A program made the position numbers and the translations under genes. From positions 287,501 through 351,500 of the forward strand of contig NZ_FNGS01000008.1 of assembly GCF_900103285.1 (NCBI RefSeq): a stretch of 64,000 nt of DNA, written 5' to 3'. The stretch's first letter is position 1. Each line of letters begins with the position of its first letter. Source of the stretch: Siphonobacter aquaeclarae. GTDB lineage: Bacteria; Bacteroidota; Bacteroidia; Cytophagales; Spirosomataceae. Under the pieces are notes generated by a model. That model did no database searches. It saw nothing but the letters and a program-made list of their open reading frames with translations, and was not told the DNA's origin. This document shows, piece by piece, positions 1 to 64,000 of this stretch.

Positions 1-2
1 CA

Positions 3-161
3 TTCCTTGCGATGAATACCGGTTACCTCGAGCGCGTTCCTGCCCGTCTGAAAGCGAAAGCAATGAAGTATGCAGGTGAGGCGGAGGAAGCTCCTGCCGA
101 AGAAGCGGCTCCTGCCGATAGCACTGCCTCTGCTGCCGGCGCTGCGGCTTCACTCCGTTAA
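3..161 (+). CDS. C-terminal end of a gene cut by the window edge, probably cytochrome c oxidase subunit II
   Basis: The reading frame is open from base 3 to the TAA at 159-161 and gives the last 52 residues of a protein. The tail is rich in Ala, Glu and Pro (APAEEAAPAD) and ends in AASLR. No diagnostic domain is left. The call rests on position: it lies 26 bp upstream of ctaD on the same strand, where Bacteroidota normally carry the subunit II gene, and low-complexity Ala/Pro tails are common in that subunit. It could instead be another respiratory gene. Confidence 0.5.
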   Translation, partial: FLAMNTGYLERVPARLKAKAMKYAGEAEEAPAEEAAPADSTASAAGAAASLR

Positions 162-187
162 TATTGGATCTTTAAACTTCACACGAT

Positions 188-2086
188 ATGGCAACTGCTG
201 CAACGACTCACGACGCTCATGCACACCACGAGCACGACCATGAGCATGAGCATCACGAGCAAAATTTTATTCAGAAGTATGTCTTCTCGGAAGATCACAA
301 GATGATCGCCAAGCAATACCTGATTACGGGTATTATCTGGGCCTTCATCGGTGGTTTGCTGTCGATACTTTTCCGTCTTCAACTCGGTTTCCCCGATCTG
401 AAGCTGGAAGGACTCCGCTGGCTCCTCGGCAACTGGATAAGCGCCGAAGGCAAGCTCGAACCTGAATTCTACCTCGCACTGGTGACGATGCACGGTACCA
501 TCATGGTATTCTTCGTGTTGACGGCCGGTCTGAGCGGTACGTTCTCCAACTTCCTCATTCCCCTGCAGATTGGTGCCCGCGACATGGCATCCGGCTTCCT
601 GAACATGCTTTCCTACTGGTTTTTCCTGGTAGCAAGTGTGATCATGCTGTCGTCTTTGTTCCTGTCGACCGGTCCCGCTTCCGGTGGCTGGGTTATCTAC
701 CCGCCGCTTTCAGCGTTACCGCAGGCTTCGCCCGGTTCGGGTATGGGGATGACCCTCTGGCTCGTAGCGATGGCGCTGTTCATCGTCTCGCAGCTGATGG
801 GTGGTCTGAACTACGTCACTACGATCATTAACCTGCGTACCCGCGGAATGTCGTTCAGCAAACTTCCGCTGACGATCTGGTCGTTCTTCTTTACGGCTGT
901 CCTGGGTATCCTGTCGTTCCCGGTACTTTTCTCAGCGGCGCTGCTGCTGATCTTTGACCGCAGCTTCGGTACGAGCTTCTATATCTCCGAAATTTATATC
1001 GGTGGTGAGGCGCTTCCGCAGCAGGGCGGTTCCGCTATCCTGTTCCAGCACTTGTTCTGGTTCCTCGGCCACCCGGAAGTATACATCGTACTTCTTCCGG
1101 CACTGGGTATTACGTCTGAAGTAATCGCGACCAACGCCCGCAAGCCGATCTTCGGTTACCGTGCGATGATCGGTTCCATGCTCGGTATTACGTTGCTCGC
1201 GTTCATCGTATGGGCGCACCACATGTTCGTGACCGGTATGAACCCGTTCCTCGGTTCTGTCTTTATGTTCCTGACGCTGATCATTGCCGTGCCTTCTGCG
1301 GTAAAAGGCTTCAACTACATCACGACGCTCTGGCGCGGTAACATCATCTTCACGCCGGCGATGCTGTTCTCGATCGGTCTGGTTTCGCTGTTCGTTGCAG
1401 GTGGTATTACCGGTATTATTCTGGGTAACGCTGCCCTCGATATTCAGCTCCACGATACGTACTTCGTCGTCGCTCACTTCCACCTGGTAATGGGTTCGGC
1501 GTCGTTCTTCGGACTGATGGCAGGGGTATACCACTGGTTCCCCAAGATGTTCGGTCGTATGATGAACCCGACGCTCGGATACATCCACTTCTGGATTTCC
1601 TTTATCGGTGTGTTCTGCGTCTTCCTGCCGATGCACTACATCGGGATCGCCGGTTTCCCGCGTCGCTACTATTCATTCTCGACGTATGACCTGACGAACT
1701 CGTTCGCAGACATGAACATGTTCATCTCGGCAGCAGCTATCGTGACGTTTGCGGCACAGGCGCTGTTCGCTTGGAACTTCTTCTACTCGATCTTCAAAGG
1801 CAAGAAGTCTGTACAAAACCCCTGGCATTCCAACACGCTGGAATGGACGGCTCCCATCAAGCCCGGTCACGGAAACTGGGAAGGTCCTATCCCCGCTGTT
1901 TACCGCTGGCCGTACGACTATTCGAAGCCGGGCGCCGTGGAAGATTACATTCCGCAGACCGTACCGTTCTCAGCTACGCCTGAGTCGAACCTGCCCGAAG
2001 AAACCGAGCAAATCGCACTCGAAAAGGATATCGACGAACTGCACACAGAGCAGCGGATCGTTTCTGCCAAGTCCGGCGGACATTGA
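188..2086 (+). CDS. ctaD: Cytochrome c oxidase subunit I
   Basis: Catalytic subunit of a heme-copper oxidase that reduces O2 to water and pumps protons in the inner membrane; 632 aa with about 12 hydrophobic segments. Visible ligands are H102 (heme a, in MHGTIMVFF), H295 and Y299 of GHPEVY (CuB and cross-linked Tyr), H344-H345 (CuB) and H422/H430/H432 in LHDTYFVVAHFHLVMG. The GHPEVY form marks an A-type oxidase. Residues 8-23 hold nine His alternating with acidic residues, an unusual metal-binding-like extension ahead of the conserved start. The ATG is 26 bp after the preceding stop, and the gene ends at a strong terminator. Confidence 0.98.
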   Translation: MATAATTHDAHAHHEHDHEHEHHEQNFIQKYVFSEDHKMIAKQYLITGIIWAFIGGLLSILFRLQLGFPDLKLEGLRWLLGNWISAEGKLEPEFYLALVTMHGTIMVFFVLTAGLSGTFSNFLIPLQIGARDMASGFLNMLSYWFFLVASVIMLSSLFLSTGPASGGWVIYPPLSALPQASPGSGMGMTLWLVAMALFIVSQLMGGLNYVTTIINLRTRGMSFSKLPLTIWSFFFTAVLGILSFPVLFSAALLLIFDRSFGTSFYISEIYIGGEALPQQGGSAILFQHLFWFLGHPEVYIVLLPALGITSEVIATNARKPIFGYRAMIGSMLGITLLAFIVWAHHMFVTGMNPFLGSVFMFLTLIIAVPSAVKGFNYITTLWRGNIIFTPAMLFSIGLVSLFVAGGITGIILGNAALDIQLHDTYFVVAHFHLVMGSASFFGLMAGVYHWFPKMFGRMMNPTLGYIHFWISFIGVFCVFLPMHYIGIAGFPRRYYSFSTYDLTNSFADMNMFISAAAIVTFAAQALFAWNFFYSIFKGKKSVQNPWHSNTLEWTAPIKPGHGNWEGPIPAVYRWPYDYSKPGAVEDYIPQTVPFSATPESNLPEETEQIALEKDIDELHTEQRIVSAKSGGH

Positions 2087-2113
2087 TTTCCGGTTGCTGA
2101 CTGATATTCCCGT

Positions 2114-2147
2114 CGCGGAGCCTCTTTCGGGGCTCCGCGATTTTTTT
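2114..2147 (+). terminator. Rho-independent terminator after ctaD
   Basis: A perfect 9-bp stem (2114-2122 with 2131-2139, arm CGCGGAGCC) with an 8-nt loop, then seven T at 2141-2147. It separates subunits I/II from the ctaA operon. Confidence 0.88.
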
Positions 2148-2159
2148 GTGATCAACCGG

Positions 2160-2190
2160 TTGAAAAAGAAGGTTTTGAGAGCGAAATTTG
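2160..2190 (+). promoter_or_regulatory. Candidate promoter for the ctaA-ctaB operon
   Basis: TTG at 2160-2162 and GAAATTTG at 2183-2190 (consensus TAnnTTTG) are separated by 20 nt, the usual Bacteroidota spacing. The first base of the -7 element deviates. It lies just after the ctaD terminator and about 50 bp before the ctaA ATG. Confidence 0.45.
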
Positions 2191-2241
2191 CGGCTCGAAA
2201 CGCCGTCATACCGACCGCGTACCATTTTAGTTGAAGGAAGC

Positions 2242-3249
2242 ATGTGGTTTAGAAAACTGGGAATAGCGACGATCGTTGTCGTGTATCTGGTGGTAGTAGC
2301 CGGTGGAGTAGTGAGAAGTACGGGAGCCGGAATGGGCTGCCCTGACTGGCCGAAATGCTTTGGTACCTGGGTACCGCCTACTGACGCGTCACAGCTCCCG
2401 CCCGATTACCAAGAGATTTTCGGGGCAAAACTCAAGGGAGAAGTCGTTTTCAATGCCGTTAAAACCTGGACGGAATACGGGAACCGGTTGGTTGGCGCCC
2501 TTGCCGGAATTTTTGTCTTCGCTACTTTTCTTGCCTCTTTGTCGTATTGGCGTAAGGACAGACCGCTTGTGTGGTTATCTTTGTGGGCGTTTTTGCTGAT
2601 GGGTTTTCAGGGCTGGCTCGGAGCGAAGGTTGTGGCAACGGAGCTGAAGCCGCTCATGGTGACGGTACACATGCTGGTCGCCATTGTGATTCTGTTTATC
2701 CTGATTTATGCCGTTTCCCGGGCTTATTCCATTAGCTGGGAAGTCGGACAAATACAGCGGAAGTCTTACCTGAACCGCATTCTGGGTCTTGCGATAGGCC
2801 TTTCTGTTCTTCAGGTATTGCTTGGGACGCAGCTGCGGGAAGCAATTGACGAGGTGGTTTTCCGGATCGGATACGAAGCCCGGGACCGCTGGATCGACGA
2901 AGTTTCCCAATCCGGACTGGCTTTTTACATTCACCGGTCTTTTTCTCTTGTGATTCTGGGTGTGCACCTCTGGTTACTGCGCGCACTCTTCCGGAATACG
3001 TCAAGAGAAGGATTGGTCAACCGCTACACGCGCGCCATGGTGGCGCTGGTAGCAACAGAAGTACTGACAGGTATCGGGATGGCCTATTTCGCCATTCCGG
3101 CGTTTCTCCAGCCTGTTCACCTCACACTGGCGCTGATCCTCCTGGGAGTCCAGTTTGTGGCGTTTCTATTGTTGAACTCCGAGCAGGTCTTCGGAAAGAT
3201 TAACAGGCCTTCCGGGAAACCGGCGGCGCCGTTTGCGAGCAATGTCTGA
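2242..3249 (+). CDS. ctaA: Heme A synthase (COX15/CtaA family)
   Basis: Converts heme O to heme A for cytochrome oxidase; inner-membrane protein of 335 aa with about eight hydrophobic segments. Family features are E78 in EYGNRLVGAL, H143 in VHMLVAIV, the IHRSFSLVILGVH helix and the QPVHLTLAL helix, whose His residues bind heme. A Cys pair (C33, C39 in GCPDWPKC) lies in the first external loop, as in type-I enzymes that carry a redox-active disulfide. The frame is open further upstream, but the ATG at 2242 directly precedes the first membrane segment. It overlaps ctaB by 8 bp. Confidence 0.93.
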   Translation: MWFRKLGIATIVVVYLVVVAGGVVRSTGAGMGCPDWPKCFGTWVPPTDASQLPPDYQEIFGAKLKGEVVFNAVKTWTEYGNRLVGALAGIFVFATFLASLSYWRKDRPLVWLSLWAFLLMGFQGWLGAKVVATELKPLMVTVHMLVAIVILFILIYAVSRAYSISWEVGQIQRKSYLNRILGLAIGLSVLQVLLGTQLREAIDEVVFRIGYEARDRWIDEVSQSGLAFYIHRSFSLVILGVHLWLLRALFRNTSREGLVNRYTRAMVALVATEVLTGIGMAYFAIPAFLQPVHLTLALILLGVQFVAFLLLNSEQVFGKINRPSGKPAAPFASNV

Positions 3250-4132
3250 AGTAAAAACGAACGTTTGGGAGCTTACCTGGCAGGAAAAGGCGAAAGCCTA
3301 TTTTGAACTGCTGAAGCACCGGCTGAGTACCTTCGTTGCCCTGTCCGGCACGTTTGGCTACTACCTCGCGGTGGATCAGGTGGAATGGATGCACCTGCTG
3401 CTGATCACCCTGGCCGGGTTTGGTATCACCGGAGCAGCCAATATCATCAATCAGATCTATGAAAAAGATTCAGATCTGCTGATGAAACGGACGCGGAACC
3501 GGCCCATTCCTTCAGGCCGGCTTTCGGTCACGGAGGCGACGGTGTTCTGCCTCATTCTGCTGGCAGGAAGCCTGTTCCTGTTCGTACATTTTTTCAACTT
3601 CCGTTCGGCGATTGTCGCCCTTCTCTCGGTCATTCTTTACGGATTTGTTTATACGCCGCTGAAGCGTTCGGGGCCGATTGCCGTCTTTGTCGGCGCAATC
3701 CCCGGAGCCTTTCCTCCGATGATCGGGTGGGTGGCGGCCACGAACCAGTTTGGCTGGGAGCCTGGCGTATTGTTTGCCATTCAGTTTTTCTGGCAGTTCC
3801 CGCATTTCTGGGCGCTTGCCTGGATGATCGACGACGACTACCGGCAGGCCGGTATCCGGTTGCTGCCTTACAACGGCAACAAAGGGCTTAAAACGGCCCG
3901 CGCGATTATGCTGTATACGGTTTTCCTGGTACCCCTCGGATGGATTCCGTACGAAATGGGTATTACCGGGATTACTTCCGCCATTCTGGCGACGCTGGGC
4001 GGGGTATTGCTCCTCGGGCATACGTTTTACCTCATGCGGGAAATCAGTGACGCAGCAGCCCGGCGCCTTTTCTTTGTAGCGATTGCGTATCTGCCCATTT
4101 TGCAGATCGTGTTTTTGTTGGATAAAGCCTGA
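3242..4132 (+). CDS. ctaB: Protoheme IX farnesyltransferase (heme O synthase)
   Basis: UbiA-family prenyltransferase that adds farnesyl to heme B, the step before CtaA. 296 aa, multi-pass. The first polyprenyl-binding motif is residues 70-88: N70, then E74, D76, D78 and MKRTRNRP, with Glu where many homologues have the first Asp. The second motif is IDDDYRQAGIRLLP. An upstream TTG at 3233 is in frame, but the ATG at 3242 gives the usual N-terminus. Its 8-bp overlap with ctaA suggests translational coupling. Confidence 0.95.
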   Translation: MSEVKTNVWELTWQEKAKAYFELLKHRLSTFVALSGTFGYYLAVDQVEWMHLLLITLAGFGITGAANIINQIYEKDSDLLMKRTRNRPIPSGRLSVTEATVFCLILLAGSLFLFVHFFNFRSAIVALLSVILYGFVYTPLKRSGPIAVFVGAIPGAFPPMIGWVAATNQFGWEPGVLFAIQFFWQFPHFWALAWMIDDDYRQAGIRLLPYNGNKGLKTARAIMLYTVFLVPLGWIPYEMGITGITSAILATLGGVLLLGHTFYLMREISDAAARRLFFVAIAYLPILQIVFLLDKA

Positions 4133-4158
4133 AAAAACGGGCTGCGGCCTGTGTAGAA

Positions 4159-4755
4159 ATGATGAATACGGAATTACCGCACCTGCGGAATTTGTCGGAA
4201 GAACCGAAACCTACGTTTTCGTTCCACCCGAAGAAATTCATGCTCTGGCTGGGAATCGCCAGCATTACCATGTCATTTGCCGGCTGGACGAGCGCCTATC
4301 TGGTGCGCCGTGCGGAGGGTAACTGGCTTGAGTTTGAAATACCGGCCATTTTCTGGTACAGTACCGGCGTCCTGCTGGTCAGCAGTATTTTTATGCACTT
4401 GTCCCTGCGTGCTGCAAAAAAAGACAAATTCGGCCAACTCAAAACGGCTATTTCGATTACTTTTGCACTCGGCTTGGTCTTTCTGTATCTGCAGATTCTT
4501 GGCTTCTACGAGCTGGTTAGTCAGGATCTGTATTTGGTGGGAAACCCTTCTGTCTCCTTTTTTGACGTACTGATTTTTATCCACGGGGTTCACGTGATCA
4601 GCGGATTGATCGTCCTGATCGTTTCCTTTGTCTCGGCCTGGCGGATGAAAATTCATGCCAAAAAACTGGATCGTCTGGAAATGGCTGCTTTATACTGGCA
4701 CTTTCTGGATGGGTTGTGGTTGTACCTGTTCGTTTTCCTGCTGAATTTCCGCTGA
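4159..4755 (+). CDS. Cytochrome c oxidase subunit III family protein (short paralogue)
   Basis: 198 aa with five hydrophobic segments, shorter than the second subunit III gene that follows. Family signatures are the FIHGVHVISGLIVL helix and the C-terminal YWHFLDGLWLYLFVFLLNF helix. It lies 26 bp after ctaB in the same direction. Bacteroidota oxidase clusters often carry two adjacent subunit III-like genes; the exact role of the short one is not clear from sequence. Two adjacent ATG codons (4159, 4162) are possible starts. Confidence 0.88.
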   Translation: MMNTELPHLRNLSEEPKPTFSFHPKKFMLWLGIASITMSFAGWTSAYLVRRAEGNWLEFEIPAIFWYSTGVLLVSSIFMHLSLRAAKKDKFGQLKTAISITFALGLVFLYLQILGFYELVSQDLYLVGNPSVSFFDVLIFIHGVHVISGLIVLIVSFVSAWRMKIHAKKLDRLEMAALYWHFLDGLWLYLFVFLLNFR

Positions 4756-4846
4756 AACGGACGAACCCCGGAAGGCGGGTCATCGCCAACACGTCTCTTA
4801 CGGAGCGAAAAAACGAAATTGTTAACTGTAAAACGTATTTGAGTAC

Positions 4847-5608
4847 ATGGCAACACACGCTGCTGCTGAACCGAAACACTTATGGCTGGGCGGTGCAGAA
4901 CCAATGAAGGCCAGTTATGGTAAACTGATGATGTGGATTTTCCTCCTCTCAGATGCCTTTACTTTTTCAGGTCTTCTCATTGCGTACGGCTTGGTGAGAT
5001 ACAGCCACCCCGCCTTCGAAGGTGCCCCCCACGATTTCGTTTTTTCCCCTCAGTACTGGCCGATTCCTGAAAAGGTATTTGAGGCCGTTCCTTTCTTCCA
5101 CGGCCAGTCCATGCCGCTGGTCTTCGTCGGTCTGATGACGTTTATCCTTATCTTCAGCTCGGTGACGATGGTACTCGCGGTAGAAGCCGGCCACCGGAGA
5201 GACAAGGCTGACGTTGAAAAATGGATGCTCTGGACGATTCTCGGTGGTTTTACCTTCCTGGGTTCTCAGGCATGGGAGTGGGCTCACTTTATCCACGGAG
5301 CGGAGAAGCCGACCCTGGTAAATGACATCGTGAATGGTGTTCAGATTACGAAGGAAGTTTTTGGCGCCAACCTGCACATCAATCAGTACGGTCCGCAGCC
5401 GTTCGCCGACTTCTTCTTCTTCATCACCGGATTCCACGGTACGCACGTATTCTCAGGAGTACTCCTCAATGTTATCATCTTCTTCAACGTGTGTATGGGT
5501 CTGTACGAGCGCCGCGGCCATTATGAAATGGTTGAAAAAGTAGGTCTCTACTGGCACTTTGTCGACCTCGTCTGGGTATTCGTCTTCACGTTCTTTTATC
5601 TGGTTTAA
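4847..5608 (+). CDS. ctaE: Cytochrome c oxidase subunit III
   Basis: Membrane subunit of the aa3 oxidase; 253 aa. It has the conserved helices FHGTHVFSGVLLN and GLYWHFVDLVWVFVFTFFYLV and a first helix MMWIFLLSDAFTFSGLL. An internal loop (about residues 135-180) is longer than in the short paralogue. It is preceded by a 91-bp gap without an obvious terminator and followed 19 bp later by the subunit IV gene. Confidence 0.93.
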   Translation: MATHAAAEPKHLWLGGAEPMKASYGKLMMWIFLLSDAFTFSGLLIAYGLVRYSHPAFEGAPHDFVFSPQYWPIPEKVFEAVPFFHGQSMPLVFVGLMTFILIFSSVTMVLAVEAGHRRDKADVEKWMLWTILGGFTFLGSQAWEWAHFIHGAEKPTLVNDIVNGVQITKEVFGANLHINQYGPQPFADFFFFITGFHGTHVFSGVLLNVIIFFNVCMGLYERRGHYEMVEKVGLYWHFVDLVWVFVFTFFYLV

Positions 5609-5627
5609 TTGAAAAGCTCATTGTCTC

Positions 5628-5960
5628 ATGGCAACTGAATATACTGAATTTGTTGAGAAGGATGGCAAAGTGATTGCCAAGCCCCAAACCAAGGTTATCT
5701 GGCGTACATTCTGGATTCTGCTGATCATCACGGTACTGGAATTCGTCGTTGCATTTACACTGCCGCACCACATGCACCTGCTGAAGGTTGCGATCTTCGT
5801 CGGTATGACGATCCTCAAAGCGGGATACATCATCGGAGAGTTTATGCACCTTGCCCATGAAGTGAAGAGCCTGTTCTGGACGATCCTCGTACCGGTAGTC
5901 TTCATCGCCTGGCTGGTACTGGCCCTTCTCCTCGAAGGCGGCTTTATCGCTTCGTATTAA
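5628..5960 (+). CDS. Cytochrome c oxidase subunit IV family protein
   Basis: 110 aa, three predicted membrane segments. The central part HHMHLLKVAIFVGMTILKAGYIIGEFMHLAHE matches the bacterial COX4/CyoD-like family, a small subunit thought to stabilise the oxidase core. It is the last structural subunit of the cluster and is followed by a GC-rich hairpin before the SCO gene. Confidence 0.85.
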   Translation: MATEYTEFVEKDGKVIAKPQTKVIWRTFWILLIITVLEFVVAFTLPHHMHLLKVAIFVGMTILKAGYIIGEFMHLAHEVKSLFWTILVPVVFIAWLVLALLLEGGFIASY

Positions 5961-5973
5961 GAATTTAAAAGGA

Positions 5974-5991
5974 GGGAGCCTTCGGGCTCCC
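5974..5991 (+). other. UUCG-loop hairpin between subunit IV and SCO genes
   Basis: A perfect 7-bp stem (GGGAGCC with GGCTCCC) closes a TTCG tetraloop, then TGCCTGTTT without a clean T-run. It could be a leaky terminator or a processing/stability element lowering expression of the assembly genes relative to the subunits. Confidence 0.6.
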
Positions 5992-6007
5992 TGCCTGTTT
6001 GCACACT

Positions 6008-6730
6008 ATGTGGAATTGGAAAAAAGCCGGACTCCTTACGTTACTGTTGGTAGGTCCGGTTTTGACTTTTGTATGGATCCGGTTCGGAAGTACCAACCAT
6101 TTTTCCCTGCCACGGTATTTCCCCCTGAAGGATACATTATCCGGGCAGGTATTAATCCGGGAGCTTGGACCCGGCCGGGCCTGGTGGGAGCCGGAGCGTG
6201 ATACCCTGTTTCATACCATTCCGGCGTTTTCGCTGCTGTCGCAGGATAGCGTTGCTGTCACGAATGAAACGTTCAAAGGGAAAATCCGCGTCGCCGACTT
6301 TTTCTTTTCCCGGTGCCCGACTATATGCCCGAAACTGTCTGCGCAACTGGCCCGTGTACAGGATGTTTTTGCATCCGATCCCGATGTTGTGCTGGTTTCG
6401 CATACCATCGACCCGCAGCACGATACCCCTTCCGTCCTCAAGCGATATGGCGGGCAGTTCGATGCACAACCCGGCCGGTGGTATTTCCTGACCGGAAACA
6501 AAGCCGATCTGTATGCCCTTGCTATCAAAGGATATAAACTGGCCGTGCAGGACGACAGCGAAAAAACACCCGCTTCGGAAACCTTCACGCATGACAGTAA
6601 GTTGGTACTCGTAGATAAGGAAGGCGTGATCCGGGGATATTACGACGGAGAAGACCGGGAAGAAGTAGATCGCCTCATTCTCGAGATCCGTATTCTGGAA
6701 GATATTTACAAGAAGCGTCAGTCAAAATGA
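6008..6730 (+). CDS. SCO1/SenC copper chaperone
   Basis: Thioredoxin-fold protein that delivers copper to the CuA site of subunit II. 240 aa from the ATG at 6008: an N-terminal membrane anchor (residues 8-26) and a periplasmic domain. The copper ligands are all present: C103 and C107 in SRCPTICPK and H195 in FTHDSKLVLVD. A TTG at 5999 is in frame but less likely. Its last codons overlap the next gene by 4 bp (ATGA). Confidence 0.93.
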   Translation: MWNWKKAGLLTLLLVGPVLTFVWIRFGSTNHFSLPRYFPLKDTLSGQVLIRELGPGRAWWEPERDTLFHTIPAFSLLSQDSVAVTNETFKGKIRVADFFFSRCPTICPKLSAQLARVQDVFASDPDVVLVSHTIDPQHDTPSVLKRYGGQFDAQPGRWYFLTGNKADLYALAIKGYKLAVQDDSEKTPASETFTHDSKLVLVDKEGVIRGYYDGEDREEVDRLILEIRILEDIYKKRQSK

Positions 6731-7278
6731 ATCAAATGGTCATTCCGGAAGAAAAACAAAAAGGGTATCTTCTCTGGATCCGCATACTATCTGTTGCCAT
6801 TCCCCTGGCCGTGGCAATCTTGCTGAATCCACGTTTCCCAAAACTCCACCTGGGCGAATGGACACGGATATTGCCCCATATCAACGGCCTTATCAACACG
6901 GCGACGTCCCTGCTGCTGATAGCCGGATTCTATTTTGTGAAGAAGGGAAATGTAGCAGCGCACCGCCGGAGCATGCAAACCGCTTTTGTACTCGGGTCGC
7001 TATTCCTGGTGTCATATGTTTTGTATCACCTGACAAATGAGTCTACGACCTTCGAAGGGAAGGGAGCGCTGCTCCGTGGCTTTTATTTCTTCATTCTGAT
7101 CAGCCACATCCTGTTGTCGATTGTCGTGGTGCCGTTTGTACTGCTGGCTGTTTACTATGCCTGGAGCAACCAGATCCGCCGGCATAAGCGGATTGTAAAG
7201 GTGACGTACCCGTTGTGGTTGTACGTTTCCGTTACCGGAGTCATTGCCTACCTGATGATCAGTCCTTATTACGCCTGA
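6727..7278 (+). CDS. DUF420 family membrane protein (CtaM-like oxidase maturation factor)
   Basis: 183 aa with five hydrophobic segments and the DUF420 signature: HINGLINTATSLLLIAGF, then AAHRRSMQTAF, a membrane His in YVLYHLTNE, and ISHILLSIVVVP. DUF420 proteins such as CtaM are needed for maturation of heme-copper oxidases. The ATGA overlap with the SCO gene and the cluster context fit that role. Confidence 0.85.
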   Translation: MNQMVIPEEKQKGYLLWIRILSVAIPLAVAILLNPRFPKLHLGEWTRILPHINGLINTATSLLLIAGFYFVKKGNVAAHRRSMQTAFVLGSLFLVSYVLYHLTNESTTFEGKGALLRGFYFFILISHILLSIVVVPFVLLAVYYAWSNQIRRHKRIVKVTYPLWLYVSVTGVIAYLMISPYYA

Positions 7279-7283
7279 GCGAT

Positions 7284-7556
7284 ATGAAGAGATTCTTTTT
7301 TTCTTTGCTGCTGCTGGTCGTGACGACCGTTTCTTCTTTTGCCCAATGCGCGATGTGCCGGGCGTCGGTGGAAAGTACCTATAACGACGGGCGCTACCTG
7401 AGTGGATCGGGCCTTAATACCGGTATCCTGTACCTGCTGGCAATGCCATACCTCATCGTCGGGCTGATTGCTTATCTGTGGTACCGGCAGAGCCGCAAGG
7501 AGCATTCCCGCAAGATGGCAATCTGGCAGCGGCTACGTGGCGTCGCCCATTCCTGA
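7284..7556 (+). CDS. Small secreted or membrane-anchored CxxC protein
   Basis: 90 aa from the ATG at 7284, 5 bp after the DUF420 gene. A signal peptide (MKRFFFSLLLLVVTTVSSFA) is followed directly by QCAMCRASVES, which holds a CxxC motif, then one membrane helix (LNTGILYLLAMPYLIVGLIA) and a basic tail. No function is assigned. As the last gene of the oxidase assembly operon, with a CxxC at the external face, a role in copper or thiol handling during oxidase assembly is a reasonable inference. Confidence 0.75.
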   Translation: MKRFFFSLLLLVVTTVSSFAQCAMCRASVESTYNDGRYLSGSGLNTGILYLLAMPYLIVGLIAYLWYRQSRKEHSRKMAIWQRLRGVAHS

Positions 7557-7592
7557 ACAAGACATTTTGTGTTTGATCAATTGCCGATAGAT

Positions 7593-7635
7593 AGCCTCCC
7601 GTTCTCCGGATCGGGGGGCTTTGTTTTTGTTTTTT
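7593..7635 (+). terminator. Terminator of the cytochrome oxidase operon
   Basis: A 9-bp stem (7593-7601 with 7612-7620, one G-T wobble) and a 10-nt loop followed by a T-rich tract (TTGTTTTTGTTTTTT). Confidence 0.85.
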
Positions 7636-7735
7636 ACTGATTTGACAAATCGTTGCCTATTTTTCGGAAACCGATGCAACCTTTTGTCATATCCCCGCAT
7701 CTACCTGCTGAAGTTGGAAACCCTTATCCCAGGTC

Positions 7736-8302
7736 GTGAAAATTCTACCCTTGTTTCAAACGGAGGAGCAGCTGGTCAAAGCCTGTCAGAAGGCAGACCC
7801 CAAAGCTCAGCGAAGAGTGTACGACAAGTACGCTTCGCGGATGCTCTCTGTTTGCCGGCGGTATTTCAACGACGAGTACGAGGCAGAAGAAGCCATGATC
7901 GAGGGATTTGTGAAAGTGTTTGAGAAAATCGCACAGTTCAAACTGGAGGGGAGTTTCGAAGGATGGATCAGGCGGATCGTGGTGAATGAATGCCTGATGG
8001 CGCTGCGGGCCAAAAAGCAATTGGGCTGGCAGACAAGCTACGACGATGTACTGGAGGAGCCCACTCCGCAATTACCCGAAACATCACTCGAAGCGGCCGA
8101 TCTGATGCGGTTGATTGAATCGCTGCCGATCGGGTACCGGACGGTCTTCAACCTGTATGCTATCGAAGGTTACAGTCACGAGGAAATCGCCCGTACCCTG
8201 CAAATAACAGAAAGTACCTCGAAGTCGCAGTTACACCGGGCCAGGGCTTTGTTGCAGCGAATGATCGTTGAAGCAGATACCCGGCAATCCATTAACTACT
8301 GA
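7736..8302 (+). CDS. ECF RNA polymerase sigma factor
   Basis: 188 aa with sigma region 2 (about residues 20-95, including FEGWIRRIVVNECLMALR) and a region 4 helix-turn-helix (GYSHEEIARTLQITESTSKSQLHRARALL). The likely start is the GTG at 7736; no closer in-frame ATG keeps region 2 whole. It is followed after 1 bp by a single-TM protein and then an outer-membrane barrel, a common Bacteroidota arrangement of sigma factor, membrane partner and envelope target. Confidence 0.88.
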   Translation: MKILPLFQTEEQLVKACQKADPKAQRRVYDKYASRMLSVCRRYFNDEYEAEEAMIEGFVKVFEKIAQFKLEGSFEGWIRRIVVNECLMALRAKKQLGWQTSYDDVLEEPTPQLPETSLEAADLMRLIESLPIGYRTVFNLYAIEGYSHEEIARTLQITESTSKSQLHRARALLQRMIVEADTRQSINY

Positions 8303-8303
8303 C

Positions 8304-9113
8304 ATGAAAAACGAAGAAAGGAAACACCCCGTCGATGAGCTCTTTTCCCGGAAGTTACGGGAGCTGGAGTCGAAGCCCCGTCCGGAAGCCTGGACGAGGC
8401 TGGAGGGACGGCTGGCGCACCCGCCCCGGCGGATAGTCCCTGCCTGGGTGAAATACTCGGCGGCTGCGTCCGTGCTTCTTATTGCCGGGTGGTGGATGAT
8501 TCGTCCCGACGCGCCATCCGGCGCCGAAGTAGCGTCGGTTCCTTCTGTAAAGACAGCACCGGCCGGCCGCGTGGAAAAGCCGGTGGAAGAAGTTGCTCAA
8601 ACCGCAACGAAGGCCGCACAGCCTGAAAGCGTTGTGCCGGAAAAAGCGGGACGGCCGGCAGCTTCGCATAAAGAGGAGAAAGTCAGGTACCAACTGGATG
8701 CCGTTCCCCGGCGTACGGAGATGACGGCACAGCCTAAACGTGTCCTTCGCGCTGAAACACTGGAAAGCCGGCCGGTCGTGCAGGTCACGCCTGAGCCGGT
8801 GATTCGCCAGGAAGAAGTTGCCGTGAAGCCTGTTGAGTCTGTCAAACCGCTGGAGGCCGTCAAGCAGCCGGCCGCGGCCAGCCTGGCGAAGGCATCAGAG
8901 GAGAAAGTGTTCGTAGTAAATGTCACTGCGCCGAACTTGGGGGAAGCAGCAGGAAGCGAACCGGATACAACGGAAAAGCGGCCGAAGGGCAAGTTTCTCG
9001 CCCGGCTTGCCAAGGGCTGGAAACATATCCAGGATGGAGAGTGGAGCGAAGTAGGGCTGAAGAAAAAAGGCATTCTGGCCCGTGCCGAAGATAATCTGTT
9101 CAACAAACGGTGA
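8304..9113 (+). CDS. Single-pass membrane protein, possible anti-sigma factor
   Basis: 269 aa, start ATG at 8304, 1 bp after the sigma gene stop. The N-terminal 45 residues are charged and cytoplasmic (DELFSRKLRELES, PRPEAWTRLEGRL), one helix spans residues 47-66 (AWVKYSAAASVLLIAGWWMI), and the rest is a low-complexity Pro/Val/Glu/Lys-rich periplasmic region. The layout and neighbourhood fit an anti-sigma factor, but no named anti-sigma domain is visible. The C-terminus (LARLAKGWKHIQDGEWSEVGLKKKG) is basic and may contact other envelope parts. Confidence 0.68.
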   Translation: MKNEERKHPVDELFSRKLRELESKPRPEAWTRLEGRLAHPPRRIVPAWVKYSAAASVLLIAGWWMIRPDAPSGAEVASVPSVKTAPAGRVEKPVEEVAQTATKAAQPESVVPEKAGRPAASHKEEKVRYQLDAVPRRTEMTAQPKRVLRAETLESRPVVQVTPEPVIRQEEVAVKPVESVKPLEAVKQPAAASLAKASEEKVFVVNVTAPNLGEAAGSEPDTTEKRPKGKFLARLAKGWKHIQDGEWSEVGLKKKGILARAEDNLFNKR

Positions 9114-9141
9114 GACAACCATCTCTTTTTCTTACTAAGTT

Positions 9142-10143
9142 ATGAAAGCAGTATTTGCAACCCTGCTGGCCGTTATCGGATCGCTGGGTATCGCTTCGGC
9201 GAAGACGACCGACATGAAACGGGATTCAGTGATTGTCGTCATGGGAGACAAGTCGAGAATCATCATCTACGGGGAGAACAAGGAAGAGCTGAAGAAGCTG
9301 ATGAAGTACGACATCAATCGCCTCCTGAAAGATGTGGGAGCGAAGATTGACTCAACTTCGGAGCAGGGGACGACCAAAATCGTTCTGGGAGAGATGGACG
9401 GTACGAAGTATGCCGCGAAACAAAACGCATCCATACGCATCACGCGGAAAGGTATTGAGATTGAAACGGCAAATACTGATTCGACGGGTAACAAATCTGT
9501 AAAGCGTTTGCGTCCGTCGCGGCCATGGTATAAAAACGATCAGGACAATTTTGTTCTTTCGCTTGGCTTGAATGTATACGGAAAGAACGACGGAGGCAGC
9601 CAGTATGCCGACCCGAACCTGTACGACCTGCGCCCGCTGGGCTCACGCTATGTTTCGTTGGGTTTCTACCGGAATCCGGCGATTATCCCGGGGCAGAATG
9701 TAGCGCTTCGATTAAAACTGGGGTTCGATTTTTCCTGGTACAACCTGATGTTTGAAGGCAACAATGTAGCTACCAAAGGGCCGGATCGCATCGAGTTTCC
9801 GGAAAGCACTACTCCGCTGAAAAAGAGCAAACTGACGGCCTGTTATTTCAATATTCCGGTAATGCCGACAATCGCTTTCCGGAAGGGTATTGTTTCACAT
9901 ATTGCCATCGGAGGTTATGCGGGGTACCGGATCGACAGCTACACCAAAACCAAGACCGAAGGCGGCAAGAAGGACCACAAACACGCCGGCTACTGGCTGG
10001 AGAATTTCCGGTATGGAGTAGGGGCGGAGCTTGGTTTCCGGAACTCGGTGGATTTGTTTGTACAATACGACCTCAACAAGCTCTACCAGGCTAACCGCGG
10101 CCCGGAAGTGCAGATGGTGAGTTTCGGCGTCCGGTTTAATTGA
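9142..10143 (+). CDS. Outer-membrane beta-barrel protein
   Basis: 333 aa. Signal peptide MKAVFATLLAVIGSLGIASA, a polar domain to about residue 125, then alternating aromatic and polar strands ending in MVSFGVRFN, the terminal aromatic pattern of outer-membrane barrels. It resembles the porin-like outer membrane beta-barrel families common in Bacteroidota. It is 28 bp after the putative anti-sigma gene and ends at a strong terminator, so the three genes form one unit. No substrate is evident. Confidence 0.78.
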   Translation: MKAVFATLLAVIGSLGIASAKTTDMKRDSVIVVMGDKSRIIIYGENKEELKKLMKYDINRLLKDVGAKIDSTSEQGTTKIVLGEMDGTKYAAKQNASIRITRKGIEIETANTDSTGNKSVKRLRPSRPWYKNDQDNFVLSLGLNVYGKNDGGSQYADPNLYDLRPLGSRYVSLGFYRNPAIIPGQNVALRLKLGFDFSWYNLMFEGNNVATKGPDRIEFPESTTPLKKSKLTACYFNIPVMPTIAFRKGIVSHIAIGGYAGYRIDSYTKTKTEGGKKDHKHAGYWLENFRYGVGAELGFRNSVDLFVQYDLNKLYQANRGPEVQMVSFGVRFN

Positions 10144-10155
10144 GATTTTGCTGAA

Positions 10156-10190
10156 AGCGGGCCGTCCGGAGGGGCGGCCCGCTTTTTTTT
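10156..10190 (+). terminator. Rho-independent terminator after the barrel gene
   Basis: A perfect 9-bp GC-rich stem (AGCGGGCCG at 10156-10164 with 10175-10183) and eight T. It insulates the tRNA-tuf operon from upstream transcription. Confidence 0.92.
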
Positions 10191-10311
10191 GAAGAAATTT
10201 CTGTCGTACTGCAAAGTCGGAAATGTGATTGAACTGGTTGGTACTGAAATCATTAGGCTCGGATAGAAACAGGGGTATGGTTCATTCCAAAATATTTTTT
10301 TCACGAAGGTG

Positions 10312-10343
10312 TTGACAAGGGGCCCCAAACTGATATACCTTTG
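10312..10343 (+). promoter_or_regulatory. Promoter of the tRNA-Tyr/Gly/Thr-tuf operon
   Basis: TTGACA at 10312-10317 and TACCTTTG at 10336-10343 with 21 nt between the TTG and the -7 element, an exact Bacteroidota housekeeping promoter. The sequence after it is CGACTCC. The rest of 10191-10405 shows no gene. Confidence 0.88.
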
Positions 10344-10405
10344 CGACTCCAAAGCCGACGGTAATGGGAAAGTTCTCTGAAAAGAGTTTGAAATTTTAAC
10401 CATTT

Positions 10406-10488
10406 GGGGCGATACCAGAGTGGCCAAATGGGGCAGACTGTAAATCTGCTGGCGTATGCCTACGGTGGTTCGAATCCATCTCGCCCCA
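10406..10488 (+). tRNA. tRNA-Tyr (GTA)
   Basis: Acceptor arms GGGGCGA and TCGCCCC pair fully. The anticodon stem-loop CAGACTGTAAATCTG gives GTA, a long variable arm marks a class II tRNA, and the T-loop is GGTTCGAATCC. The CCA end is not encoded. Confidence 0.97.
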
Positions 10489-10530
10489 CAATTCAGGACG
10501 GATATCTTGCCGGTATCCGTCCCTGATCAT

Positions 10531-10603
10531 GCGGGCGTAGCTCAGTTGGTAGAGCGGCAGCCTTCCAAGCTGCAGGTCGCGGGTTCGAGCCTCGTCGCCC
10601 GCT
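10531..10603 (+). tRNA. tRNA-Gly (TCC)
   Basis: Acceptor arms GCGGGCG and CGCCCGC pair fully; the D-loop is AGCTCAGTTGGTAGAGC and the anticodon loop CTTCCAA gives TCC. The T-arm is GCGGGTTCGAGCCTCGT. CCA is not encoded. Confidence 0.97.
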
Positions 10604-10716
10604 CTCGAGTAGAGCAAGTCTTCATAGTTCTTTTAGGAGACAGCTTCCGATTTACGGCAACAGGCAGTTCGCTGCTTTTCCGTGAAATCCATCAGGCAAC
10701 TTGTAGTCAAGATTTT

Positions 10717-10788
<72 letters not shown>

Positions 10789-10835
10789 CTGAAACTTTCC
10801 GGCCTGAATTTGCCAGAGAGATCAGAATTGCGAAA

Positions 10836-10866
10836 TCCCTCTTCCGTTGTGGAGAGGGAATTTTTT
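10836..10866 (+). terminator. Weak terminator or attenuator between tRNA-Thr and tuf
   Basis: A stem of about 9 bp (10836-10844 with 10851-10859, one wobble) with a 6-nt loop and an ATTTTTTC tail. It probably reduces rather than blocks read-through into tuf, since I see no full promoter between it and tuf. Confidence 0.55.
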
Positions 10867-10950
10867 CGTAACGAAAGGTGCAAGTGACTCATCGCAGGTA
10901 ACTTTCATCCAAATAAAACCCAATAGCGAAACCGATAATTCTTTCAAACA

Positions 10951-12135
10951 ATGGCAAAAGAGACTTTTGACCGCTCGAAACCACACGTAAACATTGGTAC
11001 GATTGGTCACGTTGACCACGGTAAGACGACCCTGACTGCTGCCATCACGAAGGTTCTTTCTGAAAAAGGTCTGGCAGAGAAAAGAGATTTCTCTCAAATC
11101 GACAATGCACCTGAAGAGCGTGAGCGTGGTATCACCATCAACACGGCACACGTCGAATACCAAACTGTGAATCGTCACTACGCGCACGTTGACTGCCCTG
11201 GTCACGCCGATTACGTGAAGAACATGGTTACGGGTGCTGCTCAGATGGACGGTGCCATCCTCGTGGTAGCTGCTACCGACGGTCCGATGCCCCAGACGCG
11301 TGAGCACATCCTTCTCGCCCGTCAGGTTGGTGTACCCCAGCTGGTAGTGTTCATGAACAAGGTTGACATGGTTGACGATCCCGAGCTTCTCGAACTCGTC
11401 GAAATGGAAATCCGTGACCTCCTGAGCTTCTACCAATTCGACGGCGACAACATTCCGGTTATCCAGGGTTCTGCACTGGGTGGTCTGAACGGCGAGCCGA
11501 AGTGGGTTGAAACCATCGACAAACTGATGGAAGCAGTTGACTCATGGATCCCGACTCCTCCGCGTGAAACGGACAAGCCGTTCCTGATGCCGGTAGAAGA
11601 CGTGTTCTCTATCACGGGTCGTGGTACGGTAGCTACCGGCCGGATCGAAACAGGTGTTATCAACTCTGGTGACCCGGTTGAAATCCTCGGTATGGGTGCT
11701 GAAAACCTGAAGTCTACGGTAACGGGTGTGGAAATGTTCCGCAAGATCCTCGACCGCGGTGAAGCTGGTGACAACGTAGGTCTCCTCCTCCGTGGTATCG
11801 AAAAAACCGATATCCGTCGCGGTATGGTTATCTGTAAGCCCGGTTCTGTGAAGCCCCACAACCACTTCAAGGCTGAGGTGTATATCCTCTCCAAAGAAGA
11901 AGGTGGCCGTCACACGCCGTTCTTCAACAAGTACCGTCCCCAGTTCTACTTCCGTACCACGGACGTAACAGGCGAAATCAAACTTCCCGAGAACGTGGAA
12001 ATGGTTATGCCGGGTGACAACATTACGATCGACGTAACCCTGATCAACCCGATCGCTATGGATAAGGGTCTCCGTTTCGCTATCCGCGAAGGTGGCCGTA
12101 CCGTAGGTGCTGGTCAGGTAACGGAAATCCTCTAA
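10951..12135 (+). CDS. tuf: Elongation factor Tu
   Basis: GTPase that brings aminoacyl-tRNA to the ribosome; 394 aa, full length. Visible motifs are the P-loop GHVDHGKT (residues 19-26), the switch region [26 protein letters not shown], the NKVD specificity motif, and domains 2 and 3 ending in [14 protein letters not shown]. Codon use is strongly biased, as expected of a very highly expressed gene. It sits after three tRNA genes and ends at a terminator, so it appears to be transcribed apart from tRNA-Trp-secE-nusG. Confidence 0.99.
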
Positions 12136-12160
12136 TCAGGATTCTCTGATATACCTTTCT

Positions 12161-12196
12161 AAAGAGGCTGTTTCATTCGTGAGACAGCCTCTTTGA
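12161..12196 (+). terminator. Terminator after tuf
   Basis: A perfect 11-bp stem (AAAGAGGCTGT at 12161-12171 with 12184-12194) and a 12-nt loop. The descending arm ends in CTTTG rather than a long T-run. Confidence 0.75.
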
Positions 12197-12219
12197 TTGT
12201 TAGAAACGACCGTACGCTT

Positions 12220-12288
12220 TTTCTGTGAAGTCTGTGTATTCTGTGAGAAATAAAATTATTCTCACAGAATACACAGACTTCACAGAAA
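12220..12288. repeat. Perfect 30-bp inverted repeat made of short degenerate words
   Basis: Arms 12220-12249 and 12259-12288 are exact reverse complements around a 9-nt AT-rich loop. Each arm is itself a run of related words: TTCTGTGAAG, TCTGTGTA, TTCTGTGAGA. It lies between the tuf terminator and the tRNA-Trp promoter. It is far longer than a terminator needs and has no T-run. It resembles the other word-type palindromes at 12503, 12804 and 55121. Confidence 0.85.
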
Positions 12289-12366
12289 GCTAGCCGGAAG
12301 AAGGGGTAGCGGAGCCGGGTGTAGGAAGAGGGGCTAAAAAATATCTGAAAAAAGTTGAACGTTTTA

Positions 12367-12397
12367 TTTGATCTGACTCGTTCAAACGCTATTTTTG
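12367..12397 (+). promoter_or_regulatory. Promoter of the tRNA-Trp-secE-nusG-rpl operon
   Basis: TTTG at 12367-12370 and TATTTTTG at 12390-12397 with a 19-nt spacer, then CAGTCCC. A 7-bp inverted repeat (TTGAACG at 12355-12361, CGTTCAA at 12380-12386) brackets the spacer and might bind a regulator. Confidence 0.82.
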
Positions 12398-12423
12398 CAG
12401 TCCCAAATCGAGTATTAAAGTAC

Positions 12424-12494
12424 ACGGGCATAGTATAAGGGTAGTACAGAGGTCTCCAAAACCTTCGGTCTGGGTTCGAATCCTGGTGCCCGTG
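12424..12494 (+). tRNA. tRNA-Trp (CCA)
   Basis: Acceptor ACGGGCA pairs with TGCCCGT, discriminator G. The anticodon arm has the loop CTCCAAA, giving CCA, and the T-arm is CTGGGTTCGAATCCTGG. CCA is not encoded. It is the first gene of the operon leading to secE. Confidence 0.97.
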
Positions 12495-12502
12495 CAGTGA
12501 AT

Positions 12503-12572
12503 TTCAGGTTTAAGGTTTAAAAGGAAGTTGGCTTCCAGTGGAGGCCGGCGCGTTTTAAACTTTAAACCTGAA
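12503..12572. repeat. Inverted repeat in the secE leader
   Basis: The 20-bp arms 12503-12522 and 12553-12572 match at 19 of 20 positions. The arm is built from GGTTTAA words. An inner hairpin (GGAAG, TTGG, CTTCC at 12523-12536) makes the structure nested. It starts 8 bp after tRNA-Trp and ends 18 bp before the secE ATG, so it may separate the tRNA from the mRNA or shape secE translation. Confidence 0.8.
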
Positions 12573-12590
12573 GAGTTTAAACCAGAAACA

Positions 12591-12785
12591 ATGGAAAAGG
12601 TCACGTCTTTGTTCAAGGCCTCCTGGGAGGAAGTTACGCAGCATATTACCTGGCCTCCTTTCAAGGAGCTGCAATCCAGCTCCTGGCTGGTGTTGATCGC
12701 ATCACTGATCTTTGCCCTGGTGGTAGGTCTGATGGACGCCGGTTTCCAGAATGTATTGAACGCTTTCTACAGTCTCTCCAAGTAA
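12591..12785 (+). CDS. secE: Preprotein translocase subunit SecE
   Basis: 64 aa single-TM form of SecE, which clamps SecY in the Sec translocon. It has the amphipathic region KASWEEVTQHITWPPFKEL and one membrane helix (WLVLIASLIFALVVGLMDAGF). The start is the ATG at 12591; upstream in-frame codons fall in the inverted repeat. Position between tRNA-Trp and nusG is conserved. Confidence 0.95.
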   Translation: MEKVTSLFKASWEEVTQHITWPPFKELQSSSWLVLIASLIFALVVGLMDAGFQNVLNAFYSLSK

Positions 12786-12803
12786 GCTGAGTAGCTGTTT
12801 CGT

Positions 12804-12859
12804 GTTTTGAGTTTCGCGCCCGGTGTGCGGTTCAAAACGCAGGACTCCCAACTCAAAAC
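12804..12859. repeat. Inverted repeat between secE and nusG
   Basis: The 10-bp arms GTTTTGAGTT (12804-12813) and AACTCAAAAC (12850-12859) are exact complements. The interior has a related word (TTCAAAACG) and a small TGCG/CGCA stem at 12826-12841. It ends 11 bp before the nusG ATG. Same style as the repeats at 12220, 12503 and 55121. Confidence 0.7.
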
Positions 12860-12870
12860 GTCAAAGAATT

Positions 12871-13434
12871 ATGAGCAACGTGAATTGGTATGTTTTGCGG
12901 GCTGTGTCAGGGCAGGAGAAGAAGGTGAAGTCCTATCTGGAAAACGAAGTAGCCAGACAGGGACTGACCGAATCGGTACCGCAGATTCTGATTCCGACGG
13001 AGAAGATCGTGGAGATGCGTAACGGAAAGAAGCGGATTCGCGAGAAGGCTTTTTTTCCGGGGTATATCATGATTTCAGCCGATTTGTCCAACGGAGAAGT
13101 CATGCACTTGATCACCAGTATGCCGGGCGTAATCGGCTTTCTGGGCAGTAATGACAAGGACAAAAATGCGGCGAAAATACCCGTACCCCTCCGGGCTTCT
13201 GAAGTAAAGCGGATGCTGGGTCAGGTGGACGAGGTCGTAGAAGAAGCGGCTGTCGCTTCGGTATCCTTCCTCAAGGGTGAATCGATCAAGGTAATGGACG
13301 GCCCGTTCAGCGGCTTCTCCGGTACGATCGAGGAAATTTTCGACGATAAGAAAAAGCTCCAGGTGACCGTCAAAATCTTCGGACGGAATACACCGGTAGA
13401 ATTGAGCTACGCTCAGGTAGAAAAAGAAAGCTAG
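12871..13434 (+). CDS. nusG: Transcription termination/antitermination protein NusG
   Basis: 187 aa RNA polymerase-binding factor. The NGN domain starts at NWYVLRAVSGQEKKVKSYL and includes REKAFFPGYIMI and PGVIGFLG. The C-terminal KOW domain is DGPFSGFSGTIEEIF. The ATG at 12871 follows the inverted repeat; the frame extends upstream into it but those codons are not NusG-like. Confidence 0.97.
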   Translation: MSNVNWYVLRAVSGQEKKVKSYLENEVARQGLTESVPQILIPTEKIVEMRNGKKRIREKAFFPGYIMISADLSNGEVMHLITSMPGVIGFLGSNDKDKNAAKIPVPLRASEVKRMLGQVDEVVEEAAVASVSFLKGESIKVMDGPFSGFSGTIEEIFDDKKKLQVTVKIFGRNTPVELSYAQVEKES

Positions 13435-13560
13435 TACAGACTCCGTTGAGTGAGCTTCGGAGTAGCAGGCAAATCCGGCTTCCACAGAATTGTCTCGTTG
13501 TACCGCTTCTTTCGATAGATGCAACAGGGCTGCCCGGCAGCCTCAAATTTTATCCAAACA

Positions 13561-14004
13561 ATGGCTAAGCAAATCACTGGATACGTTAAACTGCAGGTGA
13601 AAGGTGGTCAGGCAAACCCGTCGCCCCCGATCGGTCCGGCGCTGGGTTCCAAGGGTCTGAACATCATGGAATTCTGCAAGCAGTTCAACGCCCGTTCCCA
13701 AGACAAAATGGGTCAGGTGCTGCCGGTCTTGATTACGTACTACTCGGACAAATCGTTCGATTTCGTTATCAAGACTCCTCCGGCTGCCAACCTGCTGCTG
13801 GAAGCTGCAAAGGTGAAACTGGGTTCTGCCCAGCCTAACCTGAAGAAAGTAGGCTCCGTCAGCTGGGACCAGATCCGTACCATCGCCGAAATCAAAATGC
13901 CGGATCTCAACTGCTTCACCATCGAAGCAGCGATGAAGATGGTTGCCGGTACTGCCCGTTCTATGGGGATCACCGTTTCCGGTACCGCCCCCTGGCAGGC
14001 TTAA
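13561..14004 (+). CDS. rplK: Ribosomal protein L11 (uL11)
   Basis: 147 aa, binds the GTPase-associated region of 23S rRNA. N-terminal [25 protein letters not shown] and the rRNA-binding C-terminal domain ([27 protein letters not shown]) are intact. The frame is open upstream to 13519, but the ATG at 13561 is the family start. The 126-bp gap from nusG holds two small hairpins (ACTCCG/CGGAGT near 13440 and GGCTGC/GCAGCC near 13524) and no terminator. Confidence 0.98.
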
Positions 14005-14082
14005 TTTTTCGCAAACGGGGGAGAACAAGGGGTGATCGTTTGATCACGTACGTTCGTCACTTACCCCAAAAACACCATTCCA

Positions 14083-14781
14083 ATGGCGAAGTTAACCAAG
14101 AAGCAAAAAGAAGCGCGCGCCAAGTTTGATCAGGCAGCCGCGTATGACCTGGAAAAGGCAGCTTCCATTCTGAAGGAAATCTCTTACACCAAGTTCGACG
14201 CATCTGTTGATATCGATGTTCGTCTCGGCGTAGACCCCCGTAAGGCAGACCAGATGGTCCGTGGCGTTGTTGCCCTGCCGCACGGAACCGGGAAAGATGT
14301 CCGTGTTCTCGTTCTCTGTACACCTGACAAGGTAGAAGAAGCCAAGGCTGCCGGAGCCGACCACGTCGGTCTCGATGATTATATCGAGAAAATCATGGCA
14401 GGCTGGACTGATATCGACGTGATCATCACCATGCCGACCGTAATGGCAAAAATCGGCCGTCTGGGTAAAATCCTCGGTCCCCGCGGATTGATGCCCAACC
14501 CGAAGTCTGGTACGGTAACACTGGAAGTAGGTAATGCGGTGAAGGAAGTGAAGGCTGGTAAGATCGATTTCAAAGTCGACAAGACCGGTATCATTCACAC
14601 TTCTATCGGTAAAGTTTCTTTTGAACCGGGTAAACTGGCTGAAAACGCGCAGGAGGTAATCAACACCCTCATGAAGCTGAAGCCGTCCTCGGCAAAAGGT
14701 ACCTATGTGAAGAGCATCTTCCTGTCAAGTACCATGAGCCCGAGTGTGCAAATTGATAAAAACACTGTAAACGGTCTGTAA
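14083..14781 (+). CDS. rplA: Ribosomal protein L1 (uL1)
   Basis: 232 aa, full length. It has the L1 signature [23 protein letters not shown] and the C-terminal [20 protein letters not shown] type segment. L1 forms the ribosomal stalk at the E site and in many bacteria represses its own operon by binding mRNA. It is 78 bp after rplK and 3 bp before rplJ. Confidence 0.98.
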
Positions 14782-14784
14782 GTC

Positions 14785-15321
14785 ATGACAAGAGAAGAAA
14801 AAGGTGTGATCATCGAGGAGCTGGCTGAAAAGTTCAAGACCACTCCGTATTTCTATATTACCGATGCAGGCGGCATGTCCGTTGCGCAGACGAACGATCT
14901 TCGCAGAAAATGCTTCCAGGCCGGAATCGAGTACCGTGTTGTAAAAAACACCCTCATTGCGAAAGCACTCGAGCAACTCGACACCGACTACGTTGAATTC
15001 ACCGAGAATGTTCTCAAAGGATTCAGCGGCATCATGTTCCATCCGGAATCGGGTAAAGCTCCTGCCAAACTGATCAAGGACTTTATCAAGGAATCCGGAA
15101 AAGCCAACAAGCTCAAGTTCAAGGGTGCTTCTGTTGACTACAGCGTATTCATCGGCGAAGATCAGCTCGAAACGCTCCTCAACCTGAAGTCCAAGCAAGA
15201 ACTCGTCGGCGAAATCATCGGCCTTCTCCAGTCTCCCGCGAAGAACGTTATCAGCGGTCTTCAAGGTGGTGGAAACAAGATCGCCGGTATCCTCAAGACG
15301 CTCGGCGAGCGTCCCGAGTAA
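14785..15321 (+). CDS. rplJ: Ribosomal protein L10 (uL10)
   Basis: 178 aa. N-terminal rRNA-binding domain (EEKGVIIEELAEKFKTTPYFYITDAGGM, RRKCFQAGIEYRVVKNTLIAKAL) and a C-terminal helix (NKIAGILKTLGERPE) that anchors L7/L12 dimers. Only 3 bp separate it from rplA, so the two are probably translationally coupled. Confidence 0.97.
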   Translation: MTREEKGVIIEELAEKFKTTPYFYITDAGGMSVAQTNDLRRKCFQAGIEYRVVKNTLIAKALEQLDTDYVEFTENVLKGFSGIMFHPESGKAPAKLIKDFIKESGKANKLKFKGASVDYSVFIGEDQLETLLNLKSKQELVGEIIGLLQSPAKNVISGLQGGGNKIAGILKTLGERPE

Positions 15322-15432
15322 CCTTCGGTTCATTCGGCTCCGGCCGGGAACTGAACTCCGATTTGGCTTCCAAGCCTGAATATAAATCACTCTGTTTTTA
15401 ACTCATTTCGAAAAAATTTAACGAATAATAAA

Positions 15433-15816
15433 ATGGCAGATTTGAAAGCATTTGCTGAGCAGCTGGTAAACCTGACGGTTAAGGAAGTTAACGAACTCGC
15501 ACAAATCCTGAAGGATGAGTACGGTATCGAGCCTGCTGCTGCTGCTCCTGTAGTTGTAGCTGGTGGCGCTGCTGCTGGTGGTGATGCCCCGGCCGCTGAA
15601 GAAAAGACTTCTTTCGACGTAATCCTGAAGAGCCCCGGCGCTGGTAAGCTGCAAGTGGTGAAGGTTGTGAAAGATCTGACCGGTCTTGGCCTGAAAGAAG
15701 CGAAAGAACTGGTTGACGGTGCTCCGAAGCCGGTGAAAGAAGGCGTTACGAAAGACGAAGCTGAAGCACTGAAGAAAGCTCTCGAAGAGGCTGGTGCTGA
15801 AGTTGAAGTGAAGTAA
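15433..15816 (+). CDS. rplL: Ribosomal protein L7/L12 (bL12)
   Basis: 127 aa: N-terminal dimerisation helices ([28 protein letters not shown]), an Ala/Gly hinge (residues about 35-55) and the C-terminal domain with [34 protein letters not shown]. It recruits translation GTPases. The 111-bp gap after rplJ probably contains signals for its higher stoichiometry, but no promoter could be identified there. Confidence 0.98.
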
Positions 15817-15845
15817 TTGCTTCCTTTCCGATTGCAAAGCAGAAT

Positions 15846-15873
15846 AGACCCAGTCTCCGGGCTGGGTCTTTCC
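15846..15873 (+). terminator. Attenuator between rplL and rpoB
   Basis: A perfect 8-bp stem (AGACCCAG with CTGGGTCT, 8-nt loop) followed only by TTCC. A partial terminator here is known in other bacteria and lets ribosomal protein mRNA exceed rpoBC mRNA. Confidence 0.7.
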
Positions 15874-16236
15874 TGCGTTCATACGGGAAGGCGATAGCAT
15901 ACACTTGCCGGTCGACGTAGTGTGCTGATTATCAGTATATGTGGCGACAGGTAGGGTAAGGAAGTCCGGATTTGAACAAAAAACGGATTTCCCGGGTTAT
16001 ACAAGTTGCGTGCCGGAATTTTCCTGTTTCCGGCCCACCGGATGAATCTCATCCGACAGGTTCTTACCCCAGGGGTTTATTTCCGAAACACGATTCCATT
16101 TCGTAGGGGAATCCAAGAGGGAAATACACCCGTCAACTACGAGGTACTCATTTGGGAAAGACGCTGTTACCGCTTTCCCGGCTTGGCATCACCCGATGTC
16201 AAATTGTCAAAATCGGACTATTAAAACCGTAGTGCC
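15874..16236 (+). other. Long rplL-rpoB intergenic leader
   Basis: 363 bp with no convincing gene. The 72-codon frame at 16006-16224 lacks family features and normal codon use. A 7-bp hairpin (GGGAAAG at 16154-16160 with CTTTCCC at 16173-16179) lies about 60 bp before rpoB. I could not find a promoter matching both elements. The region is probably the rpoB mRNA leader, a possible place for autoregulation. Confidence 0.5.
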
Positions 16237-19200
16237 TTGGCAAACAACAAAACTCACAGACACAACTTCGCCCGCATCCGGCCGGTCATCGACTACCCCG
16301 ACTTTCTGGATCTGCAGGTGAAGTCCTTCAAAGAGTTTTTCCAACTGGAGACTCCGGCTGACCGCCGAAAAAATGAAGGTCTTTTTAAAGTATTTGCGGA
16401 AAACTTTCCGATTACAGACTCACGCGAGAACTACATTCTCGAGTTTGTCGACTTCTCGATCGACCCGCCGAAGTACTCGGTAGACGAATCGATCGATCGC
16501 GGGCTGACCTATGCGCTCCCGCTCAAAGCCAAGCTCCGTCTCCGGAGCGAGGACCCGGACAACGAAGATTTCGAAACCATTGAGCAGGAAGTATTCCTCG
16601 GGAATATTCCCTACATGACCGAGCGCGGCTCGTTCGTGATCAACGGTGCCGAGCGCGTCATCGTTTCCCAGCTGCACCGCTCACCGGGGGTATTCTTCTC
16701 CATGAGCAAGCACACCAACGGATCGAAGCTGTATTCGGCCCGTATTATTCCGTTCAAGGGTTCCTGGATCGAATTCTCGACCGATATCAACAACGTGATG
16801 TATGCGTACATCGACCGGAAGAAGAAATTCCCGGTGACGACGCTGCTCCGTGCCATTGGTTTCGGATCAGATAAGGAAATCCTCGACCTGTTCGGCCTCT
16901 CCGAAGAACTCCCCGCTACTCCCGCCTCTCTCAAGCGGGCGCTGGGCCGTAAACTCGCTGCGCGGGTACTGCGGACCTGGCAGGAAGACTTCGTAGACGA
17001 AGACACGGGAGAAGTAATGTCGATCGACCGGAACGAAATCCTCATGGAACGGGATTCGGTCGTGACTTCCGAAGACGTAGATCTGATTCTCAATAGCGGC
17101 GTGAAGTCTATCATCCTCCACAAGGAAGATATGAACATCGCCGACTACAATATCATTTACAATACGCTCCAGAAGGACTCGGCAAACTCGGAAAAGGAAG
17201 CAGTAGAGCAAATCTACCGCCAGCTCCGGAACACCGAAGCACCGGATGAGCAGACGGCACGGGACATCATCCAGAGCCTCTTCTTCTCAGACAAGCGGTA
17301 TGACCTCGGCGACGTAGGCCGGTACCGGATCAACAAGAAGCTGGGTCTGGATATTTCGATGGACACGAAGGTGCTCACGACAGAAGATATTGTCTGCATC
17401 GTGAAGTACCTGATCGGTCTGATCAACTCCAAGGCAGTGGTCGATGACATTGACCACCTTTCCAACCGCCGTGTACGGACGGTCGGCGAGCAGCTTTACG
17501 CCCAGTTCGGCGTAGGTCTCTCCCGGATGGCCCGTACGATCAAGGAGCGGATGAACGTGCGTGACAACGAAGACTTCAAGCCCGTTGACCTGATCAACGC
17601 GCGGACGCTGTCTTCCGTCATCAACTCATTCTTCGGAACCAACCAGCTGTCTCAGTTCATGGACCAGACGAACCCGCTGGCCGAGATCACCCACAAGCGC
17701 CGTATGTCGGCACTTGGCCCCGGTGGTCTTTCCCGCGAGCGCGCCGGTTTCGAAGTTCGTGACGTTCACTATACGCACTACGGTCGCCTCTGTACGATCG
17801 AAACGCCGGAAGGTCCGAACATCGGTCTGATTTCTTCGCTCTGCGTTCACGCCAAGATCAACTCCATGGGCTTCATCGAGACGCCCTACCGGAAGATCGC
17901 TGACGGCAAGGTAACCGACGAAATCGTGTTCCTGACTGCGGAAGAAGAAGATGGCCAGTACATTGCTCAGGCAAACGCGGAGATCGATACCAAGGGTAAT
18001 TTCCTGGTAGACAAGATCAAAACCCGTTTCGAAGGCGACTTCCCGATGGCGGCGCCTGCTGAAACCCAGCTGATGGACATCGCGTCCAATCAGATCGTTT
18101 CAGTGGCTGCGTCCCTGATTCCCTTCCTGGAGCACGATGATGCGAACCGGGCCTTGATGGGCTCCAACATGCAACGTCAGGCTGTGCCCCTGCTTCGCCC
18201 CGAAGCACCGATCGTCGGAACCGGTCTCGAAGGCCGCGTAGCCGAAGATTCGCGTGCGATGGTGGCGGCAGAAGGCGACGGTGTGATCGAGTTTGTAGAT
18301 GCGACAAAAGTAGTGGTTCGCTACGACCTGACCGACGAAGAGAAGCTCGTGAGCTTCGACAGCGAAGTCCGGACGTACAACCTCGTGAAGTTCCGCCGGA
18401 CCAACCAGGATACCTGCATCAACCTCAAGCCGATCGTCTTCAAGGGCGAGCGCGTGGTGAAAGGCCAGATCCTGACCGAAGGATATGCAACCCAGCAGGG
18501 CGAACTCGCCCTGGGCCGCAACCTGCTCGTGGCGTTCATGCCCTGGCAGGGATACAACTTTGAAGATGCGATCGTGATTTCGGAGAAGATCGTCCGCGAC
18601 GACGTCTTCACCTCGATCCACATCGAAGAATTTGACCTGGAAGTTCGTGACACCAAGCGCGGAGAAGAAGAGCTTACCTCTGAAATCCCGAACGTGTCAG
18701 AAGACATGGTCAAGAACCTCGATGAAAACGGTATCATCCGCATCGGTTCGGAAGTGAAGGAAGGCGACATTCTCATCGGTAAGATTACGCCGAAGGGAGA
18801 AACCGACCCGACTCCGGAAGAAAAACTCCTCCGTGCGATCTTCGGCGACAAGGCCGGTGACGTGAAGGATGCTTCCAAGAAAGCACCGCCGTCGCTCAAG
18901 GGTGTGGTTATCGATACCAAGCTCTTCAAGCGCCCGAGCAAGGAGAAGGAAGTACGTGAGAAGGCCAAGGCCGACCTGAAAGTGCTGATGAAGCAGTACA
19001 GCAGGGACCTGAACCGGATCAAGGACACGATGATCGACAAGATCGCCGCGCTGCTCGAAGGCAAGGCGTCTCAGGGCGTGAAGCACAAATTCGGTGATGA
19101 AGTAATGCCGAAGACCACGCGCTTCACCCGTGCGAACATCGAAACGTACCTCTTCCCCGAGAAGAACCCGTACCGGGATGAAAGCAACTACGCGGTGCCG

Positions 19201-20100
19201 GAAGAAGTCAACCTGTTGACGGACCTGAACCTCGAAGGCTGGACCGACGATGAGCACCTCAACGGTCTCCTCGTTACCCTGGTGAAGAACTACATCAAGA
19301 ACCGGAGTGAAGTTTCCGGCCACTTCAAGCGCGAGCGTTTCGCCCTCGAAGTCGGTGACGAACTGCCCGCCGGTATTGTACAGCTCGCCAAAGTATACAT
19401 CGCCAAGAAGCGCAAGCTGAAGGTAGGGGATAAGATGGCAGGTCGCCACGGTAACAAAGGGGTTGTGGCCCGTATTGTCCGTGAAGAAGACATGCCGTTC
19501 CTTGAAGATGGTACGCCGGTGAACATCGTACTGAACCCGCTGGGGGTACCTTCCCGGATGAACATCGGTCAGATTTACGAGACCGTATTGGCCTGGGCCG
19601 GTCAGAAACTCGGCAAGAAGTACGCCACGCCGATCTTCGACGGTGCTTCCGAAGAAGAAGTGGTACACGAACTCGAAGCCGCCGGCCTGCCGGCGTTCGG
19701 ACGGACCTTCCTCTACGACGGTCTTTCCGGCGATCGCTTCGATCAACCGGTAACGGTCGGGATCATCTACATGCTGAAACTGGGTCACCTGGTAGACGAC
19801 AAGATGCACGCCCGTTCGATCGGCCCCTACTCCCTCATCACGCAACAACCGCTGGGTGGTAAAGCTCAGTTCGGGGGGCAGCGTTTCGGGGAAATGGAAG
19901 TTTGGGCACTGGAAGCATTCGGTGCGTCTCACATCCTGCAGGAAATTCTGACCGTGAAGTCGGATGACGTGCAGGGCCGTGCGAAGGCATACGAAGCCAT
20001 TGTGAAGGGTGAAAACCTGCCCAAGCCGAATATTCCGGAATCTTTCAACGTCCTCATCCACGAACTCCGTGGTCTGGCGCTGGAGATTACGCTGGACTAA
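16237..20100 (+). CDS. rpoB: RNA polymerase beta subunit
   Basis: 1287 aa. Conserved blocks include [19 protein letters not shown], the rifampicin region [20 protein letters not shown] then [20 protein letters not shown] (residues matching a sensitive enzyme), [28 protein letters not shown], and the C-terminal [18 protein letters not shown]. The start is a TTG at 16237: the next codons give [20 protein letters not shown], and no in-frame ATG or GTG lies close by. rpoC follows 181 bp later. Confidence 0.98.
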
Positions 20101-20108
20101 CATCGAGC

Positions 20109-20139
20109 CCGGTCGTGTGCGTATCGCGTGCACGACCGG
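20109..20139 (+). other. Hairpin between rpoB and rpoC
   Basis: A perfect 9-bp stem (CCGGTCGTG with CACGACCGG) and a 13-nt loop, followed by CTTTC, not a T-run. Possibly an RNA processing or stability element. A second weak stem (CAGGC/GCCTG, near 20165-20200) precedes TTTTTA. The rest of the 181-bp gap holds no gene. Confidence 0.55.
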
Positions 20140-20281
20140 CTTTCACACCCGGCCTGAAAAACCCGCAGGCCCGGTACCGCGGGAAAGCGGAGTGCCTGTT
20201 TTTACCGCGAAGGGTGGCCGGCAACGGCAGTAGAATAAAACAAAGAGCTGAAGTCTTTTTTTCACTCTAAAACAGACAATT

Positions 20282-23200
20282 ATGTCGCTGAAAAAGGGTA
20301 AAAAGTTTAACAGTGACTTCCAGAAAGTTACGATCAGCCTCGCTTCTCCGGAGTCTATCCTGGAGCAGTCGTATGGTGAAGTGACGCAGCCCGAAACCAT
20401 CAACTACCGGACCTACAAGCCTGAAATGGGCGGGTTGTTCTGCGAGCGGATTTTCGGTCCTGTCAAAGACTGGGAATGTCACTGCGGGAAATATAAACGG
20501 ATTCGTTACAAGGGCATTATCTGCGACCGTTGCGGCGTGGAAGTGACCGAAAAGAAGGTACGCCGCGAGCGGATGGGCCACATCGAACTGGTTGTTCCGG
20601 TGGCACACATCTGGTACTTCCGGAGCCTTCCGAACAAAATCGGTTACCTGCTGGGCGTTTCTTCGAAGAAACTCGACCAAATTATTTACTACGAGCGGTA
20701 CGCGGTTGTTCAGCCGGGTATCAAGGCGGAAGACGGTGTGCAGGCGCTTGATTTCCTGACGGAAGACGAGTACCTCGACATCATCGACAAGCTCCCGCGC
20801 GAAAACCAGTTGCTGCCCGACACTGATCCGAACAAGTTTATTGCGAAGATGGGTGCTGAGGCGCTGGAAATGCTGCTTTCGCGCATCAGGCTCGACGAAC
20901 TGTCTTACGAACTCCGTCACGCGGCGGCGACCGATACGTCGCAGCAGCGGAAGCAGGAAGCACTGAAGCGGCTGAAAGTCGTGGAGGCTTTCCGCGACGC
21001 GAAGACCCGTATCGAGAACCACCCCGAGTGGATGGTGATCCGTATGGTACCGGTGATTCCCCCCGAATTGCGCCCGCTCGTCCCCCTGGATGGCGGCCGG
21101 TTTGCGACCTCCGATCTCAATGATCTGTATCGCCGGGTAATCATCCGGAACAACCGTCTGAAGCGCCTCATCGAAATCAAGGCTCCCGAAGTAATTCTCC
21201 GCAACGAAAAGCGGATGCTCCAGGAAGCGGTTGATTCGCTCTTCGACAACTCCCGGAAAGTGAATGCGGTCCGTTCCGAAGGAAACCGGGCGCTGAAGTC
21301 GCTTTCTGACATGCTGAAAGGTAAGCAGGGACGTTTCCGTCAAAACCTCCTCGGTAAGCGGGTCGACTACTCCGGTCGTTCGGTTATCGTAGTAGGTCCG
21401 GAACTGAAGCTGCACGAGTGCGGTCTGCCGAAAGACATGGCAGCCGAGCTTTTCAAGCCGTTCATCATCCGGAAGCTCATCGAGCGCGGTATCGTCAAGA
21501 CGGTGAAGTCGGCCAAGAAGATCGTGGACCGCAAGGACCCGGTGGTCTGGGACATCCTCGAAAACGTACTGAAAGGACACCCTGTACTCCTGAACCGGGC
21601 TCCGACGCTGCACCGTCTGGGTATCCAGGCGTTCCAGCCGAAGCTCATCGAAGGAAAGGCTATTCAGCTGCACCCGCTGGTTTGTACGGCATTCAACGCT
21701 GACTTTGACGGTGACCAGATGGCCGTTCACGTTCCCCTGGGACATGAAGCCGTTCTGGAAGCCTCTCTGCTCATGCTGGCGTCGCACAACATCCTGAACC
21801 CGGCAAACGGCGCGCCCATCACAGTACCTTCTCAAGACATGGTTCTTGGTCTGTACTACGTGACGAAAGGCCGCAAGCATACCGAACAATACCCGATCCC
21901 GGGTGAAGGCATGACGTTCTACGGAGCGGAAGAAGTCATCATCGGGGTCAACGAAAACCGTATTTCGAAGCACGCGAACATCAAGTGTAAGGTACGCGTC
22001 CGCAACGAAGACGGAACGTTTGAAACGAAGATCATTGAAACGGTAGCCGGTCGTGTCCTGTTCAACCAGGCCGTTCCGGAAGAAGTGGGATACCTCAACG
22101 AACTGCTCACGAAGAAGAAGCTTCAGCAGATCATTGCCCACGTCTTCAAGATTGCGGGAGTAGCCCGTACGGCTCAATTCCTCGATGACATCAAGGAACT
22201 CGGTTTCCGGATGGCATTCAAGGGTGGTCTGTCGATCGGTCTGAACGACATCAAGATTCCGGAAGCGAAGCAGGAGCTTCTCTCCGGCGCCGAGGTAGAC
22301 GTTCAGGGCGTGTGGGACAACTACTACATGGGTCTGATCACGGACAACGAGCGTTACAACCAGATCATCGATATTTGGACGCGTGTAAACTCCAAGATCA
22401 CCGATACGCTGATGAAGCAGCTGGAGTCAGATCAGGGTGGTTTCAACTCCATCTACATGATGATGCACTCCGGCGCCCGCGGTTCACGCGAGCAGATCCG
22501 TCAGCTGGGCGGTATGCGGGGTCTGATGGCGAAGCCGCAGAAAAACCTCCAGGGTTCTGTCGGCGAAATCATCGAAAACCCGATCCGTTCCAACTTTAAG
22601 GAAGGTCTGGACGTACTCGAGTACTTTATCTCGACGCACGGTGCACGGAAAGGTCTGGCTGATACCGCCCTCAAGACGGCGGATGCCGGTTACCTGACCC
22701 GTCGTCTCCACGACGTTGCCCAGGACGTTGTCATCAACGAAGAAGACTGCGGTACGCTGCGGGGTATCACGATCTCGGCTCTGAAGGAAAACGACGACAT
22801 CGTCGAGCCGCTGTCCGAGCGTATCCTTGGCCGTGTAACGACTTATGATGTAGTGGATCCGCTGACGGGCGAAACCATTGTTAAAGCCGGCGAAATCGTC
22901 GACGAAGACAAGGCGAAGCAAATCGACGAAACCGCTATTGAAAGCGTGGAAATCCGCTCGGTACTTACCTGCGAAACCCGTAACGGGGTATGCGCGAAGT
23001 GCTACGGCCGGAACCTCGCGACGGGACGGATGGTCAACATCGGTGAGGCTGTAGGGGTTATCGCTTCCCAGTCCATCGGTGAACCGGGTACCCAGCTGAC
23101 ACTCCGTACGTTCCACGTAGGGGGTACTGCCCAGAACATTGCCCTGGATGCGACCATCCGGGCCAAGTTTGAAGGTATTGTTCGCTTCGAAGAACTCCGT

Positions 23201-24601
23201 ACGCTGGAAACCACCCGTCCGACGGGCGGCGAGGATACCCTCGTGGTCATGGGACGTTCAGGTGAAATCCAGATCATCGGTGAAGCCGGAACGGCCTATG
23301 CCGGTCAGGTGCTGATCTCGAACAACGTACCTTACGGGGCTTACCTGAGTGTGAAAGATGGCGAGAAGGTGTCCAAAGGACAGGAACTCTGCGCCTGGGA
23401 TCCCTATAACGCCGTCATCCTCAGTGAAATCTCCGGTACGGTAGATTACGAAGCCATCGAAGAAGGACTCACCTTTAAGGAAGAGTTCGATGAAACGACC
23501 GGCTTTAAGGAAAAGGTAATCGTCGAAAGCCGTGACCGCACCAAGAACCCGACGGTTTGGGTGAAGAACGAAGACGGTACCAGCCGTGGGTACAACATGC
23601 CGGTAGGCGCGCGTCTGGCTGCTGAAGTCGGCGCTCAACTTCAGGCCGGTCATATCCTCGCGAAGATTCCGCGTTCGGTAGGTAAAACCCGTGACATTAC
23701 GGGTGGTCTGCCCCGGGTAACGGAATTGTTCGAAGCCCGTAACCCGTCGAACCCGGCGGTTGTTTCGGAAATCGACGGCGTGGTTACCCTTGGCGCTGTG
23801 AAGCGTGGTAACCGGGAAATCTTCGTCCGCGGAAAAGACGAAACCGAGAAGAAGTACCTTGTTTCGACGTCGAAGCACATCCTCGTTCAGAACAACGACT
23901 TCATCAAGGCCGGTATGCCGCTGTCGGATGGTGCCATCACCCCGGCCGACATCCTGTCGATCAAAGGACCTACCGCGGTTCAGGAATACCTGGTAAATGA
24001 AATCCAGGAAGTTTACCGTCTGCAAGGGGTAAAAATCAACGATAAGCACATCGAATGTATCGTTCGTCAGATGATGCAGAAAGTGGAGATTATCGATGCA
24101 GGCGATACCAACTTCCTCGAAGGCCAGGGCGTAGACAAGTGGACGTTCCGTACCGAAAACGACTCGATCCTGGATCGGAAGGTCGTAATCGATGGCGGTG
24201 ATTCAGCTGCCCTCAAGGTAGGTCAGATCATCACGGCACGTCAGCTGCGCGACGAAAACTCGACGCTGAAACGTCAGGATAAAGCGCTCGTCCTCGTACG
24301 TGACGCTATGCCGGCCGTTTCCCGCCCGACGTTGATGGGTATCACCCAGGCCTCTCTCGGCACGGAATCGTTCATTTCGGCGGCTTCCTTCCAGGAAACG
24401 ACGAAGGTACTTTCCGAAGCCGCTGTCCGGGCCAAGGCCGACAAGCTGGAAGGTCTCAAGGAAAACGTTATTGTCGGACACCTCATTCCGGCCGGTACCG
24501 GCGTTCGCCGCTACCAGGATCTTCTGGTCTCCAATCCGGAAGAAGGAGAAAAGATGTCCGAGTCCAAGGCGTCTTCCCGCAAGAAGAAAGAACTGGCTTA
24601 A
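20282..24601 (+). CDS. rpoC: RNA polymerase beta-prime subunit
   Basis: 1439 aa, full length. It has the N-terminal zinc site ([20 protein letters not shown]), the catalytic [14 protein letters not shown] with three Asp that bind Mg2+, the zipper/lid region [20 protein letters not shown], the second zinc site ([16 protein letters not shown]) and the C-terminal GTGVRRYQD. The ATG at 20282 follows an A-rich leader. The operon ends 26 bp later at a strong bidirectional terminator. Confidence 0.99.
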
Positions 24602-24626
24602 TCTCCGGTTTACTTCCTGATAAAAT

Positions 24627-24665
24627 GAAAAACCCCGGGTTGGAAACGACCCGGGGTTTTTCGTT
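24627..24665. terminator. Bidirectional terminator between rpoC and the convergent glycosyltransferase gene
   Basis: A stem of about 13-14 bp (24627-24640 with 24649-24662; core ACCCCGGGT/ACCCGGGGT) flanked by A-run and T-run, so it can work on both strands. Confidence 0.92.
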
Positions 24666-24675
24666 TTTCCACAGG

Positions 24676-25611
24676 TCAGACGAGCAGGTATTCATCTATC
24701 CGGTCGAGCAGGCCGGCAGACGCTTTTTCGTCGAATTTCCGTGCGAACAATGCGTGCGGATGGCTTTCTTTCAGCGCATTGAAATCGGCAGTATCCAGTG
24801 TTTTCGGGAGGACGACATCGGGCGTGTGCCAGTCGGCATAAAATAGCCCAAGCCAGTTTTTGCCGTCTGTCTCCCGTTCAAAATCGTAATAATTTGACGT
24901 AGCAAAAGGCGATTCTTTGATCAGGGAATGTAGAAACATTTCGTCAGGGCAATAGGTATGCCTGTAAAATGCCAGCTCGTTCGGCTGCCTGCTGACTGTC
25001 TTCAATACATAGTCGACGAAAGAATGCGTCAGACTGACCCAGGTTGGGCCGTGGTAAATAGTCCGGCTCCGTGTCATACGCCGGGGGATCGGGTATTTTT
25101 CGAGAAGCCTGCGTACCTGCCGGAAAAAGCGGTGATTCCGATAGGCTCCGCGGGGGTTAAGGTAATCGTTGTTCAGGAAATGATAGCGGGTAAACCGGGA
25201 GGTAAAGTGCGCCTCGCCGCCGGGATGGAGGCGGCTATGAACAGGAATGAAGTTCTTGCCGGCACTGAGCAGGAACTGCCGGATATAGGGCATCGGCTTG
25301 ATGGGATAGTCCGCCCCGCTCATCAATACATAATGAGCAAACGGACCGCGGTGAAATGCCGCCCGGAAGAGGGCGAGCTCCGCTTCGACCGTTCCCATTC
25401 CCACCCAGTAAATTGACGTGGTCTGAGGAAGAATGGTAATGTTTTTCAAACCGGACAACGCTTGCTGAAAAGGCGCGGCGTGCTGTTTTTTATCGACCAG
25501 CACGAAAAAGTGGTCATCCGGGTGGGCAAGTCTGCGAATAATCCGCTTGAGATGATTGGGTTGGCTATGAACGATCAGAAGATACGCAATGCCGGGTGAC
25601 GGAACAGACAT
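24676..25611 (-). CDS. Core-2/I-branching beta-1,6-N-acetylglucosaminyltransferase family protein (GT14-like)
   Basis: 311 aa, no signal peptide. It shows the family blocks AYLLIVHSQPNHLKRIIRRL, VLVDKK, SIYWVGMGTVEAELALFRAA, HYVLMSGADYPIKP and the RTIYHGPTWVSLTHSFVDYV segment. Bacterial members are taken to transfer sugars in surface polysaccharide or exopolysaccharide synthesis; the acceptor cannot be inferred. The gene stands alone, convergent to rpoC. Confidence 0.82.
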   Translation of the reverse strand: MSVPSPGIAYLLIVHSQPNHLKRIIRRLAHPDDHFFVLVDKKQHAAPFQQALSGLKNITILPQTTSIYWVGMGTVEAELALFRAAFHRGPFAHYVLMSGADYPIKPMPYIRQFLLSAGKNFIPVHSRLHPGGEAHFTSRFTRYHFLNNDYLNPRGAYRNHRFFRQVRRLLEKYPIPRRMTRSRTIYHGPTWVSLTHSFVDYVLKTVSRQPNELAFYRHTYCPDEMFLHSLIKESPFATSNYYDFERETDGKNWLGLFYADWHTPDVVLPKTLDTADFNALKESHPHALFARKFDEKASAGLLDRIDEYLLV

Positions 25612-25822
25612 ACCTGAGCAGGTTGGTTTCCAAACGAATAGATGTACTCATTTTCAATACCACTATGCAGGCAAAATCAGGCAGTTGAGGGGAGATCAGG
25701 TTAAAATCAATTCAATTTTAAGGATTTCGTCCCTCAATACCGTATTGAATATACAATTTTAAATAAAGCAACCGAATAATCAGATGGTTATTAGTAGGTA
25801 TTTATTCTTATTTTTCACTTCC

Positions 25823-25830
25823 TAGTTTTG
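25823..25830 (+). promoter_or_regulatory. Candidate -7 element for the secreted-protein pair
   Basis: TAGTTTTG matches TAnnTTTG exactly, 38 bp before the ATG at 25868. No TTG is present 19-21 nt upstream (only a T-rich stretch), so the call is tentative. The remaining 25612-25822 is AT-rich and contains no gene. Confidence 0.4.
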
Positions 25831-25867
25831 GACCGGCCCGAACTCCAACCCCTTCGGCCGATCCGAT

Positions 25868-27760
25868 ATGAAAAAACTACTTTGGCTGACTCTATCCCTC
25901 TGCTGGATGGGGGTGACGGCCGTGCTTGCCGACGATTCCGGAAAAAGCAAAAACAAGGAACCCTCCTCACCTGCCCGGCGAAAAGAGCCGGAACGAGGAA
26001 CATCCGGCCCCGAACCCATCCGGTATACGATCACTTCATCGGTAAAAAATGTACCGGTTGGCGAGGTATTTGCCTTGAGGATAGTCGCGCATTTTATGCG
26101 TATTTCTCCGTCGTCTCTTTATACCGAAGTACCGTCGGAAAACCGGTTGCGCGTGGTTTTCCCGGAAGGGTTTGTGCCGACGGCAGGAGACTGCTATGAA
26201 AACATGCTGTGTCAGGTCAGCTCCAAAATGCCGGTACAGGAGTGGACAATCAGGGGAAAATTTGTCTCCGGAGAAGGTGTAAGGTCTTTCATACTTATCC
26301 GAACCGACGGCAGCCTGTCTGCCAATACATGGATCAGAAAAGACAACCTGACGGTCCGGGTTTTGAAAGGCAATGAAGCAGCCCGTGAAGCAGCTGCCGC
26401 TGCCTATAGCCAGTGCATCGAATCAGAGAGTACCTCCGCTCATAGTGGCAGCGTTTATTCCAATGCCGGCGCTTCGGGTGGTTCTGCGCTGTGGAGCTAT
26501 ACCGGTCAATCCGACTACGTGGACTATACTTTTACCAATGTACCGTCGGCCGGAAATTATTCCTTCAAACTCCGGTATTCCACTGCCGAAAGACCGTCCG
26601 GGAGTCTGGTGGTCAATGGAAGTACGGTGCAGCAGCTATCGTTGCCTACGACCAGCACCACAAGCTGGTATACCTATGCGGAAACCAGCCTGACCGTTCG
26701 TTTAAACGCCGGGACAAATACTGTTCGGGTACGGGGCGGTTCAGGAGGGAGCTTTCACCAGGACAGAGTGTGTCTGGAAGGGGCGTCTGCCGCCTGCATA
26801 GCACCACCGGCACCTGCGGTAGCTGCTTCCGCTTCGATTTCAGCCGGACAGCCTGCGACTTTGTCCGCGACGGGTTGTGACGGGTCTGTCCGGTGGAAGG
26901 ACGACTCCGGAAATGTCGTGGGAACGTTGACCGCCCAATCAGTAACTCCAGCCGTAACGACTACCTACACCGCCACCTGTACTGTAAATGACTGTGAAAG
27001 CGAAGCTTCCGGGCCGGTAACGGTGGTTGTTACGATACCGGTATCGTCTGGTCTTGCCAGTGGCTGCTACCGCATAAAATCGAAATATACCGGAAACCCG
27101 ATCAGCCTCGTATCAGGAAACTTACTCGAACAGCGACCTGCCGACGGAAGCGCCAGACAGCTCTGGTATGCCGCGCAGGCCGGGGCGGGTAGCTATTCGT
27201 TTATGACAACGGATGGCAGCAACCTGGCTATTGCAGCCTCCGGCGATGGTTTTGGCACGCAACTAAATGCGGCGGCCTATACCGGCGCGTCCCTGCAACA
27301 TTGGTTGGTACAAAACAGCGGCGACGGTAGTTACCGCATCAGTACGGCTTCCGGGAGTACCTGGGATATCCGGAACTATGGCGCGGACGCCGCGCTGCAA
27401 TTGTGGGGGAGTCATTCAGAGCAATACTATAGTTATCGCCTGTTTGTATTTGAATCGGCAACCTGTCTGACGCCGGGGTGCAGTCCTCCTCCGGTTCCAA
27501 CCATATCACCTTCCGGCGTGACAATTGCCGTCGGACAAACGGCTACTTTGAATGCTTCCGGATGCTCCGGCGGGGTCGTTACCTGGAGCAACGGCACGAC
27601 CGGAGCAACGATGCAGGTTCAGCCCGCTGTTACTACACCGTATACGGCGTCCTGTACCGTTGGCGCCTGTACCAGTGCGCCATCCGGTGCCGCTACCGTT
27701 ACGATTGCTTCACAAGCCCCGAATGGCCTGAAGGTCAGCTCATTTACTACCTCGAATTAA
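25868..27760 (+). CDS. Secreted multidomain carbohydrate-binding protein (CBM6-like, Ig-like, ricin-type lectin)
   Basis: 630 aa. Signal peptide (residues 1-21, ending VLA-DD), a charged linker, and an N-terminal beta domain of unknown family (about 50-168). Next comes a CBM6-like module (about 182-305: ESESTSAHSGSVYSNAG, then ADVDY-type strand YVDYTFTNVPSAGNYSFKLR), an Ig-like repeat (310-390), a ricin-B-like lectin module (398-530, with paired RQLWYAA and LQHWLVQ blocks), and a second Ig-like repeat (540-616). No catalytic motif is visible. Likely an extracellular glycan-binding or adhesive protein; the next gene starts 4 bp later. Confidence 0.72.
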   Translation: MKKLLWLTLSLCWMGVTAVLADDSGKSKNKEPSSPARRKEPERGTSGPEPIRYTITSSVKNVPVGEVFALRIVAHFMRISPSSLYTEVPSENRLRVVFPEGFVPTAGDCYENMLCQVSSKMPVQEWTIRGKFVSGEGVRSFILIRTDGSLSANTWIRKDNLTVRVLKGNEAAREAAAAAYSQCIESESTSAHSGSVYSNAGASGGSALWSYTGQSDYVDYTFTNVPSAGNYSFKLRYSTAERPSGSLVVNGSTVQQLSLPTTSTTSWYTYAETSLTVRLNAGTNTVRVRGGSGGSFHQDRVCLEGASAACIAPPAPAVAASASISAGQPATLSATGCDGSVRWKDDSGNVVGTLTAQSVTPAVTTTYTATCTVNDCESEASGPVTVVVTIPVSSGLASGCYRIKSKYTGNPISLVSGNLLEQRPADGSARQLWYAAQAGAGSYSFMTTDGSNLAIAASGDGFGTQLNAAAYTGASLQHWLVQNSGDGSYRISTASGSTWDIRNYGADAALQLWGSHSEQYYSYRLFVFESATCLTPGCSPPPVPTISPSGVTIAVGQTATLNASGCSGGVVTWSNGTTGATMQVQPAVTTPYTASCTVGACTSAPSGAATVTIASQAPNGLKVSSFTTSN

Positions 27761-27764
27761 TCAA

Positions 27765-29462
27765 ATGAAAACGACATACTTATTACTCGTCTTTTTGTCC
27801 ATGCGTGCTGTCGCCCAGACCAACGTCTATGTCCGGGTAAATGAAGGCACGAAGCCTTATAAATACGAACTGCTTAACGAAAGCGGCGTAGTTATTGAGA
27901 CACGGAATAGCTCCGTCAAAGACGAAGAATTGTTTTCCGTCAATAGCTATGGATATGGCTATAAAGTGACCGATGCCACGGGGAAAAGCTATATGAAAAT
28001 GATCGATGAAGTCAGCCACAGGGTAATGAATAAACCGGTGAGACTCAGGGCGACCTATTATGGCGATGTTTCGGAACAGGTGCGCGCCTTTAATGCCATG
28101 TCTTCCTTTCCGGGATTTAATATGTACAGCGGGCACTTCCATGCTTTTCAGTACCTGGGTACGCAGGCGCAGTGGGATCATCCGCGATGGACACAGGCCT
28201 ATGATCATACGGCTCCGGATCAGACGGAGTTTGACGATGTAAATACCATCGACCGCCTTATCTATACTGCCTATCATTCCGGCTCCTCGATTGAGACCCG
28301 GCGATTGCTCCGGATTACTTTCGACGGCGGATGCCTGGATTCACAGATCAGTTCAACCGGATTTACGTATGGCACAGATGACCTGATGCGCACGGTTAAT
28401 CAGGAACTATTTGACGCGCGGCCTTCAAACGGATACTTGACAAGAATCGCCTCGTATGCATCCGACAGAGCTTTGATGCACTATAAAGAAGCACTCCGGA
28501 AATTCTGCACGCGCTACCAGAAAGCGATTAACGACGGGACTATTGCAGGCATCAGTTTCTTTAATACAGACAATGGCGAAGCAAATTATCCGGCCCACGT
28601 GACATTGGCAGATGGATCCCCGATGCAATCGTTCGGAGACTATTGCCTGCCAATGAGGACAAAATTTGTTCAATGGTGCCAGGAGAAATTTGGAACCATA
28701 CAGACTTTTAATTCCAGGACAGGCGCAAACGTATCCGGTTTTTCCGTCAATGAGCTTACACCTGAATTGCTGAAAGATGGTCCCGCAGACCTGCAAAAGC
28801 ATTATGTCTTTTTTCATCACTGGATTCAGGCTCAATTCGAATACCAGGCTCAGAAATATGTATTCGAGAAGGTTCCTCTTACACGAAAGAAGTTCTATTG
28901 GCTGGATGTCGCCGCCCTTATGAACGGCGATGCCTACCGGATGCGGGCATACTTATATAATCTCCGTTTAAGTCTCGGGGATTGGTGGGCCGCTGTTAAA
29001 TCAAACAATAGTAACGACTACGGCGAAGATGAATGGGTTGTCGATCAGATCAACAGCGCAGCAAGATTCGCCGGGGCTGCCGCAGTATGGGAGCCTTCGC
29101 CACCCATACAGTATTTTGCGCCTCCCGGAACGCTGCTGGTGAATGCTGTAAACGCGATAACCAATTCGGGTATCGGCCTGTCCGGTTTTTATCCTCCAAA
29201 TGAAGGAACCTTATGGATTGATGTCGCTAATGCTACGGGGCTTGCTTCGAAATCGTATACGAGAAAAAGCGACGATCTGTTGAACGGGAACGTTGTCAAC
29301 TGCAAAGTTATGTTCAAGTCGATCGCCCTTGAGGGAAAGGGAGATGAACTCGGAGCCATTTCACTATCGAGGGCCTGGTCAGCTGCCCGAAATGCCAATC
29401 CGGGTAAGAGGGTAGTTATTATCGTTGACTACAGCGACATACTGGCGGATTTTAACCCATAA
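27765..29462 (+). CDS. Secreted protein of unknown function, possible TIM-barrel glycosidase relative
   Basis: 565 aa with a signal peptide (MKTTYLLLVFLSMRAVAQ). I do not recognise the family. The middle has GISFFNTDNGEANYP and FVQWCQEKFGTIQTFNSRTG, reminiscent of the F-x-x-W-x-x-x-K-Y/F-G-T segment of beta-galactosidase-like TIM barrels, with conserved-looking Asp, Glu and Trp nearby (DWWAAVKSNNSNDYGEDEWVVDQ). The end returns to ARNANPGKRVVIIVDYSD. It lies 4 bp after the carbohydrate-binding protein, suggesting paired export and function. Codon use looks more AT-rich than in the flanking genes. Confidence 0.55.
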   Translation: MKTTYLLLVFLSMRAVAQTNVYVRVNEGTKPYKYELLNESGVVIETRNSSVKDEELFSVNSYGYGYKVTDATGKSYMKMIDEVSHRVMNKPVRLRATYYGDVSEQVRAFNAMSSFPGFNMYSGHFHAFQYLGTQAQWDHPRWTQAYDHTAPDQTEFDDVNTIDRLIYTAYHSGSSIETRRLLRITFDGGCLDSQISSTGFTYGTDDLMRTVNQELFDARPSNGYLTRIASYASDRALMHYKEALRKFCTRYQKAINDGTIAGISFFNTDNGEANYPAHVTLADGSPMQSFGDYCLPMRTKFVQWCQEKFGTIQTFNSRTGANVSGFSVNELTPELLKDGPADLQKHYVFFHHWIQAQFEYQAQKYVFEKVPLTRKKFYWLDVAALMNGDAYRMRAYLYNLRLSLGDWWAAVKSNNSNDYGEDEWVVDQINSAARFAGAAAVWEPSPPIQYFAPPGTLLVNAVNAITNSGIGLSGFYPPNEGTLWIDVANATGLASKSYTRKSDDLLNGNVVNCKVMFKSIALEGKGDELGAISLSRAWSAARNANPGKRVVIIVDYSDILADFNP

Positions 29463-29520
29463 CCCGCAAAGTCTGATCAGCCTGTATGTTCGGCAGAAAA
29501 TAATACATCAACTGCTGGAT

Positions 29521-29553
29521 ACAGCCGGTTCGGCGGAATACCGGACCGGCTGT
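29521..29553. other. Hairpin between convergent genes
   Basis: A perfect 9-bp stem (ACAGCCGGT with ACCGGCTGT) with a 15-nt loop, lacking a T-run on either side. It lies between the convergent secreted-protein gene and priA and may act as a weak bidirectional terminator. Confidence 0.5.
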
Positions 29554-29619
29554 TCAGGCGAAGCGAACACGTCTCAATCAGCAAAATAATCTCGCATTTT
29601 GAGGAGACCCGGGATTCGG

Positions 29620-32115
29620 TCATACCGGGTCTACATCCGCGACGATGCTCACGCCTTTGAAGTCTTTCGTTGTGACGACCTCTTCCACCACTTCCCGGAT
29701 TTTTTCCTTGATGGCACGGAGGTTGAGGTTACGCTCGAATTTCAGGAGAACGTCGAACAGGAATTGATTGCGGATCCGTTCGACCAGCGGCGTTTCAGGC
29801 CCTTTTACGCGGTCTGTCCCGAGTTGAGCGGTGAGTAGCGCCGCGAGTCGGGAGGCGGCTGCCTGCGCCACCTGCTGCTCGATATGACGGGTAGTCAACC
29901 GGATAATGCGGGTAAAGGGCGGATAGAAGAATTGACGGCGCTCTTCCAGCTCTTCGGCAAAAAAGCCGTCGTAGTCGTTGTGGATAACCTTCGCCAGAAG
30001 AGGATCCTGCGTATTGTTTGTCTGGATGACGACCCGCCCGGCCCGGTCTTTTCGCCGTCCGGCGCGGCCTGCTACCTGGGTAAGGAGCTGAAAAGCGCGC
30101 TCAGATGCCCGGAAATCCGGAAAATGAATCATCCGGTCTGCATCAAAGATAGCCACCAGACTGACCCGGTCGAAATCGAGCCCTTTGGAAACCATCTGGG
30201 TACCGACGAGCATGTCCGTTTCCCCTTTCTCAAAATCCTGAATCATTTGCTGAAAGGCCGTTTTGGAACGGGTGGTGTCGAGGTCCATCCGCTGGATGCG
30301 GGCGGCGGGAAAATGCAGCTGCAGATCTTCTTCCAGCTTTTCGGTTCCGAAGCCGATGGTTTTAACCTTGGTACTGCCGCAGGCGGGGCAGGTACGGGGA
30401 ACCGGCTCCTTGTGTCCGCAGTAATGGCAGCGCAGCTCGGCTTCCCGCTGGTGATAGGTAAGGCTGACATCGCAGCTGTCGCACTTGGCGATCCAGCCGC
30501 AATCCTCGCAGGTAATGTAAGGAGAATAACCCCGCCGGTTCTGAAACAGAATGGCCTGTTCCTTTTTTTCGAGCGTCGCGCCGAGCTCCTGCAGAAGCGC
30601 GAGGGAAAACTCTCCGCGCATGCCCCGGTTGCGGCGCGCCTGGCGGATATCAAGCAGTTCGATAGCGGGAAGGCTCGCACTGCCAAACCGTTCAGACAGC
30701 GTCACGAGACCATACCGTTCCTGCGTGGCGTGGAAATAACTTTCGATGGATGGTGTCGCCGATCCGAGCAATACCCGCGCACCCTGCATACGTGCGATGA
30801 CCAGCGCCGTATCACGGGCGTGGTAGCGTGGGGCGGGATCGTATTGCTTGTAGCTGGGCTCGTGTTCTTCGTCAACAATAATCAGGCCGAGATTGTCGAA
30901 CGGGAGGAAAACGGACGACCGCACGCCGATCACAAACTGAAAGCGGCCGGATAACACGCCTTTCCATACTTCCACCCGCTCATTATCCGAAAACTTGGAG
31001 TGATAAATGCCGACTTTTTCCCCGAAAATCTTCTTCAGGCGTACGACAATCTGTGTCGTCAATGCGATTTCCGGGACGAGGTACAGTACCTGGGAACCCG
31101 AAGCCAGTACCTGCTCGATGAGGTGGATATATACTTCCGTTTTTCCGGAACCCGTAACGCCGTGAAAAAGCACGGTGTCCTTCTCCTCAAATGCCTGTAC
31201 GATTCCCGCCAGCGCCAGTTGCTGGGCTTCAGAGAGTGCCGGAGGCGAAGCGATGACACCTGTATCTTCGGCAAAGCGGCTTACGACAATATCGAACGTT
31301 TCAAAAATGCCCTTTTTGATCAGGGTTTCGAGCGATGAATCCGATAGTTCCTCGTTTTTGGAAAAGACCGACTTGCTGATGCCATGAGCATTCAGTTCGG
31401 GGGAGCGGAGCGCCGGCACATGGCGGAGGTATTCGAGCAGGACTTCCTGCTGCCGGGGCGTTTTCTCCAGTTGCCGGATGAGCTCCGTCAGGTTGCCGGC
31501 ATCGGCATAGAAGGAGGTCAGCCGGAGCTTCCGAACGATTTTAGGTGTATACTTTTCCTTTACTTCTTCAAAAACTATGACCGCGCGTTTGCCGATCAGG
31601 GATTTGATGAGGTGGTAGACGTTCTTGATGTCAGCGAAACGGGCGAGCTCGTCGTAGGTAAGGGACTGCCGCTTCTTGATTTCTTCCACAATTTCAGCCT
31701 CCCGGGCTGTCAGCAGGTCGGGGTGTTCGAAATCAGGATTGAACTGTACTTTCGACTGGCTGGATATTTTCAGGCCAGAAGGAAGCGCCACGTTCATGAC
31801 TTCCCCGATGTGGCAGAGATAATACTCTGAAATCCAGTTAAAAAGCTCTAACTGCCACCGCGTTACGAGGGGTGTGTCATCCAGTACTTCGAGGATATAT
31901 TTGGCCTGGTATTGCTTCGGAGGATTGGGGTGAATGCGGGCGACGAGGGCTGTCAATACCTTCGTTTTGCCGAACTGGACAATGACCCGGGCGCCCGGTT
32001 GAATCTGCCCCGCGTATTCTCTCGGAATTCGGTACGTAAACAGCCTGGGAACCGGAACAGGAAGAATAACATCGGCAAACTGGGTAATCTCTTCCTGAAA
32101 ATCGAGCTGGTTCAT
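29620..32115 (-). CDS. priA: Primosomal protein N' (PriA replication restart helicase)
   Basis: 831 aa superfamily 2 helicase that reloads the replisome at stalled forks. It has an N-terminal DNA-binding domain (FADVILPVPVPRLFTYRIP), Walker A FHGVTGSGKTEVYIHL, Walker B IIVDEEHEPSYKQYDP, and zinc-binding Cys pairs (CEDCGWIAKCDSC, CHYC, CPAC). Helicase motifs V and VI are GTQMVSKGLDFDRVSLVAI and QVAGRAGR. It is full length. The gene is divergent from the pseudouridine synthase gene. Confidence 0.96.
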   Translation of the reverse strand: MNQLDFQEEITQFADVILPVPVPRLFTYRIPREYAGQIQPGARVIVQFGKTKVLTALVARIHPNPPKQYQAKYILEVLDDTPLVTRWQLELFNWISEYYLCHIGEVMNVALPSGLKISSQSKVQFNPDFEHPDLLTAREAEIVEEIKKRQSLTYDELARFADIKNVYHLIKSLIGKRAVIVFEEVKEKYTPKIVRKLRLTSFYADAGNLTELIRQLEKTPRQQEVLLEYLRHVPALRSPELNAHGISKSVFSKNEELSDSSLETLIKKGIFETFDIVVSRFAEDTGVIASPPALSEAQQLALAGIVQAFEEKDTVLFHGVTGSGKTEVYIHLIEQVLASGSQVLYLVPEIALTTQIVVRLKKIFGEKVGIYHSKFSDNERVEVWKGVLSGRFQFVIGVRSSVFLPFDNLGLIIVDEEHEPSYKQYDPAPRYHARDTALVIARMQGARVLLGSATPSIESYFHATQERYGLVTLSERFGSASLPAIELLDIRQARRNRGMRGEFSLALLQELGATLEKKEQAILFQNRRGYSPYITCEDCGWIAKCDSCDVSLTYHQREAELRCHYCGHKEPVPRTCPACGSTKVKTIGFGTEKLEEDLQLHFPAARIQRMDLDTTRSKTAFQQMIQDFEKGETDMLVGTQMVSKGLDFDRVSLVAIFDADRMIHFPDFRASERAFQLLTQVAGRAGRRKDRAGRVVIQTNNTQDPLLAKVIHNDYDGFFAEELEERRQFFYPPFTRIIRLTTRHIEQQVAQAAASRLAALLTAQLGTDRVKGPETPLVERIRNQFLFDVLLKFERNLNLRAIKEKIREVVEEVVTTKDFKGVSIVADVDPV

Positions 32116-32269
32116 GACGGAAAGTTAAGATAAAAAGAGCAGGGATGGGGACCATTCGGGGATTTTGCCGGGTGTCCGGAAGAGAATACAGAAAAGCGTG
32201 TGCCCTTCGTTATCAGGAGCCGGGTCGCCCATAGCGCGAAAACCCCGCAGGAATCCACCGAAAGGAGGA

Positions 32270-32297
32270 TAATTTTGCCTGATAATGTGTAGCTTTG
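32270..32297 (+). promoter_or_regulatory. Two candidate -7 elements ahead of the pseudouridine synthase/trpCF genes
   Basis: TAATTTTG (32270-32277) and TAGCTTTG (32290-32297) both match TAnnTTTG exactly and lie 24-51 bp before the ATG at 32321. Neither has a clear TTG at 19-21 nt upstream. Confidence 0.4.
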
Positions 32298-32320
32298 CTT
32301 TTTTTAGAGTGAGGATTTCC

Positions 32321-33037
32321 ATGGCAAAACCATTTCACGTCGTTTACGAAGACAATCATCTCATTATCGTCAACAAGGCGGCAGGAGTATTGGTGCAGGG
32401 CGATGAGACCGGCGACGTGACTCTTTCCGATTACGTCAAAGATTACATCCGCGATAAGTACGAAAAACCGGGAGCGGTGTTTCTCGGAACCGTCCACCGC
32501 CTTGACCGTCCGGTCAGCGGGCTGGTCGTGTTTGCCCGTACCTCCAAAGCGCTGGAGCGCATGAACGAGCTCTTTCGGCGGAGAGACATTCAGAAAACAT
32601 ACTGGGCTGTCGTCAAGAACAAACCCGAAAAGAAAAGCGGTAAACTGACGCACTGGCTCGTGAAAGACGAAGCCCGTAACGTCGTAACGGCTTATGACTA
32701 CGAACGTCCCGGGGCCCAGAAGGCCGAGCTGACCTACAAGCTGCTCGGGGAAATGAACCACCATTACCTGCTGGAAGTAAACCCCGTAACCGGCCGTCCG
32801 CACCAGATCCGGGTGCAGCTGGCCAGCATGGGCTGCCCGATCCGCGGAGACCTGAAGTACGGTTATCCCCGGCCGAATCCGGATGCCAGCATCAACCTGC
32901 ATGCCCGGCGGCTGTTTTTCATCCATCCGGTCAAAAAAGAAGCGATCATCTGCAAGGCGGCGCTGCCCGCCAACCCGTTCTGGGAAGAATTTCTGGAGTT
33001 TGACGACGAAGTCAACGAAGCTATTTTCCACGGCTAA
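32321..33037 (+). CDS. RluA/RluD-family RNA pseudouridine synthase
   Basis: 238 aa from the ATG at 32321. It has the catalytic-loop motif HRLDRPVSGLVVFARTSKA with the essential Asp, the N-terminal VVYEDNHLIIVNKAAGVLVQGD, and the C-terminal NPVTGRPHQIRVQLASMGCPIRGDLKYG. There is no S4 domain, as in short RluA-type enzymes. The RNA target cannot be assigned. It lies 15 bp before trpC and may be cotranscribed with it. Confidence 0.9.
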   Translation: MAKPFHVVYEDNHLIIVNKAAGVLVQGDETGDVTLSDYVKDYIRDKYEKPGAVFLGTVHRLDRPVSGLVVFARTSKALERMNELFRRRDIQKTYWAVVKNKPEKKSGKLTHWLVKDEARNVVTAYDYERPGAQKAELTYKLLGEMNHHYLLEVNPVTGRPHQIRVQLASMGCPIRGDLKYGYPRPNPDASINLHARRLFFIHPVKKEAIICKAALPANPFWEEFLEFDDEVNEAIFHG

Positions 33038-33052
33038 CCTTACTCATTCATC

Positions 33053-33853
33053 ATGAATATTCTGGAAAAGATTGTCCTGCACAAGAAGAAGGAGGTAGCC
33101 CAGGCCAAAGCCAATATTTCGGCCAAAGAACTGGAGCTTTTTCCGGCTTTCGGGCGGAAGGTAAACTCCCTGTCTGCCAGCCTGCTGGCCGAGGGTTCTT
33201 CCGGAATTATTGCCGAATTCAAGCGGAAATCGCCTTCGAAAGGGACGATCAACGACAAAGTACTCGTTCAGGACGTCACCGCAGCCTATTCCGCTGCCGG
33301 TGCTGCCGGCCTGTCGGTCCTGACCGACGAGGAGTTTTTCGGCGGTAATGCCGACGACCTTCAGCTGGCGCGCAAGTCCAACCCCCGGACGCCGGTACTC
33401 CGCAAGGATTTCATTGTCGATGAATACCAGATCCTCGAAGCCAAGGCGTGGGGAGCCGATGTTATCCTCCTGATTGCAGCCTGCCTGACGCCGGAAGAAA
33501 TCCGGAAGTATGCGGCTACTGCCCGTTCGCTGGGCCTCGAAGTACTCATGGAAGTACACGACGAAGAAGAATTGACCCGGAGCCTGACTCCCGATCTCAA
33601 CCTGATCGGCGTCAATAACCGGAACCTCAAAACCTTTGAGGTATCCATCGAGACCTCTCTCCGGCTGGTCGAACAAATTCCGGATACAGTTGTTAAAGTT
33701 TCAGAGAGTGGTCTCAGCAGCGCTGAAACCATTCGCCAGTTGCATACGGCCGGTTACCGGGGTTTTCTGATCGGAGAAAACTTCATGAAGACGCCCCATC
33801 CCGGGCAGGCGCTGTCCGACCTGGTCGGCGCGCTGCAGCAGGTAACGATCTGA
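33053..33853 (+). CDS. trpC: Indole-3-glycerol phosphate synthase
   Basis: 266 aa beta/alpha barrel that forms indole-3-glycerol phosphate from carboxyphenylamino-deoxyribulose phosphate. Signatures are IIAEFKRKSPSKG, LSVLTDEEFFGG, PVLRKDFIVDEYQI, IGVNNRNLKTFEV and VSESGLSS with VGENFMK-type ending LIGENFMK. Full length. It comes after the pseudouridine synthase, not after trpD as in a complete trp operon. Confidence 0.97.
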   Translation: MNILEKIVLHKKKEVAQAKANISAKELELFPAFGRKVNSLSASLLAEGSSGIIAEFKRKSPSKGTINDKVLVQDVTAAYSAAGAAGLSVLTDEEFFGGNADDLQLARKSNPRTPVLRKDFIVDEYQILEAKAWGADVILLIAACLTPEEIRKYAATARSLGLEVLMEVHDEEELTRSLTPDLNLIGVNNRNLKTFEVSIETSLRLVEQIPDTVVKVSESGLSSAETIRQLHTAGYRGFLIGENFMKTPHPGQALSDLVGALQQVTI

Positions 33854-33893
33854 ACACCTGACCATACGTTTCACCTTAAATCCCCACGAGCCT

Positions 33894-34541
33894 ATGCGAA
33901 TCAAAGTATGCGGTATGAAAGAGGCGGAGAATATTCGGGAATTACTGGATTTACAGCCTGATTATCTGGGGTTTATTTTCTTTGAGAAGTCCCCTCGCTA
34001 CGTAGGTGAATCGTTCGATCCGGAAATAATCCGGGAGATTCCCCGGTCAGTCCGGAAAGTCGGCGTTTTTGTGAATGCCTCGATCGATCAGGTCATACGA
34101 ACGGTCAAGAAGTATGCGCTGGATTATGTGCAGCTTCACGGTGAAGAAACGCCGGATTTTTGCCGGAGCCTTCAATTCAAGGGCGTGAATATCATCAAGG
34201 CATTCCGGGTGGACGATACCTTCAACTTTTCCCAGTTGAATAACTACAAACCTGTCTGCGACTATTTCCTCTTCGATACGAAAGCAAGCCAGTACGGCGG
34301 AACAGGAATAGCGTTTGACTGGGCCCTGCTTGAACGGTATGACAACGAAAAACCCTTCTTCCTGTCGGGCGGAATCGGTCCGGAAGATGCCGAGGTAATC
34401 CTCGACCTGAAGGAAAGGACGGGACTCAAGATTCACGCAGTCGACATCAACAGCAAATTCGAAATAGAACCCGGTCTGAAAGACATCGCACTGGTACGGG
34501 ATTTCATCGAACGCCTGAAAGCCGAAGAAATCGAAGCATAA
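33894..34541 (+). CDS. trpF: Phosphoribosylanthranilate isomerase
   Basis: 215 aa barrel that precedes TrpC in the pathway. N-terminal IKVCGMKEAENI carries the catalytic Cys, and the catalytic Asp is in DYFLFDTKASQYGGTG. The C-terminal phosphate loop is FLSGGIGPEDA and AVDINSKFEIEPGLKD. It follows trpC by 40 bp and ends at a strong terminator, so trpB and trpA are not in this operon. Confidence 0.96.
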   Translation: MRIKVCGMKEAENIRELLDLQPDYLGFIFFEKSPRYVGESFDPEIIREIPRSVRKVGVFVNASIDQVIRTVKKYALDYVQLHGEETPDFCRSLQFKGVNIIKAFRVDDTFNFSQLNNYKPVCDYFLFDTKASQYGGTGIAFDWALLERYDNEKPFFLSGGIGPEDAEVILDLKERTGLKIHAVDINSKFEIEPGLKDIALVRDFIERLKAEEIEA

Positions 34542-34547
34542 TCGAAT

Positions 34548-34586
34548 AAAAAAGAGCTTTCTCCAGAAACGGGGAAAGCTCTTTTT
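34548..34586 (+). terminator. Terminator after trpF
   Basis: A stem of about 12-13 bp (AAAGAGCTTTCTCC with GGGGAAAGCTCTTT, one wobble), a 6-nt loop and a CTTTTT tail. It closes the trpCF unit. Confidence 0.88.
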
Positions 34587-34607
34587 GGATTGATTTTGTA
34601 GAATCTT

Positions 34608-34639
34608 TTCAGGAAAAGTAGGTGACGAGGCTACTTTTG
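34608..34639 (+). promoter_or_regulatory. Candidate promoter of the sigma factor gene
   Basis: TACTTTTG (34632-34639) matches the -7 consensus exactly. 21 nt upstream is TTC within TTTTC in place of TTG. It lies 38 bp before the ATG. Confidence 0.5.
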
Positions 34640-34676
34640 GCCGTCTATTGGAAAACTTTCCGGACAGTATCCCGAA

Positions 34677-35273
34677 ATGTGTGAGCAGGAACAACAGGAA
34701 CTCTGGTTAAAATTCAGGGCAGGGGATGCCGATGCGCTGGGCGCCCTGGCGCGGTCTCATTTCCGCCTGCTGTTTAACTATGCCTGCCAGTTTACCAAAG
34801 ACCGGGAACAGATCAAGGATTGCATTCAGGACCTCTTTCTCGAACTCTGGACGCGGAGAGATGCCCTGCGTGAATCGCCCTTCGTCACCGTCTACCTCCT
34901 CAAAGCCCTGCGCAACAACCTGCTCCGGAAACTTCGCCGCGAAAAGTGGATCACCGAAGCCGAACCGGTTGACGCGCACGACCTGGCCGACGGACTTACA
35001 CCGGAAGCCCTGGCTATTCAATTCGAACTTTCTGCCGAAAACCAGCACCGCCTTCGTGCGGCAATTGCTTCACTATCGCCGCGGCAGCAGGAAATCATCT
35101 TTCTTCGCTTTTACGAAGGGCTAAGCGCTGAGGAAATCACCGAGGTGATGAAAATCAACCCGCAGTCGGTGTATAACCTCCTGCATACAGCGCTGAAACA
35201 ACTCAAGACGACCTGGATTCCGGAGTCGAACTTCTTTCTCCTCGCCCTTTATCACGTACTCGCAACTAACTGA
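34677..35273 (+). CDS. FecI-like ECF RNA polymerase sigma factor
   Basis: 198 aa with region 2 (FNYACQFTKDREQIKDCIQDLFLELW, SPFVTVYLLKALRNNLLRKLRR) and region 4 (SPRQQEIIFLRFYEGLSAEEITEVMKINPQSVYNLLHTALKQL). It is the sigma partner of the FecR gene 106 bp downstream and probably activates the following susC-susD genes when the receptor is occupied. Confidence 0.93.
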   Translation: MCEQEQQELWLKFRAGDADALGALARSHFRLLFNYACQFTKDREQIKDCIQDLFLELWTRRDALRESPFVTVYLLKALRNNLLRKLRREKWITEAEPVDAHDLADGLTPEALAIQFELSAENQHRLRAAIASLSPRQQEIIFLRFYEGLSAEEITEVMKINPQSVYNLLHTALKQLKTTWIPESNFFLLALYHVLATN

Positions 35274-35379
35274 TTATCAGGTAAATTGTTGAATCTGTTC
35301 ATTTTTTTCTTCTTTTTTTACAAAATCATCAGTAGGAAAGAAGGGAGAGGTACTGTTTCATACAGCAACCTCATCCGCT

Positions 35380-36459
35380 ATGGACTATTCCGCTTACGGA
35401 GCTGACGATTTTTTACGTGATGCTTCCTTTCGCCGCTGGGTGCTGAAGACAGCATCGGGCGACGAACAGTTTTTCTGGGACAACTACTACCTCCGACAGC
35501 CGGCGCAGCAGGCGGAGATGGACCGGGCCGCGGCCTGGATCAGGGATTTCCGTTCTGCCTATAATGAGATTTCCGAGGAGGAGATAGACGGCGAAGTAGA
35601 CCGCCTCGTTGCGTCAGCCCGCGGCACCCGGAAGCCCTTTTTCCGGATAGCCTGGGGCGCTGCCGCCGCGGTGGTACTGACTGCGGGATTGTTCTGGTGG
35701 ACACAGCGTCCTGCCCGGGTTCAGCCGGTGGCAGTCGTCACCGGAGAAAAGGGGCTCAAAGAACACGCCTACCTGGAGAAAAAGAATTCCTCCGCGAAGC
35801 CGATGCTGCTTACCCTGGACGACAAAAGCTCGGTACTCCTCCAGCCCAACAGCCGGATTGTGGTCGGAAAATCAAAGGGAACAGGGAAACGGGAGGTATT
35901 TCTGGATGGCGAAGCCTTCTTCGAAGTACGGAAAGATCCGGCGAATCCCTTTTACGTATACACCCAGGGGCTGGTTGCCCGGGTACTCGGAACCAGCTTC
36001 AGCGTTGCTTCCCGGAACAAAATTGTGACGGTAACGGTAAAGACCGGGAAAGTCTCGGTTTTTCCGGACGAAGAAGCGGCATCGGCCTCAGGCGTAGTGT
36101 TGACGCCCAACCAGCGGCTGACGTTCCGGGAGCAGCAAATGACCTTCAGTAAGATTGAAGACGCGGAAGAGCTGACGATGCCGATACAGCAGCTCAGCTT
36201 CGATTTTCGCCGGACGCCGCTGTCGGAAGTATTCGCCGCGCTCGAAAAAGCCTATGGTATTCCGATCCGCTATGATAAAGAACTACTGGGGCGCTGCCAG
36301 TTGACCGCACTGCTCGGCGACGAGCCGCTGCCGGAGAAACTGAACCTGATCAGCCGGACAATGGAACTCGACTATACCCTTTCTTCCTCGGAAATTGTCA
36401 TCCGGGGAACGGGCTGCAAGCAACTTATCCCGCTTAACCATACAACCTCAAATCCGTAA
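35380..36459 (+). CDS. FecR-family anti-sigma factor
   Basis: 359 aa. A cytoplasmic N-terminal part (residues 1-84) for sigma binding, a membrane helix at about 86-103 (AWGAAAAVVLTAGLFWW), the periplasmic FecR domain (LTLDDKSSVLLQPNSRIVV, DGEAFFEVRKDPANPFYVYT, ARVLGTSFSV), and the DUF4974-type C-terminal domain (SFDFRRTPLSEVFAALEKAYG). It relays the signal from the STN domain of the downstream SusC to the sigma factor. Confidence 0.93.
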   Translation: MDYSAYGADDFLRDASFRRWVLKTASGDEQFFWDNYYLRQPAQQAEMDRAAAWIRDFRSAYNEISEEEIDGEVDRLVASARGTRKPFFRIAWGAAAAVVLTAGLFWWTQRPARVQPVAVVTGEKGLKEHAYLEKKNSSAKPMLLTLDDKSSVLLQPNSRIVVGKSKGTGKREVFLDGEAFFEVRKDPANPFYVYTQGLVARVLGTSFSVASRNKIVTVTVKTGKVSVFPDEEAASASGVVLTPNQRLTFREQQMTFSKIEDAEELTMPIQQLSFDFRRTPLSEVFAALEKAYGIPIRYDKELLGRCQLTALLGDEPLPEKLNLISRTMELDYTLSSSEIVIRGTGCKQLIPLNHTTSNP

Positions 36460-36494
36460 CCTATGTCGTAACGCTTTTCGCCCGGGCAAAAAAA

Positions 36495-36520
36495 TCGGCG
36501 AATGCTGGAACATTCGCCGA
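36495..36520 (+). other. Hairpin between fecR and susC
   Basis: A perfect 10-bp stem (TCGGCGAATG with CATTCGCCGA) with a 6-nt loop and no T-run downstream. It probably separates or stabilises mRNA between regulator and receptor genes. Confidence 0.6.
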
Positions 36521-36623
36521 CACAATCACCCTCCGTGTATTCGTGCTTTCGAAAACATCCGCTGGAACGGATGAAGGGGATCTTTTTGCCGATCCCGAAG
36601 AACCAACAAACCTGCTCAAATCT

Positions 36624-39600
36624 ATGGGAAAACGTAGACATTCTTGTCAGATTCTGCTGAAAATCATGCGAATCGCATTGCCACAATTTCTCCTGGCGGT
36701 CGTCTTTACGACCCTTGCGCTGGCCCGCAGCGGCCATGCCCAGGAAATCCTTGACCAGCGTGTAACGGTTCGGGTTTCGAACCTGGATATTGAACGGACG
36801 CTCGAGAGAATCGAGGAAATTGCCAATGTCCGGTTTATGTATTCTCCTCAGCTGATTCAGTCGGCGCGGCTCATTTCACTCGATGCGAAACGGGAGCCGT
36901 TGTACGTACTGCTGGAGCGGCTGCTGCGCCCGATGAACCTGACGTATGAGATCACCGACCGGCGCATCCTGCTCCGGCGAACGGCGGCGGTGGAAGAACA
37001 ACCGGAAATCGTCACGAAGTTTGAGCAACCCCAGGACAGGGTCGTGACCGGAACTGTTACCGACGAGAAGGGCAATCCCCTTCCGGGTGTGAATATCCAG
37101 TTGAAGGACAGCAACCGGGGTACTTCTACCGACTCGAAAGGAAAATACCGCCTCTCGATACCCGACGGCGGAGGAATACTCGTTTTCCGCTCTGTCGGAT
37201 ACCTGGCGGAGGAAGTGGAAATCGGCAGTAAGTCGGTCCTTGACTTTACCCTGCGTGAGGCAACGCAGGCGTTGAATGAGGTCGTCGTGGTGGGCTATGG
37301 TACCGCTCAGAAACGCGACCTTACCGGCGCTGTTTCCCAGATCAAAGCGGCACAAATCGAAAATGAAAACCCCAATACGGTGCAGGATATGCTCCGCGGG
37401 AACGTAGCCGGGCTGAACGTAGGCTATGACGCGTCTGCGAAAGGAGGCGGAGACCTCCAGGTACGGGGTCGTACTTCGCTGAATGCCAGCTCGTCGCCGC
37501 TGCTGGTAGTAGACGGCGTCATTTACTACGGCGCCCTTTCCGATATCAACCCCAATGATATTGAAACCCTGGATGTACTGAAAGATGCCAGCTCGGCTGC
37601 GGTATTCGGGGCGAAAGCTGCCAGCGGTGTAATCCTGATCACCACGAAAAAAGGAAAAGGAGACAAGCCGACTATCAGTTTTGATGCCAACGTAGGCGTT
37701 TCAACCCTCGCCCGGGATCAGCCGGTGTATGGACCGGAAGGATATGTCAGATGGCGGGAGGATGTTCTCAAAAGCCAGAACCTCAACGCGAAACCGTATC
37801 AGTTTTCGAATCCGTCGAACCTGCCTTCGGATGTTTCGCTGCAACAGTGGCTGGCCTATGACGGATCGAGTGGCGATCCGACGAACGTATGGCTGAACCG
37901 GTTGAAGTTTCAGCCGATTGAAATTGAAAATTACAAAGCCGGAAAGACGGTCAACTGGTACGACAAGGTTTTCCACGCCGCCAAACGCCAGGATTACAAC
38001 GTCAGCATCTCCGGAAAGAAAAACGATTTCACGTACTACTACTCGCTGGGCTATCTCAATAATGAAGGGATTGTGGTGGGAGACCGGTTTTCAACGATCC
38101 GGACCCGCTTCAACATGGAAAGTAAGATTACCTCGTTCCTGTCGGCAGGTCTGAACGCCCAGTTTTCGGACCGGGACGAGAGCCAGGTAGCGGCCGACTG
38201 GGGCCAGATTACCCTTGCTTCCCCGTACGGATCGGAATACGACGCCCAGGGCAACTACCGCTGGAGCCCGCAGGACGATCCCGGCGGCGGCTCGCGGCAC
38301 CCGTTCCTGTCGATGGCGTATACGGATCGTCTCAAGAAATACAATACGCTGATTTCCACGTTGTTCGCGAAGGTAAACCTGCCGTTCGGCATTACCTATC
38401 AGATCAACTATACACCGCGGTTTGAGTGGTACCGGTACTTCAACGGAGAATCTTCGCACCACCCGGAATGGAAAAACGTGGGTGGCCGGGCTTCCCGCGA
38501 GGAAAACATGGTCTACAACTGGCAGGTGGATAATCTTCTTAAATGGAATAAGACGATCGGCAAGATTCACCATTTTGACGTGACCCTGCTCGCCAACGCC
38601 GAGAAGTTCCAGAGCTGGAACAATACCATCACCAACAATGGCTTCGACCCGAACGACAACCTCGGTTACCACCGGATTCAGGCGGGAATCAATGCGATTG
38701 TGACGTCGAACGACGAATACAGTACTGCCGATGCCCTCATGGGACGCCTGTTTTACTCGCTGAAGCAGAAGTACCTCCTGACGGTTTCGGCCCGCCGCGA
38801 CGGATACTCAGCCTTCGGTCAGGCCAACCCGCGGGCTACATTTCCGTCGATCGCCGGCGGCTGGGTTTTCAGCGACGAAAACTTCGCCAAAACGCCCTGG
38901 CTTAACTACGGAAAACTACGCCTGTCGTGGGGCGTGAACGGAAACCGGGATATCGGCCGGTACGTAGCCCTTTCGGATCTGACAACCGGGAAATACCTGA
39001 TGGTGCGCAACGACGGCACCGTGTACCAGGTATCCCAGCTGTATGTCAACCGGATGAACAACAAAAACCTGAAGTGGGAAAAGACGACATCGATCAACCT
39101 CGGGCTCGATTTCTCCCTTTTCAACAGCCGCCTGGATGGTACCGTGGAGTTGTACCATATGTCGACGAAAGACCTGCTTGTCCAGCGGACCCTGCCGGAT
39201 ATCCTCGGCTTCAACTACGTCTGGGATAACCTCGGCGAGGTACAGAACCGGGGAATTGAACTGTCGCTCAACTCACGGGTGATGGATACGCGGACGTTTT
39301 CCTGGAAAGTATCGGCCAATTTCTCCCTGAACCGCAACAAAGTCGTGCACCTCTACGGAGATAGGGTAGATGTAAAAGACGCCAACGGAAATGTCATCGG
39401 AAGCCGGGAAGCAGACGACCTGACCAATAAATGGTTCATCGGCAAGGCGCTGGATCAGATCTGGGACCAGAAAACGACGGGTATCTGGCAGTCGTCCGAA
39501 GCCGATATGGCGGGCAAGTATGGCGTGCGTCCCGGAGATTTCAAGGTTCAGGATGTCAACGGTGATTTCAAGTACACCGATGCCGACCGGCAGTTCCTGG

Positions 39601-40052
39601 GTTATACCGCGCCCCGTTTCCGCTGGAACCTGCGGAACGAGTTCAATCTGTGGAAAAATTTCGACGTGTCCTTCATGCTCTATTCGTACTGGGGCCACAT
39701 GAATAGCTTCAATCAGGCGAAAAACCAGGGGCTGGCCGACCGGACTTCTTCTTACGTCATGCCGTACTGGACGGCGGAAAACCCGAACAACGAATATGCC
39801 CGTCTGGCCTCCAGCAACGGCAGCGCGAACTTCAGCGTGTACCGGCAGAAGTCGTTCATCCGGTTTGATAACATCTCCATGTCTTACACCTTCCCGAAGG
39901 AGCTGATCTCGAAGGCGAAAATCCAGCGGCTGAAGGCCTACCTCACCGTCCGGAACCTCGGCTACTATGCGCCGCAGTGGAATTTCTGGGATCCGGAAAA
40001 CAGCGGACCGACGCCGCGCACTTTTACGATGGGACTTAATGTGACGCTCTGA
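36624..40052 (+). CDS. SusC/RagA-family TonB-dependent receptor with STN signalling domain
   Basis: 1142 aa from the ATG at 36624; an in-frame start at 36543 would place a charged tail ahead of the signal peptide. Order: signal peptide ([20 protein letters not shown] region), STN domain ([20 protein letters not shown] to RRILLRR), carboxypeptidase-like domain ([18 protein letters not shown]), the SusC plug signature ([20 protein letters not shown]), and a beta-barrel ending in [10 protein letters not shown]. The STN domain marks it as the sensor for the FecI/FecR pair just upstream. The substrate is unknown. Confidence 0.95.
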
Positions 40053-40066
40053 CCTTTTTTACGACT

Positions 40067-41887
40067 ATGAAAACTTATATGAACCGACTGGCGGTTGCGG
40101 GCCTGCTCGTCGCGGCAACGGCCGGATGCAACAAAGACTGGCTGACGCCGAAGCCGCTTTCGTTTTACGCGCCTGAAAATACCTTTATTGACGCCGACGG
40201 AATGGACGGCGCGCTCGTAGCCTGCCTCCGGAACATGCGGTACGAATGGTCGGGCGATGCTGCGCCGATCATCACCGAGACTATCTTTTCGGAAGTAGCG
40301 GTAGAAGGGACGACCGATAAATCGGGCCCGGCCCAGGACCTCAACCTGATGATTACCCCCGATGCCAACCTCAACAGCAACGACTACAACAAAATCGGCT
40401 GGTACTGGTACGAAGGCTACAAGGGGGTGAAATATGCCAACGTAGTCATTTCCCGGATCGACGACGCGAAATATGCCTCCGAAGCCGAACGGAATGCCGT
40501 ATTGGGAAAAGCCTATTTTCACCGGGCGTTCCGTTACTACAAGCTGGCGCTGCAATTCGGCGATATTCCGTTTATTCTGAAGGAAATAACGGAACCCCGT
40601 CTCGATTTTTATTCGACGAAGCGGGAAGTCGTTCTTCAGAAAATGAAAGAAGACCTCGAGTTTGCTGAAAAATGGGTACCCGACAATGTGGACAAGGGTG
40701 AGGTTACCAAAGGCGCTGTCAGCCACCTGCTGACGAAGGTGAACCTCGCGCTCGGCAAGTTTGACGATGCCATCAAATCGGCCAGCAATGTGATCGACGG
40801 CGGGGTTTATGCCCTGATGACCAATCGTTTCGGCGCAGACAAAAACGACGCGACGAAAAACGTGGTATGGGACCTGCACCGTCCGGAAAACAAGTCCCTG
40901 GCTGAGAACCGGGAAGCGCTGATGCTGGTCATCGACCGGATCAATATTGAAGGAAATATGGATGGCGGCACGCAGCTCATGCGGAATACCGTCCCGCAAT
41001 GGTACAACACCATCAATACGCCAAGCGGACGGAAGGCAACGAGCGACGCCGCCGATATTGAAATTGATCAGTCCACCAAATATGGCCGGGGCATCGGCCG
41101 CTGCCGGGGTACCTGGTACAGCACGCACCGGATCTGGACCGACAAGACCGATCTCCGCCATGCCAAAGGCAACTGGATGGACATGGAAGACCTGGTCTAC
41201 AACCACCCGGATCTCAAGAAAAACAACGACTCCTACTACGGAAAACCTCTTCAGCGCTTCAATGCCAGCGGGGTGATGCTCGTAACGGATACCATCCGGA
41301 GCTGGTTCAGCTGGCCGCACTACAAGCTGTTTATTCCCGATCCGCAAAACAAACCTGCGCGGGGCGGTAACTCCGACTGGTATGTGTTCCGCCTCGCCGA
41401 AACGTACCTTCTCCGGGCCGAGGCGCATTACTGGAAAGGAAACCTGGCGGCTGCGGCGGCAGACCTGAACGTGGTCCGCAGTCGCGCAAGGGCTACTCCG
41501 CTGACTGCCGGAGAAGTGAACATCGGCACAATTCTCGACGAGCGCGCACGCGAACTCTATTTCGAAGAGCCCCGGAAAACCGAGCTGACGCGGATTGCCT
41601 ACCTCTTTGCCTTGACCGGTCAAACGGCATACAACGGCAAGACGTACAAACTCGAAAACTTCTCGGAGAATAACTTTTTCTATGATCGTATCATGGAAAA
41701 GAATGAGTTCTACAACAAGGGCGTCGTCACCAATCATGGAGATAAGTACACGATGAGCCCTTACCATGTACTGTGGCCTATACCCCGGAACGCGATCCGT
41801 TCCAATACCAAGGGAAGGATCAACCAGAACAAGGGGTACTCCGGATACGAAGAAAACGTACCTCCGCTGACGGAGATTAAGGAGTAA
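40067..41887 (+). CDS. SusD/RagB-family outer-membrane nutrient-binding lipoprotein
   Basis: 606 aa. Lipoprotein signal with lipobox ATAGC (Cys near residue 23), TPR-like helices ([27 protein letters not shown]), and the C-terminal RagB block ([30 protein letters not shown], then [20 protein letters not shown]). It caps the SusC barrel encoded 14 bp upstream. No glycosidase gene belongs to this first pair, so its ligand may be a non-glycan or a product released by other loci. Confidence 0.95.
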
Positions 41888-41889
41888 GG

Positions 41890-41925
41890 AAAACGGCTGC
41901 TTCGGAAGAGGCAGCCGTTTTTATT
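41890..41925. terminator. Bidirectional terminator between susD and the convergent lacI-type gene
   Basis: A perfect 11-bp stem (AAAACGGCTGC at 41890-41900 with 41911-41921) with a 10-nt loop, flanked by A-run and T-run. Confidence 0.9.
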
Positions 41926-41951
41926 GCATGGGGCAGAGGGCATGGGGCTTG

Positions 41952-43100
41952 TCAGATCTTCCGCGACGAAGATCCCCGCACAATCAACTCCGTTTGAAGA
42001 ACCCGCGTCGTCGGGGCGGTTTGTGTGCCGACCGTTTCGAGGAACAGGCGGGCGGCGGTGCGGCCCATTTCGTAGACGGGCTGGGCGACCGTCGTCAGGC
42101 CCGGTTCAATAATCGCCGAAATAGGGTCGTCGCTGAAGCCCACTACCGCCAGCTCGTCGGGAATACAAATACCCCGTGCTTTGGCTGCCAGAATAACCTG
42201 AATAGCTGTGGGGTCGTTGACGGCAAAGATCGCTTCGGGCGGTTGCGGCAGGTCGAGGAGGTACCGGGCGTAAATCCGTGCTTTTTCGTCTGTGAGATCG
42301 TAGGAAATCAGGAGCTCCGGATCGAAGGGAATACCGGCCTGCTCCAGCGCATCGAGGTAGGCCTGCTGCCGGAGGCGGCTGACGAGGAGACTGGGCGGGC
42401 CCGCGATATGGGCAATCCGGCGGTATCCCTGGTCGATGAGGTGCTGAACGGCCCGGAACGCGCCGGCGTAGTCGTCGACTACCACCCGGTGCGTATCCAG
42501 CTCCGGGCAGATGCGGTTAAAGAAGACCAGGGGAATGCCTTTCTTTTCCAGTGCCCGGAAGTGTTCGACGTTGTTGGTCTGGCTGGTGATGGATACAAGA
42601 AGGCCATCGACCCGGCTCGACATCAGCGCTTTCACATTTGCTACTTCTGTCTGATAAGATTCGTTGGACTGGCAGATCATGAGGTTGTACCCGGCTGCCT
42701 GCAGTACTTCCTGCGCGCCAATGATGACTTCCGGAAAGAAATAATGCCGGAATTCGGGCACAATCATTCCGACCATATTACTCTGGCTTTTCACCAGGCC
42801 ATAAGCGAGGAGGTTCGGCTGGTAGTCGAGCTGCTGGGCGAGCTCCATCACGGCCTCCCGCGTTCCCGGGTGGATATCCGACTGCCCGCGGAGCGCGCGG
42901 GAGACGGTCGACTTCGAAATGCCCAGTTCCCGGGCAATATCCACAATAGTCACCTGGTGCCGGGAGCGGGCAGCCGGCGGCGCCGTGTCGGCAAGGGTAA
43001 AGTGAGCGGCACAGGTTTTGCAGAAATACCGTTGTTTTCCCCGGACGATTCCGGCTTTCGTTACGGCGTCGACCTGCTGGCATTTCGGGCAGCGTATCAT
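41952..43100 (-). CDS. LacI-family regulator with an N-terminal zinc ribbon
   Basis: 382 aa. Residues 1-35 form a Cys4 zinc ribbon (MIRCPKC then GKQRYFCKTCAAHFT; C4, C7, C27, C30) of the kind found at the N-terminus of IS1-type InsA and other transposases. A LacI helix-turn-helix follows (about 50-95: VTIVDIARELGISKSTVSRALRG), then the periplasmic-binding-type ligand domain (VGMIVPEFRHYFFPEVIIGAQE to VVGFSDDPISAIIEPGLTTVAQP). The frame is continuous, so the fusion looks genuine. It is divergent from the second susC gene and probably represses that operon in response to a sugar. Confidence 0.9.
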   Translation of the reverse strand: MIRCPKCQQVDAVTKAGIVRGKQRYFCKTCAAHFTLADTAPPAARSRHQVTIVDIARELGISKSTVSRALRGQSDIHPGTREAVMELAQQLDYQPNLLAYGLVKSQSNMVGMIVPEFRHYFFPEVIIGAQEVLQAAGYNLMICQSNESYQTEVANVKALMSSRVDGLLVSITSQTNNVEHFRALEKKGIPLVFFNRICPELDTHRVVVDDYAGAFRAVQHLIDQGYRRIAHIAGPPSLLVSRLRQQAYLDALEQAGIPFDPELLISYDLTDEKARIYARYLLDLPQPPEAIFAVNDPTAIQVILAAKARGICIPDELAVVGFSDDPISAIIEPGLTTVAQPVYEMGRTAARLFLETVGTQTAPTTRVLQTELIVRGSSSRKI

Positions 43101-43220
43101 AGGCTTAGAAATTGTACTTTTTTAATTATGTGTGGGTTTGGGAAAGAACTTTCATGTGTTGGCCTATTCTCCCCAAAGTGATACACAAATCTACAAATTT
43201 TCCTGAAATCTACCTATCGA

Positions 43221-43240
43221 GAACATTTCCGGGAATGTTC
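43221..43240. promoter_or_regulatory. Candidate LacI-type operator
   Basis: A 20-bp near-palindrome with central CG (GAACATT, TCCGGG, AATGTTC) that is symmetric except for one base pair. It lies between the divergent lacI-type gene and susC, 155 bp before the susC ATG. Length, central CG and place fit a LacI-family site, but I cannot show binding. The remainder of the 294-bp intergenic region is AT-rich and has no gene. Confidence 0.5.
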
Positions 43241-43394
43241 CCGGTAGTTTCATCGATCATTCTGTCACTATTTCTATTGATTCTGGTAAAAAACGAAGTA
43301 AGTTCAAAGGATTGACGTCAGAAGAGCCAGAGCGGGGCAATTCGGTCGTTTCAATCAAAATTTGTATTTTAAAAAGAACTTAACTTCTAAACCT

Positions 43395-46300
43395 ATGCCT
43401 ACATTCATACGTCAGCTCTGGATCGGGTTGGGGTGTCTGCTGAGTCTCTCGGTTGCGGCTCAGAACGTCACTGTGCGTGGAAAAGTAACGGAAGCGTCGT
43501 CGGGAGAGCCCCTGACAGGCGTCAGTATTGCCATCAAAGGAACAACCCGCGGAACGAACTCCAGCGCCACGGGAGAATACGTCCTGAGTAACGTGCCTGC
43601 GGGCGCAACGCTGTCGGTCACATCAATCGGTTACAAGTCGCAGGAAATCGCGGTGGGTAACCAGACAATCATCAACATCTCGATGCAGGCAGAGGAAAAG
43701 GGGCTGGATGAAGTGGTGGTCGTCGGCTACGGTACCCAGCGGAAAGTGGAAACGACCGGATCGATTGCTTCGGTGAAGGCCTCGGATCTGGTACAGACGC
43801 CGGTTGCCAACCTCGCTCAGGGGCTTCAGTCCCGGGTATCGGGGGTGCAGATTAACCAGAACTCGGGTTCACCAGGAGGCAATGTCAGTGTACGTATAAG
43901 GGGTACGAACTCAATTAGCGGCACATCGGAACCGTTGTACGTTATCGACGGAATTCAGATTTCCAATAGCGGCGGTATCAACGATGTGAGTCCGCTCTCG
44001 ACGATCAACCCCAATGACATTGAGTCGATCGAAGTACTGAAAGATGCTTCGGCTTCTGCTATCTATGGCGCGCGTGCTGCGAATGGTGTCGTTCTGATTA
44101 CTACAAAGCGCGGCAAATCGGGTATGACCCGCGTGACGGTCGACAGTTACTACGGCACACAGCAGGTAAACAAAACATTACCCGTTTTGAATGCCGCTCA
44201 GTTTGCTCAACTGGAAAATGAAGTATTTAAGAATAACTATTATCCCGACCCAGCATCGCTTGGGAAGGGGACGGACTGGCAGAACCTTGTTTTCAGGAAG
44301 GCGCCTATCCAGAGCCATCAGTTGTCGATAACAGGAGGTTCTGAGAAAACGCAGCTTGCGATGTCTCTTAACTACTTTGATCAGGATGGAATCATTGTCG
44401 CATCGAACTTTAAGCGGTATTCCTACCGCGTCAATGTCGACCATAAAGCCAGCAACTGGTTAAAAGTTGGTACCAGCATCCTGGGCAGCTATTCTGTTAA
44501 TAACGGTATTAACACCGGTGCCACGGCTATTGGCGATGCGGGAGTAGTGACGGCGTCAGTTTTAGGGGCTGCTATCGGGGCGCCTCCGACCTTACAGCCC
44601 TATCGCTCTGACGGGTCTATTTCTCCATTCGGTGAACAGGCGGGGGGACAATATCGAGAAGTATCAAATCCTCTTGGTTTTACGGCTGTTAAAAACCAGC
44701 TGACGTTGAAGCGGACGCTTGTCAACCTCTATGGTGAAGCCACTCTGGCGAAGGGTCTGACATACCGGGCGTCTTTCAATGTTGATATGCAGAGTGGTCT
44801 TCGGGATACCTATTCCCCGAGATCGATTATTGCAGTAAAAGATCAAACGGCGACATCAGGATCGGCATCGAAAACAAACACGAACAATCTGACTCTCCTT
44901 CACGAAAGCATCCTGACTTACGCCAAAACGTTTGCTGCTCACCATAGCGTCAAACTGACAGCGGTATTCGCAACCCAGAAGGACTCCTATAACTACAATG
45001 GAATTTCGGCACAAGGCTTTCCTAATGACCTGACGACAAACGAAAGTCTTCAGGGAGCGGCGACATTCACGGCTAATTCTGACCGTAATGAACAACGCCT
45101 TGATTCGTACATGGCCCGTGTCAATTATGGCTACAAAGACAAGTTTTTTCTTGATCTGACAGCACGGGCAGATGGTCTTTCCAAGTTCGGGAAAAACAAT
45201 AAGTACGGCATCTTTCCTGCGGTTTCAGCAGCCTGGCGGATCATAGAGGAACCCTTTCTGAAGAATATCAACTCGCTGTCAGACCTGAAGTTACGCGGAA
45301 GCTGGGGTGTGACGGGCAACGCAGGAGGTTTATCACCGTACCAGTCACTGGCGATTGTCGGGTCTACGGGTAGTAACTATGATATCAATCATACCTATAC
45401 CACGGGGATGAACCCGACGGGTATTGCCAACCCGGATTTGCGTTGGGAGAAGTCATCTCAGGCAGATATTGGTCTGGATATCAGTTTGTTGCGAAACCGG
45501 TTGAACATCATTGTTGATTACTATTATAAACAGACCAAAGACCTTCTTTATCAGAAAACCATGCCGCTCAGCTCCGGTTATTCAAGCATGGTTGGCAATT
45601 TCGCTTCTCTTGAAAACAGAGGAATTGAACTGGCGGTAAGCGGTCAGATTTTGAATGGACCGCTTAAATGGTCTGCATCTGCCAACATAACGGCCAACAG
45701 AAACAAGCTTCTGAGTATTGATGGCGGCGTAACCGATGAGGTTTTCATGACAGCTTATACCCTGCTGAAAGTTGGCCAGCCGCTTGGAGTGTTTAAAACG
45801 TTCGTTTTCGATGGTATCAATCAAACTGGAGAAGCTATTCTCCAGGGTTATGACGGGCGTCTCGGCGGGTACAAAGTAAAAGATGTTAACGGCGACGGAC
45901 AGATTTCTTCAGCCGATCAGGTCATCACCGGAAACCCGAATCCGAAATTTATCTATGGATTCTCTACCAACCTGAGCTACAAGAACTTTGACTTCAGTGC
46001 TTTCTTTTCCGGGACACAGGGTAACCAGATTTACAACGCAGCCCGGTTATCGTTTGAAATGCCGCTCGGGCAGCGGAATCAGTTTGCCGGAGTAGCTAAT
46101 CGCTGGTCGGCTTCCAATCCGAGCAACGAGTATGTCAGCGGCTTTCAAGGCGGACGCCTGCCGGTGACGGATCACATGGTTGAAGACGGGTCGTACCTGC
46201 GCTGCAAGAACATCACACTGGGCTATACACTACCGAAAATCAAAGGCGTTCAACGGATTCGCGTGTATGCAAGCGGAAACAACCTGTTTACAATCACCAA

Positions 46301-46421
46301 TTACAGCGGTTATGATCCCGAAGTGAACACGTATGCGGGTTCCAATACGGTGATCGGAGTTGATAACCTCGTGTATCCGCAGGCGAAATCCTTCCTTGGT
46401 GGTATTCAACTGACATTCTAA
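43395..46421 (+). CDS. SusC/RagA-family TonB-dependent receptor
   Basis: 1008 aa from the ATG at 43395 (a TTG at 43362 is also in frame). Signal peptide ending VAAQ, carboxypeptidase-like domain (VRGKVTEASSGEPLTGVSIAIKG), SusC signature ([20 protein letters not shown]), plug (PLYVIDGIQI, INPNDIESIEVLKDASASAI) and a barrel ending GGIQLTF. There is no STN domain, so it is not wired to a FecI/FecR pair; control probably comes from the divergent LacI-type protein. It imports the oligosaccharide handled by the downstream genes. Confidence 0.96.
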   Translation: MPTFIRQLWIGLGCLLSLSVAAQNVTVRGKVTEASSGEPLTGVSIAIKGTTRGTNSSATGEYVLSNVPAGATLSVTSIGYKSQEIAVGNQTIINISMQAEEKGLDEVVVVGYGTQRKVETTGSIASVKASDLVQTPVANLAQGLQSRVSGVQINQNSGSPGGNVSVRIRGTNSISGTSEPLYVIDGIQISNSGGINDVSPLSTINPNDIESIEVLKDASASAIYGARAANGVVLITTKRGKSGMTRVTVDSYYGTQQVNKTLPVLNAAQFAQLENEVFKNNYYPDPASLGKGTDWQNLVFRKAPIQSHQLSITGGSEKTQLAMSLNYFDQDGIIVASNFKRYSYRVNVDHKASNWLKVGTSILGSYSVNNGINTGATAIGDAGVVTASVLGAAIGAPPTLQPYRSDGSISPFGEQAGGQYREVSNPLGFTAVKNQLTLKRTLVNLYGEATLAKGLTYRASFNVDMQSGLRDTYSPRSIIAVKDQTATSGSASKTNTNNLTLLHESILTYAKTFAAHHSVKLTAVFATQKDSYNYNGISAQGFPNDLTTNESLQGAATFTANSDRNEQRLDSYMARVNYGYKDKFFLDLTARADGLSKFGKNNKYGIFPAVSAAWRIIEEPFLKNINSLSDLKLRGSWGVTGNAGGLSPYQSLAIVGSTGSNYDINHTYTTGMNPTGIANPDLRWEKSSQADIGLDISLLRNRLNIIVDYYYKQTKDLLYQKTMPLSSGYSSMVGNFASLENRGIELAVSGQILNGPLKWSASANITANRNKLLSIDGGVTDEVFMTAYTLLKVGQPLGVFKTFVFDGINQTGEAILQGYDGRLGGYKVKDVNGDGQISSADQVITGNPNPKFIYGFSTNLSYKNFDFSAFFSGTQGNQIYNAARLSFEMPLGQRNQFAGVANRWSASNPSNEYVSGFQGGRLPVTDHMVEDGSYLRCKNITLGYTLPKIKGVQRIRVYASGNNLFTITNYSGYDPEVNTYAGSNTVIGVDNLVYPQAKSFLGGIQLTF

Positions 46422-46435
46422 GCCTCTATCCTGAG

Positions 46436-47917
46436 ATGAAAAAGATCCTGAATTTTGCCGTCGCCGGAGTGGCTGTTATGCTGAGCTCCTGCGAGTTGGA
46501 TGAAAAACTATACTCTTCCATTTATACGGATGCCTTTTACAAAACGGCTGGAGATGCCGAAAAAGCATTGATCGCGGTATACGGACCCCTCGGCGACATG
46601 TACTCCGGACCGGCCGCTACATTGGTGCCGGATTTCAGCGATGACCAGTCTTACCCGCGCGGTGTTGTAGGGCGAAATACACTCACCCTTTTCACCTACG
46701 ATCCATTCTATACGACGCAACGGAGCAACGGTCGCCTCAACGAATCTCCGCAGCAAATCTGGGCATCCTCCTATAGTGGCATTGAGAAAGCAAACTGGCT
46801 TATTGCGAAGGTCCCGGAAACGGCTATGGACGAAACGCGAAAGAAGCAAATCATAGGGGAAGCCTATTTTCTTCGGGCGTTTTTCTTCTGGTCTCTGACC
46901 AAGAATTTCGGAGATGTCCCAATTAAGACAACTCCCAGTAATAGTCAGGAAGCTGCAATTGTCGGGAAAAGCTCCCGCGCAGATGTGTATAAACAGATTT
47001 ATGCCGATCTCGACAAAGCACTGGAAGCAGGCTTACCATCCTATCCGACTGTGGATAAAGGCCGTCCTTCCAAGGAAGTTGTCAATGCCCTTTATGCGAA
47101 AGCCGCGTTGTACAACGAAGATTGGGCAAAGGCACTCGAAAAAGCACAATCTGTTATTACATCCGGAAAGTACTCGCTCATGGCCGACGTCCGCGACGTC
47201 TATAAATATGACAAAGAAGACGCTGCCCGCATCGAGAACATGTGGGCCTACGAATCCGACCCGATTTCTCCGGGGCGCGCACATCAGTTGACAGGCCTCT
47301 GCGGCCCTCCGGGGAGTGCCGGGCCGGCATACGGCGTTACCACGTACGGTTCCATGTTCGCCTACCAGTCTTTCTTTAACTCGTTCAATCCGAAAGACCA
47401 GCGACGTTTGCTGCTCGATACCACCTATGTCGACAAAAACGGTAAAACCATTCCGCAGCGCAGTGTTACGCCGATTACGACCGACGGCGTGCTGATCAAG
47501 AAGTACCAGGACCCGGTTTCGACGATCGGTCTGATTCCGAATATCCCCATTCTTCGCCTGCCGGATATGTACCTCATCGCTGCTGAGGCAGAGGCGCGGT
47601 TGAACGGAGCTACTACTTCCGCGTATGGATACATCAACGCCGTCCGGAAGCGCGCCGGCCTTGCCGATCTGGCAACAGGGCTGAGTAAGGATGCCTTTGT
47701 CGACGCTGTGATTCAGGAACGTGCATGGGAGTTTTTTGCTGAAGGCGACCGCTGGTATGACCTCACCCGCACGGGTAAGTTCCTCACGGTGATCCCGAAA
47801 GCAGTCAACGCCGTGTATCCGACCCGGAATGTTCAGGCGAAAAACAAGTACTTCCCCATTCCGCAGGAAGAAATCAACGCCAATCCCAAACTGGAGCAGA
47901 ATCCGGACTGGAAATAA
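46436..47917 (+). CDS. SusD/RagB-family outer-membrane nutrient-binding lipoprotein
   Basis: 493 aa. Lipobox LSSC at residue about 19, N-terminal SusD-like part (GEAYFLRAFFFWSLTKNFGDVPIKT) and C-terminal RagB part (ILRLPDMYLIAAEAEARLNG, VIQERAWEFFAEGDRWYDLTRTG). It lies 14 bp after susC and 3 bp before the next gene. It binds the substrate for SusC. Confidence 0.95.
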   Translation: MKKILNFAVAGVAVMLSSCELDEKLYSSIYTDAFYKTAGDAEKALIAVYGPLGDMYSGPAATLVPDFSDDQSYPRGVVGRNTLTLFTYDPFYTTQRSNGRLNESPQQIWASSYSGIEKANWLIAKVPETAMDETRKKQIIGEAYFLRAFFFWSLTKNFGDVPIKTTPSNSQEAAIVGKSSRADVYKQIYADLDKALEAGLPSYPTVDKGRPSKEVVNALYAKAALYNEDWAKALEKAQSVITSGKYSLMADVRDVYKYDKEDAARIENMWAYESDPISPGRAHQLTGLCGPPGSAGPAYGVTTYGSMFAYQSFFNSFNPKDQRRLLLDTTYVDKNGKTIPQRSVTPITTDGVLIKKYQDPVSTIGLIPNIPILRLPDMYLIAAEAEARLNGATTSAYGYINAVRKRAGLADLATGLSKDAFVDAVIQERAWEFFAEGDRWYDLTRTGKFLTVIPKAVNAVYPTRNVQAKNKYFPIPQEEINANPKLEQNPDWK

Positions 47918-47920
47918 CGC

Positions 47921-49009
47921 ATGAAAAAGTACGTCGCCGCCTGGTTATGGATGGTCTCTTCGGGAATGCTCGCTGCATTCCCGAAGAGCGATCCGCCGGG
48001 TAAAGTGAAGGCTTTTTCTTTTCGGGAGAACGACACGACGGCATATGTACTGAACCTGGCGTATGACGCCGCCGGTCAACCGTCGTACTTCTACCGGAAT
48101 ATTTTCACGCCGGTTTGCTATACAGGAGAATGCAAACCGGTCTATGTCAATTTTTACTGGGATTTGCTCGGCAATTACATCCGGTACGACCTGCCCGAGG
48201 GCAAAACCCTCACCAAAATGGACCACAAGGAATTTGACGAAGCCAACTACGACAAGCTGCAGCAGATTCTGAGTGACCCGGAGTCGCTCCTGAAAGACGT
48301 CACGATCTACGACCTCATCGGTCCTGATACCGATAAGCTCCGGGATTCGGTTGACGCAAAAACCGGAGCCACGCTCAAAACCATCAAAAACGAAGTGATC
48401 GAAGGCGCCGTCTATACCTGCTATACCCTCTGGCACATCGCCTATGGCAAAGGATGCGGCGAAATGAAGCGGCTTACCGATTCACTGATGACAGATGATT
48501 TGCTTCATGCCTTTCTTCAATCACAAAACTTTCATTATCAGTACTTTGCGATGGAAAAAGTAGTGGGAAATCCGGCGTTTCTGAACGACTGGCTGACGGT
48601 TATCCGGGGGAAGAATCCGTTCGTCGCCCGCGCTGCCCTTCAAAAGCTGGACCCGCAGGTATTTGCCTCCGACGACCGCCAGGTCTGGCTTTGGGAAACC
48701 TACCGGCGGGCAGGCTATACGCTCCAGCTCGCTATTCTGAAAAAACTGGAAACGATACCGGTACGCCCCGCCCTCGCCGGAACCCTCGCGGAGGCCCTGC
48801 CCGCCGCCAATGCCGAACAGACCGGCTATTTCCTCGGCATTCTGAGAAAAGGAAAACCGTCGGTGGCTGTCGCCCGGAAACTGGCCGCAACCCTCGCCAC
48901 CGCCACACCCGGACAGGGCGAAGAAGTCTACCGGCTGCTCGACAGCTGGAAGCTCGCGGACCGGGCCGTCCGGGACCAACTCAAAAAATGGAAACAGACT
49001 CATGAATAA
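47921..49009 (+). CDS. Exported protein with an FMN-attachment-like motif and helical repeats
   Basis: 362 aa with a signal-like N-terminus (KKYVAAWLWMVSSGMLAAFP). Residues 60-125 hold a Cys pair (CYTGEC) and a VYVNFYWDLLGNYIRYDLP block. Residues 145-151 read DAKTGAT, matching the Dxx(S/T)GA(T/S) motif at which ApbE attaches FMN through a phosphoester (T151 here), followed by a conserved-looking NEVIEGAVYTCYTLWHIAYG. From about 190 the protein is alpha-helical and repeat-like. An ApbE gene lies two genes downstream. I infer a flavinylated extracytoplasmic electron carrier; I do not recognise the full family. It starts 3 bp after susD and overlaps the next gene by 8 bp. Confidence 0.62.
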   Translation: MKKYVAAWLWMVSSGMLAAFPKSDPPGKVKAFSFRENDTTAYVLNLAYDAAGQPSYFYRNIFTPVCYTGECKPVYVNFYWDLLGNYIRYDLPEGKTLTKMDHKEFDEANYDKLQQILSDPESLLKDVTIYDLIGPDTDKLRDSVDAKTGATLKTIKNEVIEGAVYTCYTLWHIAYGKGCGEMKRLTDSLMTDDLLHAFLQSQNFHYQYFAMEKVVGNPAFLNDWLTVIRGKNPFVARAALQKLDPQVFASDDRQVWLWETYRRAGYTLQLAILKKLETIPVRPALAGTLAEALPAANAEQTGYFLGILRKGKPSVAVARKLAATLATATPGQGEEVYRLLDSWKLADRAVRDQLKKWKQTHE

Positions 49010-50783
49010 ATACCTGCTACTCTTTCTGTGCTGCCTGACAAGCCTCGCACTCCGGGCGCAGAATCACGTCTTCGTTGAAACAGAATCCTTCGCGAATAAA
49101 GGCGGCTGGGTCACCGACCAGCAATCGTTTGTCGTCATCGGCTCTTCGTACCTGATGGCGCATGGCATGGGCCGGCCGGTGAAGGACGCGTCGACCACCG
49201 TAACATTCCCGAAAAAAGGGAAATACCGCCTTTGGGTCCGGACGAAAGACTGGGCGCCGTTTCCAAAAGGCCCCGGCCGTTTTCAGGTGGTACTGAACGG
49301 AACGCCGGTCAGTACGGTCTTCGGTGAAAGCGGTTCTGACGAATGGAAATGGTACGATGGGGGAGAAGTAAACATCACTGATGCGACGCTCAACGTAGCA
49401 TTGCATGACCTCACGGGCTTCAACGGCCGCTGCGACGCCCTGCTCTTTACGGATGCCCCGAAGTTTATGCCGCCCGCCACGACAGCTGAGCTGACACCTT
49501 TGCGCCGGAAACTGCTTGGGCTGACCAGCCAGCCGATTGACGCCGGGAAGTTTGACCTCGTCGTCATCGGCGGCGGTATTGCCGGTACCTGCGCCGCGAT
49601 CTCCGGCGCCCGCCTGGGCCTGAAAGTGGCGCTGATTCAGGACCGCCCGATGCTCGGAGGCAACAACAGCTCCGAAATCCGGGTACACCTGAAGGGAGAA
49701 ACCGACCAGAACCATTACCCGAAACTCGGCCGTATTGTCCGGGAAATGGACAATGGCGACCCCGGTAACGGCAACCCCGACGGAAACGAGTACGGCGACG
49801 CCCGTAAAATCGCCATCGTCAAGGCTGAAAAGAACATCACCTTGTTTCTGAATACGTTTGTAGATCAGGTTGAAACGGAAAACAAGACGATTAAGTCGGT
49901 CGTTGGCCGGAATATCCTGACCAACCAGGAGTACCGTTTTTCGGGAACCTATTTTTCCGATTGCACGGGCGACGGCACCATCGGCTACCTGGCCGGCGCG
50001 GATTTCCACATGGGTCGGGAGAGTAAGGCGGAAACCGGAGAATCCCTCGCGCCGGATAAAGCGGACAATTTTACGCTTGGCACTTCCAACCTCTGGGCGT
50101 CTGTCGACCGGGACAGCCTGACGACTTTCCCCGTGACGCCCTGGGCCATTCCGTTTTCGGAAGAATACCACGTAGACAGCCACAAGGCCGATTGGGAGTG
50201 GGAAACCGGTTTTGGTAACTTCAATACGATCACAGAAGCCGAAAAAATCCGTGATCACAACCTCCGCGCGATCTATGGCAACTGGTCGTACCTCAAAAAC
50301 AACAAGAAGGAAAAGTACGGGAAAAAGCAGCTGGCCTGGGTAGCGTACATCGGCGGCAAGCGGGAGTCCCGCCGCCTTCTCGGCGACCATATCCTGACCC
50401 AGATGGATATTCAGGACGGGAAGTTTTACCCCGACGGCACCGCTACCGCGACCTGGACGATAGACCTTCACTTCCCCGACCCCAAAAACAGCAAGTACTT
50501 TGAAGGACAGGAGTTTTTTGCAGGGACGAAACACATCAAGGTCGCGCCGTATACCATACCGTACCGCTGCCTGTATTCCCGGAATATTACCAACCTGTTT
50601 ATGGCGGGCCGGAACATCAGTACCACGCACGTTGCCTTCGGCAGTACGCGCGTCATGCGTACTTGCGGAATGATGGGCGAGGTAGTCGGGTATGCGGCAT
50701 ATGTCGGAAAGAAACACCAGACCAGCCCCCGCGGCGTCTACCAGGACTACCTGCAGGAGCTGGTTACCCTGATCCGAGATTAG
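49002..50783 (+). CDS. Secreted FAD-dependent oxidoreductase with N-terminal carbohydrate-binding-like domain
   Basis: 593 aa. Signal peptide (YLLLFLCCLTSLALRAQ), a beta-sandwich domain at residues 22-155 (HVFVETESFANKGGW, GKYRLWVRTKDW) resembling carbohydrate-binding modules, then the FAD_oxidored (PF12831-like) domain. The dinucleotide-binding motif is DLVVIGGGIAGTCAAISGAR (GGGIAG at 190-195), followed by DRPMLGGNNSSEIR, FSDCTGDGTIGYLAGA, YIGGKRESRRLLGDH and NLFMAGRNISTTHVAFGSTRVM. The reaction is probably oxidation of a sugar or sugar acid outside the cytoplasm; the substrate is unknown. The stop abuts the apbE ATG. Confidence 0.85.
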   Translation: MNKYLLLFLCCLTSLALRAQNHVFVETESFANKGGWVTDQQSFVVIGSSYLMAHGMGRPVKDASTTVTFPKKGKYRLWVRTKDWAPFPKGPGRFQVVLNGTPVSTVFGESGSDEWKWYDGGEVNITDATLNVALHDLTGFNGRCDALLFTDAPKFMPPATTAELTPLRRKLLGLTSQPIDAGKFDLVVIGGGIAGTCAAISGARLGLKVALIQDRPMLGGNNSSEIRVHLKGETDQNHYPKLGRIVREMDNGDPGNGNPDGNEYGDARKIAIVKAEKNITLFLNTFVDQVETENKTIKSVVGRNILTNQEYRFSGTYFSDCTGDGTIGYLAGADFHMGRESKAETGESLAPDKADNFTLGTSNLWASVDRDSLTTFPVTPWAIPFSEEYHVDSHKADWEWETGFGNFNTITEAEKIRDHNLRAIYGNWSYLKNNKKEKYGKKQLAWVAYIGGKRESRRLLGDHILTQMDIQDGKFYPDGTATATWTIDLHFPDPKNSKYFEGQEFFAGTKHIKVAPYTIPYRCLYSRNITNLFMAGRNISTTHVAFGSTRVMRTCGMMGEVVGYAAYVGKKHQTSPRGVYQDYLQELVTLIRD

Positions 50784-51764
50784 ATGAAGCTGTTTCTGAT
50801 ACTCTGCCTGTTTGCCGGAGTACTTCCGGGCTATGCGCAGCCGCTCCAGGTACTCGGCGGTCGGGCACAGGGAACTACCTGGGAGGTAAAATGCCGGCAT
50901 CCCGTATCCCTGAAAGCAGGCGTCGATTCGGTACTCGAGGCGATGGACCAATGCCTGTCGCTGTACCGGAACGATTCAGAGCTATCAGCATTCAACAGGG
51001 GAATAAGTCACCGGTTCCGTTCGCCGATTTTTTTCGAAGTATTGAAGAAGTCGGAAGAGATATTCCGGGAATCGGATGGGCTGTTTGACCCGACGGTACT
51101 TCCGCTGGTCGAGGCCTACGGATTCGGCGCATCGCGGAAGCGGACCGGAGCCGATCCTGATTCCCTCCGGCAGTGGGTCGGGTTCGGGTATATTGCGTAT
51201 GATGCCACATCGGTCCGAAAGAAAAAGGAGGGCGTCCGGCTCGATTTCAACGGAATTGCACAGGGATATACGGTTGACCTCGTCGGCCGGTACCTCGAAA
51301 AAAAAGGCGTAGCCGATTACCTCGTCGAAATAGGCGGAGAAATTCGCTGCCGGGGCGAAAAACAGCCTGGAAAACCCTGGTCGATCGGCATCGAAAACCC
51401 GGAACATCCCGGCCGGAACCTGGCGACCGTTCCCTTGAAAAACCGGGCCATGACCACCGCCGGAAACTACCGGAGCCGCTATGTCGCCGACGGGCAGGTA
51501 TATACCCACATCATCAACCCGAAAACGGGTCTGATGGAGCAGAGTAACCTGCTGAGTGTAACGGTACTCGCGCCGGATGCGATGACGGCCGACGGCTACG
51601 ATACGGCCTTCATGGTCATGGGCCTCGAACGGACACGGGCCTTTCTGGCCCGCCATCCGGAACTGGACGCCTGGCTCGTCTACGCCGACGAAACCGGGCA
51701 TTTGAAAACTGAAGCAACGGACGGTCTGAAAGCCATTCTTTCAACCGAAACGAATCCAAAATGA
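50784..51764 (+). CDS. apbE: FAD:protein FMN transferase (ApbE)
   Basis: 326 aa with a signal peptide (MKLFLILCLFAGVLPGYA-QP). Family blocks are RAQGTTWEV, LSLYRNDSELSAFNR, DPTVLPLVEAYGFG, RLDFNGIAQGYTVDLVGRYL, VEIGGEIRCRG, MTTAGNYRSRY, THIINPKTG and the Mg2+-binding MTADGYDTAFMVMG (D270, T274). ApbE moves FMN from FAD onto Ser/Thr of extracytoplasmic proteins. Its presence inside a susC/susD gene set, near a protein with a DxxTGAT motif, suggests a dedicated target. It starts directly after the oxidoreductase stop and overlaps the next gene by 4 bp. Confidence 0.95.
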   Translation: MKLFLILCLFAGVLPGYAQPLQVLGGRAQGTTWEVKCRHPVSLKAGVDSVLEAMDQCLSLYRNDSELSAFNRGISHRFRSPIFFEVLKKSEEIFRESDGLFDPTVLPLVEAYGFGASRKRTGADPDSLRQWVGFGYIAYDATSVRKKKEGVRLDFNGIAQGYTVDLVGRYLEKKGVADYLVEIGGEIRCRGEKQPGKPWSIGIENPEHPGRNLATVPLKNRAMTTAGNYRSRYVADGQVYTHIINPKTGLMEQSNLLSVTVLAPDAMTADGYDTAFMVMGLERTRAFLARHPELDAWLVYADETGHLKTEATDGLKAILSTETNPK

Positions 51765-54331
51765 TCCGATACACGATTGCATGGCTGGCGTTGAGCTGCT
51801 GGCTTCCGGTGGCCGCCCAGTCGGGGCTTTCCCTGAAAAACGACCAGCTCGACCTGGTGTGGACGAAAAAGCCGCAGGGCTGGGTACTCGAAAAAGCGGC
51901 GGTCCGGAAAGGCCGGCAGTGGGAAACGCTCGCGAATCCATCCGGAGAGGGAACGCTGCTTTTCTCAGCAGAAAAGCCCGACGGAAAGCCGCAGACGAGC
52001 TTTCAGAAAAGCACCGGAGGTACTTTCCCGGAAGCTAACTACCATTACCAGGAATCCCAATGGGCGGAGAGCATCAACCCGGTGTCGCTGAATACCGCCG
52101 GTACTGCCGTTCATTTCTTCCCGCAACAAGGCAGACAGGAGGGAAAGGGCCACGTACAGTTTGAGACGGAAATGCCGGAAGGGGTCATTGTGACCGACTA
52201 CCGCCTCGACGCACGTTTCCCGAATGACATTCAGGTTACTCAGACGCTGACCGCCCGGAAGGCCGGGTATTTTTCCCTGCCGTCTCCTACGCTGGTTTCG
52301 GTAGAGGAAAAGCAGCTCTCGTGGGCGTCGGTTCCCGGTTATTTTCAGGGAAATACGATTCAGAAGGATTTCCCGCGGGCCTATGCGTACGGAATGGGCG
52401 TGCCGGAGCTGCCGGTCGTTTACCGCGAACGCTGCGCGAGTACCTTGTGCCCGCTGGTGACGACCAAATCCGGAATTACGTATTCCATTATTCCTGAACC
52501 GGGCCTCGCCCGGGATCCGTGGGAGAAGGATAAAATCACGCAGGTAGACTGGCACATCGGTCTTTCCCACAAAAACCGGAAGTCCCAACTCGCACCGACA
52601 TTGTACTACCCGGTACTCGGGGAAGAGAAATCGGGGTTGAAAGCCGGAGAATCCGTGAGTTATCAGTTCCGGTATTCCTTCCGGGAAGGCGACTGGTTCC
52701 GGGCGATTCACCACGCCGTGTATGACATCTACCGGTTCCGGGAGTCGCTGGCGCTGCGGCAAAGCAGGCAGTCGCTCACGAGCCGGATCGAAAAAATGCA
52801 CCACTACCTGACAGACCCTGTCACCTCGATGTGGAATGTCGAAGAGTACAAAGGCATGAAAATCGGGGCGCAGTCGTACATGGGCGGCGTAGTAGGTTCG
52901 AACAAGGATGCCATGAAAAACGCCGATTACGGTGCGATGTGGTTCCTGGCGAACGCGACGGGTGATCCCGAGCTGACACAGAAAGTACTTCCCTATGCCC
53001 TGAACTTCAAGCTCGCCCAGCAAACCGGCAGTGGTTTTTTCAAGGGCGCAGTGGAAGGGCAGTACTACCTGGCGAAGTCAAAGAAGTTTGTGGAAGAATG
53101 GGGCGAGGTCGTCGAACCGATCGGCGTTACCTACTATACCATGCTCGACATCGGCAATATTCTTCTTTTTGAGCCGGAGAATGCGGAGCTGAAGGAAAAG
53201 CTGCGCGCCGGCGCCGATTTCCTTCTTCATAATCAGTTTCCGGACGGGCACTGGGCCGTGGCATATGATCACCATAGCCAGGAAGAGATTTTCAAGGATA
53301 TTCCCGATGTGCGTCCGACGTTTTACGGCCTCATTGTCGCCTATCGCATCCTGAAAGATCCGAAGTACCTGGCGGCCGCCCGGAAAGGCGCTGACTGGTT
53401 CCTGAAAGAATCGGTAGAGAAAGGCCACTTTCTCGGCGTCTGCGGGGATGCGCGTTATGCGCCCGATTTTGCAACGGGCCAATCGGCGCAAGCCTTACTG
53501 GACCTGTTTGACCTGACGAAAGACGCCCGCTACCAGAAGGGAGCTATCACGGCAGCGAAAATCTACACCAGTTCCATTTATACGCATCCGATTGCAGATA
53601 CGAAACCGAAAACAGTCAACGGCATCGCCCGGGAAGACTGGGAAATTGCCCAATCAGGCCTCAGCTTCGAGCACGGCGGTATTTTCGGCTCGGCCAACCG
53701 CCACGGACCTATTCAGTTGTGCAGCCATGCCGGGATGTTTATCCGGTTGTATCAGCTGACGAAAGACCCGCTTTTCCGGGATATGGCCCGTGCCGGCGCG
53801 ATTGGTCGTGACGCGTTCGTCGACCCGAAAACCAGCGTCGCTTCCTACTACTGGCAGGCGATGAACCGCGGTGCCGGCCCCTATCCGCACCACGCCTGGT
53901 GGCAGATCGGCTGGATCACAGATTACCTCATGGCGGAGGCGGAACTACGGTCGAACCGGGAAGTAGCCTTTCCCCGCGGTTTTGTAACGCCGAAAGTAGG
54001 CCCGCACCAGACCTATGGTTTTGCTGCCGGAACGATTTATGGAGACAAAGCCCGCCTGCTTATTCGTGAAGGGGTAGTAGAGACAGACCAGCCGGCGGTA
54101 GACTATGTTCTCGCCCGTTCAGAGAAATCCAACCGGCTGTATGTCATTCTGTTGAATAACCGCGTGCAGCCGACGACTACCCGCCTTGCCTTTCATCCCG
54201 AAAAATGGAAAGCCGGAAGCAGCGTTCGTGCTATCCGCAGTTTGACGTCGGGAAAAACAGGGAACGAAGGGACGCTGGAGATCCCCGGCTTCGGGATTGA
54301 CGTACTGGCGATAGACCTGACCGGCCAATGA
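51761..54331 (+). CDS. Large secreted protein with (alpha/alpha)6-barrel glycosidase-like C-terminal half
   Basis: 856 aa. Signal peptide (RYTIAWLALSCWLPVAAQ), an N-terminal beta-rich region (20-310) and a helical half (about 340-730) with six-hairpin glycosidase-like repeats: NADYGAMWFLANATGDPEL, GADFLLHNQFPDGHWAVAYD, PTFYGLIVAYRILKDPKYLAAARKGADWFL and ATGQSAQALLDLFDLTKDARY. A small C-terminal beta domain ends it. I do not know the catalytic residues or substrate. The position between apbE and an esterase, with 4-bp overlaps on both sides, makes a glycan-degrading or lyase role likely. Confidence 0.66.
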   Translation: MIRYTIAWLALSCWLPVAAQSGLSLKNDQLDLVWTKKPQGWVLEKAAVRKGRQWETLANPSGEGTLLFSAEKPDGKPQTSFQKSTGGTFPEANYHYQESQWAESINPVSLNTAGTAVHFFPQQGRQEGKGHVQFETEMPEGVIVTDYRLDARFPNDIQVTQTLTARKAGYFSLPSPTLVSVEEKQLSWASVPGYFQGNTIQKDFPRAYAYGMGVPELPVVYRERCASTLCPLVTTKSGITYSIIPEPGLARDPWEKDKITQVDWHIGLSHKNRKSQLAPTLYYPVLGEEKSGLKAGESVSYQFRYSFREGDWFRAIHHAVYDIYRFRESLALRQSRQSLTSRIEKMHHYLTDPVTSMWNVEEYKGMKIGAQSYMGGVVGSNKDAMKNADYGAMWFLANATGDPELTQKVLPYALNFKLAQQTGSGFFKGAVEGQYYLAKSKKFVEEWGEVVEPIGVTYYTMLDIGNILLFEPENAELKEKLRAGADFLLHNQFPDGHWAVAYDHHSQEEIFKDIPDVRPTFYGLIVAYRILKDPKYLAAARKGADWFLKESVEKGHFLGVCGDARYAPDFATGQSAQALLDLFDLTKDARYQKGAITAAKIYTSSIYTHPIADTKPKTVNGIAREDWEIAQSGLSFEHGGIFGSANRHGPIQLCSHAGMFIRLYQLTKDPLFRDMARAGAIGRDAFVDPKTSVASYYWQAMNRGAGPYPHHAWWQIGWITDYLMAEAELRSNREVAFPRGFVTPKVGPHQTYGFAAGTIYGDKARLLIREGVVETDQPAVDYVLARSEKSNRLYVILLNNRVQPTTTRLAFHPEKWKAGSSVRAIRSLTSGKTGNEGTLEIPGFGIDVLAIDLTGQ

Positions 54332-55119
54332 AAAGATACCTGGTTATCGCTTTTCTGCTTGTATATCAGGCAGGTATGGGCCAGCGGGTTCTGTTCGTCG
54401 CTGCAGGTCAAAGCAATTCAGTAGGGCAGGGAGATGCCGCTCAATCCGTGAAAACGGCGCATGGATGGGAATACCGTTCGCAGGGAGATTCCCTCGCCCG
54501 GTTGCTTGATCCTGTCGGCGAAAATGCGCTCGACTTTCAACGGGCCAATACCGGCAGCGCCTGGCCTGCCTTCGCCGCGAGGTACTTTGAGCGGACAGGC
54601 AGAGAAGTAGTACTGGTGCCAGCGGCCCGTGGCGGCAGCTCCTGCCACGAAAAAGCGGAGCTGGGCGACATGGGGACGTGGTACCCGACCGGCCGCAAGC
54701 CGCTTTTTGAAAACGCCATCCTCAAAGTTCAGCAGGCAGAACGGAAAACAGGCCTGAAGACGGCCGGCATTATCTGGTTGCAGGGCGAGCGTGATGCCAA
54801 CGCCATCTTCGACCAAAAGATGACCCCTGCTGAATATGAACAGGCACTGGAAGAGCTGATTACCCGCTTCCGGAGTCGCCTGGGGCGCCCGGTACCTTTT
54901 TACATTGTACTGACTGGAAATCAGGATGGCCGGGAGCCGATCGGCAACGAGGCCGTCCGCAAGGCACAGCAGAGCGTCGCAAAACGCCTGCCGGATGTGC
55001 AGGTTGTCTACGAAGACACCCCGCTGTTTCCCGCTCAAAAACGAATGAAAGACTTTGTCCACTACGGCCAGGATGCGTTGAATGAGATCGGGCGGGTGGT
55101 GGCAGAGAAAGTGAAATAG
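54328..55119 (+). CDS. SASA-domain carbohydrate esterase (SGNH-type)
   Basis: 263 aa with a signal peptide (YLVIAFLLVYQAGMGQ). The esterase motif is GQSNS with nucleophile S29, the block III-like segment is IIWLQGERDANAI, and the catalytic pair is D242 and H245 in KDFVHYGQDALNEIG. This family removes acetyl groups from sialate, xylan or pectin sugars; the exact linkage is not predictable. It overlaps the upstream gene by 4 bp. Confidence 0.88.
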   Translation: MKRYLVIAFLLVYQAGMGQRVLFVAAGQSNSVGQGDAAQSVKTAHGWEYRSQGDSLARLLDPVGENALDFQRANTGSAWPAFAARYFERTGREVVLVPAARGGSSCHEKAELGDMGTWYPTGRKPLFENAILKVQQAERKTGLKTAGIIWLQGERDANAIFDQKMTPAEYEQALEELITRFRSRLGRPVPFYIVLTGNQDGREPIGNEAVRKAQQSVAKRLPDVQVVYEDTPLFPAQKRMKDFVHYGQDALNEIGRVVAEKVK

Positions 55120-55120
55120 T

Positions 55121-55198
55121 GTTTTCGGTTTTCAGTTTGCGGTTTTCAGTTGGCCTGTGCTGACTTCAACCGTAAACCGAAGACCGCAAACCGAAAAC
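55121..55198. repeat. Imperfect inverted repeat of degenerate words between esterase and symporter genes
   Basis: The 32-nt arms 55121-55152 and 55167-55198 match at 26 of 32 positions. Each arm is made of repeated words such as GTTTTCGG, TTTTCAG and TTTGCGG. It fills the gap between two co-directional genes. It lacks a T-run, so it is not a standard terminator. Same style as the repeats near secE and nusG, with different words. Confidence 0.75.
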
Positions 55199-55205
55199 AG
55201 CCTAT

Positions 55206-56912
55206 ATGAATTCCATCATCGACACCACCGTCATTTTTATTTTCTCCGCGTTTGTGCTGGCGATCGGACTGCTGTTCGCGCGGACGGGGCGGAACCTCAA
55301 GTCCTTTTTTGCGGGCGGAGAGGCAGTACCCTGGTTCATCGGCGGGTTGTCGTTGTTCATGTCCTTCTTTTCGGCAGGTACCTTCGTCGCCTGGGGATCT
55401 ATTGCCTACAAACATGGCTGGGTCGCTGTGACGATTCAGTGGACGATGTGCATCGGAGCCCTTGTGACCGGCCTGTACCTCGCCCCGAAGTGGAAAGCTA
55501 CGGGTAACCTGACCGCCGCGGAATTCATCCGGGACCGCCTGGGAGAGCGCGTTCAGAAGACCTACATCGGCATTTTTACGCTGGTATCCGTCTTCATCAA
55601 AGGATCGGTCCTGTATCCGGTAGCGAAGCTGGTCAGTGTTTCGCTGGGTTTCCCGCTGGTGGAATCAACGATTGTTCTGGGTATTTTCATGATTGCCTAT
55701 ACCGCCGTCGGCGGGCTATGGGCGGTGATGGTGACGGATATTCTGCAGTTTGTCATCCTGTCGGCGGCAGTCTTCATTTTGCTGCCGCTTTCGCTGGAAA
55801 AGGCGGGTGGCTTTGAACAGTTTACCGCAAAAGTACCGGCAGATTTCTTCGACCTGCTTCACGGCGAGTATACCCTCGGTTTTGTCCTGGCGTTTGTGGT
55901 CTATCACATTGCCTATATCGGTGGAAACTGGACGTTTGTGCAGCGGTATACCTCGGTAGATACGCCGAAATCCGCCCGGAAAGTCGCTTTTCTTTTCGCG
56001 GGACTCTACCTCGTCAGCCCGGTCATCTGGATGCTGCCTCCGATGGTATACCAGTCGATCAACCCCGGCCTGGCCGGTCTTGATACTGAAAACGCGTACC
56101 TGATGATCTGCAAGCTGGTACTTCCGCCGGGCTTGCTAGGGCTGATGCTGACCGGGATGTACTTCTCGACATCCGCCAGTGCCAATACGACGCTGAATGT
56201 AGTATCTGCTGTTTTCACGAATGATATCTACAAAGGATTCATCAATCCCGCCGCGTCGGATAAGCAACTGATCCGCACGGCCCGGCTGTCGTCCTGGGGT
56301 TTTGGTATCGGGATGATCCTGATCGCGCTGCTGGTTCCGGCGGCCGGGGGGATCGTGGAGGTAGTCCTCAGTATTTCAGCCATTTCCGGCGGACCGCTTC
56401 TCGCGCCGCCGCTCTGGGCGCTGTTTTCGAAACGGCTCGACGGGCGCACGACCTTCGCCATTACCCTGATCGGCCTCGCCGTCAACCTCTATTTCAAGGT
56501 ACTGTCGCCCTGGCTGTTTCATATCAAGCTGAGCCGGGCGCTGGAGACCATCATCGGCGTCGGATTACCGTTGCTTTTGCTGTTGCTCCATGAACTGTAT
56601 GCCCGTTCACAGGACCGGATCGCTCCCGAATACGAGCCGTACCTGCGCGCGAAAGCAGCGAAAAAAGAAGCGGCCACAGCTCAGTCTGAGGAAGAGGCGG
56701 CCGCTATTGAGGCACAAAACCGCTTCGGCCTGAAGGTGATTGCCGGCTCCCTGCTGTTTGTTGCCGCCGTATTGCTGGTGCTCAGCTTCCTGACGACGTC
56801 GGGAAGTGGTATCACCGCCGGTATAGCCGTCGTGGTGGCCCTCGGCTCATTCATACCCTGGCGGGCGGCCCGGAAGCAGCCCTCGCCAGACCCTACGCCT
56901 ACTCACGTCTGA
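55206..56912 (+). CDS. Sodium:solute symporter (SSS family)
   Basis: 568 aa with about 13 membrane helices. Family features are the first helices (IFSAFVLAIGLLFARTGRNL, FFAGGEAVPWFIGGLSLFMS), WGSIAYKHGWVAVTIQ, YTAVGGLWAVMVTDILQFVI and GLMLTGMYFSTSASANTTLNVV (Na+ site region). A charged loop at about 480-505 is Ala/Glu-rich. It probably brings the released sugar or uronic acid into the cytoplasm. Its stop overlaps the GH2 start by 1 bp. Confidence 0.92.
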   Translation: MNSIIDTTVIFIFSAFVLAIGLLFARTGRNLKSFFAGGEAVPWFIGGLSLFMSFFSAGTFVAWGSIAYKHGWVAVTIQWTMCIGALVTGLYLAPKWKATGNLTAAEFIRDRLGERVQKTYIGIFTLVSVFIKGSVLYPVAKLVSVSLGFPLVESTIVLGIFMIAYTAVGGLWAVMVTDILQFVILSAAVFILLPLSLEKAGGFEQFTAKVPADFFDLLHGEYTLGFVLAFVVYHIAYIGGNWTFVQRYTSVDTPKSARKVAFLFAGLYLVSPVIWMLPPMVYQSINPGLAGLDTENAYLMICKLVLPPGLLGLMLTGMYFSTSASANTTLNVVSAVFTNDIYKGFINPAASDKQLIRTARLSSWGFGIGMILIALLVPAAGGIVEVVLSISAISGGPLLAPPLWALFSKRLDGRTTFAITLIGLAVNLYFKVLSPWLFHIKLSRALETIIGVGLPLLLLLLHELYARSQDRIAPEYEPYLRAKAAKKEAATAQSEEEAAAIEAQNRFGLKVIAGSLLFVAAVLLVLSFLTTSGSGITAGIAVVVALGSFIPWRAARKQPSPDPTPTHV

Positions 56913-58972
56913 TGTCTCACATTCCCGTTTTCCCGATCACCATGCGCTCTATTCTGAAATTTGTACTCCTGTTCTTTCTTACCCTTCAGGCTTCGGCCCA
57001 GTATACCATTCGTGATCCGGACGCGATTCCGCTTCACGGAAAGTGGCAGTTCGCGATGGACCCGCGCAAGGCCGGCGAGCAAAAAGGCTGGTACAAGGAA
57101 GCTGCTCCCGGCGGCCGCAACTGGGACCAGGTAACGGTACCGCATTGTTTTTCGTCCGACCCCCGGTACCTTTTTTACACCGGTATTGCCTGGTACAAGA
57201 AACAGTTTCCGTGGCAGGTACAGGCCGGAAAGCGGGTCTTGCTTCATTTTGATGCTTCCTATTATGCCACAACCGTCTGGATCAACGACAAAAAAGCCGG
57301 CACGCACGAGGGTGGCTATACGCCATTCAGTTTCGATATCACCGATTTGCTGAAATCCGGAGAGAATCAGCTCGTGGTTTCGGTGGACAATGATACCTGG
57401 CAGGAAGGAACGATCCCCGGTTCGAAAGACGGTGATTCTGCCAATGATCCGTTTATGGGCTGGATCAACTACGGGGGGCTTATCCGGCCGGTGTACCTCA
57501 CAGTAGAGCCGGAAGTGTATCTCCGGAATATCAAAGTCGAATCAGAACCTGACCTCGAAAAAGGTACCGCCCGAATCAGGGTCAAAGCATTTGTCCGGAA
57601 TGCCTCCGGTCAACCCGCCGCACCGAAATGGACGGTACAGATTCGCCAGCAGGATCGCCCGGTAAATCTTGTCTGGAAAAACAAAGGTGAGTCCGTAGCC
57701 GCCGGAAGTGAGGGTATCTGGGAGGCAGAGGCGACGGTCAGGCAGGCAGACGTCCGCCTCTGGCAACTCGACGATCCGCACCTATACCAGGCACGGGTAG
57801 CGCTGGGAGGGGATACGCTGAAAACCCGCTTTGGAATCCGTAAAGTCGAGGTAAAAGACGCGAAACTTCTCCTGAACGGTACGCCGCTGAAACTGGCCGG
57901 CGCCAATCGGGTAGTGGATTATCCACAATTAGGATCACTGGAGCCTGACTGGGTGGTAGAAAAAGACTTCCGACTCATGAAAGAAGCCGGTATGGAGTTT
58001 CACCGCCTGACACACTACACCCCTTCCGAACGGATTTACGACCTGGCAGACGAATACGGCATGCTGATTATCAGCGAAGCCGGAAACTGGCAGCTCACAC
58101 CCAAACAAATGGACAGCGACGTTTTCCGGACAAAATTCAAAAAGCAGTTTGTGGAAATGGCGGAGCGCGACTGGAACCACCCGAGCGTCATCGCCTACAG
58201 CGTCGGCAACGAATATGCCTCGGATCACCCGGCCGGGCAGCGCTGGACCAAAGACCTGATCGCTTTTGCACGCGAAACCGACCCGACGCGGCTCTATACC
58301 TTCGCCAGCATGCGGCTCAATGCCATGCAGAAAAAGCCCGACGAAGAAGCCTCTCAGTATGTGGATTTTGTTTGCACCAATACGTATGGAAACCACGCGA
58401 AAGTCCTTGATAATATCCACATGCTTTATCCCGATAAGCCGATTCTGATCAGCGAATGGGGTGTCCGGGCGGATGCCGCCGGAGGAGAAAGTGCGCAGGC
58501 CCGACACATTGAAGATGTCGTGAAGGAAATCCGGAAACGGCCGTACGTCATCGGCGCATCCTGGTGGAGCTACAACGACTACCAGAGCCGCCACGTCGGC
58601 ACCAATCCCAATGGCTTCCGGCCGTGGGGGCTGGTGGGACCGGACCGGGAACCTCGTCCGGCTTACGTCACATACCGAAAGGAAATGGCGCCACTGACCC
58701 TCGAAAAAGTACGCTGGGCGCCGGGAGGGCAGGGGCGGCACATACTGACCGTCCGCGTCACGGCGCGCCCCGATTTTCCCGCTTATCCCCTGAAAAAATA
58801 CCGGCTGAAAGGCGCCGGTTCCGACCTGCTCATCCCTGACTTGCAGCCGGGACAGTCGGCTGAAATCGCCGTGCCCGTCACCGGATTTGATAAAGCCCTT
58901 ACGCTCGAAGTATGGAAACCTTCGGGCGTGCCCATCCTGAAAGAAACGCTGTCGCTGACAGAGAAAGACTAA
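56912..58972 (+). CDS. Exported GH2-family glycoside hydrolase (beta-galactosidase/beta-glucuronidase type)
   Basis: 686 aa; an internal ATG at 56942 would give a cleaner signal peptide (MRSILKFVLLFFLTLQASAQ). The domains are a sugar-binding beta-sandwich (PLHGKWQFAMDPRKAGEQKG), an Ig-like domain and a TIM barrel. The acid/base is E434 in YSVGNEYASDHPAG and the nucleophile is E515 in ILISEWGVRAD. It is shorter than LacZ and closer in layout to glucuronidase-like members; the true sugar is not certain. It sits between symporter and second oxidoreductase. Confidence 0.92.
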   Translation: MSHIPVFPITMRSILKFVLLFFLTLQASAQYTIRDPDAIPLHGKWQFAMDPRKAGEQKGWYKEAAPGGRNWDQVTVPHCFSSDPRYLFYTGIAWYKKQFPWQVQAGKRVLLHFDASYYATTVWINDKKAGTHEGGYTPFSFDITDLLKSGENQLVVSVDNDTWQEGTIPGSKDGDSANDPFMGWINYGGLIRPVYLTVEPEVYLRNIKVESEPDLEKGTARIRVKAFVRNASGQPAAPKWTVQIRQQDRPVNLVWKNKGESVAAGSEGIWEAEATVRQADVRLWQLDDPHLYQARVALGGDTLKTRFGIRKVEVKDAKLLLNGTPLKLAGANRVVDYPQLGSLEPDWVVEKDFRLMKEAGMEFHRLTHYTPSERIYDLADEYGMLIISEAGNWQLTPKQMDSDVFRTKFKKQFVEMAERDWNHPSVIAYSVGNEYASDHPAGQRWTKDLIAFARETDPTRLYTFASMRLNAMQKKPDEEASQYVDFVCTNTYGNHAKVLDNIHMLYPDKPILISEWGVRADAAGGESAQARHIEDVVKEIRKRPYVIGASWWSYNDYQSRHVGTNPNGFRPWGLVGPDREPRPAYVTYRKEMAPLTLEKVRWAPGGQGRHILTVRVTARPDFPAYPLKKYRLKGAGSDLLIPDLQPGQSAEIAVPVTGFDKALTLEVWKPSGVPILKETLSLTEKD

Positions 58973-59001
58973 ATACCGGCAACCTGAACTGAAAACCTGA
59001 T

Positions 59002-61284
59002 ATGTTGCGAGCTGAAAGTGTTGAAAAACGAAATCCGGTAACCATTCCGGTCACGGCCGATCTGGTCGTGGTGGGCGGAGGATTGTCCGGAACGTGTTGT
59101 GCGATTACGGCCGCCCGGGCGGGTATCCGCGTGATTCTGGTGACGGATCGCCCTGTTCTCGGAGGAAATTCCTCGAGCGAAGTGCGCCTGTGGGTACTCG
59201 GCGCGACGTCCCACATGGGTAACAACAACCGCTGGTCCAGGGAAGGCGGCGTACTCAACGAATTGCTGGTCGAAAATATGTACCGCAATCCGGAAGGCAA
59301 CCCGCTCATTTTTGATACCATTATTCTGGAAAAAGTAGTTCAGGAACCGAATATTACCCTGCTGCTGAATACCTCCGTCCACGACCTGGAAAAGGCTGAT
59401 CCTGATACCATTTCGAAGGTATTCGCTTTTTGCAGCCAGAATTCGACGGCCTATGAGCTGTCGGCGCCGCTTTTCTGCGATGCTTCGGGAGACGGTATCG
59501 TCGGCTTTCTGGCCGGAGCGGCCTTCCGGATGGGAGCGGAGGCTGCCGACGAGTTCGGGGAAAAGTTCGCGCCGACAGAGGAATACGGCGAGCTCCTCGG
59601 CCATTCCATGTATTTCTATTCGAAGGATACCGGTAAGCCGGTGCGGTTCGTCCCGCCGAGCTATGCCATCGATGTGACGAAGGAGGTACCCCGCTTCCGC
59701 CGGTTTACAGCCAAAGAGCAGGGCTGCCAGTTGTGGTGGCTCGAGTACGGCGGCCGCCTCGATACCGTCCACGATACCGAGAAGATCAAATGGGAGCTCT
59801 GGAAAGTGGTGTACGGGGTGTGGGACTATATCAAGAATTCCGGCAAGTTTCCCGAGGCGGAAACGATGACGCTCGAATGGGTCGGAACCATTCCCGGCAA
59901 ACGGGAAAGCCGGCGCTTCGAAGGAGATTACATGCTGCATCAGCAGGACGTTGTCGAGCAGCGCGCCCATTACGACGACGTAGCCTTTGGCGGCTGGAGT
60001 ATCGATTTGCACCCGGCTGACGGGGTTTTCAGCGAAAAACCGGGCTGCAACCAATGGCATAGCAAAGGCATTTACGGCATCCCGTACCGCACCTATTATT
60101 CCCGCAATATCAAAAACCTGTTTCTCGCCGGACGGATTATTTCCGCCAGTCACGTCGCCTTCGGATCGGCGCGGGTAATGGCGACGAGCGCGCACGGCGG
60201 GCAGGCTGTTGGTATGGCAGCCGTTCTTTGTACCCGGGAAAACCTGTTGCCGAAAGACCTGGCCGCTCCCGAACGGGTGGCTGAGTTGCAGCAGGAACTA
60301 TTGAAAATCGGACAGCATATTCCCAACCTGCGGTTGAAAGACGGGCAGGATCTGGTACAGAGCGCCGCCCTTTCCGCGAGCAGCACACTGGTACTGCGGG
60401 AGCTGACGGAGGATACCGACCCCCTGCCGATGGAGTTTTCTATCGGACAGTTGCTTCCGGTACAGGCGGGGGCTTTTCCGAAGATAATCGTACATCCGTA
60501 TGCCAGTCAGCCGACCGAACTGGAGGTAGAGCTGCGGATCGCCAGTCGGTCTGACAACCATACGCCGGACGTGTTGCTTGCTGCCAAAACCCTCTCGCTG
60601 GCACCGGGACGCAACTGCATTCACCTCGAATGGGACGTAACGATTGCAGAATCGGCTTATGCTTTTTTGATTTTCCGGAAAAACGAAAACGTATCATTCC
60701 GGTATTCCGAAAAACGGATCACGGGTGTACTTTCAGTCTTTAACCTCGTCAATGAAGCCGTCTCGAACTATGGCCGTCAGGAACCTACCGAAGACATCGG
60801 CGTCGACACCTTCGAATTCTGGTGCCCGCAGCGGCGGCCGGCAGGTCTCAACCTCGCGCTGAAAGTAGAGAGCGGATTACCGTTTTTTGCCGCGGAAAAC
60901 ATCCGGAATGGCCTGCAACGGCCTACCAATCAGCCCAATGCCTGGGTAGCTGACCCGGCAGATCAGGATCCCGAACTGCAAATCCGCTGGAAGGAACCGA
61001 AGGAAATCGGTCGGGTGGAGCTGAGTTTCGATACCGATTTTGATCACCCGATGGAAAACGTGCTGATGACGCATCCGGAGACCGTCATGCCGTTTTGTGT
61101 GCAGGCATTCCGGGTACTGGACGACGCGGGCAATGTCCTGTTTACCGAAACGGCCAACCACGAAACCCGGCGGACCATCCGGTTCGAAAAGCCGGTTAAA
61201 ACCTCAGGGCTTCGGATTCAGATCGATCACCCGTCGGCACAAACGCCCGCTGCTCTGATGGAGGTTCGGGCATACGCTGGATAG
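59002..61284 (+). CDS. Cytoplasmic-looking FAD-dependent oxidoreductase with C-terminal beta domains
   Basis: 760 aa without a signal peptide. FAD_oxidored domain: ADLVVVGGGLSGTCCAITAA (GGGLSG at 25-30), DRPVLGGNSSSEVRLWVLGA, FCDASGDGIVGFLAGA, GTIPGKRESRRFEGDYML and NLFLAGRIISASHVAFGSARVM, all parallel to the secreted enzyme at 49002. Residues from about 450 onward form beta-rich domains instead of an N-terminal module. The two are distant paralogues, apparently one exported and one internal, which suggests oxidation on both sides of the membrane. Last gene of the set. Confidence 0.83.
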   Translation: MLRAESVEKRNPVTIPVTADLVVVGGGLSGTCCAITAARAGIRVILVTDRPVLGGNSSSEVRLWVLGATSHMGNNNRWSREGGVLNELLVENMYRNPEGNPLIFDTIILEKVVQEPNITLLLNTSVHDLEKADPDTISKVFAFCSQNSTAYELSAPLFCDASGDGIVGFLAGAAFRMGAEAADEFGEKFAPTEEYGELLGHSMYFYSKDTGKPVRFVPPSYAIDVTKEVPRFRRFTAKEQGCQLWWLEYGGRLDTVHDTEKIKWELWKVVYGVWDYIKNSGKFPEAETMTLEWVGTIPGKRESRRFEGDYMLHQQDVVEQRAHYDDVAFGGWSIDLHPADGVFSEKPGCNQWHSKGIYGIPYRTYYSRNIKNLFLAGRIISASHVAFGSARVMATSAHGGQAVGMAAVLCTRENLLPKDLAAPERVAELQQELLKIGQHIPNLRLKDGQDLVQSAALSASSTLVLRELTEDTDPLPMEFSIGQLLPVQAGAFPKIIVHPYASQPTELEVELRIASRSDNHTPDVLLAAKTLSLAPGRNCIHLEWDVTIAESAYAFLIFRKNENVSFRYSEKRITGVLSVFNLVNEAVSNYGRQEPTEDIGVDTFEFWCPQRRPAGLNLALKVESGLPFFAAENIRNGLQRPTNQPNAWVADPADQDPELQIRWKEPKEIGRVELSFDTDFDHPMENVLMTHPETVMPFCVQAFRVLDDAGNVLFTETANHETRRTIRFEKPVKTSGLRIQIDHPSAQTPAALMEVRAYAG

Positions 61285-61333
61285 TTTTTCGAAAAAAGTG
61301 GAATAGCTCCGTCGTTCCGTACAAATTGTTTTA

Positions 61334-61341
61334 TAAGTTTG
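61334..61341 (+). promoter_or_regulatory. Candidate -7 element of the trpBA promoter
   Basis: TAAGTTTG matches TAnnTTTG exactly, 24 bp before the leader-peptide ATG. No good TTG is visible at 19-21 nt upstream. Confidence 0.55.
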
Positions 61342-61365
61342 TCGCACGAAAATCAGAACCAGATA

Positions 61366-61419
61366 ATGATCACAATTTCTGCAAAAGCTTGGTGGTGGCA
61401 CCCGGGATACCTCGGTTGA
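61366..61419 (+). CDS. trp leader peptide with three consecutive Trp codons
   Basis: A 17-codon frame, MITISAKAWWWHPGYLG, with TGG TGG TGG at 61390-61398 and stop at 61417-61419. It lies 24 bp after a -7 element and upstream of an intrinsic terminator that precedes trpB. Three adjacent Trp codons in a short leader is the hallmark of ribosome-mediated trp attenuation. Its stop codon overlaps the 5' arm of the antiterminator. Confidence 0.9.
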   Translation: MITISAKAWWWHPGYLG

Positions 61420-61485
61420 GCAGCCTGTTTTTGCGTGATCTTTTGGATATATACGCCGCTGTTCAACCCGAACAGCGGTTTTTTT
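61414..61485 (+). promoter_or_regulatory. trpBA attenuator (antiterminator and terminator)
   Basis: Terminator: a perfect 9-bp stem CCGCTGTTC (61456-61464) with GAACAGCGG (61470-61478), 5-nt loop and seven T (61479-61485). Antiterminator: GGTTGAGCAGC (61414-61424) can pair with GCTGTTCAACC (61458-61468), 11 bp with one G-U, sharing the terminator 5' arm. A ribosome stalled at the Trp codons leaves 61414-61424 free; a ribosome reaching the stop covers it. I saw no strong third (anti-antiterminator) stem, so control may be by direct ribosome masking. Confidence 0.88.
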
Positions 61486-61506
61486 GTGCCTCATAAAATC
61501 AAACAC

Positions 61507-62706
61507 ATGCAGATTACCGAACAAGTGCGCAGCCCGTACCAGGTCGATGAGCGGGGCTACTACGGTCCTTACGGCGGGGCTTTCATCCCGGAAATGCTGT
61601 ACCCGAATGTGCAGGAACTGAAGGAAAACTACCTGACTATCATGGCCGATCCTTCCTTTCAGGCCGAATTTCAGTTGTTGCTGACGGATTATGTAGGTCG
61701 CCCGACACCCCTGTATTTCGCCCAGCGTCTCTCCGAAACCTATGGTACACAGGTGTATCTGAAACGGGAAGATCTGTGCCATACCGGTGCACACAAGGTT
61801 AATAATACCATCGGGCAGATCCTGCTGGCACGCCGGCTTGGGAAAAAGAAGATCGTTGCCGAAACCGGCGCCGGGCAGCACGGCGTAGCCACGGCTACCG
61901 TCTGTGCGCTAATGGGAATGGAATGCATCGTATATATGGGCGAAATCGACATCGAGCGGCAGGCGCCGAACGTGGCCCGCATGAAGATGCTCGGCGCGGA
62001 GGTACGCCCGGCGACGAGCGGTTCCAAAACCCTGAAGGATGCTACCAATGAGGCCATGCGGCATTGGATCAACAACCCGGTGGATACACATTATATAATA
62101 GGTAGTGTCGTTGGGCCCCACCCGTACCCGGATATGGTGGCGCGTTTTCAGTCTGTCATTTCAGAAGAGATACGGAATCAGCTGCAGGAAAAGACCGGTT
62201 CTCCGCTTCCCAATTACGTGATCGCGTGTGTGGGCGGGGGCTCCAATGCCGCCGGCGCTTTTTACCACTACCTGCATGAAACGTCGGTGAAGCTCGTCGC
62301 AGCAGAGGCCGCCGGTCTGGGTGTCTATTCAGGTCATACTGCTGCCACCACTTTCCTCGGTAAACCGGGAGTACTGCACGGCAGCCGGAGTATTCTGATG
62401 CAGACGGAAGACGGGCAGGTTGTTGAGCCGTTCTCCATTTCAGCGGGCCTGGATTATCCGGGTATCGGCCCCATGCACGCCAACCTGGCTACGTCCGGCC
62501 GTGGTATTTTCAAGGCTATTACCGATGAAGAGGCGTTGACGGCAGGTTTTGAACTCGCCAAACTCGAAGGAATTATCCCGGCGCTGGAATCATCACATGC
62601 GCTGGCTTCCCTGAAGACCCTGGGCGCCGGACCGGACGAGGTCGTTGTGGTAAACCTTTCCGGGCGGGGTGACAAAGACCTGGCCACTTACATGAAACAC
62701 CTCTGA
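61507..62706 (+). CDS. trpB: Tryptophan synthase beta chain
   Basis: 399 aa PLP enzyme joining indole and serine. The PLP lysine is K97 in [12 protein letters not shown]; other blocks are [39 protein letters not shown] and LDYPGIGP. The start is the ATG at 61507, 22 bp after the attenuator T-run; an in-frame upstream codon inside the terminator is rejected. It is cotranscribed with trpA 18 bp downstream. Confidence 0.98.
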
Positions 62707-62724
62707 GCAAAGCAGCTACCAACC

Positions 62725-63501
62725 ATGACCAATCGTATCACTCACTTATTCAGTCAACAGTCGGGCCGGTTGCTGAACGTCTATTTCACGGCAGGTTTTC
62801 CGCAACTCAACGACACCCGTACTATATTAAAGAGCCTGGAGGCTGCCGGCGCCGATCTGGTTGAGATCGGCATGCCGTATTCCGACCCGGTCGCCGACGG
62901 CGAAACGATTCAATTATCGAACGACAAAGCCCTTCACAACGGAATGACCGTCAAGACCCTCTTTGAACAATTGGAGGGCATGCGGGAAGAAGTTTCCGTG
63001 CCGGTATTACTGATGGGGTATATAAATCCTGTTATTCAGTTCGGGGTAGAAGCCTTTTGCCGGAGATGCCGGGAAGTAGGGGTCGACGGGCTTATTCTGC
63101 CTGATTTGCCGGCGGATGTGTATGAGGAGGAATTCAAGCCCTTGTTTGATCAGTATGGCCTGGTGAATATCTTCCTGATTACGCCGCAGACGGCGGATGA
63201 TCGCATCCGGCACATTGACAGCATATCAGAAGGATTTATCTATATGGTTTCGTCGGCGAGTACTACCGGCGCGAAAGCAGGGATTACTGCGGACCAGGAA
63301 GCCTATTTCAACCGGGTGAACGCCATGAACCTGAAAAACCCGCGCCTGATTGGTTTCGGGATTTCGGATAATGCGTCGTTCGAGCGGGCCAGTCAATACG
63401 CCGCCGGTGCGATTATTGGCAGTGCGTTTATTAAAGCGATTGCTGATACGCCGGATTTGCCGGGTACGATTGACGGATTTGTCCGGAAAGTCAAAGGCTG
63501 A
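62725..63501 (+). CDS. trpA: Tryptophan synthase alpha chain
   Basis: 258 aa barrel that cleaves indole-3-glycerol phosphate. It has the catalytic Glu in LVEIGMPYSDPVADG with the Asp of the same loop, then PVLLMGYINPVIQFG, LILPDLPADVYEEEF and VSSASTTGAKAGI. Full length, ends at a terminator. It works with TrpB as an alpha2-beta2 complex. Confidence 0.97.
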   Translation: MTNRITHLFSQQSGRLLNVYFTAGFPQLNDTRTILKSLEAAGADLVEIGMPYSDPVADGETIQLSNDKALHNGMTVKTLFEQLEGMREEVSVPVLLMGYINPVIQFGVEAFCRRCREVGVDGLILPDLPADVYEEEFKPLFDQYGLVNIFLITPQTADDRIRHIDSISEGFIYMVSSASTTGAKAGITADQEAYFNRVNAMNLKNPRLIGFGISDNASFERASQYAAGAIIGSAFIKAIADTPDLPGTIDGFVRKVKG

Positions 63502-63518
63502 AAGGAAGGAAATAGCAT

Positions 63519-63564
63519 CAAAACGGGCTGAGGTAAATCAAAACCACAGTCCGTTTTGGTTTTT
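63519..63564 (+). terminator. Terminator after trpA
   Basis: Stem CAAAACGG (63519-63526) with CCGTTTTG (63550-63557), an inner CTG/CAG extension, and a T-run at 63559-63564. Downstream, 63565-63665 holds no gene. Confidence 0.85.
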
Positions 63565-63665
63565 TGCGGGAAGGGGCTCTATTTTTTTTCGAGGTATAAG
63601 CTCCTGAGGGGTAAGGAGTTAAGGGATTAGAGTGGATAGTAAGAAAAAATAGTTTGGTAGAAGTG

Positions 63666-63697
63666 TTGACAAGAGGGGGTAAAAAGCTGCATCTTTG
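63666..63697 (+). promoter_or_regulatory. Stable-RNA-type promoter 1 of three
   Basis: TTGACA (63666-63671) and CATCTTTG (63690-63697), 21-nt spacer, followed by CACTCCC. One base differs from the -7 consensus. Confidence 0.75.
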
Positions 63698-63784
63698 CAC
63701 TCCCAAACGACGGGAAGAGGGAATGTAAGCTGGTGTAAGTAATTGAGGGAGAGGGAGTTAGGAAAAATAAATTTAAAATTTTTC

Positions 63785-63816
63785 TTGACAATGGGGTGTT
63801 AAAATGACTAGTTTTG
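63785..63816 (+). promoter_or_regulatory. Stable-RNA-type promoter 2 of three
   Basis: TTGACA (63785-63790) and TAGTTTTG (63809-63816), 21-nt spacer, followed by CAACCCGG. Both elements match the consensus exactly. The sequence between promoters is purine-rich and non-coding. Confidence 0.85.
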
Positions 63817-63888
63817 CAACCCGGTTAAGGGAAGAAAGGAAAAGGGAGTGGGGTTGAGGCGAGGGCGAAAAAAAACTTTCAAAAATTC

Positions 63889-63919
63889 TTGACAAGCGGC
63901 TTTCGAAGTAGTAACTTTG
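63889..63919 (+). promoter_or_regulatory. Stable-RNA-type promoter 3 of three
   Basis: TTGACA (63889-63894) and TAACTTTG (63912-63919), 20-nt spacer, followed by CAGCCCGG. The 81 bp that follow to the window end contain no gene and look like an RNA leader. A stable-RNA operon, most likely rRNA, is expected next. Confidence 0.85.
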
Positions 63920-64000
63920 CAGCCCGGTTTGAAAGAAAGACCAAAAAAAGAAAACGGAAAAGCGGAATTTGGCTTTGAAGTTTTAACAAGAGTAGCGAAC

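Follow-up and report, generated by a model that had tools for sequence, protein, structure and literature searches.

This locus raises the question of what a short reading frame with a run of Trp codons, followed by a hairpin and a T tract, is doing directly before trpB in Siphonobacter aquaeclarae. The window considered here is the whole stretch of 64,000 nucleotides that was analyzed. Sequence comparison and folding models together make it very likely that the element is a predicted Trp-codon transcription attenuator before trpBA, likely copied from an element before trpE, and that read-through would take place only upon ribosome stalling.

The leader peptide ORF (MITISAKAWWWHPGYLG*) was read directly from the letters of the + strand at 61366..61419. 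It begins with ATG at 61366 and has 17 codons, with TGG TGG TGG at 61390-61398 and the stop codon TGA at 61417-61419, which bears out the 17-codon leader with three adjacent Trp codons described in an earlier, sequence-only reading of this DNA. Upstream, at 61334..61341 (+), lies a predicted -7 promoter element, TAAGTTTG, of the Bacteroidota type TAnnTTTG, a promoter motif named in the accessible part of PMC6414381. An element of the TAAGTTTG type was present in all 11 attenuator elements of the genus, 53-58 nt upstream of the first Trp codon, and TAnnTTTG occurred in 33 of the 47 elements of the wider comparison described below, against 1.9 expected from mononucleotide shuffles.

Three competing structures follow. 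In the minimum-energy fold, a 1:2-type (protector) hairpin at 61368..61440 (+) encloses the Trp codons, with an outer stem GATCAC/GTGATC and a next stem GCAAAAGC/GTTTTTGC whose 3' partners form the stretch just beyond region 2. Region 2, the 5' arm of the antiterminator (GGTTGAGCAGC, 61414..61424, +), contains the leader stop codon, and region 3, the 3' arm (GCTGTTCAACC, 61458..61468, +), overlaps the 5' arm and the loop of the terminator. The inverted-repeat search paired these arms over 11 nt with 91% complementarity, the odd pair being G-U; the 11-bp antiterminator sharing a terminator arm, as earlier proposed, was thus recovered with one G-U pair. Finally, an intrinsic terminator (CCGCTGTTC-5-GAACAGCGG, then T7) occupies 61456..61485 (+), as seen by direct reading, the inverted-repeat search, and a terminator scan; its arms (61456-61464 and 61470-61478) are complementary over all 9 nt (100%) and precede T7, so that the perfect 9-bp hairpin with seven T also stands. 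Terminator-like sites within 61280-63700 showed no excess (2 versus 3.0 expected from shuffles), the window terminator being among the 2.

The genes that follow are trpB, the tryptophan synthase beta chain (61507..62706, +; TIGR00263 equivalog, 575 bits), and trpA, the alpha chain (62725..63501, +; TIGR00262, 217 bits). Upstream of its ATG, the trpB frame stays open through the entire terminator as far as a GTG at 61435 (61435-61506), which is probably due to chance. Beyond trpA, at the contig end (63660-63921), are three tandem stretches with TTGAC (63666, 63785, and 63889), each followed by TTTGCA ~27-28 nt later; these resemble strong promoters placed one after another and may belong to a ribosomal RNA operon where the assembly broke.

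The element folds far better than chance. The region 61366-61485 reached -45.1 kcal/mol versus -29.6 +/- 3.3 for 200 dinucleotide shuffles (z = -4.7), with 0/200 as good. For the 1:2 hairpin region (61366-61442), the values were -27.9 kcal/mol and z = -2.8, with 2/200 shuffles as good, and when the 11 genus elements were folded to a consensus, the inner part of this hairpin appeared again. The statement that no strong 1:2 pause hairpin is present was therefore contradicted by this z score and by both the minimum-energy and the consensus folds. The Trp-codon pattern itself is not rare, as TGGTGGTGG was counted 82 times (46 + 36) in the 6.19-Mb genome and the reversed control pattern 51 + 35 times. 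Its placement is what is improbable: the chance of a sense TGGTGGTGG within 300 nt before a given gene is ~0.002, and that of finding it before both trpE and trpB is ~4e-6.

According to the mechanism proposed here, transcription would start just downstream of TAAGTTTG. Under a shortage of charged tRNA-Trp, a ribosome would stall at the three Trp codons, opening the 1:2 hairpin but halting before region 2, which lies 15 nt beyond the last Trp codon. The freed region 2 (61414-61424) would pair with region 3 (61458-61468) once the latter is transcribed, and the terminator would be blocked. When Trp is plentiful, the ribosome would reach the stop codon within region 2 and mask it, the terminator (61456-61478 with T7) would form, and RNA polymerase would enter trpBA only upon ribosome stalling at the three Trp codons. 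Stalling, read-through, and the response to Trp are predicted behaviors, which we infer from the arrangement of the parts and from modeling.

The sequence-only reading had proposed a two-state fold as a check, and we modeled one with a masked ribosome whose footprint was assumed to extend from -16 to +13 nt. In this model, a ribosome masked at W1, W2, or W3 gave an antiterminator probability of 1.00 at transcript end 61468 and of 0.92 at 61472, while a ribosome at the stop codon gave 0.00. The latter value agrees with the claim that a ribosome finishing the leader would mask the 5' antiterminator arm, as does the location of the stop codon within this arm in 10 of the 11 genus elements, the exception being the trpE copy of the window genome. 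Without a ribosome, the probability was 0.42 at end 61468 and 0.85 at 61472, and consequently the 1:2 hairpin would be protective only if it formed first. The complete terminator was favored at equilibrium in all states, stalled ribosome included (P >=0.95 at end 61485), so read-through must be kinetic, with the switch working during transcription. These equilibrium and no-ribosome results are the main ones against a simple thermodynamic reading.

Within Siphonobacter, the element is conserved. A WWW leader lies within 500 nt before trpB in 6/6 genus genomes and an attenuator element before trpE in 5/5 genus genomes with a recognized trpE; a search at E 1e-100 detected no trpE in the sixth, G002, a genome 92% complete. 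In all 11 elements (6 trpBA and 5 trpE), the WWW run is retained and lies 14-16 nt from region 2. A model built from these 11 elements (R1) was used to search the six genus genomes, with 150 first-look candidates scored per genome; the genus elements scored 110-149 bits and all other reported matches <=36 bits, the three highest of the latter overlapping the same elements on the opposite strand. An exact core pattern taken from the genus was found in 6 stretches among 84,980 species genomes, all of them Siphonobacter trp leaders, distributed over three genomes, each of which has one stretch upstream of trpE and another upstream of trpB. Outside the genus R1 is not a clean detector: 53 of 194 genomes of the order (own included) matched it at E <=0.1, and the 19 non-genus loci fetched comprised 11 with a WWW leader adjoining trpE, 1 with WWW and no trpE in view, and 7 with neither, the strongest match among these 7 having an E value of 5e-7.

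The competing stems were compared across the 47 elements whose last 300 nt contain TGGTGG, after 8 trpE regions lacking it had been dropped. Pairing of region 2 with the terminator arm was better than in mononucleotide shuffles of region 2 at p <=0.05 in 34/47 elements and not in 13/47; for the window element, 0/200 shuffles were as good, and the only genus miss was L067, for which the script picked the wrong hairpin. The 1:2 pairing reached p <=0.05 in 22/47 elements and not in 25/47, with genus misses in L005, L006, L069, and L070. In swaps between genera (37 representatives), the native antiterminator pairing was better by 3.15 kcal/mol (Wilcoxon p = 8e-8), with 19% of the representatives better than every swap and 27% in the best 5%, and the native 1:2 pairing was better by 2.17 kcal/mol on average (p = 9e-4). 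Matched changes of the two arms were also visible by eye, as GGUUGAGCAGC/GCUGUUCAACC in the window, GAGAUGAACAG/CUGUUUAUCUC in L074, and GCGAUAAGUC/GACUUAUCGC in L110. Relatives retain the competing stems with matched changes, some elements excepted, and the evidence for the 1:2 hairpin is weaker than that for the antiterminator.

Two other explanations of the locus have to be weighed against these data. A constitutive early terminator preceded by a chance Trp-rich short ORF would hold trpBA at a fixed low level with no sensing, and it would fit the preference for the terminator at equilibrium in every modeled state. Nevertheless, it does not account for a WWW run kept at the same spacing in 11/11 genus elements, for a region 2 that changes in step with the terminator arm and loop between genera, or for core-pattern stretches of which all 6 precede trpE or trpB, and we regard it as very unlikely. 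A sensor other than the ribosome, that is, a Trp repressor, a TRAP-like protein, or a T-box, is scarcely credible at all, as no point in its favor was found. TrpR over the cut-off was absent from all 29 genomes searched, own included, with one sub-cut-off match; no Rfam family, T-box included, matched 60500-64000 at E <=1; and none of these three sensors would explain an uninterrupted run of Trp codons. The parts of a ribosome-mediated attenuator were found instead: a Trp-codon leader ORF, a terminator before the first structural gene, a matched antiterminator, and, in the model, masking at the stop codon. A trp attenuator with a WWW leader before trpB, as earlier suggested, is thus well supported, with the WWW run, its spacing, and the competing stems kept among relatives.

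Contrary to the sequence-only reading, the predicted control does not concern trpBA alone. The trp genes of this genome are found at three places, trpEGD, trpCF, and trpBA (trpG and trpD of the first being named by sight from their starts), with an attenuator at two of the three. One of the 82 TGGTGGTGG sites precedes trpE, within the leader MIISFAQAWWWQPESSVEQPCYA, and regions 2 and 3 of this sister attenuator are the same as in the trpB element. One base is missing between its Trp codons and region 2, and its stop codon therefore lies 19 nt further on, beyond region 2. The third locus, comprising trpC and trpF (33053..34541, +; trpC with PF00218 and starting at 33053, trpF identified by eye from the order of the ORFs and a TrpF-like end present in relatives), lacks such a leader, as no WW could be read in the sense direction within the 3.8 kb surrounding trpC; the ORF before trpC is pseudouridine-synthase-like, as named by sight. 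Directly after trpF, at 34547-34590, a terminator-like stem (GAGCTTTC ... GAAAGCTC, then T) was seen by eye, where trpCF transcription likely ends. Some 27 kb of other genes (34541-61366), including a sodium:solute symporter, a GH2 glycosidase, and an FAD oxidoreductase, separate trpCF from trpBA. Outside the window, the same contig encodes at G000:C11:58288-59337 a further TrpB-like protein, a distant one with 35% identity across residues 64-398, which is perhaps of the TrpB2 kind.

In all 6 genus genomes, trpC and trpB are on the same strand of one contig, with start-to-start distances from 1.9 kb in G002 to ~28 kb in the window genome. The order in G002 is trpC, trpF, terminator-like stem, promoter element, attenuator, and trpB.

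Relatives outside the genus show a different arrangement. TrpB matches were obtained in 53 genomes and the upstream region was read for 50, the other three having only partial or distant matches; TrpE matches were obtained in 51 genomes, of which 50 were fetched and one was lost to a contig end, leaving 49 trpE regions. A WW or WWW leader was present in 42 of these 49 regions, genus and non-genus together. Within 500 nt of non-genus trpE (41/44 regions had the full 500 nt), WWW was found in 30/44, WW in 7/44, and neither in 7/44; the WW of L108, one of the 7 WW cases, looks like chance. In the region upstream of trpB, which the sequence-only reading had proposed to compare among relatives, the WWW leader of the 6/6 genus genomes occurred within 500 nt of trpB in 0/44 others, in 3 of which WW was present in frames that look like chance. 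Judging by eye from printed ends, trpB stands behind a TrpF-like ORF in 21 of the 24 non-genus loci with longer flanks. A single attenuator, located before trpE, is thus the usual arrangement, to which the genus adds a second before trpBA. We also searched plasmids with TrpE, and all 676 records were <60% identical. Transfer RNA genes between leader and trpE, suspected in two relatives, were discarded, as ARAGORN found none in the 6 loci searched.

The likely ancestral course would be that still seen in relatives, with a single element before trpE and trpB further downstream behind trpF; in the genus, with trpEGD, trpCF, and trpBA apart, trpBA would have received its own copy of the attenuator. 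The trpBA attenuator is thus likely a duplicate of the one at trpE, made during the break-up of the operon, with the relative timing of the two events inferred. Separate origins, in which the trpBA element does not come from trpE and attenuators arose or were acquired independently for each operon, would agree with the weakness of the short-element tree at the copy of the window, which is not placed (support 0.42), and the case for duplication consequently rests more on context than on the tree. This alternative is nonetheless rather improbable, given that, within the genus, trpBA elements share 69-77% identity with trpE elements and that all genus elements reach at least 110 bits with one model versus 56.5 for the best non-genus element among 194 genomes, a comparison that favors the genus because the model was built from it. 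Concerted evolution within genomes was considered and set aside: in pairwise identity, the copies from five genomes cluster according to gene and not to genome, with the two of the window genome unplaced.

The copies differ in their terminators. The U tract has 7 of 8 U in 6/6 genus trpBA elements and in the trpE copy of the window genome, whereas the trpE copies of L068-L070 have longer terminator stems with only 4-5 of 8 U behind them, and the stem of L067 looks broken by eye, as if trpE attenuation in L067-L070 were weakening. It is conceivable, although we consider it doubtful, that the genus, instead of relying on a Trp repressor, built a two-operon Trp regulon by copying the attenuator and that the copies drifted to different set-points in most species. 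In this tentative reading, the trpBA switch would be strict, its U tract being full in 6/6, and the trpE switch leakier, with fewer U in 4/5 and not in the genome of the window. If true, induction of the last pathway step would need a different degree of starvation from that of the first, for example, when indole or its precursor can be scavenged. Under the copying history, a regulon may survive the break-up of its operon when a cis-acting switch is copied with the genes, with no trans-acting replacement. The sister attenuators also form a natural pair whose set-points could be compared in one cell.

It is important to consider how this element relates to known systems. The enterobacterial trp leader encodes a leader peptide with two Trp codons and can form 1:2, 2:3, and 3:4 pairings. 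The window element resembles it (RF00513) in having a Trp-codon leader peptide and the same pairing scheme, and differs in its three Trp codons, the split trp genes, and the lack of a detected TrpR. RF00513 itself gave no match in the window at E <=10, and the trpE copy scored 13 bits versus a cut-off of 41; the weak Rfam matches to the two elements at E <=10 were scattered over unrelated families and were set aside. In Corynebacterium diphtheriae, attenuators have been predicted before trpB1EDGC and trpB2A (PMC1262725, accessible part), an arrangement that shares with ours separate predicted attenuators for a trpE-containing operon and for trpBA; that organism belongs to the Actinobacteria, and the likeness is one of the arrangement as described there, not of compared sequences.

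Closer in lineage, our literature search yielded no report of a trpBA attenuator in Bacteroidota, although most subscription literature lay outside it and absence is not proven. For Flavobacterium psychrophilum, a Bacteroid-trp RNA before the trp operon has been described, with Trp-leader attenuation inferred (PMC6414381), and leader-peptide attenuation has been proposed for amino-acid operons generally (PMC9723704), both as far as the accessible text goes. These accessible parts describe a single trp operon with trpA last and mention no second element before trpBA, unlike the window genome.

The Bacteroid-trp RNA corresponds to Rfam RF01692 (Weinberg et al. 2010, PMC2864571, accessible part). 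RF01692 matched 16/59 genomes at E <=1, directly before trpE in 11 of these 16, and exceeded the gathering cut-off (49 bits) in just 2/59, although 42/49 trpE regions have a WW or WWW leader. At E <=10, neither the window element nor its trpE sister was matched, and the sole weak match in their own genome (29 bits) lies away from both; the window element is therefore not filed as a member of RF01692. Both are nevertheless Bacteroidota trp leaders in which a large hairpin contains the run of Trp codons and the initial part of a terminator forms the end, and the window element is likely a divergent homologue of RF01692 that would work alike. The difference is that the genome of the window has two copies, trpBA also being preceded by one. 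The mechanism is thus a known one, and the interesting part would be the history, in which a copied attenuator keeps a split pathway under one signal.
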